DNA from: an uncultured Ardenticatenia bacterium
GTDB lineage: Bacteria; Chloroflexota; Anaerolineae; 4572-78; NAK82
DNA length: 64,000 nucleotides
Reading direction: 5' to 3'
Assembly (NCBI GenBank): GCA_937127125.1
Contig: CAKZLO010000035.1
Location: 1 to 64,000, forward strand
The notes under the pieces were generated by a model. That model did not search any database, was not told where the DNA came from, and was given only the letters and a program-made list of their open reading frames with translations. The translations under genes and the position numbers were made by a program. How positions within the stretch are numbered: position 1 is the stretch's first letter; each line of letters starts with the position of its first letter. Positions 1-64,000 of this stretch are shown piece by piece.

Positions 1-787
1 GAAACATGATCGAGTTCTGATGGAAGTTCGTGGATTGACACGGACAGGGGTTTTTGAGAACGTCTCTTTCGTGCTGCATCATGGAGAAATTCTCGGTTTT
101 GCCGGTCTGGTCGGTGCGGGCCGGACTGACGTGCTCAGCAGTGTATTCGGATATCCCCCTGCCGATAGCGGCACGATACTCATCGAAGGTGTTGAGGTGG
201 ATATCCGATCACCCGAAGATGCTATCCAACTGGGTATAGGATATGTGCCTGAAGAACGCAAAGCGCAAGGTCTCTTCATGAAAATGAACGTTGCGCACAA
301 CATAACCTTGCCGTTTCTGAGACGGTTACAGCGTCTGAGCATCATAAACCAGCACGCCGAGCTGAGCGAAAGCACTCTTCTGAGTCAACGACTGCGCGTC
401 CAAACACCTTCCATGCAGCAGCTGGTACGCTACCTTAGCGGAGGCAATCAGCAGAAGGTCATTCTAGCCAGATGGCTCGGCAGTGGCAGTAGAATTCTCA
501 TTATGGATGAGCCCACGCGCGGTATCGACGTGAACTCCAAGGCGGAAATCCATGCCCTGATCGACGACTTGGCTGCTCAAGGCAAAAGCATCATTCTCAT
601 TTCATCAGAATTAGAAGAGCTGATGGCCATTGCCGACCGCATCATCGTGATGCGAGAAGGCCACATTGTTGGCGAAGTCTACCCTTGGGAAGTCACCGAG
701 GAAGAAGTGCTACGCATGGCTATGCTGGGAAATGGCAAGGAGGGAAGCTCTTTGCCGGCAAACAAGCTAGCGACCAAACACGACTGA
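1..787 (+). CDS. Sugar ABC transporter ATP-binding protein, C-terminal half (5' truncated by the window)
   Basis: This is the second ATPase domain of a ribose/galactose-type importer (RbsA/MglA family), which powers sugar uptake at the inner face of the membrane. The frame is open to the window edge, so the ATG at 20 is internal and the first ATPase domain lies upstream. Counting from that ATG, the P-loop is the degenerate GLVGAGRT typical of the second domain of this family (about residue 30). The signature LSGGNQQK is near residue 140, followed by Walker B ILIMDEPTRGID. The permease follows 35 nt downstream. The periplasmic binding protein is not in the window and is probably upstream. Confidence 0.93.
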   Translation, partial: KHDRVLMEVRGLTRTGVFENVSFVLHHGEILGFAGLVGAGRTDVLSSVFGYPPADSGTILIEGVEVDIRSPEDAIQLGIGYVPEERKAQGLFMKMNVAHNITLPFLRRLQRLSIINQHAELSESTLLSQRLRVQTPSMQQLVRYLSGGNQQKVILARWLGSGSRILIMDEPTRGIDVNSKAEIHALIDDLAAQGKSIILISSELEELMAIADRIIVMREGHIVGEVYPWEVTEEEVLRMAMLGNGKEGSSLPANKLATKHD

Positions 788-822
788 AAGTCGTTGCGTG
801 AACTAAAGGGGGAACCGATTGC

Positions 823-1836
823 ATGACTACTCGATCTGATCTGGACACAAGCAGTGTGGTGATTTCAGCTCGCCCGAGAGCGAGAGCTGGGCGTCGCATG
901 TGGAATCGTTTTATCCAATCACAGGCGCTTGTTTTGCTTGGATTCCTGGTCATCGTCTGTGGCATCATTTCGATCCTGGCGCCCCGTTTTATGACCATTG
1001 ACAACATCGCGGTAATCACGCGTGCGGCCGCCTTTGTAGCGTTGGTTTCTCTTGGACAGATGACCTGTCTGATAGCAGGGGTAATCGACCTGTCAGTGGG
1101 TGCGGTCGGCGGTTTTGCCGGGGTATGCGCTGCACTTCTGATGTACAATACCTCGCTCGAACCGTATGTGTGCATCATAATTGGCGTGCTGATCGGATCT
1201 TTCATCGGACTGGTTAACGGTACACTGGTCACGCGCATCAAGCTCAACCCATTTATCGTCACACTCAGCATGTCCTTCGTCATCAGCGGAGCCATCCTGG
1301 TCACGACGGGTGGTTGGGCAATACCCAACCTGCCCCAGAAAATCGAGTGGATTGGACGCGGCAGCCTGGGGCCGATACCCGTCCCAACTTTGATTGCGGT
1401 CATAATTGCCATACTGCTAGCATTTCTCCTGAATCGGACTTACATCGGCCGCCATATTTTCGCCATTGGCGGCAACAAGGAAGCGGCTATCCTGGTGGGT
1501 ATTCCGGTCGAGCGGCTGACAACCCTGGTATACGTCATCTCGGGTAGTCTGGCGGCGTTGGCAGGAGTTATAATGCTAGCGAGATTGGCCTCCGGGCAGC
1601 CCACAGTAGGGCAGGGATGGCTACTGCCGTCCTTCGCTGCCCCTATCTTGGGAGGTGCAGCACTTAATGGAGGTGCCGGTTCAGTACTGGGAACCATAGT
1701 CGGCGCTTTGTTAATGGCCGTGATCCAAAACAGCATTGTGATGACTGGGATGTCAGTATATTGGGAGAACGTGGTAGTCGGTGCCGTGCTGGTCGGCGCC
1801 ATTGTGTTGGACAGACTGCGAGGTCAGTCAGAATGA
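823..1836 (+). CDS. Sugar ABC transporter permease (RbsC-like, BPD_transp_2 family)
   Basis: 337 aa integral membrane protein with about eight to ten hydrophobic segments. It forms the channel of a ribose/xylose/autoinducer-2-type importer. The family-typical stretch LIAGVIDLSVGAVGG sits near residue 85, and the Gly/Ala-rich segment AAPILGGAALNGGAGS occurs in the C-terminal third. The GTG/ATG region just after a GGGGGAACC ribosome site supports the start at 823. It lies between the ATPase and an FGGY kinase, so the imported sugar is probably phosphorylated by the next gene product. Confidence 0.92.
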   Translation: MTTRSDLDTSSVVISARPRARAGRRMWNRFIQSQALVLLGFLVIVCGIISILAPRFMTIDNIAVITRAAAFVALVSLGQMTCLIAGVIDLSVGAVGGFAGVCAALLMYNTSLEPYVCIIIGVLIGSFIGLVNGTLVTRIKLNPFIVTLSMSFVISGAILVTTGGWAIPNLPQKIEWIGRGSLGPIPVPTLIAVIIAILLAFLLNRTYIGRHIFAIGGNKEAAILVGIPVERLTTLVYVISGSLAALAGVIMLARLASGQPTVGQGWLLPSFAAPILGGAALNGGAGSVLGTIVGALLMAVIQNSIVMTGMSVYWENVVVGAVLVGAIVLDRLRGQSE

Positions 1837-1872
1837 CAAAGGCATATTTCATGGGGAGAGGAATGCACCGTT

Positions 1873-3429
1873 ATGGCTGACTACTTACTCGGCCTCGATT
1901 ATGGTACCGGTGGCGCTAAAGCCTGCATTATCGACCCAGAAGGTCAGGTGTTGGGATTCAGTTTCACTGAATATCCTTTTATCCACGAGAAACCGGGTTG
2001 GTCGGAACACGAACCGATGGGTTATTGGCACGCCGCGTGTCAACTCATCAGGGAGGCCCTCTCGCAATCTCGCGTGAACCCAACGGAAATTCGCGGCATC
2101 GCCGTGTCTTCCGCCTTGCCCTCAATGGTGATGGTGGACAAAGAGCACAATCCCATTCACCGCGCTTATAACTTGATGGACCGACGTGCCACCAAAGAGG
2201 TGGAGTGGCTCAAGGAACACATTGGCGAAGAGCGCATCATGCAGCTGACCGCCAACCGCATCGAGGATCATCCTACCCTCGTAAACCTGCTTTGGGAGAA
2301 GAACAATCGCCCTGACTCGTTCAAACGCATCTGGAAGGCACTCACTATCGATGGCTTCATCACTCTTAAGATGACCGGTCGGGCAGTCTGCAACTATGGC
2401 GGTGCCGCTTTCTACGGCGTAGCGTATGACATTTTGCACGAACGCTTCGACGAGCAGATGCTCAGCGACATCGGTATTGACCTAGCAATCCTGCCCGAGC
2501 TGGGCCGCTGTGAGGAGATCGCTGGACCGCTGACACCGGAGGCGGCGGAGGCAACTGGTCTTGTCCCCAGCATACCAGTCACTTTCGGTCAGGTGGACTT
2601 CAATGCCAGCTGCATAGCTGCCGGTGTGATCGAAGAAGGGGATATCATGAGCAATTTGGGCACCGTGGGCAACTTCGGCATCGTTTTCAAAGATGCCAGC
2701 TTCATGTTTTCGCCCGAGGGCCTCTCGATGATCAATCTGGCCTTCACCGTTAACTCCGCTGATACTTATATGACTATCCCCTCCACGACCACAGGTGGCC
2801 AGTCTATTCGCTATTTGCGCGATCAGTTCTCACAATACGAGGTCGAGGTAGAACGCGTCCTGGGTGTCTCCTCCTACGACTTGCTTAATATGCAAGCTGC
2901 CAAGGTACCCCTGGGCTGTGATGGGTTGATCATCTTGCCCTTCCTGATGGGGGAGCGCACACCAATTTGGGATCCATACGCGCGTGGGGTCATCTTCGGC
3001 CTGTCATTGAACCACACGAAGGGTCACATCGTGCGCGCCATGATGGAGGCAGTCGCCTATGCTCTGTATGACTCGTACCAGCTGATTAAGCGGTCTGGCC
3101 TGAAGATCAACTATCCTATCGTGCTGAACGAAGGCGGTGCGGTGAGCAAGCTGTGGCGCCAGATCATCTGCGACGTGTTCAACGCCCCCATTGTCCTGAT
3201 GAAGCGACGCACGGGCGCTCCGTTTGGAGATGCCATCCTGGCCGGAGTTGCCACAGGTGTCTTCAAGGACTATTCCGTCGCCAAGCAGTGGGCCGAGTAC
3301 ATTGAGCCCATGGAACCCAACGCCGAAAATCACACGCGTTACATGGAGTATTTCGCGCTCTACAAGCAGATTTACTCGCATGTTAAGGAGGACTTTCGTT
3401 CCCTCGCACGTTTGAGGGACCGCCAATAG
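1873..3429 (+). CDS. FGGY-family carbohydrate kinase (xylulokinase-like)
   Basis: 518 aa, the normal length for FGGY kinases (ribulokinase, xylulokinase, glycerol kinase group), which phosphorylate sugars or polyols with ATP in the cytoplasm. The N-terminal phosphate loop reads LDYGTGGAK. The catalytic Asp is D242 in GQVD, and the C-terminal ATP-binding Gly pair is in [10 protein letters not shown]. It lies directly behind the ABC importer and 10 nt before an aldolase gene, so it probably phosphorylates the imported ketose before aldol cleavage. The exact sugar cannot be read from sequence. A second, more canonical xylulokinase lies at 28633. Confidence 0.9.
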
Positions 3430-3439
3430 TCAGTCGTAT

Positions 3440-4300
3440 ATGGCTCACACACGTATAGACACTTTGCAGCGGGCAGCCCGGAAGGGTGGTTATGCCCTGC
3501 CCCATTTCCTGGGTGGCACCATCGAGATGGTGGTAGCGCAAATCAAAGCTGCCGAGGACTGTGACTCTCCGCTGGCGCTTGGCTTTGCTCCTGAGGTCTT
3601 CCCCGTGGTGCCGTTGGAACACAGCTTACCTATGATCGTGAACGCAGCGCAGCGCGCTTGTGTGCCTGTCGCCACCCAGCTGGAGCACGGACGCGATTTT
3701 GACACTATTATGCGCGCCGTACAGTTGGGTGTGTCTTCAGTTATGTTCGATGGTTCGGATTTGCCGTTCGAAGAGAACATCGCCCGGACACGTGAGATCG
3801 TCAAAGTAGCTCACGCATTCGGAGTGGCAGTAGAAGGTGAGCTGGGCTGTGTCGGTGGCTCGGCCGTGACCAGCATGCCCGAGAAAGAGAGCTTCTTCAC
3901 CGAACCAGAAAGCGTTGTCGAATTCGTCGAGCGCACCGGCGTTGACACGCTGGCAATTTCGTTTGGGAATGTGCACGGTCGCTACCGCGGCAAGCCCTGC
4001 CTGGACCTCGAACGTGTGCGCCGCATCAGTGCATTGGTGGACATCCCGCTGGTCATGCACGGGGGATCCGGACTCTCGGCCAGCGATTACCGACAGGTCA
4101 TTGAGAGTGGCATTTCTAACATTCACTTCTACACCGCTATTGCGAGTGGGGTGTGGCCCTATATCAACCAGAAGGCTAAAGCTGCCCAGACAATCCCTCT
4201 ATATCACGAAATAGTGGACTGGACGGTGGATCACTTCTATCACGAAGCTGTCCACGTGATGGACATTTTGGGCAGCACAGGCCGTGCCAGCGCACTGTAG
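3440..4300 (+). CDS. Class II (ketose-bisphosphate-type) aldolase paralogue 1, altered active site
   Basis: 286 aa, GatY/AgaY/FbaA fold, a zinc-dependent aldolase that splits or joins a ketose phosphate. The zinc-site blocks GNVHG and MHGGSG are present. The usual catalytic Asp of the LDH motif is replaced by Glu: the sequence reads QLEHG, giving E82-H83 where GatY has D82-H83. The C-terminal NVAT-type substrate loop of the family is also changed (NIHFYTA). Both changes suggest a non-standard substrate or reaction. It is followed after 15 nt by a second paralogue that keeps the Asp, so the two may act as a pair or on different intermediates. Confidence 0.85.
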   Translation: MAHTRIDTLQRAARKGGYALPHFLGGTIEMVVAQIKAAEDCDSPLALGFAPEVFPVVPLEHSLPMIVNAAQRACVPVATQLEHGRDFDTIMRAVQLGVSSVMFDGSDLPFEENIARTREIVKVAHAFGVAVEGELGCVGGSAVTSMPEKESFFTEPESVVEFVERTGVDTLAISFGNVHGRYRGKPCLDLERVRRISALVDIPLVMHGGSGLSASDYRQVIESGISNIHFYTAIASGVWPYINQKAKAAQTIPLYHEIVDWTVDHFYHEAVHVMDILGSTGRASAL

Positions 4301-4315
4301 GAAATGGGAGAACCT

Positions 4316-5185
4316 ATGCCCCATGTCAGCATTACCGACATACTCGTTCCGGCTCGACAGGGACGCTACGCCGTGCCAAGCTTGTTGGCTGGCAACTTGG
4401 AAATGGCAGTCGGTTTCCTCGCTGCCGCCGAAGAGACCTGCTCACCCCTTATTCTGGCCTTCAACCGCCATGTCACCCCCGACATACCAATGGAGTTGGG
4501 GTTGCCGCTGGCCGTCCTGGCAGCCCAGCGCGCCGCCGTGCCAGTCGCCACCTTCCTGGATCACGGCAACAGCCTCGATGAAGTGGCCCAGGCGATCCGT
4601 TTGGGAGCCTCTTCGGTTATGTTCGATGGCTCATCACTCCCCTATGAAGAAAATGTGCGTCAGACACGCGAGATCGTGCGCATGGCCCATGCGACAGGGG
4701 TGGCAGTGGAGGGCGAACTGGGCAGCATTGCGGGCTCGGCTGTCGAAATTGGCACTGCGCAAGCAGCTCCCGAAAGCAGTTTTACCGATCCCCAACTGGC
4801 CGCCGACTTCGTGAAGCGCACTGGGGTCGATGTGCTTGCTATTTCCTTCGGTAATGTACACGGTCCGTATCGCGGCGAGGTACATCTCGACTTAGAGCGG
4901 GTGCGCGCCATCGCTATGTTGGTAGAAGTTCCTCTGGCGATGCACGGTGGCTCGGGATTAGATGAGAGTCTCTACCCAGAAATCATCGCTAGCGGGATCA
5001 GCAAACTGGGATACTACACCGCAATGGGAATAAGCGCTGTTGCTCAACTGCGCCGTTGCCTAGCAGAAGCGAGCTCAGAAACGCTAGCTTACCACCATAT
5101 TATCGCAGCCATGGTACGCCACTTCCATGCCGAAGCAAAGCGTGTCTTTAAACTTTCTGGCTGCATGGGGCGGATGCACGCCTAG
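4316..5185 (+). CDS. Class II (ketose-bisphosphate-type) aldolase paralogue 2
   Basis: 289 aa from the ATG at 4316, chosen because GGGAG lies 6 nt upstream; an in-frame ATG at 4304 has no properly spaced site. It keeps the catalytic LDHG motif (D82, H83) and the zinc-binding GNVHG and MHGGSG blocks. Its substrate loop near the C-terminus (SKLGYYTA) differs from the NVATE/NIDTD loop of standard GatY/FbaA, as in paralogue 1. It is clearly a tandem duplicate of the preceding gene. The family reaction is reversible aldol cleavage of a ketose phosphate to DHAP plus an aldehyde. A downstream AOR could oxidise such an aldehyde. Confidence 0.87.
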   Translation: MPHVSITDILVPARQGRYAVPSLLAGNLEMAVGFLAAAEETCSPLILAFNRHVTPDIPMELGLPLAVLAAQRAAVPVATFLDHGNSLDEVAQAIRLGASSVMFDGSSLPYEENVRQTREIVRMAHATGVAVEGELGSIAGSAVEIGTAQAAPESSFTDPQLAADFVKRTGVDVLAISFGNVHGPYRGEVHLDLERVRAIAMLVEVPLAMHGGSGLDESLYPEIIASGISKLGYYTAMGISAVAQLRRCLAEASSETLAYHHIIAAMVRHFHAEAKRVFKLSGCMGRMHA

Positions 5186-5216
5186 TGAATCCGTGTAATA
5201 GAGAGTGAGGTGCTTT

Positions 5217-6323
5217 ATGTCAAAAATTGCGGAAGCACAGGAAAAAGAGGAACGTATTAAGCAACTGTTGGCCCAGCGAGGTTACGATTCGCTGATCATC
5301 ACACGCCGTGACAATTTCGCCTGGCTCACCTGCGGCGGGCGGGCTGTGGTTGCATACACATCGCCTCACAGCCCTGTCTACCTCGTCTTGACGCCCACTC
5401 GGAAGTATGCAGTGGGACTCAGCATGGATCTGCCGCGCACGGCGGACGAGGAGCTGGTAGGGCTGGGATATGAGCCCATTTCCCTGCCCACTTTTCACAA
5501 GACACCCGAGCAGGTTGCTCTGGAGCTGGCACACGGTCGCGTCGCTGCCGATGACCCTATGTTAGGTGTACCAGCTATTAATGCTGCTATTCGCAAGCTG
5601 CACGAGCCATTCACACCCCAAGAGATGGAACGATATACTATAGCGTGTTGTGAGAGTGGCGAGATCCTACGCCAGCTGGCGGATTGGGTTGAACCGGGCA
5701 TGACCGAACGCCAAGTGTTCGCCTATATGTGGTACCTGTACCTCCAACGCGGATTCGAAGGCTGCTGTATGTTTGTCGGCGCCGACGATCGCATCCGCCG
5801 TTATCGCCACGCCGTGCCGAGCGACAAGCCGATTGAGAGAGCTGTCCTGCTTGCGCCGTGTGCCTCTAAGTGGGGATTGCATGTGCCCAACAGCCGTCTC
5901 GTCTACTTCGTGGAACCATCCGAAGATATCCGCAAGCGTTTTCACGCGGTGGCAACTATGCAGGCCGCCCTCGTCGCGAGCATCCGGCCCGGTGTAAAAC
6001 TCCGATCGTTGCTCGACCTCTGCCTCAATCTGTTCGAGACGCTAGGTTATCCAGAAGAGCGCCACAACCACTACCACGGTGGGCCTACCGGATATCAGCC
6101 CAGTTACCCAGAGCGCTGTCAGGACCCCGATGAGGTGGTGCATCCCAACATGGCCTTCGCCTGGTATTGTACCATCGCTGGGGTAAAGAACGAGGAAGTT
6201 GTTTTAGTGAGCGAGCGCGGTGCCACCATTAGCACAATCGACCCAACGTGGCCGACGCTTTCCATCACCTACGAGGGCACTACCATAGCCGTCGCAGATA
6301 TCCTAGTACGCCCAAGTACCTGA
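5217..6323 (+). CDS. M24 (aminopeptidase P/creatinase-like) family protein, probably metal-free
   Basis: 368 aa from the ATG at 5217 (GTGAGG upstream; the GTG at 5205 is too close to it). It has an N-terminal creatinase-type domain, about residues 1-140, followed by a pita-bread domain. Active M24 peptidases carry two metal-binding Asp residues in an LLDxG...SDxTR segment. Here that stretch reads LLAPCASKWG then VPNSRL, so both are missing. A His-rich HYHGGPTG and a late NEEVVLV resemble the remaining active-site blocks. This pattern recalls creatinase, which uses the fold without metal to hydrolyse C-N bonds. It is more likely a dedicated catabolic hydrolase than a peptidase. Confidence 0.75.
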   Translation: MSKIAEAQEKEERIKQLLAQRGYDSLIITRRDNFAWLTCGGRAVVAYTSPHSPVYLVLTPTRKYAVGLSMDLPRTADEELVGLGYEPISLPTFHKTPEQVALELAHGRVAADDPMLGVPAINAAIRKLHEPFTPQEMERYTIACCESGEILRQLADWVEPGMTERQVFAYMWYLYLQRGFEGCCMFVGADDRIRRYRHAVPSDKPIERAVLLAPCASKWGLHVPNSRLVYFVEPSEDIRKRFHAVATMQAALVASIRPGVKLRSLLDLCLNLFETLGYPEERHNHYHGGPTGYQPSYPERCQDPDEVVHPNMAFAWYCTIAGVKNEEVVLVSERGATISTIDPTWPTLSITYEGTTIAVADILVRPST

Positions 6324-6428
6324 GCCCTTTTCGGAGAAGCTGCAATCCTGATTGCCATCACGGACAATGTCGGTTAACATGCACCAAATCTGCGAGCTCA
6401 ATCGTGCGTACAGCGAACTACGAGGCAA

Positions 6429-6869
6429 ATGACAGTGGCATGCAAAATCAAAACAGATCCTGGTGTGTGTCGTGAGTGCCAAGCCTGCACCCTGATTTGC
6501 TCGCTCTACCACGAGGGCGAGTGCAATCTCAACTTGGCCCGTCTTCAGGTCATCAAAGACATGGCGCGCTACGAGTTTCAGATTCTCGTCTGTCAGCACT
6601 GTGACGCGCCGGAATGTCTGGCAGCGTGTCCCAGTGAGGCGATCGTGTTGAATGAGCAGGGTGTGGCCGTGATCCTGGACGACGTCTGTGTGCGCTGTGG
6701 GGCCTGTGCGGAGGCGTGCCCTTACGGTGTGCTGTTCTACGACGAGGCACACGACCGTTACCTGAAATGCGATCTGTGTGCCGGGCGAGCAGAAGGTCCA
6801 CTGTGCGTAGCGATCTGTCCTGTAGGTGCGCTGACGCTCGAAGAGGATAAGGTGATGGAGGAAAATTAA
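6429..6869 (+). CDS. 4Fe-4S ferredoxin-type electron-transfer subunit for AOR
   Basis: 146 aa iron-sulfur protein of the four-cluster type (DmsB/HycB/AorB-like). Cysteine groups include CRECQAC near the N-terminus, CQHC...CLAACP in the middle, a classic CVRCGACAEACP, and CDLC...CVAICP near the C-terminus. It ends 5 nt before the AOR gene, so it is almost certainly the electron acceptor or relay of that enzyme, passing electrons from aldehyde oxidation to a ferredoxin pool or membrane acceptor. No signal peptide is seen, so the location is cytoplasmic. Confidence 0.9.
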   Translation: MTVACKIKTDPGVCRECQACTLICSLYHEGECNLNLARLQVIKDMARYEFQILVCQHCDAPECLAACPSEAIVLNEQGVAVILDDVCVRCGACAEACPYGVLFYDEAHDRYLKCDLCAGRAEGPLCVAICPVGALTLEEDKVMEEN

Positions 6870-6874
6870 AAACA

Positions 6875-8872
6875 ATGACAGGTGGCTGGACCGGCAAGAT
6901 ATTAGACATAGACCTTACCACAGGCCAGATCAGCTGGCGCGACACGCAACGCTACACGCACGACTACCTTGGTGGTCGTGCCCTTGCCAGCCGCATCGCC
7001 TGGGACGAAATACCTGACAGCATAGACGCTTTCGACCCCGATAATCGTATCATTGTCACCACCGGGCCACTTACTGGCACGCTCGCCCCTACGTCTGGAC
7101 GTACAGTGATGAGCAGCCTTTCGCCGCGACTTTACCCCAAGAGTTGGTATACGCATTCCACCTTGGGGGGGTGGTTTGGCGCTGAGATGAAATATGCCGG
7201 CCTCGATGGGATCATGATCCGTGGAAAGTCCCCACGCCCTGTCTATGTCGAAATCCGAGACAGCAATGTGCGCCTGATCGACGCCAGCGACCTGTGGGGG
7301 GTAGACGCCCGAAAAACCCAGCTCGTCCTGAAAGAACGATTGGGAGCGCGAGCACAGGTCTTGACAATCGGACCAGCTGGAGAAAACCTGGTGCGCTTCG
7401 CCACTGTGCAGCATGCCGAAGACAACGCCGCCGGACACAGTGGGTTTGGAGCAGTCTGGGGCAGCAAGAAGCTCAAAGCCATCGCAGTGCGCGGCACCAA
7501 CGGCGTCGCAGTGGCCCACCCAGAGCGCCTGATGCGTGAAGTGCTCGAGCTGGGCACTTTCAGGATTGCACCTTTCTCGGGGGCACTGTACACGAGTCTG
7601 TATACGAAGAACAAAACGACCAGAGAACATCGTCCGGTTTGCAGCCAGGCGTGCACATTCAACTGCCAGGTGGGCAACTATGGCAAGGCGCGTGACGGCC
7701 GACGCATCCCAGGCCATTGTGTAGGTGGCATTGCTTGGATGACGCCAGGCTTTATGAAAGCGACTCACTACTCGGGAGACGGCGTCGAGATTCCACCAGC
7801 TAGAAACTTTGGGTTGTGTGAAGAAGCCGAGCTCCACGAGCTGTGCAACAGCCTGGGGCTGGACTCATGGTTCCGCCTGGTTATGCAACCATGGTTCATC
7901 CGTTGCCAGCAATTGGGCGTGTATCAGATTCGCGGCTTCCCCTTCGACCCAAACGATGTGTATTGGTTTGAGCAATTCATGCGCGAGCTCGCCTATCGCC
8001 AGGGATTGGGCGCCATCTTCGCTGACGATCTGATGCGTGCGATGGATGAGCTGGAAGGAGAGTTGCCCGAGGAACTCATCACCCTGGGGCGACGGCTGGA
8101 ATTCGCCTTCGGCTTTCCGGCACATCGCGAAGGGCGCTTCTGGGACGAGGAGCCGCTGCCCTTCTGGGTTATCTCTGCGATGATGTACGCCAGCGAGACG
8201 CGTGACCCCACCATCGGCGGCCACCATAGCTCGTTGCTGCTGGCTGACTTTGTGCTGGCCGATCGAGAGGTGTCCCGGCGACAGTTTCGCATCCTATCAG
8301 AAAAAGTCTGGGGCTATCCAGATGCATTAGAGCCCACCTTCGAGCACAAAGCACCTGTGGCGATCTGGAGCCAACACCAACATATTCTGATCGATTCGTT
8401 CCCTTTGTGCGACTTCTCATTCCCGCGCATAATTGTGCCGCCGGAAAGTCGGGAGGAATGGCTGGCAACGGAAGACCTGACTGGCGATCTGGACATTGAT
8501 TTGCGCCTGTTCGCTGCCGTGACCGGCATCGAGCTGAGCCGCGACGAGGTGAACAGAATTGCAGAACGCGCTTTCACCCTGGAGCGCCTCATGCTGGCGC
8601 GTGCCGGGCGACATCGCCAGATGGAAGAGGAGTGGCTAAGGCCTCATTTCATGCTGCCCTGTCGTGCTGACGGCACGCGCATTGATGCAGCTGGTTTTTC
8701 GCGCATTCTGGATGAGTACTTTACCACGCGCGGCTGGGATCTTGAATACGGCTGGCCCCAGGTGGAAACCCTGAGGCGTCTGGGCCTCGACGATGCGATC
8801 CCGGCACTGGAGCAGTACCGCCAGGATCAATCGCGCCTGATCACGACCAAGTTACGACTACCTGTCAGCTGA
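6875..8872 (+). CDS. Aldehyde:ferredoxin oxidoreductase family, tungsten/molybdopterin enzyme
   Basis: 665 aa, usual AOR length. It oxidises an aldehyde to the carboxylate using a tungsten (or Mo) bis-pterin cofactor and a 4Fe-4S cluster. The N-terminal domain has the AOR blocks LGGWFGAEMKYAGLDG and GFGAVWGSKKLKAI. The cluster cysteines are C256, C260, C264 and the late C512 in PLCDF. The first spacing is C-x3-C-x3-C rather than the more common C-x2-C-x3-C. It is preceded by its ferredoxin and followed by E1 alpha of a 2-oxoacid dehydrogenase. The substrate may be the aldehyde released by the upstream aldolases; this is inferred from context. Confidence 0.92.
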   Translation: MTGGWTGKILDIDLTTGQISWRDTQRYTHDYLGGRALASRIAWDEIPDSIDAFDPDNRIIVTTGPLTGTLAPTSGRTVMSSLSPRLYPKSWYTHSTLGGWFGAEMKYAGLDGIMIRGKSPRPVYVEIRDSNVRLIDASDLWGVDARKTQLVLKERLGARAQVLTIGPAGENLVRFATVQHAEDNAAGHSGFGAVWGSKKLKAIAVRGTNGVAVAHPERLMREVLELGTFRIAPFSGALYTSLYTKNKTTREHRPVCSQACTFNCQVGNYGKARDGRRIPGHCVGGIAWMTPGFMKATHYSGDGVEIPPARNFGLCEEAELHELCNSLGLDSWFRLVMQPWFIRCQQLGVYQIRGFPFDPNDVYWFEQFMRELAYRQGLGAIFADDLMRAMDELEGELPEELITLGRRLEFAFGFPAHREGRFWDEEPLPFWVISAMMYASETRDPTIGGHHSSLLLADFVLADREVSRRQFRILSEKVWGYPDALEPTFEHKAPVAIWSQHQHILIDSFPLCDFSFPRIIVPPESREEWLATEDLTGDLDIDLRLFAAVTGIELSRDEVNRIAERAFTLERLMLARAGRHRQMEEEWLRPHFMLPCRADGTRIDAAGFSRILDEYFTTRGWDLEYGWPQVETLRRLGLDDAIPALEQYRQDQSRLITTKLRLPVS

Positions 8873-8896
8873 GTTTACAAGGAGGCATTGGTCTGC

Positions 8897-9856
8897 ATGG
8901 AAATTCCCAGAGAAACCCTCGTTCTGATGCTCGAACTGATGCTCAAGATTCGCCATTTCGAGTTGCGCGTGAAGGATCTGTTCGCAGCAGGGGAGATTCC
9001 CGGCTTTGTTCACCTCTACTTGGGTCAGGAAGCCGTGGCAGCAGGGGTGTGCGCCACCCTAAATAAAGATGACTACATCACCAGCACGCACCGCGGCCAT
9101 GGCCACATCATTGCCAAAGGCGCCGACGTGAAATACATGATGGCTGAGCTGTACGGCAAGGCCACGGGCTACAACAAGGGCAAAGGGGGCTCGCAGCACA
9201 TCGCCTGGCCAGGTCTGGGCATCCTGGGAGCTAACGGTATCGTGAGTGGCGGCATTCCCATTGCCACCGGCGCCGCGATGTCGGCCAAGCTGCGTAAGTC
9301 AGGTCAGGTCGCCGTCGCCTTTTTTGGTGATGGCGCATCCAACGAGGGCGCGTTCCACGAGTCGCTGAACCTCGCAGCCGTATTCGACCTGCCCGTGGTA
9401 TATGTCTGTGAAAATAACCTATACGGCGTGGGCACCCGGCAAACGCGCGTGCGAAAGGTCGAGAACGTTGCCGACAGGGCAGCTGCCTACGGCATGCCCG
9501 GACAGACTGTGGATGGCAACGACGTTTTAGCTGTCTACCGGGCAGCGAGGGAAGCAGTTGATCGGGCGCGTGCAGGCGCAGGTCCTACCCTGATCGAGTG
9601 TCAGACCTATCGCTGGCGTACCCATTTCGAAGGGGAACCGGATACGTATCGGCCGCCGGAGGAAGTAGAGGCCTGGATGCGCCGTGAGCCGATTGCTCCC
9701 TATCGCCAGTACCTGATCGAGCAAGGCATTCTCTCCACACGTGAGGCAGAAGAAATTGAACAACATGTCATTGTCCAAGTCAACGATGCAGTCGAATTTG
9801 CACGCAACAGCCCATTCCCAGCACCCGAGACAGCATTAGAAGATCTGTGGGCATGA
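8897..9856 (+). CDS. 2-oxoacid (pyruvate/acetoin-type) dehydrogenase E1 alpha subunit
   Basis: 319 aa from the ATG at 8897, with GGAGG at 8881-8885; an in-frame TTG at 8888 is too close to that site. It belongs to the thiamine diphosphate-dependent E1 alpha family (PdhA/AcoA). The ThDP/Mg motif begins FFGDGASNEGAFHE and ends with CENN. The conserved HRGHGH loop is present, and the usual KGGSMHI is KGGSQHI here. It pairs with E1 beta 26 nt downstream. No E2 lies next to this pair, so it relies on an E2 from elsewhere (for example 14431-15735) or acts without the full complex. Confidence 0.92.
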   Translation: MEIPRETLVLMLELMLKIRHFELRVKDLFAAGEIPGFVHLYLGQEAVAAGVCATLNKDDYITSTHRGHGHIIAKGADVKYMMAELYGKATGYNKGKGGSQHIAWPGLGILGANGIVSGGIPIATGAAMSAKLRKSGQVAVAFFGDGASNEGAFHESLNLAAVFDLPVVYVCENNLYGVGTRQTRVRKVENVADRAAAYGMPGQTVDGNDVLAVYRAAREAVDRARAGAGPTLIECQTYRWRTHFEGEPDTYRPPEEVEAWMRREPIAPYRQYLIEQGILSTREAEEIEQHVIVQVNDAVEFARNSPFPAPETALEDLWA

Positions 9857-9882
9857 CGGTATAGTTAGGAGGAGATGTCATT

Positions 9883-10860
9883 GTGAGAGAGATCTCATTC
9901 TCGCAGGCAATCGTAGAAGCAACCGCGGAAGAGATGCGGCGTGATCCGACAGTGTGCGTCTGGGGACTCGATATCGGTCCCTACGGAGGCGCCTTTGGGT
10001 GTACCCGAGGGTTGTACGAGGAGTTCGGTCCGGAGCGTGTGATCGACATGCCAATATCCGAGCTGGGCTACGTCGGCATGGGGGTTGGCGCCGCGGCCAC
10101 CGGGCTTCGCCCTGTTGTGGAACTCCAGTTTTCCGATTGGATCACGCTTCCTTCGGATACGTTGATCAACCAGGCTTCCAAGATGCGCTATATGTTCGGC
10201 GGTGTGTTGTCGGTGCCGATGGTGTTGCGCGCCCCTGTGGGCGGTTACCTGGCAGCAGCAGGACAGCATTCCAACAGCTTCGAGTCGATGTTCGCTCACA
10301 TCCCCGGCCTCAAAGTGGTGTTGCCGTCTACGCCGTACGATGCCAAAGGATTGCTCAAGAGCGCCATCCGCGACAACAACACTGTTCTCTTCTTCGAGCA
10401 CAAGAAGCTGTATGAAACGAAAGGGCCCGTGCCTGAGGAGGAATATACCATCCCCATTGGCAAAGCAGACATCAAACGCCCGGGCACGGATGTGACTATC
10501 GTTGCCTATGCCTTTATGGTGCGCAAATCCCTCGCCGCAGCAGAGCAGCTGGCTCAAGAGGGCATCAGTGTCGAAGTTGTGGACCTGCGTACCGTCAGTC
10601 CGTTGGACGAAGAGGCAATTTTAACATCAGTGAAGAAAACCCAACGCCTGGTGATCGTTCAGGAGACGTGGCGCCGTTGCAGCGTTGGCGCTGAGGTGGC
10701 TGCGATTGTGGCTGAGCAGGCATTGGACTATCTGGATGCACCTGTCGTCCGCGTGACCGCCAAGGATGTGCCGATCCCGTTCAGCCCAGTGCTGGAGAAT
10801 TATGTGCTGCCCCAGGAGGCTGATATCATAGCCGCCGTCAGACGTGTCCTGCGCGCCTGA
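9883..10860 (+). CDS. 2-oxoacid dehydrogenase E1 beta subunit
   Basis: 325 aa, GTG start at 9883 with GGAGGAG 8-14 nt upstream. It is the transketolase-like pyrimidine-binding partner of E1 alpha (PdhB/AcoB family). Conserved features are the N-terminal GPYGGAFGCTRGL block, the DMPISELGYVGMGVGAA stretch, and the C-terminal transketolase domain with VDLRTVSPLD. Together with E1 alpha it decarboxylates a 2-oxoacid or splits acetoin. The substrate is unknown. An SDR gene begins 8 nt after its stop. Confidence 0.92.
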   Translation: MREISFSQAIVEATAEEMRRDPTVCVWGLDIGPYGGAFGCTRGLYEEFGPERVIDMPISELGYVGMGVGAAATGLRPVVELQFSDWITLPSDTLINQASKMRYMFGGVLSVPMVLRAPVGGYLAAAGQHSNSFESMFAHIPGLKVVLPSTPYDAKGLLKSAIRDNNTVLFFEHKKLYETKGPVPEEEYTIPIGKADIKRPGTDVTIVAYAFMVRKSLAAAEQLAQEGISVEVVDLRTVSPLDEEAILTSVKKTQRLVIVQETWRRCSVGAEVAAIVAEQALDYLDAPVVRVTAKDVPIPFSPVLENYVLPQEADIIAAVRRVLRA

Positions 10861-10868
10861 TTTGACTG

Positions 10869-11645
10869 ATGGTGCAACCGATGCAGCTCCTTGAGAGTCA
10901 AGTGGCTCTGATAACTGGCGCAGCACGCGGCATCGGACGGGCCATCGCCGAGACCTTTGCCGCGCATGGTGCTCACGTCGTGGTGACTGACATCCTCGAA
11001 GACGAGGCACAAGCGGTGGCAGCCGCCATTATGGCAAAAGACCATCCGCACGCTATCGCGCAGCATCTGGATGTCAGCGAACCCGAGGATGTCCAGCGAG
11101 CAGTTATGACAGCCGTGACAACATTTGGCAAGCTCGACATCCTGGTCAACAATGCAGGTGTACTGCGTCCTCATCTGATCGTCGATATGCCACTCGGGGA
11201 CTGGGAGCTGACCTTTCGGGTCAATGTGCGTGGTACGTTCCTGTGTAGCCAGGCCGCTGCGCGTCAGATGATCCGGCAGGGCAAGGGCGGCTGCATCATT
11301 AACATCGCCTCGGCATGTGCCAAGAAAGCAGATCGTGAGCTGGGCGCCTATGCGGCATCCAAGGCAGCGATTCTGGGACTGACGCGCGTGATGGCTCTTG
11401 AGCTGGGTGAGTATGGCATCCGCGTCAACGCGATCCTGCCCGGAGCCACCGACACTCAGATGCTGCGCGATGTCACCGATGCGATACCTGGCATGCTGGA
11501 TGCATTGCGCGCCAAGTCGGCGTTGGGTCGCATTGCCACGCCGCAGGACCAGGCCAATGCTGCGCTCTTCCTGGCCTCTCACCTGGCCGCACACATTACG
11601 GGCGAAGCTCTGGTTGTCTCCGGCGGCGAGTTTATGGACACGTAA
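10869..11645 (+). CDS. Short-chain dehydrogenase/reductase (SDR)
   Basis: 258 aa classical SDR. The NAD(P)-binding motif GAARGIG is near residue 17, NNAG near residue 93, a Ser in NIASAC, and the catalytic YAASK motif. It interconverts an alcohol and a ketone, like FabG or sugar-alcohol dehydrogenases. An Asp at the end of the second strand (VVTDI) favours NAD over NADP. It is the last gene of the long catabolic operon and converges on the GlpA-like gene. A role as polyol or acetoin-type dehydrogenase in the same pathway is likely but unproven. Confidence 0.9.
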   Translation: MVQPMQLLESQVALITGAARGIGRAIAETFAAHGAHVVVTDILEDEAQAVAAAIMAKDHPHAIAQHLDVSEPEDVQRAVMTAVTTFGKLDILVNNAGVLRPHLIVDMPLGDWELTFRVNVRGTFLCSQAAARQMIRQGKGGCIINIASACAKKADRELGAYAASKAAILGLTRVMALELGEYGIRVNAILPGATDTQMLRDVTDAIPGMLDALRAKSALGRIATPQDQANAALFLASHLAAHITGEALVVSGGEFMDT

Positions 11646-11794
11646 TATCTCACGCCAGCGCAAGGCCTCTAACCGACTATGTAGATCTTCCCCCTCTGCA
11701 AGCCCGTCTCACGCTGTTGTTTCTACCATGGTAGTCCATCGAGGCAGCAGTTAGGAAGACAACGCAGACGATTGTCAGCTTCGCGGTCTTATTA
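11646..11794. other. Short convergent intergenic gap
   Basis: The 149 nt between the stops of the SDR (plus) and GlpA (minus) contains no reading frame of note. I see no strong hairpin followed by a T-run on either strand. Confidence 0.5.
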
Positions 11795-13405
11795 TTATGT
11801 CAAGTATTTCTGTTCCTGCTTGTCGACTTCGACGCCAGTGCAACACCCTCGGTCAGCGCTTAGCAGACTGGAGTAGAGCGTTTCATTGAAACGCACCTGG
11901 CGTAGCTGCTGACCGCACAATACTGGCCACATACCCTTCCAGCGCTCCTGCAAGAAATCACCCAACTGCTTGACAGCTCCCTGCACTGTGCCGCGTGACA
12001 ACGTGTGGAGCAGGCCGGTTGCTCGATAGCTGCACATACCCCCCTGACAGCTGCCCATTCCCAGTCGATGCAGCTGGCGTATTCTTTGGAGTGTCGTCTC
12101 GGGATCATGGCGTAAATGGCTGGTCACATCCGCGACGGTCACTAGCTCACACTCACATATCAGCTCGCCCGCTATGGAGGACTGCTCGATGCGTTTTAAC
12201 GGCAAGCCTGGCCAAAAGCGCTGCTGCGTTTCAGAGTCCGGCAATACCTCTTGATGGGTACGACACTCTCGCGAAACGCCCAGTTTGTGGCACACCAGAT
12301 CAGTTGCTTCCTGTGCCATCAAGCGATAGGTAGTCCATTTTCCTCCCACGATGGTGACCAGGCCAGGTTTGTAGTCCAGTGCCTCGTGGTCGAGCAGTAC
12401 GTGGGAACGTGTGATATGGCGAGTGTCCTCAGAGCTCTGTTCGCCTAAGTAGAGCGGACGTACGCCCGCCCAGACACGCAGGATGCGCGCTGCGCTGATG
12501 CCGGGCAATAGCTTTTCCGATTCGCGTAGCACAATCTGTACGTGATGGGGATTAATAGACAAATCATCTGGATCACAAATATCTCCATCCGTGGAACCGG
12601 AAAGAAGCACGCTGCGCGACGGCATCATCGCATCTGCGTCGGATGGCGGATGACAGCGCGCCACCGGCCGATTGATGGCGCGATAATTGAACGCTAGCAT
12701 CACGCCCTTGCTTGGCAAGAGTGGAACACGCAACCCGACCATAGCGGCAACGCGTCCCGACCACACCCCTGCTGCATTCACCACGATTCCAGCCCGAATC
12801 AACACCTTGCGGTTCTGTTGCCGATCGTGGCACCAGGCACCCACCACGCGGCCATGCTCTTGGACGAGACCGATCACCTCATGGTGAAGGAGAATGCGTG
12901 CACCATACTGACGTGCAGAGATGGCGTTTGCCCCGATCAGCCGAAAGGGGTCGCCAGTGATGTCAGGTGTGAAAAAAGCACGCAGGATGCGTGGGTTGAC
13001 CGCGGGTTCCGTGCGCAATACCCAGCTGACAGGGATCTCTTCAACGGGGATCTGTGCTGTGCGGCAGCCCTCTAACCAGCGTGAAGCGTACTCAGCGTCG
13101 TCATCGGGCAATAACACAAAGAAAGCGCCATCACCCTCCAGGTACTGCGAGGCGACCCGCCGCAAGGTCTGATTCTCCTGATAACACTCGACAGCAGCTT
13201 GAGGGTCACGCAAGATGTAACGAGCTCCCGAATGAATCAAACCCGTGTGGCGGCTTGTGGTGCCAGAAGCCAGTTCACCTCGCTCTACCAGGATCGTCTC
13301 AACCCCCCGCATCGCCAGATCGCGCGCCACACCCACTCCAGTGGCACCGCCACCGATGACGAGGACAGTCGTCTCAATCTGGTGGTTCATCCCGTTGCCC
13401 GTCAC
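11795..13405 (-). CDS. glpA: FAD-dependent glycerol-3-phosphate dehydrogenase, GlpA-like
   Basis: 536 aa, about the length of anaerobic GlpA. It oxidises sn-glycerol-3-phosphate to DHAP with FAD and passes electrons to a quinone or another acceptor. The N-terminal dinucleotide fold reads VIGGGATGVGVARDLAMRG. The C-terminal region has a BFD-type [2Fe-2S] domain with CECE and CQGGMC, which separates GlpA from GlpD. The GTG start at 13405 has GGAG 5 nt upstream and overlaps the stop of the preceding dehydrogenase gene. No GlpB or GlpC is adjacent, so its electron partner is unknown. Supplying DHAP would link it to the aldolases across the convergent gap. Confidence 0.85.
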   Translation of the reverse strand: MTGNGMNHQIETTVLVIGGGATGVGVARDLAMRGVETILVERGELASGTTSRHTGLIHSGARYILRDPQAAVECYQENQTLRRVASQYLEGDGAFFVLLPDDDAEYASRWLEGCRTAQIPVEEIPVSWVLRTEPAVNPRILRAFFTPDITGDPFRLIGANAISARQYGARILLHHEVIGLVQEHGRVVGAWCHDRQQNRKVLIRAGIVVNAAGVWSGRVAAMVGLRVPLLPSKGVMLAFNYRAINRPVARCHPPSDADAMMPSRSVLLSGSTDGDICDPDDLSINPHHVQIVLRESEKLLPGISAARILRVWAGVRPLYLGEQSSEDTRHITRSHVLLDHEALDYKPGLVTIVGGKWTTYRLMAQEATDLVCHKLGVSRECRTHQEVLPDSETQQRFWPGLPLKRIEQSSIAGELICECELVTVADVTSHLRHDPETTLQRIRQLHRLGMGSCQGGMCSYRATGLLHTLSRGTVQGAVKQLGDFLQERWKGMWPVLCGQQLRQVRFNETLYSSLLSADRGCCTGVEVDKQEQKYLT

Positions 13406-14415
13406 GGGATCTCCAGCACGATCTTGCCGAAGTGCTCATAGTGCTCCATCCGATGGTGTGCTTCCGCGGCGGAGGCCAGCGAAAACGTGCTGTCGATAAC
13501 TGGCTTGATGGCGCCAATTGTGACCACGGCGAGTAGATCCCTGAATTCCTTCAAGCTGCCCATCATCGTGCCACGAATACTCAGCTGCCGACGATAAATC
13601 TTCCGAATGTCCAATGAGGTCGTCGCCCCTGTCGTCACGCCGAGGGTGACCAGCCGACCACCCGGCACCAACAGGTCGAGGCATTGGTCAAATGCAGCGG
13701 TGCCCACGCTATCCACCACCACATCAACGCCACCGCCCGTCTGCTCGCGGATGCGCTCGGGCCAGTCAGGGTCGGTGTAGAGTGCCCCGCCACTTAGCCC
13801 CAGCCCGCTGGCACGCTCAAGCTTGTGTGCACTACCAGACGTACCCCAGACTCGGGCGCCTGCCAGCTTAGCGATCTGTACTAGAAATGTGGCCACCCCA
13901 CTACCAATGCCCGGAATGAGGACGCGCTCACCAGGTTTGATCTGAGCTTTGGTGATCAGCGCACGCCACGCGGTCAGGCCGGCCAGAGGAAAAGCAGCTG
14001 CTTCGGCGAATGACAGATGGACTGGCTTGGCGAAGACGTTCTCTGCCGGCACACACACATATTGCGCATATGTGCCATTGGAAGGCCCCCCCAGGATCTC
14101 AAAGCGTTCGGATGGACACTCGGCGTTGTCCCCCCACCACAGCGAGGGACAAATCACCACGGCATCCCCCTCACGCACGTTGCGCACCCCTGCACCAACT
14201 GCTGCCACCACACCAGCACCATCTGAGCCGGGGACAAAGGGCATCTTGTCGGCCCATTCCTCCCTCGTGCGCACCTGAATATCCCGACGGTTCAGCGCTG
14301 CCGCGCGCAGGGCAATCACCACGTCTCCCACACCCGGAGCCGGGACCGACATCTCCTCCAATTGCAGCACCTCCGGACCACCCAGCTGACGCAACACCAC
14401 AGCCTGCATCGTCAC
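13402..14415 (-). CDS. Medium-chain dehydrogenase/quinone oxidoreductase-type alcohol dehydrogenase
   Basis: 337 aa MDR-superfamily NAD(P)-dependent oxidoreductase. It has the N-terminal GroES-like block RRDIQVRTRE...GSDGAGVV and a Rossmann domain with IPGIGSGVATFLVQIAKLAGARVWG. The segment CPSLWWGDNAECPSE resembles the variant structural-zinc lobe of this group. It overlaps the GlpA-like start by 4 nt and follows E2 by 15 nt, so it is translated with the E1/E2 operon. It probably makes or consumes the carbonyl compound handled by the complex. Substrate unknown. Confidence 0.87.
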   Translation of the reverse strand: MTMQAVVLRQLGGPEVLQLEEMSVPAPGVGDVVIALRAAALNRRDIQVRTREEWADKMPFVPGSDGAGVVAAVGAGVRNVREGDAVVICPSLWWGDNAECPSERFEILGGPSNGTYAQYVCVPAENVFAKPVHLSFAEAAAFPLAGLTAWRALITKAQIKPGERVLIPGIGSGVATFLVQIAKLAGARVWGTSGSAHKLERASGLGLSGGALYTDPDWPERIREQTGGGVDVVVDSVGTAAFDQCLDLLVPGGRLVTLGVTTGATTSLDIRKIYRRQLSIRGTMMGSLKEFRDLLAVVTIGAIKPVIDSTFSLASAAEAHHRMEHYEHFGKIVLEIP

Positions 14416-14430
14416 CCTCCTCGCACTGGT

Positions 14431-15735
14431 TCAGATCAACAAATAGGGGTTCTCAAGCGTCTGCTTCAACTCAGTCAAAAAGCGCGCTGCCGTTGCCCCA
14501 TCCACGATGCGATGATCGACGGAGAGCGTCACCTGCATCATCGGACGCAATTCCACGTTTCCTTCGTGCCCAACTGGCGCGTCGGCGATTTGACCGATTG
14601 CCAGGATGGCCGTCTCAGGCGGGTTGATGATCGCAGTAAACCACTCGATGCCAAACATTCCCAGATTGGTGATAGTGAACGTGCTGCCGGTCATTTCGCC
14701 TGGCGTCAGCCGACGTGTACGGGCACGTTCCACCAGGTCCGCCAGCTCCACCACAATCTGTTCCAGGCTTTTGTTCTGCGCCTGCCGGATCACGGGCACG
14801 ACCAGATAATCCTCCAGGCTGGTGGCAATACCCAGATGCACATCCTCCCAGAGAATGACGCGATCTCCGTCCAGCGAGGCATTCAGATAGGGATGTCGCG
14901 GTAGCACAGCCGCTACCGCACGCGCGATCACTGCCGTAAAGGATACCCGCTGACCCGTCTTCTGTTGAAAATGTTCCTGCACGCGCATGCGCAGGCGGCT
15001 CACCTCGCTCATATCCACGCGCGATGATAACACGATATGGGGAGCACTGAAAGCACTGTAGGCCATACGCTCGGCGATGATCTTGCGCGGGCCGCTCAGC
15101 GTCACCACCTGCTTTTGTCGGGCATCGGGCAATCGAACGCTCGCCGGCGGAATGGGCGAGATACCTGGTGCAGGCGTCGGGGGCGCCACCGCTCGAGCTG
15201 GCTCACCAGGCACAGGTGGTGCAGGGATTGCCGTTATCCGAGCAGCTATCGTCTCCACATCTGCCTTGTGAATGCGCCCGCGCGGCCCACGTCCTGCCGG
15301 CACACTTGTCAAATCCACACCCAGCTCTGCTGCCAGGCGTCGCGCTGCAGGTGTTGCCCGCACCCTGCCCGGCGCGGCACGCGATTCAGCCTCCTCCTCA
15401 ACGGTCCGCGCAGAAGAAGGAGCCACAGCCTCTGCCCCTGCCGCAGCGGTGACCTCAGCAGTTACCTCTGGCTCGCGTATGCCGGGCAGTGTCTCACCCG
15501 GACCCAGAATATAGCCGATCACTTCTGTCACCGGAATCACATCATTGGGCTTCGCCCGCAAGCCGGCCAGGATGCCGCTTGCCGGCGCCTCGATTTCGAT
15601 GTTGGCCTTGTCGGTCAGCACAACAAAGAGTGGCTCACCCTTCTCCACGTAGTCACCTTCTTTCTTAAGCCACTCCACAAAGGTGCCGGTGTCCATCACC
15701 ATATCAACCTTGGGCATAATAATCTCAGTTGCCAT
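14431..15735 (-). CDS. 2-oxoacid dehydrogenase E2 (dihydrolipoamide acyltransferase), one E3-binding domain
   Basis: 434 aa from the ATG at 15735; a GTG at 15741 overlaps the E1 beta stop. The N-terminal lipoyl domain (about 1-80) carries the lipoylated Lys in TDKANIE. An Ala/Pro-rich linker follows, then a single peripheral-subunit-binding domain around ATPAARRLAAELGVDL, a second linker, and the catalytic acyltransferase domain ending with DHRIVDGA (active-site His). It transfers the acyl group from E1 to CoA and forms the complex core. The gene order E1 alpha-E1 beta-E2 is complete, but E3 is absent. Confidence 0.93.
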   Translation of the reverse strand: MATEIIMPKVDMVMDTGTFVEWLKKEGDYVEKGEPLFVVLTDKANIEIEAPASGILAGLRAKPNDVIPVTEVIGYILGPGETLPGIREPEVTAEVTAAAGAEAVAPSSARTVEEEAESRAAPGRVRATPAARRLAAELGVDLTSVPAGRGPRGRIHKADVETIAARITAIPAPPVPGEPARAVAPPTPAPGISPIPPASVRLPDARQKQVVTLSGPRKIIAERMAYSAFSAPHIVLSSRVDMSEVSRLRMRVQEHFQQKTGQRVSFTAVIARAVAAVLPRHPYLNASLDGDRVILWEDVHLGIATSLEDYLVVPVIRQAQNKSLEQIVVELADLVERARTRRLTPGEMTGSTFTITNLGMFGIEWFTAIINPPETAILAIGQIADAPVGHEGNVELRPMMQVTLSVDHRIVDGATAARFLTELKQTLENPYLLI

Positions 15736-15737
15736 GC

Positions 15738-16739
15738 TCACCTGCCCTCCCTTGCCAGTTCGCGCGCTGCGGCCACGATGTCCTCTACCTGAGGCACCGC
15801 TGCCCGTTCCAGCGTGCGATTATAGGGAATGGGGATGTCGCGACCCGCCAGACGCCGAATCGGAGCATCCAGGTAGTCGAACGCTTCGCTCTCTGCTACC
15901 ACGGCCGTCAGCTCTCCACCGAGTCCCCCTGTGCGCGGCGCCTCGTGCACGATCAACACACGCCCTGTCTTGGAAACGGAAGCCACAATGGTCGCCTGAT
16001 CGAGCGGCTTCAGCGTGCGCAAATCAACCACCTCGGCCTCAATGCCCTCCTGACTCAATTGATCTGCTGCTTCCAACGCGCGCGGCACCATCACCGAGTA
16101 GGCCAGGATGGTGACGTCATGCCCTTCGCGCCGCACCGCCGCCTGCCCTAACGGTATGCTGTAGAGCTCCTCCGGGACCGGCCCCTTCGTACGATACAAC
16201 AGCTTGTGCTCCATAAACAAGACCGGGTTGTTGTCACGGATCGCCGTTACCAGCAGTCCTTTCGCGTCATAAGGCACTGCGGGTGCGACCACTTTGATGC
16301 CCGGCACGTGGACGAACCAAGCTTCCAGGCTCTGGCAATGCTGTGCGGCGGCTCCGGTGCCCGAGCCAGCCGGCGCCCGGATCACCATCGGAATGCTGGC
16401 CTTGCCGCCAAACATAAAACGAATCTTGGCAGCCTGGTTGACCAGCTGATTCATGGCAATGGTGATGAAATCCATAAACATGATTTCCATCACGGGGCGC
16501 ATGCCCATCAATGCAGCACCCGTTGCCGCGCCTGCGATAGCTGCTTCAGAGATGGGTGTATCGCGCACGCGCTCAGGTCCAAATTCCTCCAGCATGCCGC
16601 GCGTCACCCCAAAAGCGCCTCCGTACACCCCAATGTCCTCGCCCAAGAGGAAGACGTTCGGATCACGGCGCATCTCCTGGATGAGCGCCTCGCGCACTGC
16701 CTCTAGATAGGTTATTTCGCGCACAGTTGCCTCGCTCAT
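15738..16739 (-). CDS. 2-oxoacid dehydrogenase E1 beta subunit
   Basis: 333 aa PdhB/AcoB-type E1 beta. Key blocks are [18 protein letters not shown] near residue 33, [16 protein letters not shown], and [10 protein letters not shown] in the C-terminal domain. The start ATG overlaps the E1 alpha stop (ATGA) and the stop touches the E2 start, so the three genes are translationally coupled. It closely resembles the beta half of the fused E1 at 32968. Substrate not determined. Confidence 0.93.
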
Positions 16740-17767
16740 GGTGCGTATACCTCTGCTTCTAGATTCTCCGGTGAAGGCTCAGGACACGCCAGCGCCTCCT
16801 CCGTAGCACGCTCGATGTTTGCCTTTGCCTGCGCATCGATCGCCTCGATTTCCGTCGCGGTCAGAGCGCCCGCCTCCACCAGCACCTGTTTGAAACGAGC
16901 GATCGGGCAGCGCTGTTTCCATTCTTCTATCTCAGCCTGAGTGCGATAAACGTTGCGGTCGCTCTTCGAGTGGCCTCGCCACCGGTAGGTGTAGGTCTCA
17001 ACAAACGAGGGGCCCTCGCCTCCGCGGGCGCGCTCGACGGCAGCCTGAACAACCTGATAGACCTCCAACACATCATTGCCATCGACCGTTTGTCCCGGCA
17101 TATTGTAGGCAACTGCCCGCACGGAAAGCGGCTGCACGGCACACATTGTCCTGGCCGGCCCTGACATGCCATATTGATTGTTCTCGCAAATGAAGACCAC
17201 GGGCAACTTCCAGATAGCTGCCATATTGAGCGCCTCGTGAAACTCACCCAGGTTGACCGCACCATCTCCAAAAAACGCCAGCAAAACCTGTGTAGACCGG
17301 CGCATCTGCAAGGCCAGAGCGATGCCAACTGCTGTTGGAATGCCACTGCCCACGACCCCAGTGGCTCCCAGGTTGCCGCCGGCAATATCGGCAATATGCA
17401 TCGACCCGCCGCGTCCGCGGCAATAACCACATTCCTTGCCCAAAAACTCGGCCATCATCAGCTTAAGATCGGCTCCTTTGGCGATCGTATGACCATGTCC
17501 ACGATGGTGATGAATGATGAGATCATCCGGCCGCAGCACCGCGATGCTACCCACTGAGGAAGCTTCCTGACCGATGGAAAGGTGCATTGTGCCGTGCACC
17601 AGACCACGCGTGTAGAGCTCTTCAGCCTTCTCCTCAAAGTACCGAATTTCGCACATTTTCTGGAGCATCCAGGCCAGCCGCTCCTTCGGCAACGTGTGCA
17701 GTAATTGCTGGCGACCGTGCGAGATCACCGCTGGATCAAGCACTGGCCGCAAGACGATCTCTTCCAT
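16736..17767 (-). CDS. 2-oxoacid dehydrogenase E1 alpha subunit
   Basis: 343 aa from the ATG at 17767, which has a strong AGGGAGG site upstream; the open frame to 17929 lacks family similarity. The ThDP motif runs from [14 protein letters not shown] to [23 protein letters not shown] and [10 protein letters not shown] match the acetoin/pyruvate E1 alpha family. It is the first gene of the minus-strand operon E1 alpha, E1 beta, E2, dehydrogenase, GlpA. A candidate promoter and palindrome lie about 200 nt upstream. Confidence 0.92.
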
Positions 17768-17958
17768 AGCAAAAACCTCCCTAAAACACACAGTGCGTAT
17801 GATAATTCCCATCGCCAAGTAGGATAATTGAAAGCTGTCTTCACAGGTGTTCCCGGTCAACCTTGACGTTTGTTTCCAATCTCTCCGGCACACAGGCCAC
17901 ATCCATTTTGAAGGACATAAGCATCCCAAAACCCACAGAGATCGAGCGAAATATAGAA

Positions 17959-17970
17959 CATGATATCATG
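17959..17970. promoter_or_regulatory. Palindrome CATGATATCATG at the predicted start site
   Basis: A perfect 12-bp palindrome lies just downstream of the candidate -10 box of the E1 alpha operon, a usual repressor position. No regulator gene adjoins it, so the protein is unknown; chance occurrence is possible. Confidence 0.3.
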
Positions 17971-17973
17971 ACA

Positions 17974-18002
17974 ATTATGCACGCATTCTTTCTTGCAGTC
18001 AA
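17974..18002 (-). promoter_or_regulatory. Candidate promoter of the E1 alpha/beta-E2 operon
   Basis: On the minus strand TTGACT (18002-17997) is followed by a 17-nt spacer and CATAAT (17979-17974). Transcription would start near 17967, inside the CATGATATCATG palindrome, leaving a leader of about 200 nt before E1 alpha. Confidence 0.4.
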
Positions 18003-18113
18003 TTCCATAACATATGAGACTATAAAAGGTGGAGAATTTTTGCACTGTCGTGCTGGGTAGTACATTCTCTACAACCTGTCTTCGACACGTAGAAAAGCAG
18101 ATAGAGGGTGTTA

Positions 18114-18141
18114 TTGTGCCTCGGGCACAACGTGCTATAAT
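18114..18141 (+). promoter_or_regulatory. Candidate promoter of the STAS/anti-sigma genes
   Basis: TTGTGC (18114-18119), a 16-nt spacer and TATAAT (18136-18141) precede the STAS gene by about 50 nt. The spacer overlaps the small palindrome GTGCCTCGGGCAC. The -10 box is perfect and the -35 is weak. Confidence 0.4.
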
Positions 18142-18191
18142 CTCGGCAATGGCCCGACAGCACAGCCAGCGTTCGGGAGGCAAAATAGATA

Positions 18192-18527
18192 ATGAACGTA
18201 ATCACCAAACAACATAAACACTGTGATCTTATCAAGGTAAGTGGACGCGTGGACAACGCCTCGGCACCTCGTCTGGGCGACGCTTTTAACGCCATCATAG
18301 AGGCCGGCAGATTCAATATCGTGCTGGATATGAGCGAGGTGGAATACATCTCCAGTGCTGGTTTGCGCGTGTTGATCGACGCACAGAAAACCTGTAAGCG
18401 CTGGAATCGTGGCGAGGTGGTACTGGCGGGCGTGCCCCGGCCAGTTTATGAGGTTTTGGAGCTGGTAGGTTTTGCACCCCTTTTTAGATTCTCTGAGGAC
18501 ATCACGACTGCGGTGGGTAGCTTCTGA
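18192..18527 (+). CDS. STAS-domain anti-sigma factor antagonist
   Basis: 111 aa single-domain SpoIIAA/RsbV-like protein. The phosphorylation-site region reads VEYISSAGLRVL, with the Ser pair around residue 54. Such proteins in the unphosphorylated form bind the partner kinase and release a sigma factor or other target. The matching RsbW-type kinase gene starts about 45 nt downstream, so they form a partner-switching pair. No sigma factor gene is adjacent, so the output is unknown. Confidence 0.92.
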   Translation: MNVITKQHKHCDLIKVSGRVDNASAPRLGDAFNAIIEAGRFNIVLDMSEVEYISSAGLRVLIDAQKTCKRWNRGEVVLAGVPRPVYEVLELVGFAPLFRFSEDITTAVGSF

Positions 18528-18574
18528 GCCAGCTGTGCAACCCGGATACACTCTCTGCAGGGATTGTGAGAAGA

Positions 18575-19048
18575 ATGTCGGAATATGGTAGATCTAAGGG
18601 TACAGTGCGACGGGTCAGCAGATGTTCGAAGCGAACCGCTGTATTTGAAGGACAGTACGAAAACCTGGAGCCCATTATTGAGTTTGTCACCCAAGCTGCC
18701 CGCGAGGCAGGTCTCGACAACTCTGCAGTCCAGGCAGTGCAGCTAGCTGTGGATGAAGCTTGCGCCAACATTATCGAACATGCTTACGCGAATTCAGGGA
18801 TCGGTGACATCGAGTGCACCTGTTGCATTGAGGCCGACCGGCTGACCATAACGCTGGTTGATCACGGAGTACCATTTGACCTCGACAGCGTTCCTCGACC
18901 GTGCCTTGCAGGCAAGCTGGAAGAGCGGCCTGAACGTGGGCTAGGCGTCTACATTATGTGCCAGTTGATGGATGAGGTTCGCCACGAGTTCTCCCCCCAA
19001 GGTGGCAACATCCTTACTCTCGTGAAGCGTCGGGGGACACAACCTTGA
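18575..19048 (+). CDS. Anti-sigma regulatory factor, RsbW-type serine kinase (HATPase_c_2)
   Basis: About 157 aa. The ATP-binding N box is VDEACANIIEHAY, followed by VDHGVPFD (G1 box) and RGLGVYIM (G2 box). In partner-switching systems it phosphorylates the STAS antagonist and holds the sigma factor. A GTG at 18566 is an alternative start, and neither start has a strong ribosome site. It overlaps the next gene by 4 nt (TTGA), so the membrane phosphoesterase-like protein may be co-translated with this module. Confidence 0.9.
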   Translation: MSEYGRSKGTVRRVSRCSKRTAVFEGQYENLEPIIEFVTQAAREAGLDNSAVQAVQLAVDEACANIIEHAYANSGIGDIECTCCIEADRLTITLVDHGVPFDLDSVPRPCLAGKLEERPERGLGVYIMCQLMDEVRHEFSPQGGNILTLVKRRGTQP

Positions 19049-20313
19049 GTGCTTTGTGGAATAGTTCTCCGCAGGTGACACCTACCTCGCGCCAGCCATC
19101 CGATGTCCTAGAATCCAGATTGTTCCATCGTTTACTGGTGCTCGGCAATGCAGCGGCAAACTGGCCGCCCGTCGTTGCCGTCATACCGGTGGCAATTGCA
19201 GTTGGGGTGACTGGGATCATCTGGTGGGTGAAGACAGGGGATGTTATCCCCAGCGCATGGGCTGGCATTACGCTTCTGCTCTTCATTGCGGCCGACGGCT
19301 TGATTCTGCTTAGCCTTCCGCGATTGCGCATCTCTTTCGGGCCGGTGGCTCCGCAGTGGTACATTCTGGCCATGCCCCGGCTTGCAGTGGGGTGCCTTCT
19401 GGCTTTTGTGACCCAATGGACTGGCACAACCGCTGCATTAGCCGGCTTGCTCACCCTGAACGCGATCGCCCTGTTCGCTCTGCTTTGGGGTGCGCTGTGG
19501 GAACCTTCTCGAGTCGGCGTTTCGCGAGTGACTCTGCACCTGCACAACCCGACCAGCCAGGCAACGCCAGTGCGCCTTTTGCACATATCGGACGTCCACG
19601 TCGAACGCATAGGGCGTCGTGAGGAAACCCTGTTGCAGCGCATTCGCGAGACCCATCCCGATGTAATTCTGGTGACCGGCGATTACATCAATCTGTCTTA
19701 CGTGGACGACCCAACGAGCCGTATGCATGCGCGAAAGTTTTTAGAAGATCTCTGCGACGAAGCAGCTGGATTGTCGCCACCCCCGCCGATCTACGCCGTG
19801 CTGGGGAGCCCGCCGGTAGATCGCAACTCGGCCAGCCTGTTCGAGGGGTTGCCGATCAGGCTGCTGCGCAACGAGATTGCGCTCGTAGAAGCGCATCCAG
19901 GCTGTTCTTTAGCCCTGATCGGGGTGGATTGCAGCCACGATGTGCAACAAGATGCAACCCAGTTAGAAAAGCTGGCGTCAGAGACCCCGAAAGGCGTGCC
20001 ACGCATCCTGATGTATCATTCCCCCGAGCTGATGCCGCTGGCAAGTCGATTGGGCATCGAACTGTATCTCTGCGGCCACACCCACGGTGGACAGATTCGC
20101 CTGCCGCTGTATGGCGCTCTGGTAACCTCGTCCCAGCTGGGGAAACGCTACGAGATGGGACTGTACTGCGAGGGCAACACCCATCTCTACGTGAGCCGTG
20201 GGGTTGGCCTTGAAGGCTTATGTGCACCGCGGGTGCGCTTTCTCTGTCCCCCTGAGATCATATTGTGGCAGCTATATTGTCCCGCTCGATCGACGGCGGC
20301 AAGACCTCTGTGA
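19045..20313 (+). CDS. Membrane-anchored metallophosphoesterase-like protein with a disrupted GNHD motif
   Basis: 422 aa. About four hydrophobic segments fill residues 40-150, followed by a calcineurin-like domain as in YkuE-type proteins. Present motifs are DVH (183-185), GDY (212-214), YHSPEL with H325, and GHTHGGQ (344-350). The central GNHD motif, which gives a metal ligand and the catalytic His, reads GSPPVD (254-259). Unless this is a sequencing error, the protein may have lost phosphoesterase activity. The TTG start overlaps the anti-sigma stop, suggesting coupling and possibly a sensory or output role at the membrane. Confidence 0.8.
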   Translation: MSALWNSSPQVTPTSRQPSDVLESRLFHRLLVLGNAAANWPPVVAVIPVAIAVGVTGIIWWVKTGDVIPSAWAGITLLLFIAADGLILLSLPRLRISFGPVAPQWYILAMPRLAVGCLLAFVTQWTGTTAALAGLLTLNAIALFALLWGALWEPSRVGVSRVTLHLHNPTSQATPVRLLHISDVHVERIGRREETLLQRIRETHPDVILVTGDYINLSYVDDPTSRMHARKFLEDLCDEAAGLSPPPPIYAVLGSPPVDRNSASLFEGLPIRLLRNEIALVEAHPGCSLALIGVDCSHDVQQDATQLEKLASETPKGVPRILMYHSPELMPLASRLGIELYLCGHTHGGQIRLPLYGALVTSSQLGKRYEMGLYCEGNTHLYVSRGVGLEGLCAPRVRFLCPPEIILWQLYCPARSTAARPL

Positions 20314-20346
20314 CAAAAGAACCTTAGTGTGGTAGACTACATCTTT

Positions 20347-21222
20347 ATGGAGACATATGTAGCTGATTTGTTAACCGAGGTAGATTTTGCGTGGCTGGAG
20401 CAGCTTGTGCGCAGAGCGGGTGATATTGCCCTGCGCCACTATCGCAAAAGCACAGCCACACGCAAGAAAGACAACACTCTTGTCACAGTTGCGGATGGTG
20501 AGATCGAACACTTTTTGCGAGATGCCTTGGCCAAGGCATTTCCACACGACACACTGCTCGGCGAGGAAATGAAAACCCAAGCCGGAACGGGCGAACGTGT
20601 GTGGGCGATAGATCCCATTGATGGCACAGCCGCCTACGCTGCCGGCTTGCCGGTATGGGCGATCTCGGTCGGAATCTTGGTGCGAGGTGAGCCTGTGGCA
20701 GGCGTAGTATATCTGCCCGTGGTCGATGAGTACTATTACAGTGACGGTCGTGTGGCACGCCTAAACGGCGAGCAGATCCATGTCGATGATAGCAAACAGG
20801 TCAACGATGAGACCCTGTTGTGCATCACTTCGGAAGCACATCGTCACTATCGCATTGATTTTAAGGGCAAAACGCGCGCGTTTGGTAGCTCTGCGGCACA
20901 CATCTGTTTTGTCGCCAGAGGTTCCGCTGCCGCCGTTGTGCTTGGCCACCAGGCTTTGTGGGATGTTGCAGGTGCCCTTCCTGTCTTGCGTGCCGCTGGC
21001 GGGGATCTGATCTGCCTTCCAGATGGCGAACCTCCTTCCGACATCGCCTCATGGATCGGTGGACGCAAATCCCCTTGTCCTCTGTTGGCAGGCGCGCCAT
21101 GGGCTTTGAAATACTTTCTTAACAGGGTCACCCTGCTCTACCATCCGCAACGTGGGCTTGAGACATCAGGGAGTACAGGACGTGGACGAACAGACCAGGA
21201 GCAAGGTGAACATCCCGTATAA
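20347..21222 (+). CDS. Inositol monophosphatase-family phosphatase
   Basis: 291 aa from the ATG at 20347 (GTG at 20329 is possible). Motifs of the Mg-dependent, Li-sensitive phosphatase family are present: GEE, the core WAIDPIDGTAAYAAGLP, and a later WDVAGALPVLRAAGG. The core is shared by inositol monophosphatase, CysQ and HisN-type phosphatases. The exact substrate (inositol phosphate, PAP or histidinol phosphate) cannot be assigned. Its 3' end overlaps the next gene by 41 nt. Confidence 0.88.
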   Translation: METYVADLLTEVDFAWLEQLVRRAGDIALRHYRKSTATRKKDNTLVTVADGEIEHFLRDALAKAFPHDTLLGEEMKTQAGTGERVWAIDPIDGTAAYAAGLPVWAISVGILVRGEPVAGVVYLPVVDEYYYSDGRVARLNGEQIHVDDSKQVNDETLLCITSEAHRHYRIDFKGKTRAFGSSAAHICFVARGSAAAVVLGHQALWDVAGALPVLRAAGGDLICLPDGEPPSDIASWIGGRKSPCPLLAGAPWALKYFLNRVTLLYHPQRGLETSGSTGRGRTDQEQGEHPV

Positions 21223-22300
21223 CGTACCGGAAGCCGGCCCCACCCCTACTCCTCACGAGGCACCCACAGCGGAACCGGTATGGACCTTTCGCGGCTACCG
21301 GCTGAAAGCCAGCGAGTTTAACCAGGCGATGGTGCACTTTTTCCGGTCGCAGGTGTCACGCGCCGACGCCTGGCGCCAGCGCCTTGACATGACCACTAAC
21401 TGGGCAGTGCTCACCACCGGCGCGACAATATCTGTCGCTTTCACGCGCGAACTGGGGAATCACAGCGTTATCATCCTGAACACGCTCTTGGTCACCTTAT
21501 TCCTGTTCATCGAAGCACGCCGATATCGCTTCTACGAAGTCTGGAGCACGCGCGTGCGCCTGATGGAGACCGATTTCTTCGCTTCCATGCTGGTGCCGCC
21601 CTTCCAACCGGCAGCCGACTGGGCGGAGAGCCTGGCAGAGAATCTCTTGCAACCACACTTTACTATTTCCCTGGCAGAGGCACTGGGCAGGCGCTACCGA
21701 CGCAACTACATCTGGATCTACCTCATCCTGGCAGTCGCCTGGCTCGCCAACGTCTGGATGTACCCTGCACCTGTGCAATCATTTGCCGAGTTCCTCGACC
21801 GTGCAGCGTTGGGCCCCCTTCCTGGATGGGTCACACTCGCCCTTGGGGTTCTTTTCAACGTTGCTATGCTGGTCATGGGGCTCTTGACGGTCACTCTGCA
21901 GGAAGCTGCCGGCGAGGTGTGGCCGCGCTACGGCACAGCGCCAGACCTGTTTCGCATCGAAAAGGTGTTCCCCAAACAAGCGCAGAAAGGTTGGCGGGCT
22001 TGGTTCAGGCGCAGTTATCAGCGCGAGCAGTTGCTCGCACTGATCATCACGGACCAGGCACAGGCTATCAGTGAAAAAATCCTGCACGAAATGAAACGCG
22101 GAGTCACAGCGCTCTCTGGCACCGGAATGTATACCGGACAAACACGCACTGTACTCATGTGCGCTCTGACCGTCACAGAAGTCGGCCAGTTGCGTTCCAT
22201 CGTCGGCGCGCTCGATCCCAAGGCAGTGCTGATCGTGTCGCCGGCGCGTGAAGTGTCAGGGGGTGGTTTTACCCCCTTGGGAGACAAGTTGGACTCCTAG
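21182..22300 (+). CDS. DUF2270 membrane protein fused to a C-terminal DUF2179-like domain
   Basis: 372 aa from the GTG at 21182. The N-terminal part has the DUF2270 signature region (WRQRLDMTTNWAV) and four hydrophobic segments between about residues 75 and 240. The last 85 residues read like a DUF2179 domain, with RGVTALSGTGMYTG and KAVLIVSPAREVSGGGF; that domain normally ends YitT-type membrane proteins and has a ferredoxin-like fold. Function of both is unknown. The fusion suggests a membrane protein with a small cytosolic sensory domain. Confidence 0.82.
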   Translation: MDEQTRSKVNIPYNVPEAGPTPTPHEAPTAEPVWTFRGYRLKASEFNQAMVHFFRSQVSRADAWRQRLDMTTNWAVLTTGATISVAFTRELGNHSVIILNTLLVTLFLFIEARRYRFYEVWSTRVRLMETDFFASMLVPPFQPAADWAESLAENLLQPHFTISLAEALGRRYRRNYIWIYLILAVAWLANVWMYPAPVQSFAEFLDRAALGPLPGWVTLALGVLFNVAMLVMGLLTVTLQEAAGEVWPRYGTAPDLFRIEKVFPKQAQKGWRAWFRRSYQREQLLALIITDQAQAISEKILHEMKRGVTALSGTGMYTGQTRTVLMCALTVTEVGQLRSIVGALDPKAVLIVSPAREVSGGGFTPLGDKLDS

Positions 22301-22333
22301 CGTTACCACAGCAGAAGCGTTCGAGGGTCAAAA

Positions 22334-23128
22334 GTGGCAGAAGAAGTAACATATCATATCGCAGGAAGCAAACCATTACAAGGGAAAGTGGCACTGATTA
22401 CAGGTGCATCGCGAGGCATCGGACGGGCCACTGCGCTGGAACTGGCACGTCGCGGGGCAGACATTGTGGTCAATTTCCTGCGTCGACGGTCAGCAGCGGA
22501 TGAGGTGGTGGCCGCCACCCATGCAATGGGGCAACGCGCGATCGCTGTGAAAGCCAACGTTGGCGAAGCAGAAGAAATCGACAGGATGTTCGACCAGATC
22601 CAGGCTGAGTTCGGACGTTGTGATATCCTGATCGGCAATGCTGCCACGGGAGTGATACGTCCCATCACCCAGATAGAGGACAAGCACTGGGATTGGACAC
22701 TGGACATTAACGCGCGCTCCATCCTTCGATGCGCCCGCAAGGCCATCCCACTAATGGAAGCACACGGTTGGGGACGCATCATCGGGATCACCAGCTTTGG
22801 CAGCACACGCGTCTTCCCTGAGTACGGTGTCGTCGGCGTCAGCAAGGCAGCCATCGAGGCGCTGATCCGTTATCTGGCCGTGGACCTGGCGCCCAAGGGC
22901 ATTATCGTCAATGCTGTGTCGCCGGGAGTCGTCGAGACAGACGCGCTGAAATACTTCCCCATCGACCTTGAGCGCACCCTGCGCGAAGGGGCATTGCGGA
23001 CGCCGGTGCGGCGGCTGGCAACCCCAGAGGACATCGCTAAAGTGGTGGCATTTCTATGTTCTGATGACGCCGCGATGATCGTGGGACAAACCATTGTGGT
23101 AGATGGCGGTTGGTCCATCCTGGCATAG
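22334..23128 (+). CDS. fabL: Enoyl-[acyl-carrier-protein] reductase III (FabL)
   Basis: 264 aa SDR. It has the N-terminal GASRGIG, but the usual YxxxK active site is replaced by Y164-x6-K171 (YGVVGVSK), the spacing seen in enoyl-ACP reductases. The run [19 protein letters not shown] and the later TDALKYFP closely match Bacillus FabL as I remember it. It reduces the trans-2-enoyl-ACP double bond in the last step of fatty-acid elongation with NADPH. The GTG start has GAGGG 6 nt upstream. It stands apart from other fab genes. Confidence 0.85.
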
Positions 23129-23221
23129 TCAAACTTTGAGCTTCTGTATACCGAAATAATCAGCCGGACAAGGCGTAGCCCAGAAGGGCACCGGGCCAGG
23201 CAGGATGGAACGGATATCCTC

Positions 23222-23896
23222 ATGACCACACCTTGCGTTGAGGAACTGCATCTGTTGCGGCAGATCCCCTATCTGGCCGTGATGGATGACGCTGGCTTGC
23301 ACTCTCTGGTCAGATCAGCTTTCCAGCGCTCCTATCCAGCAGGGGCGCTGATCCTGGTTGAGGGTGACCCGTGCCCCAACCTGTTGGTCGTGCAGTCTGG
23401 CCGCGTCAAGGCAAGCCTTCTGTCGCCTGGCGGCCGGGAGCACATTCTGGACATCTACGGCCCAGGTGAAGCAATCAACGAGATCAGCGTCTTCGACAAT
23501 TCACCGAGCGTTACCACGGTACAGGCGTTGGAAGAGACACACATACTGGTTATTGACAACGCTGTGTTCCAGAGGTCGCTGCGCGAATACCCCGAAATGA
23601 CACGCGCAGCCCTCACGACACTGGCAAAGCGCTGCCGCCAGCTCGTCAGCACCATCGCCGACCTATCATTGCGGACCGTCACCGCGCGATTGGCGGGTCT
23701 GTTGCTTGATTGCGCGGCAAATCCGCGTGAGGCCACGCTGAGCCGGGGCCAAATGGCAGCGCGGCTGGGCACTGTACGCGAAGTGGTCAGCCGTTCCCTT
23801 CGAGACCTGGAGCGCTTGGGGCTCATTCGTATAGAACGGGACCAGATTGTCCTGCTGAAGCCCGATGAGCTGGCCAGATTGGCCGAACGGCAATGA
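23222..23896 (+). CDS. Crp/Fnr-family transcriptional regulator
   Basis: 224 aa. An N-terminal cyclic-nucleotide-binding-type beta barrel (about 1-125) is followed by a dimer helix and a C-terminal winged helix with RLGTVREVVSRSLRDLERLG. No N-terminal cysteine cluster of classic Fnr is seen, so the effector may be haem, redox state or a small molecule. A 16-bp perfect palindrome, TATGACTTAAGTCATA, lies 56 nt after the stop and before the ferredoxin/hemerythrin genes, making those the likely regulon. Confidence 0.9.
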   Translation: MTTPCVEELHLLRQIPYLAVMDDAGLHSLVRSAFQRSYPAGALILVEGDPCPNLLVVQSGRVKASLLSPGGREHILDIYGPGEAINEISVFDNSPSVTTVQALEETHILVIDNAVFQRSLREYPEMTRAALTTLAKRCRQLVSTIADLSLRTVTARLAGLLLDCAANPREATLSRGQMAARLGTVREVVSRSLRDLERLGLIRIERDQIVLLKPDELARLAERQ

Positions 23897-23951
23897 CGAT
23901 CCGACTGCATCGCAGATAGTTTAGCGCACATACAAGACGTTGCTCCGCCTA

Positions 23952-23967
23952 TATGACTTAAGTCATA
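23952..23967. promoter_or_regulatory. Perfect palindrome, candidate Crp/Fnr-family operator
   Basis: TATGACTTAAGTCATA is a 16-bp perfect palindrome, 76 nt before the ferredoxin start and next to a Crp/Fnr gene. Half-sites of the TGAC/TTGAT type are typical of this regulator family, but direct binding is inferred. Confidence 0.5.
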
Positions 23968-24027
23968 GCCACTACTGCCATTTCTATGGTCTTCTAAAAG
24001 AAAAGTTCCCTGCCACAAAGGTTGAGA

Positions 24028-24303
24028 ATGAAACTCCTGCCAATTATTCATCCAGAGCTGTGCACAGGTTGTGAGTGCTGCGTTCTATGTTGTCCCACTC
24101 ATGCGCTTGAGTTAGTAGATGGCAAAGCCACGTTAGCGCGCCCAGAACTTTGCGATTACGAAGCCCTTTGTGAGGACGTGTGCATGGCTGGCGCAATAGA
24201 ACTGCCCTACCGGATCGTTTTGGGAACAGCAGGAGAGTTGCGCCAGGGACAGCCACCCCTGCCCATGGCCGAGACATTTTCTGAGGAGAGCGATGGCGTA
24301 TGA
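24028..24303 (+). CDS. Small ferredoxin-like 4Fe-4S protein
   Basis: 91 aa from the ATG at 24028. The first cluster motif, CTGCECCVLCCP, is complete. The second half carries only CDYEALCEDVC, so the second cluster site is degenerate or binds differently. It resembles the short ferredoxins found beside regulators of NO or oxygen response. Its stop overlaps the hemerythrin start (ATGA), so the two are co-translated and may form an electron-transfer/O2- or NO-handling pair. Confidence 0.85.
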   Translation: MKLLPIIHPELCTGCECCVLCCPTHALELVDGKATLARPELCDYEALCEDVCMAGAIELPYRIVLGTAGELRQGQPPLPMAETFSEESDGV

Positions 24304-24851
24304 AAGCAACAGAAGTCTTGAAGCAAGAACACCAGGTAATCCTGCGGGTGATCGCTTCACTGGAAAAAGGGATAGAACACCTCGAGCGCGGGGCCACTGT
24401 ACGGCCCGGGTTTTTCCTGGATGTGGCCCAATTCATCAAAGGTTTTGCGGATGGGTGTCACCACAGGAAAGAGGAAGGGGTGCTCTTCACCTCTATGGAA
24501 GCGCACGGGGTGTCCACCCAGGCAGGCCCCATCGCTGTGATGCTGGCAGAACACGAGCAGGGGCGACGTTACACGCGGGGAATGGCTGAAGCCGCACGCC
24601 GCCTTGAAGAGGGCGACCAGGCAGCAACCACTGAAATCATCCGCAACGCACGCGGATATGTTGAGTTATTGCGACAGCATATCGCTAAAGAGGACAACGT
24701 GCTCTTCCCGATGGCCGATCAGGTGATACCCGCGACCGAGCATGCGAACGTCCTGGAAAAGTTTGAGCACGTGGAGCACGAGGAAACTGGTCCAGGAGTC
24801 CACGAGAAATATCTGGCTCTGGCCGAGGCGCTGGAAAAAGAGATGTTATGA
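24300..24851 (+). CDS. Hemerythrin HHE-domain protein
   Basis: 183 aa, all-helical. Di-iron ligands of the hemerythrin fold are visible as H15 in KQEHQVI, the HHRKEE block near residue 58, EHEQGR near 86 and HIAKEDNVLFP near 123. Such cytoplasmic proteins bind O2 or NO or help repair iron-sulfur clusters. The gene is coupled to a ferredoxin and placed behind a Crp/Fnr regulator and palindrome, which suits a redox-stress unit. Its 3' end overlaps a minus-strand gene by 6 nt. Confidence 0.9.
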   Translation: MKATEVLKQEHQVILRVIASLEKGIEHLERGATVRPGFFLDVAQFIKGFADGCHHRKEEGVLFTSMEAHGVSTQAGPIAVMLAEHEQGRRYTRGMAEAARRLEEGDQAATTEIIRNARGYVELLRQHIAKEDNVLFPMADQVIPATEHANVLEKFEHVEHEETGPGVHEKYLALAEALEKEML

Positions 24852-25298
24852 TCTCGGGGCGCCGAACATATCGTCAAGCAAGCCTTGCACCCGCTGACGG
24901 CGAGCGGCAGTGTCCTCGATGTCAACCTCCAGCCTCAAACGTGCACTTTGATCAGTTTCAGCGCACGCAGAGGCCTCAGCGGGCCAGCGCAGGACGCGAC
25001 CTTTGACCAGCTCAACCAGCCATTGATCCTGGGAGCTGTCGTAGCGCACCTCAACGGGCAGCTCTGCAGCAGTGTTCTCGGTCGATGCTGCGCAACCCGC
25101 CGAGGAGTCGCTCATCTGCGAGCGTGCTGTTGCAGAAAATATCAGCTGCAGGCGCACCGCGTCGCCGGGCTGTGCCTGCACAGGTAGTGCGCTACGCGGC
25201 CAGAGCACTTGCTGCTTGTCGTCCAACACGATGAGCGCCACCGTACTCTCAAAACGGTCAATTACGCCCCGCATCTTGTGCATTTTTCGATATGTCAC
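24846..25298 (-). CDS. DUF3006-like protein with an internal insertion
   Basis: 150 aa. The first 50 residues match the DUF3006 pattern: an RGVIDRFE start, then WPRSALPVQAQPGDAV. The last 30 residues look like its usual acidic helix end, EDTAARRQRVQGLLDDMF. The middle contains an insertion or partial duplicate. DUF3006 genes often follow a ComEC-like metallo-hydrolase gene, and here the start overlaps that gene's stop by 4 nt. Function unknown. Confidence 0.65.
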   Translation of the reverse strand: MTYRKMHKMRGVIDRFESTVALIVLDDKQQVLWPRSALPVQAQPGDAVRLQLIFSATARSQMSDSSAGCAASTENTAAELPVEVRYDSSQDQWLVELVKGRVLRWPAEASACAETDQSARLRLEVDIEDTAARRQRVQGLLDDMFGAPRS

Positions 25299-26245
25299 CT
25301 TTGTGTAAAAACTTGATATGTGTTGCCATCACTGCGTATGGTGATGGTACCGTGACGGTCTGTGCGATAAGTTGTCACATTGAATTGGGTAAGCCGGGTC
25401 AACACCTTGTAACCCGGATGATCGAACGGGTTATCAGCCCCCACCGAAATGATCGCAACCTCGGGTGCCACAGCCTGTAACCAGCGCTTGCTCGACCCGG
25501 AAGGGCTGCCGTGGTGCGCGACCTTGAGCACGTGAGCACGAACCTCCTCCCCACTCTCAAGAATTTCTCTCTCCTCCGGTTCCTCGGCATCACCGGTGAA
25601 AAGCATCGATATGCGACCATAGGTCAGCCGGATGACGATAGAGGCATTGTTGGTGTCATTGCGCTCCACCGCAGCATCATCAGGCCCTAATACCCTGAGC
25701 ACAAGTGACGGGTCGAGATCCAGTAAGACGCCACGGCGCGCTTTAATCGCTGGGATCCCCTTATCGCGGATAAGCGTTAACATCTGTTCATAGGTTTGGG
25801 TGGTGTGAACCTGTCCGGTAAGCACTACTCGATCGACCGGAAACGATTGCAATAAGTAGGGCAAACCACCAATGTGGTCTTGATCAGGGTGGGTGATGAC
25901 CAGAAGGTCCAGTGCCTGCACTCCCCACGCCTCCAAAGTTGGCAGGATGACCTTATCAGTGTCCTCGTCACTATCACCACCATCGATCAGCATCGTGCGA
26001 CCATCAGGCGAGCGCACCAAGATTGCATCTCCTTGCCCCACATCCAGAAAGGCCACTCTCAGGGGGGATGACGATACTGACTCAGCAAGGACAACAGAAG
26101 AGGGTGCGGCAGTGTGTGCTATTCCTATCTCAACGGGCGAGCTAACCAGCAGCCATGCCAGCAATATGGCCAGCAGCGCAGTCAGAGGCAGAAGCACCTG
26201 CCATCGCAGATAGCGGCTTGTAAGTCGAATGCGAAATCTGCGCAT
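25295..26245 (-). CDS. ComEC/Rec2-like MBL-fold metallo-hydrolase with N-terminal anchor
   Basis: 316 aa. One hydrophobic segment at about residues 15-35 anchors or exports the protein. The metallo-beta-lactamase fold follows, with VGQGDAILV, GGDSDED, the metal motif THPDQDHIGG and KVAHHGS near residue 240. These blocks are those of the C-terminal nuclease-like domain of ComEC and of its stand-alone relatives. It may cleave DNA or another phosphodiester outside the membrane. It is coupled to a DUF3006 gene. Confidence 0.87.
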   Translation of the reverse strand: MRRFRIRLTSRYLRWQVLLPLTALLAILLAWLLVSSPVEIGIAHTAAPSSVVLAESVSSSPLRVAFLDVGQGDAILVRSPDGRTMLIDGGDSDEDTDKVILPTLEAWGVQALDLLVITHPDQDHIGGLPYLLQSFPVDRVVLTGQVHTTQTYEQMLTLIRDKGIPAIKARRGVLLDLDPSLVLRVLGPDDAAVERNDTNNASIVIRLTYGRISMLFTGDAEEPEEREILESGEEVRAHVLKVAHHGSPSGSSKRWLQAVAPEVAIISVGADNPFDHPGYKVLTRLTQFNVTTYRTDRHGTITIRSDGNTYQVFTQR

Positions 26246-26306
26246 ACACCCCGTCCTAAGATTTATTCACAAGCCATGTTCAACCTGTGCAGCCTGCTAC
26301 CCCCCT

Positions 26307-27326
26307 TCACTGTGCTTCTGGCTGTGCTCGGGCCAACTCCTTCAGATTACGCAAATAGTCAAGAGCAGCGCTCACCTGCTCCGCCGTGTGAGACCCATCG
26401 ATTTCCGCCGTCACCAGTACATTATCATGGATGTATTGCGCCACTTCGGCGAAGTCCACCACACCGCTTCCGGGCGTCAGGTGATCACGCAGCCTTTTCA
26501 CCTCCTGCTCTCCTGCGCCATCCCCTCCATTTTCGCGCGCCTTTTCCTCGTCGGGCTCTCCTATCAGCACCTCTGAAGACGCCGCTGCGTCCTGAGGCAC
26601 CACCTGTATGTCGTGTAAATGCATGCCCAGCAGAGACTGGCTGAAGCCACTCAACCACTCAGAATGACGCATGAACCCCAATTCTTCCAACGCGTAGGCG
26701 TGTCCTGTGTCGAACCAGAAACCCACCGGACCGGCAAATTCGTCCAAAATAAGCGCCAGCTCATCCGGCAGAGGGATTTCGTTGTAGAAGAAACGATTCT
26801 CCAGTGCGATGCGAATGCCTGCATCGTCAGCCAGCGTGGCGATGCGTTCCAGGGAACGCATGGTCGCATCCAAGTGTCTTTGCGCATGCCGAGCGCGTTC
26901 CTCAATGAGCTCGGCCTGGATGTCCTGATAACGGGCACTGCCACGCTGCCCCTGATTGTACAAAACGCGCAACTCTTTCTCCAGCTCTGGGTTGACTTCC
27001 ACGTGCCCGGCGTGCAGAATCACCACCTGAGCCCCAATGCGCTCCGCCAGATCAAGGCTCGCCTTTACTGCCTCAATCGCCAGCAAGCGCTCATCTTTGT
27101 CCAGCGAGGAAACCTCTGCATCCCGCGTGCGCGGATGCGTGGGGCAAGGTGCATGCAGGCTCAGAATGGCGTCCGGCGGAAACTTCACCCCATTGACCAT
27201 TTCCTGAGACACGAAATGGTTCAGCTCAAACCGTTCGTAGCCAGCCTCGCGCGCTGCATCAAAGAACTCCTGCAGCGATTTATGACGATTCATCATCCAC
27301 ATTGTAGACAAAGCAGGCTCTAACAT
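26307..27326 (-). CDS. Sugar phosphate isomerase/epimerase-family TIM-barrel protein
   Basis: 339 aa of the AP-endonuclease-2/xylose isomerase-like family. Metal-site candidates are in VVILHAGHVEV, RIALENRFF, GFWFDTGHAY and MHLHDIQ. An acidic, low-complexity insertion of about 35 residues (SEVLIGEPDEEKAREN onward) follows the last of these, which is unusual for the family. The start has AGGAGGG upstream. It is divergent from the DUF72/ASCH/xylulokinase genes. The reaction cannot be read from sequence. Confidence 0.8.
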   Translation of the reverse strand: MLEPALSTMWMMNRHKSLQEFFDAAREAGYERFELNHFVSQEMVNGVKFPPDAILSLHAPCPTHPRTRDAEVSSLDKDERLLAIEAVKASLDLAERIGAQVVILHAGHVEVNPELEKELRVLYNQGQRGSARYQDIQAELIEERARHAQRHLDATMRSLERIATLADDAGIRIALENRFFYNEIPLPDELALILDEFAGPVGFWFDTGHAYALEELGFMRHSEWLSGFSQSLLGMHLHDIQVVPQDAAASSEVLIGEPDEEKARENGGDGAGEQEVKRLRDHLTPGSGVVDFAEVAQYIHDNVLVTAEIDGSHTAEQVSAALDYLRNLKELARAQPEAQ

Positions 27327-27473
27327 TCTAAACCCTCCTATGAGTGAAGATTATATATAGTACCCTCACCATGAGGAAATGCAGCCAGGCGTAGTGACTT
27401 TGCGCGCAGCACAAAGTGGACTAGAATGGGATGCATCGGCGTCCCTGGCGCAGACTGGCCAGAGTTGCCTCCA

Positions 27474-28238
27474 ATGTCTGACTGCATGGACCTGACACCA
27501 AGGGATAACCTGCCGCACGCTGAAGTACTAGTGGGGTGTTGCGGCTTCCCCAAAGCGCGCGCAGTGTATTATGCCCACTTCAAAGCAGTGGAAATCCAGC
27601 AGACGTTTTACCGGCTGCCTGACATTGCCACCGCTGAGCGTTGGCGCGCCGAAGCCCCACCCGGTTTTGTGTTTACCATGAAAGCCTGGCAGCTGATTAC
27701 ACACGAGCCCAGCAGTCCCACCTATCGCCGTTCCGGCATTGCCGCCCCCGCGACGCTGCTGGGTCGCTGTGGCTCTTTTCGTGGCACACCCGAGGTGGCG
27801 GAAGCTTGGACGCACACGTTGCAATTCGCGCGTGCCCTATCCGCCAGGCTCATCGTCTTTCAGTGCCCGGCCAGTTTCACGCCTGCGCCGGAGAATGTCG
27901 CCAGCCTGCGCGCCTTCTTTGAGCGCGCCGAACGCGACGACCTGCTTTTGGCGTGGGAACCACGGGGTGCGTGGCCAGACGAGCTGGTGCGCTCCTTGTG
28001 CCAGGATCTGGGCCTCATCCACTGCGTTGACCCATTCCAGCGCCAGCCCCTATATGGCACGCCAGCCTATTTCAGGCTGCACGGCCGCACCGGCTATCGC
28101 TATCAGTATACCGATGATGACCTGCGGCAATTGCGCGACCAATGCGCCGGCTACCCGACAGTCTACTGCCTGTTCAACAACGTGACGATGTGGGAAGACG
28201 CATTGCGCTTCCAACAAATGATCGGTGTAGCCCTATGA
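27474..28238 (+). CDS. DUF72 (YecE-like) family protein
   Basis: About 254 aa. N-terminal GCCGFPKARAVYYAHFKAVE and the later FQCPASF and PTVYCLFNN mark the DUF72 TIM-barrel family, whose function is not established. The open frame reaches up to 27426, but a TAGAAT box sits at 27420-27425, so starts at 27474 or 27486 are more likely. It overlaps the ASCH gene by 4 nt. Confidence 0.82.
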   Translation: MSDCMDLTPRDNLPHAEVLVGCCGFPKARAVYYAHFKAVEIQQTFYRLPDIATAERWRAEAPPGFVFTMKAWQLITHEPSSPTYRRSGIAAPATLLGRCGSFRGTPEVAEAWTHTLQFARALSARLIVFQCPASFTPAPENVASLRAFFERAERDDLLLAWEPRGAWPDELVRSLCQDLGLIHCVDPFQRQPLYGTPAYFRLHGRTGYRYQYTDDDLRQLRDQCAGYPTVYCLFNNVTMWEDALRFQQMIGVAL

Positions 28239-28582
28239 GCGCCACCGCGAAAACCAAGGTTCTCTGGATAAAAGAGGAGAATCTGCGCCACATCCTGAGT
28301 GGCCGCAAAACGGTGGAAGTGCAAGTCGGTTATCCCAACATCAAACGGCTGCAGCCGGGCGACATTCTGCTGCTGAATGAGCAATATCGCTATCGCATTA
28401 TTGCCATACGCCGCTACCCAAACTTTGAGGAGATGGTCGCTGCCGAAGACGTCGCCGCAATTGCACCGGATCTGTCGGATCGTGCCGCACTACTCGCCGC
28501 ATGTCGTGCGTTGTACCCTTCCGAGAAGGAGCAGCTGGGCGTGATCGCCCTGGAACTGGCACCGGAAGAGACCACAAACTGA
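28235..28582 (+). CDS. ASCH-domain protein
   Basis: 115 aa. The start ATG overlaps the DUF72 stop (ATGA). The sequence has the ASCH pattern: LWIKEENLRHILSGRKTVEV at the N-terminus, then LQPGDILLLNEQYRYRIIAI. ASCH is a beta-barrel fold related to PUA domains that binds RNA or modified nucleosides. Some members are N4-acetylcytidine amidohydrolases. No specific role can be assigned. Confidence 0.82.
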   Translation: MSATAKTKVLWIKEENLRHILSGRKTVEVQVGYPNIKRLQPGDILLLNEQYRYRIIAIRRYPNFEEMVAAEDVAAIAPDLSDRAALLAACRALYPSEKEQLGVIALELAPEETTN

Positions 28583-28632
28583 CCGAAGCCCGAGCGACAC
28601 ATCGCGCTCACCTGAGAAGGAAAGGAGCAGAC

Positions 28633-30150
28633 ATGGCCTACCTGTTGGGAATTGACCTGGGCACCTCTTCGGTGAAAGCATTGCTAGTGGACAGCGAAGG
28701 ACATACGGTTGGATCTGGCAGTGCCGAGTACCCGATTTTGAGGCCCCAGCCAGATCACGCAGAGCAAGACCCCGAGGCGTGGTGGCAGGCCACCATAGTT
28801 GCTGTACGACAAGCGCTAGCCCATCTGCCGGGTGCTACCGTCGCAGCGATCGGCCTGTCCGGGCAGATGCACGGCACCGTCCTGCTGGACAAAGATGGCC
28901 AGCTGATCACGCCTGCTGTCATCTGGCCCGATCGTCGCAGTTATGCTCAAGTGCAAGAGATCACAGCAACCATAGGGGCTCAACGGCTGATCGAAATCAC
29001 AGGCAGCCCTATCGCCACCGGTTTCCAGGCGGCCACCCTGCGGTGGATGCAACAGGAACGCCCCCATCTCTGGCAGCAGGTGCGTCACATTCTGCTGCCA
29101 AAGGACTACCTCCGTTGGCGGATGGTCGGGACACCATTTTACACCGACCCCAGCGACGCAGCCGGCACCCTGTTGCTCGACGCGCACAAGCGCGACTGGT
29201 CGCCCGTGCTGCTCGAGGCCCTGGGATTGCAAGCGGAATGGCTGCCGCAGGTGCAGCCCTCAAGCGCCATCCACGGTGCGCTCACCGACCCCGCAGCCGA
29301 GCAGCTCGGGTTGCCGTCCGGCATCCCGGTCGTGATCGGAGCAGCAGACACGGCCAGCAGCGCGTTAGCCAGCGGCGCGTTCGATCCGCGCACGTTGCTC
29401 CTGACCATCAGCACGGGGGGTCAGCTGGTGTTGCCCTCCAATGCTGTTCGAGTGGATCGTCACGGACGCATCCACACCTTCTGTAGCGCTCTGGAACCAG
29501 CAGCGGGGCAGGCCGGCTGGTATCAGATGGCAGCTACACTGAATGCAGGGGTGGCCCTGCGCTGGCTGCGCGATCAAGTGTTTGAAATGCAAGGATCCGA
29601 CGCCTACACCCAGATGAGCACGTGGGCGCAGGATGTGCCTCTGGGTGCTCGTGGGTTGCTGTTCTTGCCCTATCTGTCCGGCGAACGTTCGCCACACATG
29701 GATCCAATAGCGCGAGGGATGTTCCTGGGCCTGAGCGCCCATCACAGCCGCGCTGAAATGGTGCGCGCCGTTATGGAAGGTGTGGCGTTCTCGTGTTACG
29801 ACGCCTATCAGGTATTGGTGGAGATGGGAGCACAGCCAGGTCGGATCATCATGGCCGGGGGCGGCGCGCGCAGTTCGCTCTGGCAGCACATCGTCGCAGA
29901 TGTGTTCAACCTGCCGGTGCATCGGCTGGCCATCGCCGAGCAGTCAGCGCTTGGGGCTGCCATCCTGGCAGGCGCCGGCATCGGCTGGCACAGCCCCACC
30001 GTGGCGGCATCGCAATGGGCTGCCTGCGACGCCTTGGTCGAGCCAGATCGGCAGAATCACGCTGCCTATCTGGAGTTGATACAGATATTCCGTTCCGCCT
30101 ATCGCAAACATCGCGACGATTTTCAGATCCTGAGTCGCTACAGCCTTTGA
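28633..30150 (+). CDS. xylB: Xylulokinase
   Basis: 505 aa from the ATG at 28633, with GGAAAGGAG 6 nt upstream. It is a canonical FGGY kinase: GIDLGTSSVKALLVD at the N-terminus, LSGQMHG typical of xylulokinase near residue 77, catalytic Asp in GAADTASSALASGAF and the C-terminal MAGGGARSSLWQHIVADVF. It phosphorylates D-xylulose to xylulose-5-phosphate. No xylose isomerase is adjacent, so a different ketose is possible. It converges on panB. Confidence 0.88.
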   Translation: MAYLLGIDLGTSSVKALLVDSEGHTVGSGSAEYPILRPQPDHAEQDPEAWWQATIVAVRQALAHLPGATVAAIGLSGQMHGTVLLDKDGQLITPAVIWPDRRSYAQVQEITATIGAQRLIEITGSPIATGFQAATLRWMQQERPHLWQQVRHILLPKDYLRWRMVGTPFYTDPSDAAGTLLLDAHKRDWSPVLLEALGLQAEWLPQVQPSSAIHGALTDPAAEQLGLPSGIPVVIGAADTASSALASGAFDPRTLLLTISTGGQLVLPSNAVRVDRHGRIHTFCSALEPAAGQAGWYQMAATLNAGVALRWLRDQVFEMQGSDAYTQMSTWAQDVPLGARGLLFLPYLSGERSPHMDPIARGMFLGLSAHHSRAEMVRAVMEGVAFSCYDAYQVLVEMGAQPGRIIMAGGGARSSLWQHIVADVFNLPVHRLAIAEQSALGAAILAGAGIGWHSPTVAASQWAACDALVEPDRQNHAAYLELIQIFRSAYRKHRDDFQILSRYSL

Positions 30151-30202
30151 GAACTGCTCTGCCGTAGCATCTTACATCGTTAGTTATGTAAAGTTACCTG
30201 AA

Positions 30203-31060
30203 TTAGCTGCCGAGTAGGCGCAGCAGCTCCTCGTACTCCTCATCCGGCATGCCGAACCAGTTCTCAGGTTGGGGGAACTGGCGATTCGTCACTTCGGAGA
30301 CATACTGCTTCAGGCCGTCCAGAATCACCTGACCGGCGTTGCCGTAGACTTTGGCCATGCGTGGTTTAAACTTGGGGTACAGGCCGAACATGTCGTGATA
30401 GATGAGCAGCTGCCCGTGGGCGTGTGGCCCGGAGCCCAGGCTGATGATGATGCAGTTCCTGGCGCGTTGGGTGATCAGCTGGCAGATCCGATCTGGCACC
30501 ATCTCCAGCAGGATGGCAAAGGCCCCTGCCTCTTCCAGAGCTTTTGCATCTTCCACGATTTTCTTAGCTTGCTGTGCCCCACGCCCCTGTACTCGGAAAC
30601 CACCTAATGCACCTGCGCTCTGGGGCGTCAGGCCTAGGTGTCCCATGGTCGGGATGCCACACTTCACGATCGCCGCGATGCGATCGGCCATCTCAGATCC
30701 TCCCTCCAGCTTGATGGCATCGCAGCCTGCCTCGGCCATAAAGCGCCCCGCATTGCGAATGGCGACCTCCACCGAGGGCTGGTAGCTCATGTAGGGCATA
30801 TCGCCGATCAGCCACGAGTGGGGATTTCCACGGCGCACAGCTTGTGCGTGGCGAATCATATCCTCCATCGTGACAGGCAAGGTGGTGTCGTAACCGAGCA
30901 TCGTCATACCCAGACTGTCACCCACCAAGACCATGTCAATGCCGGCTTGGTCCTGGAAGTATGCCGTCGGATAGTCGTAGCAGGTCAACATCGCAATGGG
31001 CACGCCATCGGACACCTTCTGAAAAAGCATGGGCAGCGTTACACGCTTACGTTCTGCCAT
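30203..31060 (-). CDS. panB: 3-methyl-2-oxobutanoate hydroxymethyltransferase
   Basis: 285 aa, normal PanB length. It makes ketopantoate from 2-oxoisovalerate and methylene-tetrahydrofolate, the first step of pantothenate and CoA synthesis. The family blocks VLVGDSLGMT, LPVTMEDM, IKLEGG and GHLGLTPQS are present. The usual GIGAGxxxDGQ is LGSGPHAHGQ, so one Asp is lost and the protein may be a diverged paralogue. panC and panD are not in the window. Confidence 0.87.
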   Translation of the reverse strand: MAERKRVTLPMLFQKVSDGVPIAMLTCYDYPTAYFQDQAGIDMVLVGDSLGMTMLGYDTTLPVTMEDMIRHAQAVRRGNPHSWLIGDMPYMSYQPSVEVAIRNAGRFMAEAGCDAIKLEGGSEMADRIAAIVKCGIPTMGHLGLTPQSAGALGGFRVQGRGAQQAKKIVEDAKALEEAGAFAILLEMVPDRICQLITQRARNCIIISLGSGPHAHGQLLIYHDMFGLYPKFKPRMAKVYGNAGQVILDGLKQYVSEVTNRQFPQPENWFGMPDEEYEELLRLLGS

Positions 31061-31086
31061 TGAACAAACCTCCCATTAGAAATGAG

Positions 31087-31959
31087 TTAACCGCGCGTGT
31101 TGACCAGCACCACGCCGGCCAACGCCAGACCTCCACCCGTCAGAGCGGTCACCGCGGGTATTTCGCCCAGCCACAGCCATGCGATCAGGATGGCAAGCGG
31201 CGGCACCAAATACAGAAAACTGGAGACGTGGCTGGCGGTTGTGCGCGCCAGCACATAACTCCAACCAATGTAACCCAACGCACCCGGAAAAATGCCCAGG
31301 AATAGCACGGCAAGCGTTGCCTCAAGCGACACCGTGTGAAACGCCTCAGGAAGACCCGGCGCGAAAACCAGCAAAAACGCTGTGCCGGCCCAGATGGCGT
31401 AGGTGGTTAGGCACAACGGACTGTACCGGGATAACAGCGACTTCATCAACGTGATGTAGGCCGAAGCAGAGATGGCCGCCAGCAAGGGCAACAAGGCGTT
31501 CGTGTCGAAGTAGAGCGCGCTGCTGTCACCGCCTACGGCGATCAGCGCGGCGCCTGCAAAGCTCAACACGATACCCACCCATCCCCAGATCCTCAGACGC
31601 TCTTTCAGCACCAGCATGGCCAGCAATGCGGTGAATATCGGCGAGGTGGCGACGAGAAGGCTGGCGGCACCCGCAGGCACTGTGATCTCGCCATAATTCA
31701 GCGCCACATTGTATACGGCAAAGCCGAAGAACCCGGCCAGGACAATCTGGGGCACGTCACGACGCTCCGGCAGCGGCTGGCGTGTGGCGATCATGTAGAT
31801 CGCCACCACGAGCGAGCTCACCAGATAGCGTATCAACGCCACGAGGCCAGGCGTGTAATCACCCACAGCTACCCGAATGGCGGCAAAAGCGGAAGCCCAA
31901 GTCACAAGAACAAAGCACAGCACCACCAAAGTGCGCGGATCGAGTCGGGATCGTGACAC
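31087..31959 (-). CDS. EamA/DMT-family transporter
   Basis: 290 aa with ten predicted membrane helices in two EamA repeats. Landmarks are [29 protein letters not shown] in the first repeat and [18 protein letters not shown] in the second. Members export amino acids, nucleosides or other metabolites. The gene ends 26 nt before panB and is divergent from a DeoR regulator. Substrate unknown. Confidence 0.9.
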
Positions 31960-32057
31960 TGCGATGAACGTCCGTTGTGAATGATGGATGACTTATACCA
32001 CGCTGCGGGTGCGGGGGCAAACCAGGCCATACATACGAGCTCTCGACCTCAAATTGC

Positions 32058-32086
32058 TTGACTTTTCTTTCGTTTTGTGATATACT
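32058..32086 (+). promoter_or_regulatory. Promoter of the deoR-type gene
   Basis: TTGACT (32058-32063), 17-nt spacer, TATACT (32081-32086). Inverted GTTTTG/CAAAAG hexamers flank the -10 box, which could form an operator for autoregulation by the DeoR-family product. Confidence 0.6.
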
Positions 32087-32120
32087 GAAAGCGATCAAAA
32101 GCAATCTCTGGGTAAACCTG

Positions 32121-32909
32121 ATGTCCGAACAAGTGGTCCGCGATCTCTATCTGGAAGAACGACGGGCGCGCATTCTGGAGTACATCACCCGTACTGGTCG
32201 CGCTTCGGTGGCTGAGCTCAGTCGGCAGTTCGGCGTCTCGGAGGTGACTATCCGGGCCGATCTGCAGTCGCTGGCGGAACAGAACCTGGTGGTGCGCACA
32301 CACGGCGGCGCCGTCCCAGCCAGCAACCAGCTGCTGGACGAATTGTCGCTGGCTATCCGACGCAAGCGCCAGGTCCTCGAAAAAAGTCGCATCGGTCAGG
32401 CCGCCGCAGAGCTGATTGCGAATGGCGACGCCATCTTTCTGGACAGCAGCAGCACTGCGCTGGCCATCGCCCATCACCTGCGGCATCATCGCGATGTCAC
32501 CATCATCACCAACAGCCTCGCCATCGCTTCCGACATGCTGGGCGTGCCCGGTGTGACGGTTGTGATGCCCGGCGGCACCGTCCGCCGCGACACCGCCTCG
32601 CTGGTGGGCACCGATGGACTCACCATGCTGACGCGCTACAACATTGAAAAGGGGTTCTTCGGTGCCCACGGGCTCAACCTTCCGGAGGGCCTGACCGACG
32701 TAAGCAGCGCCGAGGCAGAGGTCAAGCGCCCTATGGTGGCGATGTGCCGACAGGTCATCGCCGTGCTGGACGCCACCAAATGGGGGCGGGTGGGCCTGGC
32801 TTCATTTGCCAGCCCCGAGGAGATCGATTGTGTCATCACCGACAAACACGCGCCGGCCAATCTGGTGGAAGCTGTGCGCACACTGGGCATTCGGGTTATT
32901 CTCGTTTAG
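32121..32909 (+). CDS. DeoR-family transcriptional regulator
   Basis: 262 aa from the ATG at 32121. The N-terminal winged helix reads [35 protein letters not shown] in two overlapping blocks, and the C-terminal DeoRC sensor domain has [12 protein letters not shown] and THGGAVP. DeoR regulators respond to sugar phosphates and usually repress sugar-use genes. It is followed after 58 nt by the fused E1 gene and E2, and these are its likely targets. Confidence 0.92.
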
Positions 32910-32967
32910 GTTGCAAGATCGTTGAATTCCGAAAGATCAAACCGTACAGGTGGAGGACAAAAGACAT

Positions 32968-35067
32968 ATGGCGACAACAGTGGAACAGGTTCAGTCGGAT
33001 ACGGAGCGCATCTCAGCGCTGATCGAGGAGCAAGGGCTAACCAAAGAAGATTTGATGACCTGCCTGCGCCAGATCATGGAGATTCGCGCATTCGAGAATA
33101 ACATCGCCAACCTGTTGAGCAAGGCCGTGCTCAAAGGAGCATCGCATCTGTATGCCGGACAGGAGGCGGTAGCTGTCGGCGCAGTGAGCGCCTTGCGTGA
33201 CGATGATCTGATCACCAGCACACACCGTGGTCATGGCCATGCGCACGCCCATGGCGACAAGGTCGCCAAGACCCCCGAAGCCAAACAAGAGCACTTCAAC
33301 AAAATGATGGCCGAGGTGCTCGGCAAGGCGACGGGTTACTGCAAGGGCAAAGGCGGCTCGATGCACATCGCCGATGTAGAACATGGCAATTTAGGCGCCA
33401 CTGGAATTGTGGGCGGCAACATCCCTGTAGCTGTCGGCGCCGCACTTGCCCAGAAGCTGATGGGCACGGACCGCGTCGTGTTGTGCTTCTTTGGTGACGG
33501 TGCAGCAAACACGGGCAACTTCCACGAAGCGCTGAATATGGCCAGCCTGTGGGACCTGCCGATAGTCTTCGTGGCGGAGAACAATCTCTATGCCATGTCA
33601 GTACCATGGCGCAAAGCCAGCAAGATCTCAAGCATTGCCCATCGGGCATGCGCCTACGGCATCCCGGGTGAGACGGTGGACGGCATGGATGCACTGGCCG
33701 TGCGCGGCGTGGTGTCCAAGGCAGTCGAACGCGCCCGCCGGGGTGAGGGTCCCACGCTCATCGAGGCGATCACCTATCGCTACTATGGCCATTCGCACTC
33801 CGACCCTCGCGCCTACCGCACACGCGAGGAAGAAGCTGAATGGCGCAAGCGCGACCCCATCACTGTGTTGAAAAATGCCATGCAGAGCCTCAACTATCTG
33901 ACCGAAGAGGAATTCGAGCGACTGGACGAAGCGGTACAGCGCAAGCTGGAAAAAGCTATGGAGTTCGCCACGAACTCGCCTGACCCCTCTCCCGACGAAC
34001 TGTGCACAGATGTCTACGCGCCGTCCCCATGGACTCAGGCAGACATCGAAGCGGAACGCGCCCTGCGCGAACGGGTGCGCAATGACCCCAACATGCGCCA
34101 GATTTCCTATGCCCAGGCCCTGCAGGAGGCCATGCGCGAGGAGATGCTGCGCGACAAGCGGGTGTTCATCATGGGTGAGGACGTGGGTCTCTACGGCGGT
34201 GCCTACGGCGCAACGCGCGATCTCTACAAAGAATTCGGCGAGTGGCGCGTGATTGACACGCCCATCTCCGAGGCAACCATAGGTGGTGCGGCCGTGGGTG
34301 CAGCTATGGCCGGCATGCGTCCCATCGCTGAGATCATGTACGTCGACTTTACCCCATTGGCGATGGATCAGATCGCCAATCAGGGCGCCAAGAATCGCTA
34401 CATGTTCGGTGGTAAGACCACAGTGCCCATGGTCATTCGCACCGAAGGAGGAGCCGGCCGCGCCATCGCCGCGCACCACTCGCAGAGTCTGGAATCGCTC
34501 TGGACCCATTTCCCCGGCATCTATGTGGTGATGCCATCCACCCCCTACGATGCCAAAGGGTTGCTCAAGGCAGCCATCCGCGAAGACAACCCGGTCATGT
34601 TCATCGAGCATAAGATGCTCTACCGCGAGAAGGGCCCCGTGCCGGAAGAGGAATATGTCATTCCTCTGGGTGTCGCAGACATCAAGCGCCCGGGCAAGGA
34701 CATCACCCTGGTCACCTACTCTCGGATGGTGCTGCGCGCTCTGGAGGCGGCCGAAATTCTGGCCAAGGAAGGGATCGACGTGGAGGTCATCGACCTGCGC
34801 ACACTCAAGCCGCTTGATCTGGAGACGATCATCACGTCGGTGAAGAAGACAGGCCGCCTGGTCGGTGTGACGGAAGCGTATGAGAACACCAGCTTCATCA
34901 ACGAAGTGATGGCCCAAGTGAACGACCACGCCTTCGACTGGCTGGATGCGCCGATGGTGCGCGTCGCCGCGGCAAACGTGCCGGTGCCACGTGCCGAGGT
35001 GCTGGAAGATCTGGCCATCCCCAACGTGAACCGCATCGTGGAAGCGTGCAGAAAGGTGGTGAGCTGA
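32968..35067 (+). CDS. Fused E1 alpha-E1 beta 2-oxoacid dehydrogenase, single chain
   Basis: 699 aa from the ATG at 32968, with GGAGG upstream. Residues 1 to about 350 are a complete E1 alpha: [19 protein letters not shown], and a ThDP motif from FFGDGAANTGNFHE to ENNLYAM. The beta half starts near residue 376 (MRQISYAQAL) and has GEDVGLYGGAYGATRDL and [10 protein letters not shown]. The join is a charged linker of about 25 residues. The frame is continuous and both halves look intact, so this is a true fusion. It is translated with E2 (TGATG overlap). Substrate unknown. Confidence 0.93.
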   Translation: MATTVEQVQSDTERISALIEEQGLTKEDLMTCLRQIMEIRAFENNIANLLSKAVLKGASHLYAGQEAVAVGAVSALRDDDLITSTHRGHGHAHAHGDKVAKTPEAKQEHFNKMMAEVLGKATGYCKGKGGSMHIADVEHGNLGATGIVGGNIPVAVGAALAQKLMGTDRVVLCFFGDGAANTGNFHEALNMASLWDLPIVFVAENNLYAMSVPWRKASKISSIAHRACAYGIPGETVDGMDALAVRGVVSKAVERARRGEGPTLIEAITYRYYGHSHSDPRAYRTREEEAEWRKRDPITVLKNAMQSLNYLTEEEFERLDEAVQRKLEKAMEFATNSPDPSPDELCTDVYAPSPWTQADIEAERALRERVRNDPNMRQISYAQALQEAMREEMLRDKRVFIMGEDVGLYGGAYGATRDLYKEFGEWRVIDTPISEATIGGAAVGAAMAGMRPIAEIMYVDFTPLAMDQIANQGAKNRYMFGGKTTVPMVIRTEGGAGRAIAAHHSQSLESLWTHFPGIYVVMPSTPYDAKGLLKAAIREDNPVMFIEHKMLYREKGPVPEEEYVIPLGVADIKRPGKDITLVTYSRMVLRALEAAEILAKEGIDVEVIDLRTLKPLDLETIITSVKKTGRLVGVTEAYENTSFINEVMAQVNDHAFDWLDAPMVRVAAANVPVPRAEVLEDLAIPNVNRIVEACRKVVS

Positions 35068-36464
35068 TGGCCGAGGAGTTCTTCATCCCCAAGCTGGGGC
35101 AAACGGTTGAAGAAGTCACCATACTGGGTTGGAAGGTGGAAGACGGCCAGCGCGTGGAGCAGGGCGAAACCGTGCTGGAAGTGGAAACCGACAAAGCAGT
35201 TTTCCCGGTAGAGGCAAACGCTTCAGGCTACATTCATCTGGGGCCCTACAAAGCGGGTGATGTGGTGCCTGTGCTCACCGTGGTAGCCGTTATCGGCAAG
35301 AAGGACGACAAATTCGAGGTGAAAGGTGCACCAGCGGCTGAGCCTGAAGCAGCTGCCGCCACACCTACGGCAGCTGCGATGGCTGAGGTCGTTGCCGAAG
35401 GTGCTGTTCCGGCGGCTACACCGGAAGGCAAGGTATTCGCCTCACCGCGCGCCCGTCGTCTGGCAGCAGAGGAAGGGGTGGATCTGCGCCTAGTCAAGCC
35501 CACCGGTGGAGGGGGTGTGCGCGTCGCCGAGCGCGACGTGCTGGCCTATCTGAGCGCAATGCCCAAAGCGACTCCTGTGGCGCAGAAGATGGCCGCCGAA
35601 GCCGGCATCGATTTGCATCAGGTGGTTGGGACAGGGCCTGGTGGCAAGATCACCCGGGAGGACGTGGAACGTGCCATCCAGGCAGCCGCCGTCGCACCGG
35701 CCCCGGCAGCGCCGGCCCCGGCTGTGGCACCGGCGCCGGCTGCGCCCGTCGTCCCGCTGCCTGAGGTCGAGGTGTTGGAACGCATCCCGCTCAAAGGTGT
35801 GCGTGCCATCATCGCCCAGCGCATGGCCACCAGTGTCCACACCACGGCGCGCGTGACGTTGGTCAGCGAGGTAGATGCCACCCACTTCGTAGAGATGCGC
35901 GAACGGCTCAAGCAGCAAGTATCCGAGGAGTGGGGATTTGCTCCTGGTTACAACGATCTGCTGGCCAAGATCGTCGCCAATGCGCTGCGCAAGTATCCCT
36001 ACATGAACGCTCGCCTGACCGAGGACGCCGTCGAACTGCTGGCGCACGTCAACATCGGCATTGCTGTGGACACCGAACGCGGCCTGCTGGTGCCGGTGGT
36101 GCGCGACGTGGATCGCAAGAGCTTGCGCCAGTTTGGTGAAGAGTTGCGGCAACTGATCGAGCGTGCGCGTACTGGTCGCGCTCTTCCCGACGACCTGACC
36201 GGTGGCACCTTTACCATCACCAACCTAGGCCCCTACGACATCGATGCCTTCACGCCAGTGATCAACCTGCCCGAGGCGGCCATCCTGGGTGTCGGTCGCA
36301 TCGCACCCAAGGTAGTGGTGCGTGACGGCGCCATGGTCATTCGTCAGATGGTCACCCTCAGCCTGGCGTTCGATCATCGTCTGGTGGACGGTGCGCCCGC
36401 AGCACGCTTCCTGCAGTATATCAAGCAGCTGATCGAAGAACCCTATTTGTTGGTGACCTTGTAG
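35067..36464 (+). CDS. 2-oxoacid dehydrogenase E2 with two tandem E3-binding domains
   Basis: 465 aa from the ATG at 35067, overlapping the E1 stop by one base. The lipoyl domain has the modified Lys in ETDKAVF. Two peripheral-subunit-binding-like domains follow back to back: one beginning ASPRARRLAAEEGVDL, one beginning TPVAQKMAAEAGIDL, joined without a long linker. A Pro/Ala-rich linker and the acyltransferase domain come next, with FDHRLVDGAPAARF as the active-site block. Standard bacterial E2 has one such binding domain. An excellent terminator lies 43 nt downstream. Confidence 0.93.
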   Translation: MAEEFFIPKLGQTVEEVTILGWKVEDGQRVEQGETVLEVETDKAVFPVEANASGYIHLGPYKAGDVVPVLTVVAVIGKKDDKFEVKGAPAAEPEAAAATPTAAAMAEVVAEGAVPAATPEGKVFASPRARRLAAEEGVDLRLVKPTGGGGVRVAERDVLAYLSAMPKATPVAQKMAAEAGIDLHQVVGTGPGGKITREDVERAIQAAAVAPAPAAPAPAVAPAPAAPVVPLPEVEVLERIPLKGVRAIIAQRMATSVHTTARVTLVSEVDATHFVEMRERLKQQVSEEWGFAPGYNDLLAKIVANALRKYPYMNARLTEDAVELLAHVNIGIAVDTERGLLVPVVRDVDRKSLRQFGEELRQLIERARTGRALPDDLTGGTFTITNLGPYDIDAFTPVINLPEAAILGVGRIAPKVVVRDGAMVIRQMVTLSLAFDHRLVDGAPAARFLQYIKQLIEEPYLLVTL

Positions 36465-36506
36465 ACGGGGAAGGCCATCAAACCCAAAGTCAATCAGAGT
36501 AGATAG

Positions 36507-36548
36507 ATGCCAGGGTGAGGAGAAAATCCTCGCATCCTGGCATTTTTG
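36507..36548 (+). terminator. Rho-independent terminator after E2
   Basis: A long hairpin (ATGCCAGG pairing with CCTGGCAT, inner GTGAGGA with TCCTCGC, loop GAAAA, small AT bulge) is followed by TTTTTG. It ends the E1-E2 operon. Confidence 0.9.
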
Positions 36549-36618
36549 TATCTTAAGTTTTGCCAAAAGATACCCGAAGAAACTCGTAAAGAACGGGCAA
36601 AATTTTAAGGTTTTGGTA

Positions 36619-36647
36619 TTGACTCCTTGCCCAAATTATGCTATAGT
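36619..36647 (+). promoter_or_regulatory. Promoter of the structured RNA
   Basis: TTGACT (36619-36624), exactly 17 nt, TATAGT (36642-36647). The predicted start near 36653 coincides with the first base of the closing helix of the RNA. Confidence 0.8.
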
Positions 36648-36652
36648 AAAAA

Positions 36653-36900
36653 TGGAGAGGGTTCCAAGGAATCGGACAGGTCATAGAAGCACCAGTTCCG
36701 GATCGAACCCCAAAAATCAATCTTATTGCAGTGGTGTCTGGAAACAGATGCCAGCTGCAAGTCGGCAGAAACACGGGAATACCGTGGAAAGCCGCCTTCT
36801 GAAGCGTAGCGATACGGCTTCAGGAGTAGATTGAGGGGCCAAGTATCCAGGAGGGTGGTTCAAGATCTGAAAGGTTAATTGGGGCTCTCTCCACTTTTTT
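36653..36900 (+). ncRNA. Unidentified structured non-coding RNA of about 247 nt
   Basis: It has its own promoter and ends in a T-run (36895-36900). The 5' GGAGAG (36654-36659) pairs with 3' CTCTCC (36887-36892). A central helix (CCCC and CAATCT at 36708-36723 with AGATTG and GGGG at 36828-36838) closes three hairpins. These are 36726-36760 (6+9 bp, GAAA loop), 36763-36794 (CGGC/GCCG and CACGG/CCGTG with an A-rich internal loop) and 36799-36823 (7+3 bp, GCGA loop). No reading frame or downstream plus-strand gene fits a leader. I could not match it to RNase P, SRP, 6S or tmRNA hallmarks. Its 3' end is antisense to the hpt stop. Confidence 0.75.
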
Positions 36901-37456
36901 CCCTCATTTTCGGACGCTCAAATTGGACCAGGTAGGGCAGGTTGCGGTAGCGCTCGCGATAATCCAGCCCATAACCTACCAAATACACGTCCGGCACCTC
37001 GAAACCCACATACGCCAGATCAATGTCCACGATGCGCCGGGCAGGCCTGTTCAGCAACACGCACACGCGTAAGCTGGCCGGACCGTGATGGCGCAAAATG
37101 CCCAAGATGTAATGGCTGGTCAAGCCTGTATCAATAATATCTTCCACAAACAACACATGACGGCCGCTGAGCGGTTCGGTCAGGTCTTTGGTCAGACGCA
37201 CCACGCCGCGCACCTGCTCCGTGCGACCGTAGCGGGCAATGTCAAGAAAGTCCATTGTCACCGGCATATGGATAGCGCGCACCAAATCGGTGATGAAGAA
37301 TATAACTCCCTTCAAAACCCCCACGGTAACCAGGTCCAATCCAGCGTAGTCACGCGTGATCTGGGCACCCAGCTCTGCGACGCGACGTTGGATCTGCTCC
37401 TGAGTCAGAAAAACAGGACCAATGTCATCCGCCCAACCTACATATGCCTCACTCAT
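36875..37456 (-). CDS. hpt: Hypoxanthine phosphoribosyltransferase
   Basis: 193 aa, normal length. It salvages hypoxanthine or guanine with PRPP to form IMP or GMP. The PRPP-binding motif VLFVEDIIDTGLT is near residue 100, an upstream GVLKGVIFF flexible-loop region is present, and YVGFEVPDVYLVGYGLDYRE near the C-terminus matches bacterial Hpt. It follows holA by 54 nt on the same strand. Its last 26 nt overlap, on the opposite strand, the 3' end of the structured RNA. Confidence 0.93.
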   Translation of the reverse strand: MSEAYVGWADDIGPVFLTQEQIQRRVAELGAQITRDYAGLDLVTVGVLKGVIFFITDLVRAIHMPVTMDFLDIARYGRTEQVRGVVRLTKDLTEPLSGRHVLFVEDIIDTGLTSHYILGILRHHGPASLRVCVLLNRPARRIVDIDLAYVGFEVPDVYLVGYGLDYRERYRNLPYLVQFERPKMREKSGESPN

Positions 37457-37510
37457 TCGCCGCTTCCCACACTGCGATGTCTCCGGGTACGAACCATAGC
37501 TTGCTGCTCT

Positions 37511-38518
37511 CTACACATCTTGCGGCCCGCATAAGGCCGCCACCAGCGTGTCCAAGGCCAACACATCGTCGATCTTGCCGGTTTTGATTGCCAGATCAGT
37601 GCTGAGCAACCGTGCATAAATTATCTCCATCTGTGCCATCGAGAAGTTTATCGCTTGCTGACGAGCCTTCTCCGCCGCAAACTCCTGGATGCCAATCTGC
37701 TTCGCGATTGTTGAAATGGCCAGACCCTGAGCTATCATCTCCTTGACCTGAATCAGGATGCGAAACTGGCGCACAATCATACCCAGCAACATGAGGGGAC
37801 GATTCTCACTGGGATCTTCGTCCAGCAAGCGGTGCAGGTGTTGCAGGGCCAGGCGTGCATCGCGCTGGCCAATCGCATCTACCATGGTCCAGATCTTCGC
37901 TACACCAGTGTATGGCACGAGCATGTCAACAAGCTCGCGTGTGATATTGGGGCGAACGCCCCCCACATATGTGATTAGCTTTTCAATTTCGGAGTCGAGC
38001 GTGCGCATGTCGTGGCCGACCGCTGTCGCCAGTGCCATGGCCGCGGAAGACTCAATCGTGGCCCCCTTATGCTGCACCCGCCGGACAATCCATTCTGCCA
38101 ACTCCTGATCGCGGACGGGCACGCTGAACAGGCGCACCTGGCCCTGCGGGTGCTTTCCTGCCAGCACCAGGATGGGATGCTTCCCCGGCAATACCTCGTC
38201 CTCGGTGAAAACCAGCTGGGTGGTAGCCGGCAGATGAGGCAGATAATCGGCCAATGCCTCTATGGCGGCAGCATCTCCGGGACCCCTGTCCTGTTCTGGC
38301 CCGATGCGCGATAGATAGTTCTTCACCACCACCAGACGACTGCTGGCCAGAAACGGCAGAACGTCACAGGCTTGTTGAATCTGGACTACATTCGTGTTCT
38401 GGCCATCCAGATAGGTGGTGTTGAGTTCGGCCAGGGACGCCTCACCCAGTTGGGACTTCATCTCGGCCAGGACTTCCGAGCGCGTGAGCTCGTCTGGCCC
38501 GTGGAAGACGTAAAACAT
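37511..38518 (-). CDS. holA: DNA polymerase III delta subunit
   Basis: 335 aa from the ATG at 38518, the usual HolA length; the open frame up to 38587 overlaps the previous gene. The N-terminus FYVFHGPDELTRSEVLAEMK matches the delta P-loop-like start of clamp-loader subunits. SSRLVVVKNYL, VTAVGHDMRTLDSEIEKL-type and the C-terminal helical domain with LMLLGMIVRQFRILIQ are typical. Delta opens the beta sliding clamp. It follows the upstream gene after 4 nt. Confidence 0.9.
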   Translation of the reverse strand: MFYVFHGPDELTRSEVLAEMKSQLGEASLAELNTTYLDGQNTNVVQIQQACDVLPFLASSRLVVVKNYLSRIGPEQDRGPGDAAAIEALADYLPHLPATTQLVFTEDEVLPGKHPILVLAGKHPQGQVRLFSVPVRDQELAEWIVRRVQHKGATIESSAAMALATAVGHDMRTLDSEIEKLITYVGGVRPNITRELVDMLVPYTGVAKIWTMVDAIGQRDARLALQHLHRLLDEDPSENRPLMLLGMIVRQFRILIQVKEMIAQGLAISTIAKQIGIQEFAAEKARQQAINFSMAQMEIIYARLLSTDLAIKTGKIDDVLALDTLVAALCGPQDV

Positions 38519-38522
38519 GCGC

Positions 38523-39086
38523 TCACCCGGTCTCAATGCGGTGGACTGGTACCGTACCACCCGGCTGTCGATACACACGGCGTACAAATAGACCGTCCAG
38601 GTCAGTCGAGGTGGTCAGATAACGCTCGACTATAAGTCCAAGGGGTTGCGCCAGCACAGCGGTCACCGTAGCGGCCAGAATAGCTTCCGGCAAGGTTGCC
38701 CAGCGCAGACGACCACGCGGATTGCTGATGCCTAGGGTCACGAACACGGCCAGCCCGCTCAGAACACCAGTCGTGGCGAGAATCGTGCCACAGCGCGGAT
38801 GCACGGCCAGCCAGTGCTCACCCGATTTCAGGCGGGCGAGTGCCTCGTGGGTGGCCCGTTCCACGTCAGAAGTGTCCACGTTGCCGTACAGCAGAAAGCC
38901 CTTCCAGTCACTGCGTCCTATCAGGGAGATGCCGGGGCATTTCTCTGTGAGCATGTGGATGGTGGCATGCTCCAGCGCATGGTTACGTCGGATAGCTTGG
39001 ATGAGGCGGTAAATATCGCGAGGGAAAAGCCATCTCAATGTTGCAGCTCCCGCACCGATTGATTTTGCGCGACTACCATTGTCCAT
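38523..39086 (-). CDS. DUF6391-like membrane protein
   Basis: 187 aa from the ATG at 39086. Longer frames run through the tmRNA 3' end and its terminator, so they are excluded. The N-terminal part has RRNHALEHATIHMLTEK, a block typical of the family; about two hydrophobic segments follow (residues 90-150). It sits directly before holA. Function unknown; the family assignment is from memory of this His-rich motif. Confidence 0.7.
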   Translation of the reverse strand: MDNGSRAKSIGAGAATLRWLFPRDIYRLIQAIRRNHALEHATIHMLTEKCPGISLIGRSDWKGFLLYGNVDTSDVERATHEALARLKSGEHWLAVHPRCGTILATTGVLSGLAVFVTLGISNPRGRLRWATLPEAILAATVTAVLAQPLGLIVERYLTTSTDLDGLFVRRVYRQPGGTVPVHRIETG

Positions 39087-39120
39087 TGTACCACATCTTA
39101 TAGCACACAAAAACACGCCG

Positions 39121-39160
39121 AACAGAACAAAACGGCAGAGAGAAAATTCCTCTCTGCCGT
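39121..39160 (-). terminator. Rho-independent terminator of tmRNA
   Basis: On the minus strand ACGGCAGAGAG and CTCTCTGCCGT form an 11-bp perfect stem (39132-39160) with loop GAATTTT, followed by TTTGTTCTGTT. It begins 12 nt after the tmRNA 3' end. Confidence 0.93.
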
Positions 39161-39171
39161 CCCCCTGCAAG

Positions 39172-39592
39172 TGGAGATGCCGGGAATCGAACCCGGGTCC
39201 AGAGAAGCCCGACACGAACGTCTACAAGCTTAGTCGGCGCCAGGTCTCTCGCCCGCCGCCTCGTCCGCCGACCGAGTCGACGGCGGGCCAGCCGATGGGC
39301 GAGGCTCTCGCCTCCTTTGACACGCGTATCGGCGTCTGCGTGTCGCAACCCGGACTGCGCGTCGCCCTGACACCCCCGCCCGGATCGAGGGATGTAGGAC
39401 GTGACCACTACATGCGAGTGGTCATTTGCATCGGCCTACGCCGGCTTACGCAGCGAGCGGAAGCGCGTTGTAGGCAGGTGCGTTGAAAGCAGGTACTTTC
39501 TCGGCACTTATGGTTTTGCCCGATTTAACGAGGTCAGGCGTCTCGGCTTGCAGTCCGTGCCCAGTCCTTCCCTGTCGAAACCTTTCATCCCC
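39172..39592 (-). ncRNA. ssrA: Transfer-messenger RNA
   Basis: One-piece tmRNA of about 421 nt that rescues stalled ribosomes. The acceptor stem GGGGATG (39592-39586) pairs with CATCTCC before discriminator A at 39172; CCA is not encoded. The T arm CCGGGTTCGATTCCCGG and the 5' AAAGGTTTCGACAGGG are canonical. The tag frame is read from GCC at 39505 to TAA ending at 39446 and gives AEKVPAFNAPAYNALPLAA. This is long (19 residues) and ends in LPLAA instead of the usual ALAA. A promoter lies upstream and a terminator downstream. Confidence 0.95.
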
Positions 39593-39605
39593 TCCTTGTA
39601 ATTAT

Positions 39606-39634
39606 ACTATAGCGCAAATGTTCTGGCGTGTCAA
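39606..39634 (-). promoter_or_regulatory. Promoter of tmRNA
   Basis: On the minus strand TTGACA (39634-39629), exactly 17 nt, TATAGT (39611-39606). The predicted start near 39598 leaves a few leader bases for processing before the mature 5' end. Confidence 0.85.
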
Positions 39635-40257
39635 GAGCTGCTTTCCAGTGATTACCACAAGTTCAACCTGCCTTGGGAAAGGGACGGTGAACTGCAAATG
39701 TCAGAGTGGTGGTAGGGACGAAAATGACACGGATGTCTGCTAACAGGGTATAAGGGTCCTCTGGATCTGCAGTCAATCCCAGCACACCCCCCAGGCAGCA
39801 CATCCACGACCCCCGATGTTGCAGCCAGATGCTCCTCCCGTTCCGCGGGACGCCACGCACCATTTCAGTGATCACCGGCGACTCACCAGTCCGAACCACT
39901 GAACGGCTCTCCGGACCACTCAGCGCAACTACCTACCCGGCCAGTGTCTCATAACCGGCTCCCCAAACCGCTGCAGTGTGTACTCTGTGTACTCCATCTC
40001 GCTAAGTGGTAGACTGCCCAAGGCACATTCTTGCCCCATCGTCTCTGTGGCTCCGTCCTCCGTAGCACTCCGCTGGACTGCTCATACCTCCACAGACTAC
40101 GTCGGACGGAGCTCCTCAAACCCCTCCATCACTTGTGGGTAATTACCAGAGGTTTTCTGAGTTTTCTCAGTCTATCCCCCACTCCTGTCTAAATGAGCGA
40201 GATTCGAAAATGCAAGCAGGATTGCAGACTAGCCGGCGCAAGATCCTCTTAGATTTA
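39635..40257. other. Gene-poor gap between tmRNA and lysC
   Basis: Together with the tmRNA promoter, about 665 nt separate the tmRNA from lysC. No intact gene is visible. Two short minus-strand frames resemble coding remnants: 40039-39929 (36 codons) and 39899-39663 (78 codons, ending with a DPEDPYTLLADIRVIF stretch). A tandem TGTGTACTC pair occurs near 39976-39993. A degraded gene is possible; nothing firm can be assigned. Confidence 0.4.
39663..40039 (-). pseudogene. Possible degraded gene remnant
   Basis: Two minus-strand frames in sequence (40039-39929, then 39899-39663) read like protein rather than random sequence: one has EMEYTEYTLQRFGEPVM, the other DPEDPYTLLADIRVIF. The latter recalls DUF3631-type helicase-associated sequences. 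A stop and a frame break separate them. The call rests only on composition and could be chance. Confidence 0.25.
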
Positions 40258-41685
40258 TTATGTCGTCGTGCTTGTGTTATTCGCTCCCAGGCCAAACTCT
40301 GCGTGTAACGCGCGGACTGCGTTGTCAGCATTACGCTGATCGACCACGATCGAAATGTTGTACTCGCTCGAGCCTTGGGCAATGGCGATCACGTTGATAT
40401 CTCTCTTGCCCAAGGCACCAAACGCCTTGGAAGCGATACCTGGGGTACCCCGCATGCCAGCGCCAACAACCGTTAGAATCACAATATCATCCTGCGCCAT
40501 AATGTTCTCGATGTCCTGACGCTCCAATTCGCGCGCCATTTCCTCACGCAAAGCCGCCAAGACACGTGCCGAGTCGCTAGTAGGTACGACGAAGCAGATG
40601 CTTTGTTCAGACGAAGACTGGCTGATCATTAGCACATTGGTGCCGGTTCTGGCCACTGCTCCAAAGGCACGTGCCGCTACGCCGGGCACGCCGAGCATGC
40701 CAGACCCTTCGATCACAATCAGGCTCATACCTTTGATTGCGGTTACTGCCTTCACGCGCTTGTCGCCTCCATTTGGTTCGCGGGTGATAAGGGTACCAGG
40801 ATGTTCCGGTTCAAATGTATTGAGAATACGTACAGGTATGCCGGCACGCCTTGCAGGGCGAATCGCTTGCGGGTGCAAAACCTTGGCCCCAAAATAGGCC
40901 ATTTCACCCACTTCTATGTAAGAGAGATAAGGTATCGTACGCGCATCTGGTACGACACGTGGGTCGGCCGTCATCACCCCATTCACATCAGTCCAAATCC
41001 ACACTTCGTCTGCCGTGATGGCGCTGCCCAAAATAGTAGCGGAGTAGTCACTCCCGCCACGACCCAACGTAGTGACAATCCCATCCTCAGTTGCACCAAT
41101 GAAACCGGTGATAACTGGCACGATCCCAGCATTAAGTAGAGGAACCAACACCTCCTGAGTGCGACGGGTTGTTTGGGACATCAGAGGGCTAGCCGATCCA
41201 AAGTTGCTGTCAGTTACGATGAGCTGCGTGGCATCCAATGCGCGCGTAGCAACTCCGCGACTTTCCAGAATGGCGGCTACTTGTCGCACACTCATCCGCT
41301 CACCCATTCCGGCAATAACATCGAGAGCGCGAGGTGTCAATTCACCTAACACCTTGATGCTGTGACAAAGTGAGTCGAACTCGTCGAGAAGTGTCTCGAT
41401 CGCATTCAACACCTCGTCGTGCACCGCCGGATCAGTCAGGAAAACATCGATAACCTCTCGGTGGCGCCGCAGCATTTCTTCGTGCATACGGTGTGCTGTC
41501 TCGGTATCGCCCTGGGCTGCCTGACGAGCTCCTTTGAGCAGCATATCAGTCACACCGCTCATTGCCGATACAACCACCACCACTCGGTCGCCACGTTGGA
41601 CACTGCGAGTCACGATGCCGACCACTTTCTCTAAGGCAGCAACGCTACCGACTGAAGTGCCCCCGAATTTCATTACGATCAACAT
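40258..41685 (-). CDS. lysC: Aspartate kinase
   Basis: 475 aa monofunctional aspartokinase, first step to lysine, threonine and methionine. The N-terminal motif MKFGGTSVGS, VVVVSAMSGVTDML, GRGGSDYSATILG and WTDVNGVMTADPR mark the kinase domain. Two ACT domains follow (about residues 315-470) with VLMISQSSSEQSICFVV and INVIAIAQGSSEYNISIVV, which bind the feedback amino acid. No other lysine gene adjoins it. An AGGAGG site precedes the start. Confidence 0.95.
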   Translation of the reverse strand: MLIVMKFGGTSVGSVAALEKVVGIVTRSVQRGDRVVVVVSAMSGVTDMLLKGARQAAQGDTETAHRMHEEMLRRHREVIDVFLTDPAVHDEVLNAIETLLDEFDSLCHSIKVLGELTPRALDVIAGMGERMSVRQVAAILESRGVATRALDATQLIVTDSNFGSASPLMSQTTRRTQEVLVPLLNAGIVPVITGFIGATEDGIVTTLGRGGSDYSATILGSAITADEVWIWTDVNGVMTADPRVVPDARTIPYLSYIEVGEMAYFGAKVLHPQAIRPARRAGIPVRILNTFEPEHPGTLITREPNGGDKRVKAVTAIKGMSLIVIEGSGMLGVPGVAARAFGAVARTGTNVLMISQSSSEQSICFVVPTSDSARVLAALREEMARELERQDIENIMAQDDIVILTVVGAGMRGTPGIASKAFGALGKRDINVIAIAQGSSEYNISIVVDQRNADNAVRALHAEFGLGANNTSTTT

Positions 41686-41737
41686 GACTGCCTCCTATAC
41701 CTCCTTCAGGATGAACTGAACAGCTGCTCGTAGAATC

Positions 41738-42763
41738 TCACAATCCAATGTAACGACAACACAGAGAACGAGCCAAAGCAGGATCATCAGTACCCTTTAT
41801 AATGGCTCGTCCATCTCGGAAAAGCGTGACCTCACACTCGGAGGCACGGAAACATATGAGATACTCATTACTGGCCACAAGTTGCAGTGACCCGCGTACA
41901 CGTTCAGCTACTGAGGTGAGATCCAGAGGTTGCTCGGATAGGCGCACTTGCACCGCGTCACGACCACATAAACTGGCTATCTGTCCTTTGTAAGGCATCT
42001 CCAGATATTCAAACCGCCCCTGGCCACACACTGGACAGTCTGGACGCGGTACACCACTCTCTAGCACATCGAAGGTGTTGTGCCATACGTCTACATAGAT
42101 GATGCCATGGTTTAGCTCGCCCGAGCCAACCAGATACTTGATCCCCTCAGCCACCGCAATCCCAGCCATGGTGAATACAATTGGATTGACAATACCGACC
42201 GTGTCACAAGTGGGGCTGCTGCCCGGTAAGGGGGCCTCCGGAAAGACACAGCGCAAGCATGGCGTCTGATGTGGCACTATGGTCATTGTCATGCCGTAAC
42301 TGGCTACCACGCCGCAATATATCCACGCGATGCCATGCTTAACACATACGTCGTTGATTAGATAACGCGTCGCAAAGTTGTCAGTGCCATCCATTACCAG
42401 ATCAGCACCGCTAAGCATCTCCTCGGCATTTTCTTGGTTCAGGTCGGTGACAACACCTTGTACTGTCACCGTTGAGTTGACGCGATGCAGTTTGCGCTCT
42501 GCTGCTACTGCCTTGGGCAAACGCGCTACTACATCATCTTCATCGAACAACACCTGCCGCTGTAGATTGTTTAGCTCGACAAAATCGCGATCGATAATCG
42601 TCAGCTGCCCTATCCCCGCGCGCACTAACCGATCTGCTATGGCGCTGCCATCCGCGCCGCAGCCAACCAAGACAACACGCGCACGGGCCAATCTCTCCTG
42701 TCCGATCTGCCCGATGCCGGTGAAGAGAGTCTGACGCGTATATCGCTCAAATTCGTAGGTCAT
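41738..42763 (-). CDS. ThiF/MoeB/HesA-family E1-like adenylyltransferase
   Basis: 341 aa. It adenylates the C-terminus of a ubiquitin-like sulfur carrier. The ATP-binding loop is VLVGCGADGSAIADRL; a GxG position holds Asp (family usual GAGGLGS). Further features are the metal/ATP Asp in MDGTDNFATRYLIND, and two CxxC zinc pairs, PCLRC and CPVC. The C-terminal 90 residues (LCGRDAVQVRLSEQPLDL onward) form an extra domain seen in some MoeB-like proteins. It lies 98 nt from a JAMM peptidase, a classic sulfur-carrier or ubiquitin-like pair, but no carrier gene is visible. Confidence 0.88.
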   Translation of the reverse strand: MTYEFERYTRQTLFTGIGQIGQERLARARVVLVGCGADGSAIADRLVRAGIGQLTIIDRDFVELNNLQRQVLFDEDDVVARLPKAVAAERKLHRVNSTVTVQGVVTDLNQENAEEMLSGADLVMDGTDNFATRYLINDVCVKHGIAWIYCGVVASYGMTMTIVPHQTPCLRCVFPEAPLPGSSPTCDTVGIVNPIVFTMAGIAVAEGIKYLVGSGELNHGIIYVDVWHNTFDVLESGVPRPDCPVCGQGRFEYLEMPYKGQIASLCGRDAVQVRLSEQPLDLTSVAERVRGSLQLVASNEYLICFRASECEVTLFRDGRAIIKGTDDPALARSLCCRYIGL

Positions 42764-42861
42764 CCTCGCTTGCTCTCAGGAGCTCAAACTAAAACACAAT
42801 GACTGGTGCTTCTCTAGAGCAAATCGTTGACGCGCGATTGTACGAAAAATTGACGTTGCCG

Positions 42862-43293
42862 TCAACTCGGGGCGTTGCTGTCGGTCACTTCCAGTGGAAC
42901 CTCAAGGAAACGACGCGGTTCCCCATCGGCAAGCCGCCAGACCGTCACCGCTGATGGATGACGGTCGATTACAGATACAATCAGGTAATAGTGAGCATGC
43001 CACGCAAGTCGCAGATCTTCCTGCGAAGGCAAGGCCGGCCAGTCAGGGTGGGAGTGGTAGAAGCCAATAACTTCCAGGCCTGCATTCTCGGCGACGTCGA
43101 GTATGTGGATGAACTCGGCAGGATCCATCTCGAAACGGGCGGGCTGACCGTGCAACGTGTTGCTGCCACGCTCAATGCGACATACGACACCGCCTTCCTC
43201 AGCCCTACCCATTAGAAAACCGAAACATTCGTAGGGATAGGTCTCTGCTGCGTGGGAAAGTATCTGCCGTAAGTCCCGCCAACTGATGCGCAT
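42862..43293 (-). CDS. JAMM/MPN-family metallopeptidase (Mec-like)
   Basis: 143 aa from the ATG at 43293. The complete JAMM+ zinc motif is present: E22, then H80-S-H82-P, S90 and D93. Bacterial members (such as Mec) cut after the C-terminal Gly-Gly of sulfur carriers, releasing cysteine. A longer frame starts at 43311, but the promoter -10 box (43302-43307) overlaps it, so the ATG at 43293 on a nearly leaderless mRNA is preferred. It precedes the ThiF-like gene on the same strand. Confidence 0.9.
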   Translation of the reverse strand: MRISWRDLRQILSHAAETYPYECFGFLMGRAEEGGVVCRIERGSNTLHGQPARFEMDPAEFIHILDVAENAGLEVIGFYHSHPDWPALPSQEDLRLAWHAHYYLIVSVIDRHPSAVTVWRLADGEPRRFLEVPLEVTDSNAPS

Positions 43294-43301
43294 ACCAGGC
43301 C

Positions 43302-43330
43302 ACCATATCATCTTCCTATTGAGCTGTCAA
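43302..43330 (-). promoter_or_regulatory. Promoter of the JAMM/ThiF genes, -35 inside an inverted repeat
   Basis: On the minus strand TTGACA (43330-43325), 17 nt, TATGGT (43307-43302). The -35 lies in the left terminal repeat of the 217-bp element at 43316-43532; the -10 lies outside it. The start site would fall about at the ATG at 43293. Confidence 0.6.
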
Positions 43331-43532
43331 TAGGTGTATCCGGAGGCATTCGGCAAGGGTTTCTCTCCCAATTTCTCACAGGTATATTGCCAGACAATAG
43401 TAGGTAAGCTGGGCACCTTCTAAGAGTGTTGAAAAGGTCTTGTATCACATAGATTCCTGTAGGAAAACAGTTTGTAAAGAGGATAACCATGACGTTTTTC
43501 AACACTCCGCTTTTCAGTTGACAGCTCAATAG
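43316..43532. mobile_element. MITE-like element with 15-bp terminal inverted repeats
   Basis: CTATTGAGCTGTCAA at 43316-43330 is the exact reverse complement of TTGACAGCTCAATAG at 43518-43532. Inside, a second 12-bp perfect inverted repeat pairs 43424-43435 (GAGTGTTGAAAA) with 43496-43507, and TTCCTGTAGGAA makes a small hairpin at 43454-43465. No coding frame is present. I see no clear target-site duplication. The terminal repeats carry outward-facing TTGACA boxes. Small size, TIRs and fold suggest a MITE or insertion-sequence remnant; a regulatory double promoter is the alternative. Confidence 0.45.
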
Positions 43533-43546
43533 AAGGCACTTATAAT
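43518..43546 (+). promoter_or_regulatory. Full-consensus promoter of tRNA-Val
   Basis: TTGACA (43518-43523), exactly 17 nt, TATAAT (43541-43546), 18 nt before the tRNA. The -35 box lies in the right terminal repeat of the adjacent element. Confidence 0.85.
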
Positions 43547-43564
43547 CAAAATTCGTAAACCGTT

Positions 43565-43638
<74 letters not shown>

Positions 43639-43681
43639 TTTGTTCCTTGGTACGTCGACTTAGTGCACGGGATAATAACAC

Positions 43682-43948
43682 ATGCCCGGAATTCCCCCTA
43701 TCCCCGATACTGACGCCTTCGATCTGGGGCGTTTGTTACTCAATATGGTCCTCGCTGTCGCTTGGACAGCAGTGGCTGGGCTCTGTTTCGCTGTGGCAAT
43801 TTCACTTGGGTTTCGCTTGTTCGCAGCGCTATTGCCTGGATTAGACTACTTGGCCGAGCTGAAGCGAGGCAACGTGGCAGTGGCGCTGGTGATGGGCATT
43901 TTCCTTATCAGCTTGACCGCAATTGTGGTAGCCATCCTTCTCAAGTAG
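43682..43948 (+). CDS. Small DUF350-like membrane protein
   Basis: 88 aa with two hydrophobic segments (about 20-48 and 66-87). The loop LDYLAELKRGNVAVALVMG fits the DUF350 pattern, in which a charged ELKxGNVAVA stretch sits between helices. Function unknown. It starts 44 nt after the tRNA and ends overlapping the CDF gene on the other strand by 8 nt. Confidence 0.7.
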   Translation: MPGIPPIPDTDAFDLGRLLLNMVLAVAWTAVAGLCFAVAISLGFRLFAALLPGLDYLAELKRGNVAVALVMGIFLISLTAIVVAILLK

Positions 43949-45428
43949 CCGAGGCGGTTGTTTGACGGGGCGACTCAGGCTCCACGTGGATCACGATGCG
44001 CCCCACGTCGGGTAACAAATGGCGCAAAGTTTGTTCCGCCTGTTCCGCGATCACGTGGGCTTCCACCATTGGTATGTTAGCTTCCACACTACAGTGTAGT
44101 GTCACGATCAGCTCATCTTCGCTGCGGTGCACCTCGATATCATGAGGTTGGCAACGTATTTGGCCCTGCCTCTGCCAATCCGTAAGTGCTTGTAATACCC
44201 GCGCAATGTCCTCCTCACCCGCTTGGCATATATCTGCCTTGGCAAACTCTCCTGCCGGCTCGATGTGCGTCACCAGATGACACACCTCTGGTCGGGATCG
44301 TTGTAGCGCCTCTTCAAAATCACTGACCAGCGCATGTGCTTCATCGACAGAGAGATGGCTCGGCACTTCCAAGTGCAATTCTACGCCTACACCCGGTATG
44401 CCATCTTCTATTGGCAAAGTGTACTGGCGAATGCTGTGCGCCCCCATGCCATGTTGCGCAGCCAGCAGCCGCGCGCTGGTGGCCAGATCTTCCACAACGG
44501 AGCGAACCGGCTCAACATGGACCACAACATCGGCGCCCGGCAAGATGCCACGCACCGCTTCCTCAGCAGAGGTGGCGATGGCATGGGCTGTCTCGAGGCC
44601 AACCTCACGCCCAACCTGCACAGTCAAATCGGCGAAAGTATCTGGCCCACTGCGACGCAGGCGCACGCGTTCTACACGCAAGATACCCGGCACCGAGTCT
44701 AAGGCTTCCATCACCCATTCGTAGGTACCGCGGGGAATGCCGTCCACCAAACTCTCCACGGTGCGCTGTGCCAGTCGCAGGCTGACAAACATCACAATAC
44801 CAGCTACCCCAATTGCCGCTATGGCATCCGCTTGTTGTAAAAACGGCAGTCCCACGTATGGCGCCGCCCACGTCAGCGCCAGGCCCAGAATAACCACCGC
44901 CGAGGAATAGACATCGGTAGAGAAGTGTAAGGCATCTGCTTCCAATGCCTGGCTGCGGTACTTGCGTGCGGCTTGCATCAGCGCGCGTGAGCGTGAAATA
45001 TCTACAACGATGGAGACGCCCATCACGGCAAATGCCCACCAACCTAGTTCCAGTTCTCTGTGGCCGAAGAGCAGACGCTGGACTGCTTCGTAGATGATCC
45101 AAGCACACGTTCCCAGCAGGAGCAACGTCTCGAACATTGCAGATAAGTTTTCCACCTTGCCATGTCCATAGGTGTGCTCTCGGTCAGCCGGACGGTCCGA
45201 CACCCGAACTGCTAGGAAGGTGATACCAGCAGCCACCAGGTCAAGCGCGGAATGAGCTGCTTCTGCCATGATGCCCAAGCTGCCAGTCATCAGCCCTGCC
45301 GCCAGCTTCATCAATGTGAGAAAGATGGCTGCTATGACTGAGCTGAGCGCCACCAGACGCTTCTCACGGCCTGCCTGCACACTATGAACTGGGCGACTGC
45401 TTAAAGGTTCAACCGTCGAATGGGACAC
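43941..45428 (-). CDS. Cation diffusion facilitator metal exporter with an extended C-terminus
   Basis: 495 aa, much longer than the usual 300. Six membrane helices occupy about residues 25-210. The metal-site pairs are HSALD (helix 2) and HFSTD (helix 5), the pattern of Zn/Fe/Co exporters driven by proton exchange. The C-terminal cytoplasmic part contains three repeats of the metal-sensing dimerisation domain, each ending in a V(I/V/T)H(V/I)EP motif (near residues 305, 395 and 485). Single copies are normal, so this is a triplicated regulatory tail. Confidence 0.9.
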   Translation of the reverse strand: MSHSTVEPLSSRPVHSVQAGREKRLVALSSVIAAIFLTLMKLAAGLMTGSLGIMAEAAHSALDLVAAGITFLAVRVSDRPADREHTYGHGKVENLSAMFETLLLLGTCAWIIYEAVQRLLFGHRELELGWWAFAVMGVSIVVDISRSRALMQAARKYRSQALEADALHFSTDVYSSAVVILGLALTWAAPYVGLPFLQQADAIAAIGVAGIVMFVSLRLAQRTVESLVDGIPRGTYEWVMEALDSVPGILRVERVRLRRSGPDTFADLTVQVGREVGLETAHAIATSAEEAVRGILPGADVVVHVEPVRSVVEDLATSARLLAAQHGMGAHSIRQYTLPIEDGIPGVGVELHLEVPSHLSVDEAHALVSDFEEALQRSRPEVCHLVTHIEPAGEFAKADICQAGEEDIARVLQALTDWQRQGQIRCQPHDIEVHRSEDELIVTLHCSVEANIPMVEAHVIAEQAEQTLRHLLPDVGRIVIHVEPESPRQTTASAT

Positions 45429-45597
45429 CTTATTGATAACCTCTCAGGCGTGAAAGCTTAAATTGTAATTCTACCACAGTTGGAAAGGGAAGAACTAATC
45501 TCTCACCTGACCTTATGAAGGGGATCCAGGATGAGATGTCAAGTGCGCATGACAGATGACGGCACAGATTGCAAGAATGACTGTCATCACCAAGAAT

Positions 45598-45629
45598 AAC
45601 AAAGCCCACTCTTTCGAGTGAGCTTTGTT
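45598..45629 (-). terminator. Hairpin terminator after the lyase gene
   Basis: AACAAAGC/GCTTTGTT (8 bp) and CACTC/GAGTG (5 bp) with a TTTC loop form a stem 22 nt after the minus-strand stop at 45651. The following minus sequence TTATTCTT is only moderately T-rich. Confidence 0.55.
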
Positions 45630-45650
45630 GAGCTTCCCCGCCGAAAATAT

Positions 45651-47096
45651 CTAACAGTCCATGCCGAAATCACGTTGATACGCTGCCACCAGCCTTGAGC
45701 CCCAATCACCTAGCGGTGCCAGTTTCCCGAAGAAAAAACGTAGGACTGGGGGTTCCTCAACGAACTTCAACCCACCAATCAGATCACAATGACGATGCAA
45801 CCAAGTGATGCGATCTATCGCGTACTCAATCTGAGAAAGCGAGTACACCCGTCTTGGAACTGCCAGCCGCACCAGTTCCAGGTCGGCTAATACTTCATTG
45901 CCATCCTTATCACGATCTGAGGAAAGTGTGCCGCGCTCCATAGGCCGCACTCCGGACGCAAGATACACTGCTGCTGCCAGGGCCCCTGCTGGATAATTTA
46001 TTTGGGGAATATGGGGGATAAAGCGCCTCGCATCCAAATGGCATGCCAGACCTCCTGGCGGAGTAACCACTGGCACACCGTTTGCATGCAGTCGCTCGAC
46101 AAAGTATTTTACAAACTCGGCCGAACTCCCAGCCACATTGATGTCCACCATCTCACGAATGCCCACTGCCATTGCCTCGATTTCCTTGGTGGACATGCCA
46201 CCGTAAGTGGCGAAGCCCTCGTATACGGGCAGCCAAGCCAGCAAGTCGGAATAGATCTTCCGGTCGTTGGTCGCGATCAGCCCGCCACGCACATTGGTGC
46301 TCTTGCGCCCCGAAAGGTAGACAATATCCGCCAAGCTCATGATCTCTCTCATAATTTCCTGGATAGATTTGCTCTGGTAGTCGTTCTCGCGCTGTTTGAT
46401 AAAATAGGCATTCTCCGAGATCAGGCTAGCATCCAACACGACCAGGATGCCGTGTTGAGAGGCGATACGTCGCACCTCACGCAGATTGCTGAGTGAGAAA
46501 GGCTGGCCTCCCAAGAGGTTAGTTGTAGCCTCCATCCGTACATAAGCGATGCGCTCTGCTCCATATTCTTCGACAACTCTTTGGAATTTGTCCAGGTCCA
46601 AATTGCCCTTGAAGGGGAACGAGCTCTGCGTATTCAGGGCCTCATCCGTAAAGATCTCCAGAATCGAGCCACCAGCCAACTCGATATGGGCTCGCGTCGT
46701 GGTAAAATGGTAGTTCATAGGCACCACACTGCCAGGCTTGACAAATACCTTAGCCAAAAGGTGCTCCGCTGCCCGCCCTTGGTGCACTGGCAGTACATAC
46801 TCAAATCCCCATACATCTTTGACTGCTGCGGTCAGTCGGTAGAAGCTCTCGCTCCCAGCATAGGCATCATCTGAGACCATCATTGCCGCCTGCTGATTGT
46901 CGCTCATCGCGTTTGTGCCACTATCGGTCAGCATATCGAGAAAAACGTCACGCGTGCGCAGCAAGAAGGTATTGTACCCTGCCTCCGCCATAGCACGCAG
47001 ACGATGTTCAGCGGGTGGTAAGCTCGTTTTCTGCACGATTCTGACCTTGTGCATTTCAACTGGAAGCTGACGTCCATCTGAAAGCTGAATAATCAT
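45651..47096 (-). CDS. Tryptophanase/tyrosine phenol-lyase family PLP enzyme, tyrosine phenol-lyase-like
   Basis: 481 aa, normal length for the beta-eliminating lyase family, which breaks an aromatic amino acid to pyruvate, ammonia and phenol or indole. The PLP Lys is K265 in LSGRKSTNV. The block GVRPMERG (R389) carries the Arg that marks tyrosine phenol-lyase (MERG); tryptophanase has a different residue there. The end block VRLAVPRRVYS and LIGGLKFVEEPPVLRFF also fits tyrosine phenol-lyase. The substrate remains inferred. It is a single-gene unit. Confidence 0.85.
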   Translation of the reverse strand: MIIQLSDGRQLPVEMHKVRIVQKTSLPPAEHRLRAMAEAGYNTFLLRTRDVFLDMLTDSGTNAMSDNQQAAMMVSDDAYAGSESFYRLTAAVKDVWGFEYVLPVHQGRAAEHLLAKVFVKPGSVVPMNYHFTTTRAHIELAGGSILEIFTDEALNTQSSFPFKGNLDLDKFQRVVEEYGAERIAYVRMEATTNLLGGQPFSLSNLREVRRIASQHGILVVLDASLISENAYFIKQRENDYQSKSIQEIMREIMSLADIVYLSGRKSTNVRGGLIATNDRKIYSDLLAWLPVYEGFATYGGMSTKEIEAMAVGIREMVDINVAGSSAEFVKYFVERLHANGVPVVTPPGGLACHLDARRFIPHIPQINYPAGALAAAVYLASGVRPMERGTLSSDRDKDGNEVLADLELVRLAVPRRVYSLSQIEYAIDRITWLHRHCDLIGGLKFVEEPPVLRFFFGKLAPLGDWGSRLVAAYQRDFGMDC

Positions 47097-47347
47097 TGAT
47101 TTCCCTCCACGTGATGAGTTTGGGGTTTAACGTGAGCTTAGCTAGAACTAGAATCGGTTACGCTGTACATCAGAGACCAGATGCACAGTGAAATGCAGTG
47201 ATTGAGCGACCTTTATGACCCTCATCCCCCACTTACATCTGCGTCTTCATCCTATCGCAAGGCTATGCGGCGCAAACATATCCACTGCTACCTGTGTCCT
47301 GATCGGGCACAATGGATTGCAATATGGAGAAAACGTTAGTATGGTTG

Positions 47348-48925
47348 TTAGATCAATGTGACGTTCAAGCCCAGAAGGGTCTGCCGCATCATTTCGCGCA
47401 GGAATGGATGCTCCGTCAATGGGACTCCAGCATTAGCTTCCAGTGCAGCTGATGCAGCTAATGCCATTTTCGGAATATCCTCTTCCTCATACAGCTGGGT
47501 TAAAAGCCAAGCTTGCCGCTCGAGGCGCCTCCTGATGCGCTCACGCCACTCCGGGCTAACAGCTTTTTGGAGTGCCTGGCTGATCAATCCCTCACAGGCC
47601 TCCTCAGAGCTACCTAAGAAGAAAGTCTTTCGGTATTTGCGCCGCAAGGTGTCCAGCCCCGAAAAGTCGAACGACCATGAGCTGAATTCATCCAGTCGGA
47701 AAAGTTCACCGCTCCGCTGCAAGAGTGCCCCTATCTCTTCAGGCTGTACTCTTGCAAGAGGATAATAGTCTACGGTACGTGGGTCATCGCCGAGCAACCA
47801 ATCACGCAAAAGGATATAAACTGGCGGCACACGCCGACGAGCGCGCAAGGTAGTCTGGTATGCCTGCTCCAGCTCAACACGCGCTCGAGCTAAGCTAATC
47901 TCTATCATACGAATAGAGATACCCGCCTCCTCAAAATCGTGTTCCAATGCCTCCTCTAAAGATGTGACAGCCTTATCCCCTTCAACGATGATGCACTCTC
48001 GAATTCCTTCTTGATCATCGAACAGTATAGTGAGTCCTACGCGCTCATCTGTGGCCATGCGCCAGATCAAGACACACATCTGGGCTCCCCTCCCGTCAAT
48101 TGCACTGATCGCACAACGCTCAATAGAAGGAGGAGCCAAAGGTAGATGAAAGATCGACAAGACATGTAATTGTGCTTCGCTAGCAAGCGTTTTGATAGCA
48201 TCTCGTGCCGCTCTACGCACTTCTGGCGATGGGTCGTACAGCGAACGCTCCTCCAATATGGAGACGAGGCTGGGATCCCCGAATCTAACTAGGCCCTCTA
48301 TCGCTTTTAGAACAGTTCTGTCATCCGGTGCATGGAGAAGACACTGAAACAAAGGTAGTGCCCGCCGGTCATGAGTGGATGCAATACCCTCTAACATACA
48401 AGCATCCAACAGGAGATGAGGCGCCCCGCCCTCGAACTCCTCCTCCAAGAGTCTACTCAGCTCCAGAGGGTCATAGAGCATGGTGAACAGCATGTCCACG
48501 ACTCTCCTGAAGAGCCCCTCAGGATCCCGCAGATAGGAGAAAGGATTCTCACCCGGCGCGAAACCACCTATTGTTTCCAAGGCTCTCAACAGGGCCAGCT
48601 TGTGTTCGTCCTCCAAGCTGGGATTCTCGACCAGCACTCTTAGAGGGTTCTTCGCCTCAGTGAGCTTGATTTCTGATACCAGAGCCGCTCCGATGTTGTA
48701 CAACTTGGGGTTGGGCGAACGGCACAAATCCACCACTACAGGCAAGACGCGCTTCTTTGCCCTGCGCAGCCGCTCAAACGCTGCCTCTGCCTCCACATTG
48801 GTTAAGCTACCTTGGACAAAACGCTCGATGATCTCTGCAATCTCCGCCTCTGTGGGACTGTGTGACGCGGAGAACAGGGGATCCAATTCGCTGGAATCAC
48901 CTTCCCACGAAAGGTTGTGGTCCAT
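47348..48925 (-). CDS. HEAT-repeat-like protein of unknown function
   Basis: 525 aa, soluble, rich in helices. Repeats like ALPLFQCLLHAPDDRTVLKAI, then DPSPEVRRAARDAIKTLAS (about residues 195-275), are typical HEAT/ARM units and suggest a protein-binding scaffold. The C-terminal half has no recognised domain. The next gene (flavin reductase) ends upstream within 8 nt on the same strand, so the two are cotranscribed. Confidence 0.7.
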   Translation of the reverse strand: MDHNLSWEGDSSELDPLFSASHSPTEAEIAEIIERFVQGSLTNVEAEAAFERLRRAKKRVLPVVVDLCRSPNPKLYNIGAALVSEIKLTEAKNPLRVLVENPSLEDEHKLALLRALETIGGFAPGENPFSYLRDPEGLFRRVVDMLFTMLYDPLELSRLLEEEFEGGAPHLLLDACMLEGIASTHDRRALPLFQCLLHAPDDRTVLKAIEGLVRFGDPSLVSILEERSLYDPSPEVRRAARDAIKTLASEAQLHVLSIFHLPLAPPSIERCAISAIDGRGAQMCVLIWRMATDERVGLTILFDDQEGIRECIIVEGDKAVTSLEEALEHDFEEAGISIRMIEISLARARVELEQAYQTTLRARRRVPPVYILLRDWLLGDDPRTVDYYPLARVQPEEIGALLQRSGELFRLDEFSSWSFDFSGLDTLRRKYRKTFFLGSSEEACEGLISQALQKAVSPEWRERIRRRLERQAWLLTQLYEEEDIPKMALAASAALEANAGVPLTEHPFLREMMRQTLLGLNVTLI

Positions 48926-48933
48926 CAGTCCAT

Positions 48934-49437
48934 TTATCCACCATACTGCCAGGGTGTATCGCGCAACACCAATGGTGTAGCCCTCTCATCGCGCACGCCC
49001 GCTTCGACCACTTCAGCAATCACTACTGTATGGTCCCCGCGTCCGAGGGTTTCTACTACCTTACACTCCAACCAGGCTGGTGCGTCTACGAAAACAGGAG
49101 CGCCGGTCTGGGCTCCTGGCTCGAAAGCATGGCCATTTAGCTTGCCATCCTGATACGTGGCTTGCTTGAAGAACTTGCCAGCCATTTCCATCTGGCGGCT
49201 GTCCAAGAGGTTGATAGTGAAACCTTTGGCAGCTAACACCATTCCAAGTGTAAGACTGTCATTTCGCAGCGCTACCATAACCAACGGCGGCTCAAAGCTC
49301 ACCTGACTTACCCAGCTCACAGTGCTCGCGTTATACGTGGTATCCTGCTTCATCCCCAACAGATACACGCCATAGGTGAACATACGCAACGCCGTTTTCT
49401 TAGTCTGTACGTCCATAGTGTGATTGCCCCTCTCCAA
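48934..49437 (-). CDS. Flavin reductase-like/FMN-binding split-barrel protein
   Basis: 167 aa. The pattern MRMFTYGVYLLG-like start, WVSQVSFEPPLVMVAL, FTINLLDSRQMEMAGKFF and HTVVIAEVVEAGV is that of the flavin reductase/flavoredoxin family. Members bind FMN and reduce flavin with NAD(P)H or carry electrons. It lies 8 nt before the HEAT-repeat gene in the same direction and is divergent from the SGNH hydrolase gene. Confidence 0.87.
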   Translation of the reverse strand: MERGNHTMDVQTKKTALRMFTYGVYLLGMKQDTTYNASTVSWVSQVSFEPPLVMVALRNDSLTLGMVLAAKGFTINLLDSRQMEMAGKFFKQATYQDGKLNGHAFEPGAQTGAPVFVDAPAWLECKVVETLGRGDHTVVIAEVVEAGVRDERATPLVLRDTPWQYGG

Positions 49438-49545
49438 GTAATTAAGTTAGACGCATAGTAAACTGCTTCTGACCAGATTTGTCAATTGCGCGCGGCACGT
49501 CTTATACTGCCGCCACCATTGCTCTGAGACAAGCGTGTTTCGCTC

Positions 49546-50817
49546 GTGAAAGGATTACGCACTTTTCTAGGACAGCTGTTACTAATTTGTCTCGGCATCG
49601 CCCTCCCCTTGCTTCTGCTTGAGGTGATGGTGCGGTTGGCAGGTGTTGCTCCCCCGGCCGAGCTACAACCACCTCTGTGGGCACCACATCCATATCTCGG
49701 GTGGTTTCATGTTCCCAACCGCGGGGGCATGGTCTATAGCGAATATGGCGAGTTTCAGGCTCCAGTTCACATCAATGCGCGTGGACTCCGCGATCGTGAA
49801 ATCGGTTACGAGAAACCTGCCGGAGTCTATCGTGTGCTCGTCTTAGGGGACTCCTTCGTTGAAGCGCTTCAGGTGCCACTAGAAGTGACGTTTGCCAAAC
49901 AACTGGAAGCCTTGTTAAGTGCTCCTGAACATCCCGTAGAGGTCATTAACGCAGGTGTAGGAGGTTGGGGCACGGATCAAGAGGCCATCTTTTATGCGAT
50001 CGAGGGGTTCCGCTACGAACCCGACCTGGTCCTGCTCTTTTTCTTTCCTCACAACGACGTGCTAAACAACTATGAACCCTTGGAGACTGCCCGTGTCCAC
50101 GGGATGATACAGAAGCCCTTCTTTCAGCTTGAAGGCACGAATCTGATCACCCCCACGTTTCCCTTTACCTATTCCGAGACCTCCAAAGCGACGTCGGCAC
50201 CGTTGCTGTCGGTTAGTGAATGGCTCAACCGACACAGCGCTCTGTACCGTCTGATTGTCCCCTACCTGCGCGAGAACCCTTTTATCCTTGGCACACTCGG
50301 TTCCAGCGGGCTGCTAGGTGGCATAGCCGTGTTCATCGCTCAGGATCCCCCTGTGCCTCTCTCATATAGCATCTACCATTCCACTATTGATCCACAATGG
50401 CAAGCGGCATGGGATCTCACAGCTGCCATCATTCAACGACTTGCGATGGAGGTCCATGCACACGGCGGAGAGCTAGCAGTGGTTGTCGTAGCAGCACCAG
50501 AGCAGATATATCCTGAGCGCTGGACAGCTGTCCTGCAAAGATATCCCCAAATGGAAAATCAAGATTGGGACTTGGAAGCACCAAATCGACGCATTGCCCA
50601 CCTCTTGAAAGAAGCGGGAATCGCCTATGTGGATCTGCTCCCGACGTTTCGCGCAGCAGCAGCCCAACCGGATGCAGCACCATTACACTTCCGCCGCGAC
50701 GGACATTGGACGCCTGCTGGCCATCAGTTGGTAGCAAAGGCTCTTGCCCCCTTCTTAGCAGATCTGCTGGATATCCCCTTACCCGGAGAACCACAGAAGG
50801 GCCCGGCCAGTTATTGA
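49546..50817 (+). CDS. SGNH/GDSL-fold membrane-anchored hydrolase
   Basis: 423 aa, GTG start. One N-terminal hydrophobic segment (about residues 8-30) anchors an outer-face domain. SGNH blocks are LVLGDSFVEALQV (catalytic Ser), INAGVGGWGTDQE (Gly and Asn region) and the final RRDGHWTPAGHQLV (Asp-His). Family members deacetylate or acetylate cell-wall or surface sugars. The neighbourhood includes a GT39-type transferase and an M50 protease. Substrate unknown. Confidence 0.85.
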   Translation: MKGLRTFLGQLLLICLGIALPLLLLEVMVRLAGVAPPAELQPPLWAPHPYLGWFHVPNRGGMVYSEYGEFQAPVHINARGLRDREIGYEKPAGVYRVLVLGDSFVEALQVPLEVTFAKQLEALLSAPEHPVEVINAGVGGWGTDQEAIFYAIEGFRYEPDLVLLFFFPHNDVLNNYEPLETARVHGMIQKPFFQLEGTNLITPTFPFTYSETSKATSAPLLSVSEWLNRHSALYRLIVPYLRENPFILGTLGSSGLLGGIAVFIAQDPPVPLSYSIYHSTIDPQWQAAWDLTAAIIQRLAMEVHAHGGELAVVVVAAPEQIYPERWTAVLQRYPQMENQDWDLEAPNRRIAHLLKEAGIAYVDLLPTFRAAAAQPDAAPLHFRRDGHWTPAGHQLVAKALAPFLADLLDIPLPGEPQKGPASY

Positions 50818-50826
50818 CCAGCCATC

Positions 50827-51909
50827 TCATGGAAGCTGGAGAATTAGCATCAGGGTGAGGCCAACATACACGCACATCATTACACTGAATAGAAGAGCGA
50901 TAGCGACACGAAACGATCGCCAGTCAAAAGTGAGCTCCGTCTTTCTCCACAAAACATCCAGGTCAAGGGAACTCGGAGCTTGCGTGGGGGAGGCGTTCGG
51001 ATAGTACTGACTTAGCTTGTAAAGTTGTTGCCAGGCTTGTTGGCGCGACTGTTCATCCGCCGCCAGGCGTATAGCACCTCGAAAGCACTGTAGAGCGCGA
51101 TCGCGCTGACCCGTGGCCAAATACGCGAGTCCCAGGTTCACGTATGCCGGACCATAATGCGGATCATTGGCGATGGCTTGCCGATAACGGGCAATTGCGT
51201 CTTCGTACAAGCCTTCAGCATGATAAGCGGCTCCACGTTCAAAATGGATATCAGCAAGTTGCTTACCAACCTGACCTGTTGCTTTCTTGATCCCGGCCCA
51301 TTTCCCCGACCGCTGTTCCTCTGGCACAGTAGAAGAAGCTGGTGTCCCGCGGGCCACTCCATACAAACCGGCGAGCACATTGAAACCGTCCAGGCCAGGG
51401 AGCGGTAACAGGTTGAAGAAAGCAAGGGCCAGATTGGCATAGATAACTTGACCGGTAAGGGCGGCAGCCACTGCAGCAATAGCTGGCTCACTGGCCGGCT
51501 CCCACGTTAGAAGTCCCAATACCTGAAGCAGCTCCTTGTCGCTGAAGAAAGCCACTGTCACTGCTATCGTCAGGGTGATCAGGACACATACTGCTGCCAG
51601 GGTCACGTTTGCCACGGCTCCTGACAGAGACACTATCAGCAGGCCCCAATAACGATTGCGAAACCGGCCCAGATCCATCTTGACAGGCTTTGACCAACCA
51701 AAACCAAACAATACAAATGTGAGCATACCGAGCCAGAAAATATGACGCAGTGGGTTCAACGAGATGCGCCGCTGTTCTAGTTGGGAGGTATCACCTAGCC
51801 AGTATGCCACACACGCATGAGCCATTTCGTGAGCAGTGAAACCGATAACCAGGCCAGGGATAAGGAGGAAATCAACCCAGCTAGGGAGAAAACGCGTGAG
51901 CTCGGACAT
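50827..51909 (-). CDS. M50-family site-2-type protease with TPR tail
   Basis: 360 aa. The metal motif TAHEMAH gives H27-E28-H31 near the first helix; the second motif LLPLPGLDGFNVL matches the N/DG box of S2P enzymes. About five hydrophobic segments are present. Residues about 215-290 hold two tetratricopeptide repeats (RGAAYHAEGLYEDAIARYRQ and AYVNLGLAYLATGQRDRAL), a protein-binding addition not usual in small M50 proteases. It may cut membrane-bound regulators. Confidence 0.87.
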   Translation of the reverse strand: MSELTRFLPSWVDFLLIPGLVIGFTAHEMAHACVAYWLGDTSQLEQRRISLNPLRHIFWLGMLTFVLFGFGWSKPVKMDLGRFRNRYWGLLIVSLSGAVANVTLAAVCVLITLTIAVTVAFFSDKELLQVLGLLTWEPASEPAIAAVAAALTGQVIYANLALAFFNLLPLPGLDGFNVLAGLYGVARGTPASSTVPEEQRSGKWAGIKKATGQVGKQLADIHFERGAAYHAEGLYEDAIARYRQAIANDPHYGPAYVNLGLAYLATGQRDRALQCFRGAIRLAADEQSRQQAWQQLYKLSQYYPNASPTQAPSSLDLDVLWRKTELTFDWRSFRVAIALLFSVMMCVYVGLTLMLILQLP

Positions 51910-51955
51910 TGCACAAACCTCGCTTCAGGAGATTATAGCCCCGAGACCTGCGGCG

Positions 51956-54046
51956 TCAAGGCTGCTGATCCGGCGACGCAGCCGCGACCGTGACCCGACT
52001 TAGCGTCACCGCATTGCCTGCCCCATCTACACGCTCGAAGGGAAGAACAGTTGCCGAATTGTAGACTTGGACGTCGAGCTTGTAACTTCCAGATGACAGC
52101 CAGGCAGGCAGATACAGCCTCATAGGGTGGCGCATTACCCGTCCCTGAGGCCAAGCCGGGGTGAACAAGAGACTGCCCAACGGCCATTCATCCTGCTGTG
52201 CAACCAGTACCCCATTCTTTTCGTCCCACAGCTTCAACGAGACCGCGTACGGAGGTGAATGAGACGGCAACGTGCCGGTGACCTCCCACCACAGAACTGC
52301 ATCGAGAAACGATCCAGCGTGAACTTCACGTGGACAGTCCCAGCCTCGCAGCGCGATGTCGCCTTCCATCTGTACCGATCGGGATGGAGGAGGCAACGGC
52401 TGCATTTGGGATATAAATCCTTGAACCCGCACATAAGACGGGCCGATGAAGTCCTGATCCTCAAAGGGGATAGTATGGTCCACCAGCCACCGACGCACGA
52501 AACCCTCGCCATCTGCAACGGTGTCATAGACGCGCAGGACCCATATGCGCGGGAAGTCCTGCAGTACTCTTGCCAGAGCAGCTGCAGTGTCTGCCTCTGT
52601 GGTGGAATAGAAATCTGCCGTGCTATCACCCCAACCTAAGCTGGCAGAACCGCCGATAATTCCTGTCTGCAGAATTAAGGGGTACTGAAAAGTGTTGACC
52701 GGACGATAATCGTTCAGACGCATCCTGCCTGCAAGCGGCCCGCGATAGTAATACAAGAATGCTGGATAGGCGTAGCCCGCATTGATAAGAATAGCATCTC
52801 CGGGTCTCCAGCGCGCTGCGATATACTGCACCGCACCCCGCAAGTCGTCTGCCGCATAGGCAGGATGGGTATGCAGCTGCCAGAGGCTGAAGCTCGTCCC
52901 CGACAAAAGGGCCAACACGCCCACAATGCCGGCAAGACGCTTTCGCTTCATTAGCCATGCCAATCCGGCTCCCAAGATTATGTAGAATGGTGGGGAATAC
53001 GTGAACGCATAACGCACATGATAGAGTGGAGTGAGCAACGAGCCTAGGTTAATCAGAACAACTGGGCCGAGTGCAACGACTGCCAGCCACAATCCAGGTC
53101 TCGATAAGCCACGATTAGCCTCTTCTGAACTGTTCTCGGAGCTATGAAAGAGCCATATTTTCGTCTGCTGCGCGTGCATCATAAGCTGTCCTCGCCACCC
53201 TACACCAGGACGGACCATTATCCCCAAAGCGAAGATCCCCCCGGTCACAAGGAGCAGTGGCCACACTTGGTCCAGCTGTACCGACTGACCGAAAGACAGA
53301 GCAGTCCAAGTTTCTAGCAGAGCCATATGCCACGGCACGAAACCACGCCACGGGGGAACCGGAGGATCGATTGCTTGGCGGCAGGCTACGGGCAACCAGG
53401 GAGCATACAACGCAAGCACCAATAGTTGAGCGAACATCCACGTTCGGGTTAGGTTTCGTGCCCGATTTTGTGCGAACAGGGCACGCAGCAGCACAATAAA
53501 ATTGATTATAACAAGAAGAAAAACAAAGTAATACAGGACATACAGCCCAATAGCCGCCAACAAAGCATAACACCATATTGCTCGAGTCTCCCCTTGCAGC
53601 GCTTTCCATGCACACCACCACGTCAGCAATCCCAACAGCGCAGCTAGCGTATACATGCGCACCTCTTGGGAATACCATATATGGAAAGGGGAAATCGTAA
53701 TCAGAAAGGCTGACCACAGGGCGACTTGCCGCCCTAGCATCCGATGTGCCACGTGATACGTCATTGCAACCAGCAACACGCCAAAGGTCAGCGAGAAAAA
53801 AGCCAGCGCGAACTCGCTGTCGCCTGCCAACCGCACCCAACAATGAAGGAGTATATAATAACCTGGAGGGTGGATATCGCGCGCTGTATGGTTTATCAGG
53901 GAAGGTAAGTCCTGCATAGCTAAATAGGCACTCACAGTTTCATCGTACCACAGACTTTGGGTCCCCAACTGGTACAGGCGCAACGCGAAGCCTGCAAGGA
54001 CAACGAGAACGCACCATCCTGCGTGCCACCCTAGTGAACGTTTCAT
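51956..54046 (-). CDS. GT39-like membrane glycosyltransferase (PMT/ArnT superfamily)
   Basis: About 696 aa from the ATG at 54046; a GTG at 54070 is the alternative. Ten or more membrane helices fill the first 450 residues. The first loop has the diagnostic SLWYDETVSAYLAM, with acidic residues of the catalytic site, then RDIHPPGYYILLHCW, as in GT-C enzymes that use polyprenyl-linked sugars. The C-terminal 240 residues form a soluble beta-rich domain with no clear family. It probably glycosylates lipids or proteins at the cell surface. Confidence 0.85.
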   Translation of the reverse strand: MKRSLGWHAGWCVLVVLAGFALRLYQLGTQSLWYDETVSAYLAMQDLPSLINHTARDIHPPGYYILLHCWVRLAGDSEFALAFFSLTFGVLLVAMTYHVAHRMLGRQVALWSAFLITISPFHIWYSQEVRMYTLAALLGLLTWWCAWKALQGETRAIWCYALLAAIGLYVLYYFVFLLVIINFIVLLRALFAQNRARNLTRTWMFAQLLVLALYAPWLPVACRQAIDPPVPPWRGFVPWHMALLETWTALSFGQSVQLDQVWPLLLVTGGIFALGIMVRPGVGWRGQLMMHAQQTKIWLFHSSENSSEEANRGLSRPGLWLAVVALGPVVLINLGSLLTPLYHVRYAFTYSPPFYIILGAGLAWLMKRKRLAGIVGVLALLSGTSFSLWQLHTHPAYAADDLRGAVQYIAARWRPGDAILINAGYAYPAFLYYYRGPLAGRMRLNDYRPVNTFQYPLILQTGIIGGSASLGWGDSTADFYSTTEADTAAALARVLQDFPRIWVLRVYDTVADGEGFVRRWLVDHTIPFEDQDFIGPSYVRVQGFISQMQPLPPPSRSVQMEGDIALRGWDCPREVHAGSFLDAVLWWEVTGTLPSHSPPYAVSLKLWDEKNGVLVAQQDEWPLGSLLFTPAWPQGRVMRHPMRLYLPAWLSSGSYKLDVQVYNSATVLPFERVDGAGNAVTLSRVTVAAASPDQQP

Positions 54047-54161
54047 ACCTCCATTGTACTCTGAATCCACAAAGGGATAAAAGGTGCGCCTGATGGGTAG
54101 CAGAACTTTCAGCGAAACTGTGGTCGGGTTAGTGTTCCATATTCCTGAAAGACAGGAATGT

Positions 54162-55502
54162 TCAGGCCATCAGCAAGTGGGGTCCTTCAGTCAGTTGCAC
54201 GATGCGACGCAAGAAACGTGCGGCAGGTGCGCCATCCACAAGACGATGGTCGAAGCTCAGACTCAGCCATACCATCTGGCGTACCACGATGGTGTCACCG
54301 ATGACGGCAGGTTGACGGTTGATACGGCCCACTCCCAGAATAGCGCATTGTGGCAGGTTGATTATGGGTGTAAAAGCGTCGATGCCAAGCATCCCCAGAT
54401 TTGTGAGTGTAAAAGTCCCCCCGCTCAGCTCCTCAGGTGTACTTTGGCCAGCCTGTGCACGCGCGACCAACGCGCTTGTTTCCTGCGCTAGCTGGGCAAG
54501 ACCCTTGGTGTCGGCATCCCGCACCACTGGTACCAACAACCCACGTTCAGTGTCGACCGCCAAACCGATATGGATACGTCGCCATACCTTGATTGTCTCG
54601 CTGTCAAGCGAAGCGTTCAACCTGTGATGCTCGCGTAGCGCACGCGCCACAATGTATATGAAAAGGTCGTTGTAGGACACGTCAATGCCATCGTGTGCCA
54701 GCTGCTGACGCAACGCTACGAGCGCTGTGGCATCTGCGAGTGCAGTTAGTGTGACCGGAGCAGTCGTCGTGTGGCTGCGTGCCATACGCTCGGCAATGAT
54801 AGCACGCACACCTTGCAACGGAATGATCTCAACCGGCTCGTTGTAACTCTCAGGTGCTGTCGCTGCCGCGATTGATTGTGGACCGGATGCGACTCTCGCC
54901 GCAAGGGCGCGCTCGACGTCCTCACGCGTGATACGTCCCGCTGGTCCACTGCCACGCAATTGCTGCCAGTCAAGTCCAGCCTGCTCCGCTATACGTTGCG
55001 CGACTGGAGTGATAGCCGGCATAGGACTCTTCTCCAGATAAGCACACACATCGCGCTCGACGATGGCTCCCTCAGGGCCGCTGCCATGCAGCTCTGTCAG
55101 CGGAATCCGGTGTTGCTCTACCAACCGTCGAGCACGCGGAGAGATGAGGATACGACTGTGTTCCTTCCTCGCAACGGCCGCCTGACCCGCTTCAGAGGCC
55201 AGCGTAATCGACACGATTCGCTCACCGGATATACGAGGCGAGACATCCTCAGGCAAGTGTTCATCCGGTGCTGCAATCATCGCGATGAGAGTCAACGCCT
55301 GGAGAACATCACCTGGTCTTGCAGTTACCCGCCGCAAGACACCAGATGCCGGCGCCTCCACGTCTAACGTGGCCTTGTCGGTTTCAATGGCGAAAAGTGG
55401 ATCCCCTTTTTGTACTGCTTCCCCCTCACCAACATACCACCTGACCAAGGTGACAGTGTCTACTGTGGTACCCAGAGGAGGCACCAATACTTCGGTGGCC
55501 AT
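54162..55502 (-). CDS. 2-oxoacid dehydrogenase E2 with two tandem E3-binding domains (RuBisCO-like operon)
   Basis: 446 aa from the ATG at 55502 (GTG-type starts nearby). The lipoyl Lys is in ETDKATLDV. Two E3/E1-binding-like domains follow: one from ISPRARRLVEQHRIPL, one from TPVAQRIAEQAGLDW, again directly adjacent. The acyltransferase core ends with FDHRLVDGAPAARF. It is the last gene of the run with E1 beta and E1 alpha. The double binding domain matches the E2 at 35067. Confidence 0.92.
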   Translation of the reverse strand: MATEVLVPPLGTTVDTVTLVRWYVGEGEAVQKGDPLFAIETDKATLDVEAPASGVLRRVTARPGDVLQALTLIAMIAAPDEHLPEDVSPRISGERIVSITLASEAGQAAVARKEHSRILISPRARRLVEQHRIPLTELHGSGPEGAIVERDVCAYLEKSPMPAITPVAQRIAEQAGLDWQQLRGSGPAGRITREDVERALAARVASGPQSIAAATAPESYNEPVEIIPLQGVRAIIAERMARSHTTTAPVTLTALADATALVALRQQLAHDGIDVSYNDLFIYIVARALREHHRLNASLDSETIKVWRRIHIGLAVDTERGLLVPVVRDADTKGLAQLAQETSALVARAQAGQSTPEELSGGTFTLTNLGMLGIDAFTPIINLPQCAILGVGRINRQPAVIGDTIVVRQMVWLSLSFDHRLVDGAPAARFLRRIVQLTEGPHLLMA

Positions 55503-55522
55503 AATCACTTACTCCGTCTCAC

Positions 55523-56536
55523 TTAAAACAGGGATTTGACCGCCTCTACCACACGTTCCACGCTAGGTACATAGTAATCCTCCATAACCGGCGCAAAGGG
55601 GGGTGGCGTGTCGGGTGCAGACACGCGCTTGATGGGCGCATCCAGCCAGTAGAAAGCTTCCTCCGCCACTATAGCAGCAATATCACTTGCCCATCCTCCA
55701 GTCAGATTATCCTCTTCTACAATCACCAGACGCCCTGTTTTACGCACGGACTCGAGAATGAGCTCCTTATCAAGAGGTACCAGCGTGCGCGGATCGATAA
55801 CCTCAGATTCAATACCTTCTTTCGCCAGACGCTCTGCAGCTTCCAATGCACGATACACGGTCAACAGCTTGCCAACGATGGTAACATCCCGTCCCTCACG
55901 GCGGATAACTCCCTTGCCCAGCGGGATCAGGTATTCCTCATCCGGTACCTCGCCCACCGCACTGATAGCTCCCTGCTCCTTACGTGGGCCCTTGCTCCCA
56001 TACAACAGCTTGTGCTCAAACACGATCACCGGATTGTCGTCGCGGATAGCACTCTTGAGCAATCCTTTGGCGTCGTAAGCAGTAGAAGGTGCGATGACCT
56101 TAAGCCCGGGCACATGGGTGAAAAAGGCCTCCAAACTTTGAGCATGCTGTGCACCACGTCGCGTCGCTCCAACGGGAGCGCGCATAACCAGCGGCACCTT
56201 CACAGTGCCACCTGACATATATGTCATCTTAGCTGCCTCGTTGACCAGCTGGTCCATCGCCAGAAATAAGAAGTCACCATACTGCACGTCCACGATGGGG
56301 CGCAGGCCACCGATGGCCGCGCCCACCGCTATCCCAGTAAAACCCAGCTCTGAGATAGGTGTATCCAGAATGCGTTCATGTCCGAATTCATCAGCAAGAC
56401 CCAAGGTGACAGTAAAGGCACCTCCCCAACCCCCTGGGATGCCAATGTCCTCGCCGATGCAAAAGACACGTGGGTCACGCCGCATTTCCTCACGAATCGC
56501 TTGACGCAATGCTTCCGCGATGGTCATTAACGCCAT
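55523..56536 (-). CDS. 2-oxoacid dehydrogenase E1 beta subunit (RuBisCO-like operon)
   Basis: 337 aa E1 beta of the PdhB/AcoB family. Blocks include GEDIGIPGGWGGAFTVTLGL, where the usual YGGAFG has become GGWGGAF, DTPISELGFTGIAVGAA, and IDPRTLVPLD. About 14 residues of insertion occur around GSKGPRKEQGAISAVGE relative to the other beta subunits here. It follows E1 alpha by 23 nt and precedes E2. It decarboxylates a 2-oxoacid together with E1 alpha; identity of the substrate is unknown. Confidence 0.92.
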   Translation of the reverse strand: MALMTIAEALRQAIREEMRRDPRVFCIGEDIGIPGGWGGAFTVTLGLADEFGHERILDTPISELGFTGIAVGAAIGGLRPIVDVQYGDFLFLAMDQLVNEAAKMTYMSGGTVKVPLVMRAPVGATRRGAQHAQSLEAFFTHVPGLKVIAPSTAYDAKGLLKSAIRDDNPVIVFEHKLLYGSKGPRKEQGAISAVGEVPDEEYLIPLGKGVIRREGRDVTIVGKLLTVYRALEAAERLAKEGIESEVIDPRTLVPLDKELILESVRKTGRLVIVEEDNLTGGWASDIAAIVAEEAFYWLDAPIKRVSAPDTPPPFAPVMEDYYVPSVERVVEAVKSLF

Positions 56537-56559
56537 GGTGCTATTACCTCTCCAGATAC

Positions 56560-57525
56560 TTATGCTTCATAGAAAACGTGTTTCAAAGTATCAGTCGGTT
56601 CTGGCAAGGGACTGTTCTCAGCAAAAGCGACAGCGTCATCGATCGCAGCTTCCACCTCGCGTTCTATGCTAGCTAACAGTTCCTCATTGGCCAGACCTAA
56701 TGCTTGGAGGCGTCGCGCTGTATTGGGAATGGGATCGCGCGCCTGCCATTCAGCCTCCTCTTCCTTACTACGATACGTGCGCGGATCGCTGCGCGAATGT
56801 CCCACCAGTCGGTAAGTCTTACATTCAACCAAGGTCGGCCCCTCTCCCCTCCTAGCACGTGTAATTGCTTCTCCAGCCACTTGATAGACTGCCTCCACGT
56901 CCATGCCATCCACAACCACGCCCGGCATGCCATATGCTTGGGCGCGATCCGCTATATTCGCAATCTTGAAGACTTTAGAGTAGTGTGTCGAGGCTCCGTA
57001 TAGATTGTTCTCACAAACGTACACAACCGGCAGGTTCCAAATGGCTGCCATATTCAGCCCTTCGTGGAAAGCCCCCTCGTTTGCCGCGCCGTCTCCAAAA
57101 AAAGCTACAGCAACCCGATCCGTGCCCAGTCGCTTAGCTGCTAATGCCAAACCGGCAGCGATAGGGATGTTAGCACCTACAATGGCAATGGCAGGCAACA
57201 TGCCTACACTCATGTCACCAACATGCATCGAACCTCCCTTTCCCTTGCAGCAACCTGTCGCTTTGGCGTGCAGCTCGGCCATAATGGAACGCAAGGACAC
57301 CCCCTTAGCAATCGCATGTCCGTGCGGCCGATGGGTACTTACTACATAGTCATCCCGACGCAAATGTGCACATACACCGACCGCAACAGCTTCCTGACCG
57401 ATGTAAAGGTGTAGTGTGGAGGGGATGCGTCCTTGCATGAAAAGATAATTGCAACGTTCTTCGAAACGACGGATCGTCAGCATTGTACGGTACATATCTA
57501 ATAGGGGTATTTGCGCTTCCGACAT
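56560..57525 (-). CDS. 2-oxoacid dehydrogenase E1 alpha subunit (RuBisCO-like operon)
   Basis: 321 aa from the ATG at 57525, which has GAGAGGA 6 nt upstream. Blocks: THRPHGHAIAKGV, GKGGSMHVGDM, and a ThDP motif FFGDGAANEGAFHEGLN to CENNLYG. It is the second enzyme cluster gene after the RuBisCO-like gene; a perfect 15-bp hairpin lies between them. Confidence 0.92.
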   Translation of the reverse strand: MSEAQIPLLDMYRTMLTIRRFEERCNYLFMQGRIPSTLHLYIGQEAVAVGVCAHLRRDDYVVSTHRPHGHAIAKGVSLRSIMAELHAKATGCCKGKGGSMHVGDMSVGMLPAIAIVGANIPIAAGLALAAKRLGTDRVAVAFFGDGAANEGAFHEGLNMAAIWNLPVVYVCENNLYGASTHYSKVFKIANIADRAQAYGMPGVVVDGMDVEAVYQVAGEAITRARRGEGPTLVECKTYRLVGHSRSDPRTYRSKEEEAEWQARDPIPNTARRLQALGLANEELLASIEREVEAAIDDAVAFAENSPLPEPTDTLKHVFYEA

Positions 57526-57553
57526 CATCAATCCTCTCGTATACAATACTCTA

Positions 57554-57592
57554 CTGGATTAGGGGGAAAGGAAGGGCTTCCCCCTAATCCAG
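57554..57592. other. Perfect 15-bp hairpin between the RuBisCO-like gene and E1 alpha
   Basis: CTGGATTAGGGGGAA pairs perfectly with TTCCCCCTAATCCAG across a 9-nt loop. No T-run follows in the operon direction (minus), so it is likely not a full terminator. It could protect mRNA ends after processing or lower expression of the E1/E2 genes. Confidence 0.7.
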
Positions 57593-57605
57593 TGGGAAAA
57601 TAAAA

Positions 57606-58952
57606 TTAGAGGTTCTTAGGTGCGAAGTGGGGATGGAAGTTCGCGTCGCGATAACCCCACGGACTCATCGGGCGCTGGCGGATGCCCCATAGCTGAGCCG
57701 CTGCGCCGAATTCTGGATATTTCAGGGCGGCTTCTTGGAGGGACATTCCTGCAAGCACAGCGGCAAATGCCTGCCGCCAGGCCATAGCTCCGGCTTTGTA
57801 ACCCATTGGATGTCCCAACATACCGCCCCCCGCCGGAACGATGAAGTCGATACCGTGTTCCTGAATCAACACTTCGGCCAAGCCGGGATACATGCCTGCT
57901 GAAGGCATTGGCCACGTGCGCTTGATATGATAGAAAGGCGCTCGCAGTGTCTGGGAAGCGCGCATCTCTTCTTCGACCGAACATGTCTGTAAGCTAGACC
58001 ACAGCGAAGGCGTTAACATGAGGTCAGCACCTGCCAGTCGACACAGTTTGCACAAGGCTACCCAGCTGAATGTCTTGAGCATACCCAACATGTGAGAGGG
58101 ATGCAACATAACTGGCACGTTGATCTCGGGATCCTCGGTGATCTCCTTGAGCGTCGAGAGACCGGCAGAATATGCCAGCAGGAGACCGGTGGCCCCCATT
58201 TTGACGGCACGGCGCGCTTTCTGGTGCACCCGGTGTGCTTCATCCGTAATGCTAACCAGATAAATGTGCTTCTGACCCGTTTCTCGTTCCGCTTTCTCAA
58301 GAGCCTTGAGCACAGCTTCCAGGCGCCGATCGAACGGGCAGTTGTGCAACTCACTGCACATCTCATCATCCTTGCACATGTCCGCTCCACCCAATGCAGT
58401 CTGATAGACTTGGGCTGCGGTCTCCTCCGGGGTCATACCCATTTTAGGCTTAATTATCTGCAGACAGAGTGGCCGATCATAGACGCCCAATAGTTGCCGC
58501 ATGCCCTCGATGCCAAACTTCGGCCCCTGAAACTTAGCCGCAATGGGTTTAGGAATGTAGACATCTAGAAGCCGAACATGGTCGGCGAAAGCAAAGATGT
58601 TGCCCGAGATCGAGAGTAATAACATGGGCATGTTAACATTTGCATCCCATGCCGCTGTCGGAAACGCCAGCTGGACAACCGCTTTGCGCGTGCCCCGAGG
58701 TGCCGGCACCTCATAATAGCCCAACACTTTGCTCATCAGGCGCTCACGCACTTCAGGGGTTTCTTCCTTTACTTCCATCCAGCTGGCGGTTGATCCCTCA
58801 CGGGCGATCCGTTCCACCTGTTTCAAATGATCGACAAAATCCCAGTCAGGCTTGGAGTCCTCGATATAATAGGTACCCACAACAAAGCTACCTTCGTCCA
58901 AGCTTTCCCACATATAGTTGAACATATGAGGGTCATAAACTTCCTTCACCAT
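57606..58952 (-). CDS. RuBisCO-like protein (form IV), altered active site
   Basis: 448 aa with the RuBisCO large-chain fold. Retained: GNIF near 117, KPK (K168, K170), the metal-ligand block K194-D195-D196-E197 and GGGMLGHP near 375. Lost: the loop-6 Lys of GxVxGKLEG (here TPSLWSSLQTC, residues 314-324) and the Arg after the active-site His (LHPSH, H284). It cannot act as a CO2-fixing enzyme. Known relatives do enolisation or decarboxylation of sugar-acid or methylthio-sugar phosphates. It sits between a sugar isomerase and 2-oxoacid dehydrogenase genes; the substrate is unknown. Confidence 0.9.
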   Translation of the reverse strand: MVKEVYDPHMFNYMWESLDEGSFVVGTYYIEDSKPDWDFVDHLKQVERIAREGSTASWMEVKEETPEVRERLMSKVLGYYEVPAPRGTRKAVVQLAFPTAAWDANVNMPMLLLSISGNIFAFADHVRLLDVYIPKPIAAKFQGPKFGIEGMRQLLGVYDRPLCLQIIKPKMGMTPEETAAQVYQTALGGADMCKDDEMCSELHNCPFDRRLEAVLKALEKAERETGQKHIYLVSITDEAHRVHQKARRAVKMGATGLLLAYSAGLSTLKEITEDPEINVPVMLHPSHMLGMLKTFSWVALCKLCRLAGADLMLTPSLWSSLQTCSVEEEMRASQTLRAPFYHIKRTWPMPSAGMYPGLAEVLIQEHGIDFIVPAGGGMLGHPMGYKAGAMAWRQAFAAVLAGMSLQEAALKYPEFGAAAQLWGIRQRPMSPWGYRDANFHPHFAPKNL

Positions 58953-59006
58953 TTCGTACTTTGCTCCTTTCTTAAGAAATTTCCAAAATGATCCATTAAA
59001 ACATCC

Positions 59007-59990
59007 TTATCCCAACAGCGCCTCGCGGACCATAGCGGTAGCTTCCATGGCATCACCGGAAGCGATGACCTGCGCAATGCGCTCCCGCCCGATCCTATCC
59101 AGCAACCCGTGCAGACCATTGATCCAGCGAATGCTTTCTGTGGCTGCGCGAATACCATTCTCTCGGTAGGGGAAGATGTCCAGTGCATACCAGCCGGTAT
59201 ACCCGATACGATCAAGCCAGTAGAGCAGCTCTAACATTTCTACGGTGTGCACGGAGCCGACTGTCATGTCGTCATCCCACAATCGCCAGTTGTCATTGAA
59301 GTGCATATAGTAGAGACGGTCGCCGAAGTAATGTAGCAGTGCAGCGGACTCAGCTGCATCCTCATAGGCCATCAAGGTGTGCCCGACGTCGATCATCGCT
59401 CTGACGTTCGGCTTATTCACCCTCTGAATCAGCAACAAGGTTTTCCCCACTGTGCCAATGAAGCAGTGTGTGCGTGGTTCTTTGGGCTTGTACTCAATGA
59501 CCAAGTTCACTTTCGGAAGGTGCTCCGCGCACTCGATTGTACCTTCGATGATGCGATCCCAAGCAGCCAGGTAGTCAGCCTGAAATGGGTAGTCGTAACC
59601 GTCCTGGCCGAACCATAGGTCGACAACATCACAATCCAGCTGGTATGCCCATTCCATCGAGCGTTTCACTTCCTGGATTGCTTCACGCCGGACGCGCGCG
59701 TTGTTAGCAGAAAACGAACCCCACCCCCACTTCCCGGATGCCCATATATCGGGGGTGACGCAGCTAACGACAAGGCCAGCATCCCGGATATGACGCTGTA
59801 CCTGCGGCAAATTGTCATCATTGACATGCCACATACCGACAAGTTCGACGCCGGTCAAGCCTTCGACTTTGGTTGCCTCCTGAATCAACTCCTCTGTGCT
59901 CAGCCGCCTGCCGTAGCCAGAAAGCACATAGCGATCCGCACAGGCGTTGAACGTATTAATGTTGGCAGAGAAACGTAACGGTTGTGCCAT
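59007..59990 (-). CDS. Xylose-isomerase-like sugar isomerase/epimerase
   Basis: 327 aa from the ATG at 59990 (AGGAGGG 8 nt upstream). The TIM-barrel metal site is seen as E in VIEYKPKEPR, D in MIDVGHTLMA, H in MHFNDN and D in YALDIFPY, a set close to rhamnose isomerase/tagatose epimerase-type enzymes. It acts on a free sugar, not a phosphate, in those families. It begins directly after the GntR gene and is followed by the RuBisCO-like gene. Confidence 0.85.
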   Translation of the reverse strand: MAQPLRFSANINTFNACADRYVLSGYGRRLSTEELIQEATKVEGLTGVELVGMWHVNDDNLPQVQRHIRDAGLVVSCVTPDIWASGKWGWGSFSANNARVRREAIQEVKRSMEWAYQLDCDVVDLWFGQDGYDYPFQADYLAAWDRIIEGTIECAEHLPKVNLVIEYKPKEPRTHCFIGTVGKTLLLIQRVNKPNVRAMIDVGHTLMAYEDAAESAALLHYFGDRLYYMHFNDNWRLWDDDMTVGSVHTVEMLELLYWLDRIGYTGWYALDIFPYRENGIRAATESIRWINGLHGLLDRIGRERIAQVIASGDAMEATAMVREALLG

Positions 59991-59995
59991 CGAGA

Positions 59996-60778
59996 TCACC
60001 CTCCTAATCCATTTGCTGTACTTGAATGTCCTGTTCTAACTGGCATGGCACGGCTGAGAGTCACTCGCATATCATAACGATCGCCCCGCCACGTCGCTTC
60101 CAAATACTCGACTGGGATCCCAGTCACTGTGTAGGTGACGCGTTCCATATATAGTACCGGGATCTGCTCATGGGTCTCCAGAAGGCGCGCTTCATACGCC
60201 GTGATCATGCGCGCCCGCAATAAAGCCTGGGCCGTCCAAAGGCGCAACCCATAGCGTGTTTCCAATAAGCGAAACAGAGACATGGAGAGATCGTTCTCCT
60301 CAAGTCCAGGGCACAACGCTTGAGGGAGGTAGGCGGTCTGCAAGCTGAGCGGTTCACCATTCACAATGCGCAAACGGCACAGTTCATATACAGTGGCACC
60401 ATCCTCTATTTCGAGCGCATGGGCAATGTGTGAGGATGCCTGGAGCTGCTTCAGTGAGATCACACGGGTAACCAGTGACCAACCACGCTGCTGCATGTCC
60501 TCGGTCGTTGAGACCAACTGGGTTGCCTCTTGCTCGACGCGACGCACTGCCACAAAAGACCCCTTACCCTTCGCACGGTAAATCCAGCCGTCGCGTTCCA
60601 ACACATCGAGTGCGTGGCGAACCGTAGCACGGCTGATGCCGTGACGCTCCGCCAGCTCGTTCTCAGAGGGCAACCGATACAGGCCGGGTTCGCGCCGACG
60701 TTCGCTGATCTCGTGACGTAACAGGTCCGCGAGCTGCTGGTAATATGGTATGGGACTGCTCTTATCAATTAAGAACAC
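59996..60778 (-). CDS. GntR-family (HutC/UTRA) transcriptional regulator
   Basis: 260 aa, GTG start. N-terminal winged helix: PIPYYQQLADLLRHEI then SENELAERHGISRATVRHALDVL. The C-terminal UTRA effector-binding domain has VTYTVTGIPVEYLEATWRGDRYD. It is the first gene of the isomerase/RuBisCO-like/dehydrogenase operon and should bind a sugar or sugar phosphate. The promoter 100 nt upstream has a palindrome over its start site, giving an autoregulated repressor design. Confidence 0.93.
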   Translation of the reverse strand: MFLIDKSSPIPYYQQLADLLRHEISERRREPGLYRLPSENELAERHGISRATVRHALDVLERDGWIYRAKGKGSFVAVRRVEQEATQLVSTTEDMQQRGWSLVTRVISLKQLQASSHIAHALEIEDGATVYELCRLRIVNGEPLSLQTAYLPQALCPGLEENDLSMSLFRLLETRYGLRLWTAQALLRARMITAYEARLLETHEQIPVLYMERVTYTVTGIPVEYLEATWRGDRYDMRVTLSRAMPVRTGHSSTANGLGG

Positions 60779-60836
60779 AGCGTTACCTGCGGAGCGGACA
60801 AGAGAGAAACACGATCATAGTTCGAACTGGGAAACC

Positions 60837-60856
60837 TGTATACTTGTCTATACAAG
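60837..60856. promoter_or_regulatory. GntR-type operator over the transcription start
   Basis: Nested palindromes: TTGTCTATACAA at 60844-60855, of the TTGTNTANACAA type bound by HutC-group GntR proteins, and TGTATA...TATACA (60837-60854). The site lies just downstream of the -10 box of the GntR operon promoter. Confidence 0.7.
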
Positions 60857-60858
60857 AT

Positions 60859-60887
60859 ATTTTATCAGTCATTCGTCTCCCTGTCAA
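60859..60887 (-). promoter_or_regulatory. Promoter of the GntR/RuBisCO-like operon
   Basis: On the minus strand TTGACA (60887-60882), exactly 17 nt, TAAAAT (60864-60859). The start would be near 60852, within the operator palindrome. Confidence 0.7.
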
Positions 60888-60926
60888 GTCGGCGATCGAA
60901 CGTTTCACACTACAGGACAAAAACTA

Positions 60927-60939
60927 TTTTGTGACAAAA
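60927..60939. promoter_or_regulatory. Short palindrome TTTTGTGACAAAA upstream of the DUF438 gene
   Basis: A 13-bp perfect palindrome about 85 nt before the DUF438 start, in the divergent promoter region. It could bind a redox or Crp/Fnr-type regulator; no direct support. Confidence 0.3.
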
Positions 60940-61024
60940 GTTACCGAATCGCTCAGTAATATCTGATATGATTTTCACTGTCACGCATTCTAGATAGGAC
61001 ATGTCTGAAACGTCGGGGGGATGT

Positions 61025-62245
61025 ATGAGCGAGTATCTGAACAACTTATCATGGCGGCAGGATGCTCTTAAAGAGATAATTACCCAGATCGATCGCGGCA
61101 AGAGTGTCGAAGAGGTCAAAGACGAGTTTGCAGCACTGCTGGCTGAAGTTGAACCTGCGGAGATCGCCATTCTCGAGCAGGCGCTGATCGCAGAGGGTAT
61201 CCCGCCGGAAAGAATCAAACAGTTGTGCGACGTTCATGTAGCCATTTTTAAGGAGGCGCTGGACAAACACGCAACGCAAGCGCACGTCGCAAAGATCGAA
61301 GTGGTATCATCTGCCGAATCCTTCATTGCCCAAATGAAACAGGAGAATGCAACAGCGGATCAGATACTGACAGAACTGGAAGCGGCAATTCAAACAGGCC
61401 AGTGGCACGAAGCACGTCAACTGCTCCACGCATTACGTGCGCACGAGGCACACTACGTGCGCAAAGAGAACGTCCTTTTTCCCTATCTAGAGAAGCATGG
61501 TTTTAGCGGGCCGTCCACGGTCATGTGGGCTATCCACGACGACATACGTGCGGAGTGGAAACAGTTAGACATGCTTCTCAATGACCATCCGGATACAAGA
61601 CAAGTTTGGGAAACATTCCAAAAGCTCACACAAGCTATGCGTCAGATGTTCTACAAAGAAGAGAATATCCTCTTCCCAACCGCACTGCAAATGCTGTCAC
61701 CGCAAGAGTGGGCAGCGATGACAAAAGGCGAGGATGTAACATACTCTGAAGGTTTTGCTCCCTCAGGGGTAAAAGAGCCCACACTTTCACTTCAGGAAGC
61801 TTCTGAGGCAGCTGCCAATCTCATCCCCTTAAGGATTGGGGCGCTCACGGCCGAGCAGATCAGCCTTCTGCTGACACATTTGCCCGTGGATGTGACTTAT
61901 GTGGACGAGCACGACGTAGTACGTTTCTACTCAGCGACGCACGAACGCATTTTCGCTCGAGATCCTGCCATCATTGGACGTAAAGTTCAACATTGCCACC
62001 CTCCTGCAAGCGTACACCGCGTTCAACAGATTTTGGACGACTTCCGCAGCGGCCGGCGCAATGTGGCTGAATTCTGGATTCAGATGGGACAGTCACCGGA
62101 AAAAGATAGCCGCTTCATCCACATCCGCTACTTCGCCATAAGGGACACACAGGGTGCTTATCGAGGCACTCTGGAGGTGACCCAGGACGTCACCGCTATC
62201 CGAAGACTGGAGGGCGAAAAACGCCTTCTGGATGACGGCGGGTAA
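61025..62245 (+). CDS. DUF438-hemerythrin-PAS protein
   Basis: 406 aa from the ATG at 61025 (GGGG upstream). Residues 1-90 match DUF438 (LKEIITQIDRGKSVEEVKDEF; LIAEGIPPERIKQLCDVHV). A hemerythrin-like di-iron domain follows (about 120-230: HALRAHEAHYVRKENVLFPYL and YKEENILFP). The C-terminal PAS domain has VTYVDEHDVVRFYS and GRKVQHCHPPASVHRV. Such proteins are proposed O2/NO or metal sensors. It converges on a hybrid histidine kinase with 6 nt between stops. Confidence 0.9.
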   Translation: MSEYLNNLSWRQDALKEIITQIDRGKSVEEVKDEFAALLAEVEPAEIAILEQALIAEGIPPERIKQLCDVHVAIFKEALDKHATQAHVAKIEVVSSAESFIAQMKQENATADQILTELEAAIQTGQWHEARQLLHALRAHEAHYVRKENVLFPYLEKHGFSGPSTVMWAIHDDIRAEWKQLDMLLNDHPDTRQVWETFQKLTQAMRQMFYKEENILFPTALQMLSPQEWAAMTKGEDVTYSEGFAPSGVKEPTLSLQEASEAAANLIPLRIGALTAEQISLLLTHLPVDVTYVDEHDVVRFYSATHERIFARDPAIIGRKVQHCHPPASVHRVQQILDDFRSGRRNVAEFWIQMGQSPEKDSRFIHIRYFAIRDTQGAYRGTLEVTQDVTAIRRLEGEKRLLDDGG

Positions 62246-62251
62246 ACCGTC

Positions 62252-64000
62252 TCAAGGGAGTGGCGCTTCGGGTGGCATTCTCAGCACGGGATGTACGATG
62301 GGACGTCTGGGCAGCCTATGCCACGTTCGGCCACGTGGCCGTTGTGCGCGATATCTGGTGTTCGCCGGGGCACCAAGCTCATCGGAGGTAATGGGTGCGT
62401 TTGGTGCATCCAGGATATTTCGCACGCGGCGCGCCAAAATCGTCGAGCTAAAAGGCTTCTGAAGGAACATACTGCGATCGAAGACAGGCACGTGAGGCTC
62501 TATAACATCATAGCTATACCCGGACATATACAAAGCCTTAAGGCGAGGATGGAAACGCTTCAGCTGCTTGACTAGTGTAGTAACATTGATATCGGGCAAC
62601 ACGACATCAGTTAATAACAGATCTACTTCGCCCGTGTATTCTTTAACCAGGTGAAGTGCTTCTCCACCGTTGCATGCCGAGAGCACGGTATACCCATGCC
62701 TGCGCAGGATCAGCCCAGTGAGATCACGCACACTGGCATCATCCTCCACCAGTAGAATAGTCTCGCGCCCACCTCGCACGCTTTCCGTGACCTCACCATA
62801 AGCAACGGATTGCCCAGCCTCCTGAAAACGGGGCAAGTATATCTTAAATGTCGAGCCAACACCCGGTTCGCTGTACACCCAGATGCTTCCACTATGTTGT
62901 TTCACAATGCCGTAAACCGTAGCCAAGCCTAACCCCGTGCCCTTGCCTGGGCCTTTGGTTGTAAAAAACGGTTCAAAGAGATGAGCCTTGACCTCAGGGG
63001 TCATTCCGACACCGGTGTCACCGATTGACAACACAACATGGTCTCCCGGATGAGCCTCAAAATGAGTGCTGACATAATGCTCATCGAGGACCACATTAGC
63101 TGTCTCGATTGAGAGGCGCCCGCCGTAGGGCATAGCATCGCGCGCGTTGACAACCAAGTTGAGAATCACTTGCTCGATTTGGGCCGGATCCGCTTTTATA
63201 GGCCAGAGGTCACGAGAGAGATTGGTGTTGAGCTGGATGCGCTCGCCAATAGTGCGTTGCAGCATAGTCTCCAGCTCGCTGATGATGGCATTGAGGTTGA
63301 GCACTTGTGGTTGGTTCACCTGTTTTCGCGAGAACACCAGCAGTTGCCGTACCAAGTCGGCACCACGCCGTCCAGCGCGTAACAACTTGCTCGCCATCTC
63401 GTGAACAGGGTGATCCGAGTCCAGCTGCGTCTGTATTAACTCAGCATAACCGTTGATGGCGGTCAGCACATTGTTGAAATCGTGCGCGATCCCAGCGGTC
63501 AGCTGCCCCAACACCTCCATCTTTTGTGACTGTCGGTATTGCTCTTCCAGCTGCACTTCACGAGTTACATCGCGCTGTAGACTGATGTAATGGGTGATCT
63601 CGCCATCGCTGTCACGCACTGGCGTAATCGTCGCATCCACAATGTAGTATCCGCCGTCTTTGCGTTGATTGGTAGTGCGACCACGCCACACCTTGCCGGC
63701 TCTGATTGTCTCCCACATCTGCCGGTGAGAGCTCATCTCGTGCTCGACGCTCTGGAAAAGGTTTAACGCTCGGCCAATCAACTCGGATCTCGTATAGCCA
63801 CTTATGGTTTCGAACGCAGGGTTCACATACGTGATGATACCCTGCAAATCCGTGATGATAACACCTTCCGTAGTCTGATCGATGGCGACGCTTAGCAGGA
63901 AACCATCTGAATGTCGCGCCGATCCCTGTTGCGCTGGTTCCAGCTTGTTAACAGATCCGCACGGTCGATCGACCTTGACCGGAAGATCCTGCGATGCATT
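62252..64000 (-). CDS. PAS-containing hybrid sensor histidine kinase with C-terminal receiver (5' end beyond the window)
   Basis: The frame is open to the window edge (64000), so the N-terminus is missing; the TTG at 63847 is internal to a PAS domain starting around LLSVAIDQTTEGVIITD. A PAC segment follows, then the H box (GIAHDFNNVLTAINGY), N box (VNARDAM), G boxes (GDTGVGMT, GKGTGLGLATVYGIV) and a receiver domain with ILLVEDDASVRDL and phospho-acceptor Asp in LLLTDVVLPDI. DNA-binding output is absent, so it probably passes phosphate to another protein or acts through the receiver alone. Confidence 0.93.
   Translation of the reverse strand, partial: NASQDLPVKVDRPCGSVNKLEPAQQGSARHSDGFLLSVAIDQTTEGVIITDLQGIITYVNPAFETISGYTRSELIGRALNLFQSVEHEMSSHRQMWETIRAGKVWRGRTTNQRKDGGYYIVDATITPVRDSDGEITHYISLQRDVTREVQLEEQYRQSQKMEVLGQLTAGIAHDFNNVLTAINGYAELIQTQLDSDHPVHEMASKLLRAGRRGADLVRQLLVFSRKQVNQPQVLNLNAIISELETMLQRTIGERIQLNTNLSRDLWPIKADPAQIEQVILNLVVNARDAMPYGGRLSIETANVVLDEHYVSTHFEAHPGDHVVLSIGDTGVGMTPEVKAHLFEPFFTTKGPGKGTGLGLATVYGIVKQHSGSIWVYSEPGVGSTFKIYLPRFQEAGQSVAYGEVTESVRGGRETILLVEDDASVRDLTGLILRRHGYTVLSACNGGEALHLVKEYTGEVDLLLTDVVLPDINVTTLVKQLKRFHPRLKALYMSGYSYDVIEPHVPVFDRSMFLQKPFSSTILARRVRNILDAPNAPITSDELGAPANTRYRAQRPRGRTWHRLPRRPIVHPVLRMPPEAPLP

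Follow-up and report, generated by a model that had tools for sequence, protein, structure and literature searches.

A stand-alone structured RNA with a constant terminal domain represents an RNA family of Chloroflexota absent from Rfam

Introduction

Few stand-alone structured RNAs persist across much of a phylum, and several of those that do run core processes, among them RNase P RNA, tmRNA, SRP RNA and 6S RNA. Ms1 of Actinobacteria, which binds RNA polymerase, was traced through synteny and structure rather than through sequence (PMC9130861). Chloroflexi-1, which came out of a 2010 survey, is an Rfam family (PMC2864571). Here we describe an RNA encoded in the 64,000-nt stretch of DNA that was analysed (the window), to which the Chloroflexi-1 model gives no match. 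It represents a new family absent from Rfam; the function of this family may yet prove to be of a known kind.

Results

A reading of the window made from the sequence only had proposed a non-coding RNA of no recognised type, multi-branched and with its own promoter. Our analysis bears this out: a promoter (TTGACT-17-TATAGT, 36619-36647, plus strand) lies directly upstream, the RNA is predicted to fold far more stably than shuffled sequences, its helices covary, and both promoter and T-run recur in homologues (Table 1). The predicted fold of positions 36650-36900 has a free energy of -119.2 kcal/mol (z -9.6). In comparison, 200 dinucleotide shuffles gave -72.3 +/- 4.9 kcal/mol, and not one of them matched its stability. 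In this fold a long closing rod leads to a central helix and three hairpins that together make a four-way junction; these are the helices that the sequence-only reading had listed, with one GAAA loop and one GCGA loop. Also as proposed there, the window has no plus-strand gene after the RNA. The neighbour is the convergent purine-salvage gene hpt, whose stop codon falls within the 3′ strand of the RNA, giving an overlap of about 25 nt with the hpt 3′ end. Upstream of the RNA, behind the end of a dihydrolipoamide acyltransferase-like gene, a strong hairpin (ATGCCAGG..CCTGGCAT) with a T-run at 36508-36546 is a likely terminator.

Table 1. Features of the RNA gene and its neighbour (window coordinates)
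Feature	Position	Strand	Basis
-35 box TTGACT	36619-36624	+	window sequence; homologues have TTGACA equally far upstream
-10 box TATAGT	36642-36647	+	17-bp spacer from the -35 box
Non-coding RNA, about 245 nt, predicted ends	36653-36900	+	fold z -9.6; R2 match 36653-36894
Closing helix P1, 5′ strand, GGGUUCCAAG conserved in family	36653-36667	+	fold and covariation
Closing helix P1, pairing	36653-36667/36879-36893	+	predicted fold
P2 AAUC and GGAC, the 5′ side of the tandem G.A internal loop	36670-36677	+	terminal-domain comparison
Central helix, 5′ strand UCAAUCU, closes the four-way junction	36717-36723	+	fold; covariation; family helix 79-83/291-295 of A8
Junction hairpin 1, GAAA loop	36726-36760	+	fold; compensatory changes within genus
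Junction hairpin 2, purine internal loop AGAAA/GAAA	36761-36795	+	pairs invariant in genus; corresponds to family hairpin CUGGUGGAAA..GGGAAACCAG
Junction hairpin 3, GCGA loop	36795-36826	+	fold; genus comparison
Central helix, 3′ strand AGAUUGA	36828-36834	+	predicted fold
Terminal domain, 3′ strand: tandem G.A side, P2 (GGUU), P1	36869-36893	+	fold and terminal-motif comparison
T-run after P1, intrinsic terminator	36895-36900	+	sequence; recurs in homologues
hpt, convergent neighbour, syntenic marker outside the RNA	36875-37456	-	gene call, synteny

Searching the window with cmscan against Rfam 15 returned only a tmRNA (39169-39592, minus strand) and one tRNA. Between 36400 and 37100 there was no plausible family match at E <= 10, the only matches being implausible eukaryotic ones on the opposite strand. 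A 95-nt tRNA-His with anticodon ATG that ARAGORN calls at 37474-37568 (minus strand) has no Rfam match and is probably false. The four classes that the earlier reading had set aside are all encoded elsewhere in the genome. The models for RNase P RNA (RF00010) and SRP RNA (RF00169) do not match the new RNA, and the genome's own copies lie at C76:884-1310 (E 5.1e-30) and, for a small SRP RNA, at C34:329977-330076. 6S RNA (RF00013) gave no match in 36400-37100 at E <= 10, and a separate 6S RNA scoring above the Rfam cut-off (61 bits) is present at C44:8079-8260. The combination of a tmRNA model match (RF00023), a tRNA-like domain and a tag frame was not found here; the tmRNA gene is the one on the minus strand noted above. 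Homologues of the new RNA behaved likewise: seven homologue loci gave only low-score matches below gathering at E <= 5, twenty member loci gave only tRNAs at the gathering score, and three distant loci gave no convincing match. Coding was rejected as well, the mechanical open reading frames being disrupted by stops and by an indel between close homologues. We found no description of this RNA in the main text of openly searchable papers.

Two genomes of the same genus carry the RNA at 83-87% identity, with promoter and RNA kept and upstream flanks diverged, and the three genus sequences already show two-sided changes at seven pairs. A degenerate pattern run over about 85,000 genomes picked up just these two genus members (an Ardenticatenia MAG and an Anaerolineae MAG) and one Klebsiella record. 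In the latter (L068, a contig titled Klebsiella pneumoniae MAG) the hairpin pattern was matched near the contig end, and chance or a contaminating contig is possible. The proposal that GAACC/GGTTC might compete with the CCCC/GGGG helix, as a switch or pseudoknot, is not supported by this comparison: in both same-genus homologues GAACC has become GAGCC and the 3′ GGTTC is lost.

R1, a junction/top-domain model built from the three genus members, gave no match beyond the genus in 396 class genomes. The flanks of hpt in related genomes, from other genera, yielded six diverged homologues. Each of these is convergent with hpt and has a TTGACA-type promoter. From these six hpt-linked homologues only, excluding the window genus, we built the covariance model R2, which recovered the window RNA at full length (36653-36894, E 1.9e-18). 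Since the window genus was absent from training, this match is an independent test of homology. The window lineage is without the fourth hairpin of the family, and its interior aligns poorly to R2.

R2 matched 45 of the 396 class genomes, the weakest of these matches not having been checked individually. In a phylum-wide draw it matched three further families of the phylum: f62 (E 4.6e-18), f116 (E 4.5e-4) and f98 (E 2.6e-9 and 1.9e-7). The f98 matches come from two genomes of 1.4-1.6 Mb and are RNAs of 166-172 nt with a promoter, one of them with a six-T run; the f116 member has the ends CCCCAAGUAGUC...AGGUUACUUGGGG and a TTGACA promoter. Several further members were located only beside hpt, and this distribution is a lower bound because whole-genome searches miss members. 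R3, a model of the terminal-domain hairpin, fails to bridge the large interior; since it recovers its own members poorly, its phylum search is uninformative on absence. Some R3 matches are probably a different RNA that precedes a pfkA-like gene. At L167, L169, L172 and L173 (Chloroflexota families f96/f103) a promoter is followed by a region of about 330-400 nt with a terminal hairpin (GCCCCGAGRAGCUGAGUAGG..GGAAGCGAAAGGUUACUCGGGGC) resembling the terminal motif of the family; in some of these the region directly precedes a 6-phosphofructokinase-like gene. This is probably a separate leader RNA.

A DNA search of plasmids gave no match. Two motif scans of viral contigs in IMG/VR gave one match to the 3′ motif and 72 to the 5′ motif, none with both halves, and a phage origin is not supported. 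Tandem copies of the RNA occur in two genomes, G112 and G052, where two copies lie head to tail beside hpt (G112:C146:33480-34016 and G052:C235:6100-6642). G057 carries two separate copies (C131:4696-4987 and C13:11348-11632) on contigs other than that of its best hpt hit. As judged by sequence comparison, the RNA occurs across many Chloroflexota families and is vertically inherited.

Across members it is the terminal domain that stays constant (5′ AGCYCC-RAG-R-AAUU-GGAA-RGC / 3′ GCY-RGAA-GGUU-A-CUU-GGRGCU), while the interior is lineage-specific and overall lengths span 166 to about 420 nt. The GGAA/RGAA loop forms a symmetric G.A/A.G run; among 33 sequences its successive oppositions are G.A (23 sequences), G.A (30), A.G (23) and A.G (11). 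Within the terminal domain 12 of the 21 pairs show two-sided changes, a count reached by none of 500 shuffles, and slid partners perform far worse. Over the full length, a MAFFT-only alignment of the six homologues has two-sided covariation at 25 of 63 pairs (0/500 shuffles). The compensatory changes anticipated for related genomes are also found in a larger set, in which 54 of 63 pairs change on both sides among 17 members (0/500 shuffles) and 92.9% of cells are paired, versus 71.8% in shuffles and 34-51% with slid partners; this alignment was fitted to the model and is thus biased toward the structure. The median fold z over 24 members is -5.7. On a two-piece descriptor of the terminal motif the window, itself among the 33 training rows, scores 66.8 at a single site in the 64 kb; on a similar score, the highest value among shuffles of other loci is 35.5.

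A sequence that varies while structure and synteny are conserved, together with the size of the RNA, its strong promoter and its long closing helix, would fit a regulator that binds RNA polymerase: a second 6S-like RNA, or an Ms1-like one, that mimics or blocks a promoter. This is the best of the rival explanations, and we still consider it unlikely. A 6S RNA above the Rfam cut-off is encoded separately, none is detected here at E <= 10, and the predicted fold is multi-branched rather than a rod with a single central open bubble.

Of 51 members, 55% have a near-consensus sigma-70 promoter (at least 9 of 12 positions) where the 5′ end is predicted, versus 6% of shuffles, and T-runs of at least four follow most members. 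In many members without a promoter at the 5′ end, one that resembles TTGACA-17-TATACT lies about 37-53 nt further upstream, with an extra 5′ hairpin in between. Such a hairpin (e.g. CCUGGAGG..CCAAAAGG), about 50 nt upstream of P1, is seen at L084-L098, L107, L147, L158 and similar loci.

We sought hpt in 249 class genomes and examined 61 hpt flanks, of which 22 outscored all 305 shuffled sequences on the two-piece descriptor; about 13 of these 22 had contributed to the descriptor, L137 and L140 being among those that had not. The RNA is often, but not always, convergent with hpt, and many members adjoin other genes. Antisense overlap between the RNA 3′ end and the hpt stop, described in the earlier reading, is present in the window but not conserved in homologues: several are separated from hpt, some by a bidirectional terminator. 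Convergent transcription could in principle make the RNA a cis-acting antisense RNA or a transcription barrier that sets the 3′ end or level of hpt, and the recurrent convergent placement and the overlap of about 25 nt in the window speak for it. Cis-antisense control is nevertheless improbable, given the lack of conservation of the overlap and the many members that adjoin genes other than hpt; moreover, such action would need no long-range covariation within the RNA itself. The idea of a riboswitch or a leader acting on a downstream gene, for which multi-hairpin folds would be typical, is very hard to reconcile with a T-run that ends the transcript, with the absence of a following plus-strand gene in the window and with the convergent neighbour in hpt-linked members.

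Discussion

Taken together, the sequence comparisons establish a conserved RNA with a well-supported predicted fold and its own promoter and terminator signals. We consider it fairly probable that it is an independently transcribed structural RNA that acts in trans as a scaffold and belongs to a new Chloroflexota non-coding RNA family. The sequence evidence shows a sigma-70-type promoter, a predicted 5′ end that coincides with the closing helix, and a terminator T-run. It also shows that the terminal helix holds a conserved purine mismatch and the tandem G.A loop GGAA/RGAA, which is symmetric, and that the interior is a junction with lineage-specific hairpins. We infer that a conserved protein binds the constant terminal helix, or that this helix is an element of tertiary structure; the RNA would then be the scaffold on which a small ribonucleoprotein is built, and its variable interior would provide lineage-specific contacts. 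Members are placed freely relative to genes, hpt being a frequent convergent neighbour, and the RNA would act in trans rather than in cis on hpt. A scaffold role is suggested, by analogy, because a constant terminal helix is combined with a variable interior, and a ribonucleoprotein assembled on the terminal helix would be the most likely mechanism.

A terminal stem that stays constant while the interior varies is also what would be expected of a Ro/Y-RNA-like chaperone cofactor, with a TROVE protein on the constant stem and variable loops. We regard this as highly improbable: of the 38 genomes tested, TROVE (PF05731) turned up in just 3, and no match came from any of the nine f1/f3 carriers that were searched or from genome G000. 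Ro itself is thereby largely refuted as the partner for most carriers; a different protein could play that part.

Returning to the trans-acting scaffold, a broader version of it is possible, if rather doubtful: the RNA may be a housekeeping-like, phylum-level RNA that arose early in Chloroflexota, its inside having been remodelled while the G.A-rich terminal helix stayed constant. It would have either a protein partner of its own or a catalytic role, of a kind not known from any other bacteria. The recognisable terminal domain and the use of hpt as a genomic marker make the RNA directly testable in cultivated Chloroflexota.

Collectively, the new RNA resembles several described systems in part. 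It is a housekeeping-like, stand-alone structural RNA in the manner of bacterial RNase P RNA, SRP RNA and tmRNA; unlike the case with these three, all of which are found elsewhere in the genome, no model matches at this locus. Like the Y RNAs bound by Ro it combines a constant terminal helix with a variable interior, but it is larger, has no model match and occurs in carriers that, for the most part, tested without Ro. With the ornate RNAs OLE, ROOL, GOLLD and raiA, whose roles are unknown or partly known, it has in common that it is stand-alone and structured with conserved junctions; it differs in having no Rfam match at E <= 10 and no viral copies in the two IMG/VR motif scans. From 6S and Ms1 RNA it is set apart by a multi-branched junction in place of a rod that opens into a central bubble, by the lack of an Rfam match and by the presence of a separate 6S RNA, yet it shares with them a size of about 200-300 nt, its own sigma-70-type promoter, a closing helix, a sequence that varies more than the structure, and partly conserved synteny.
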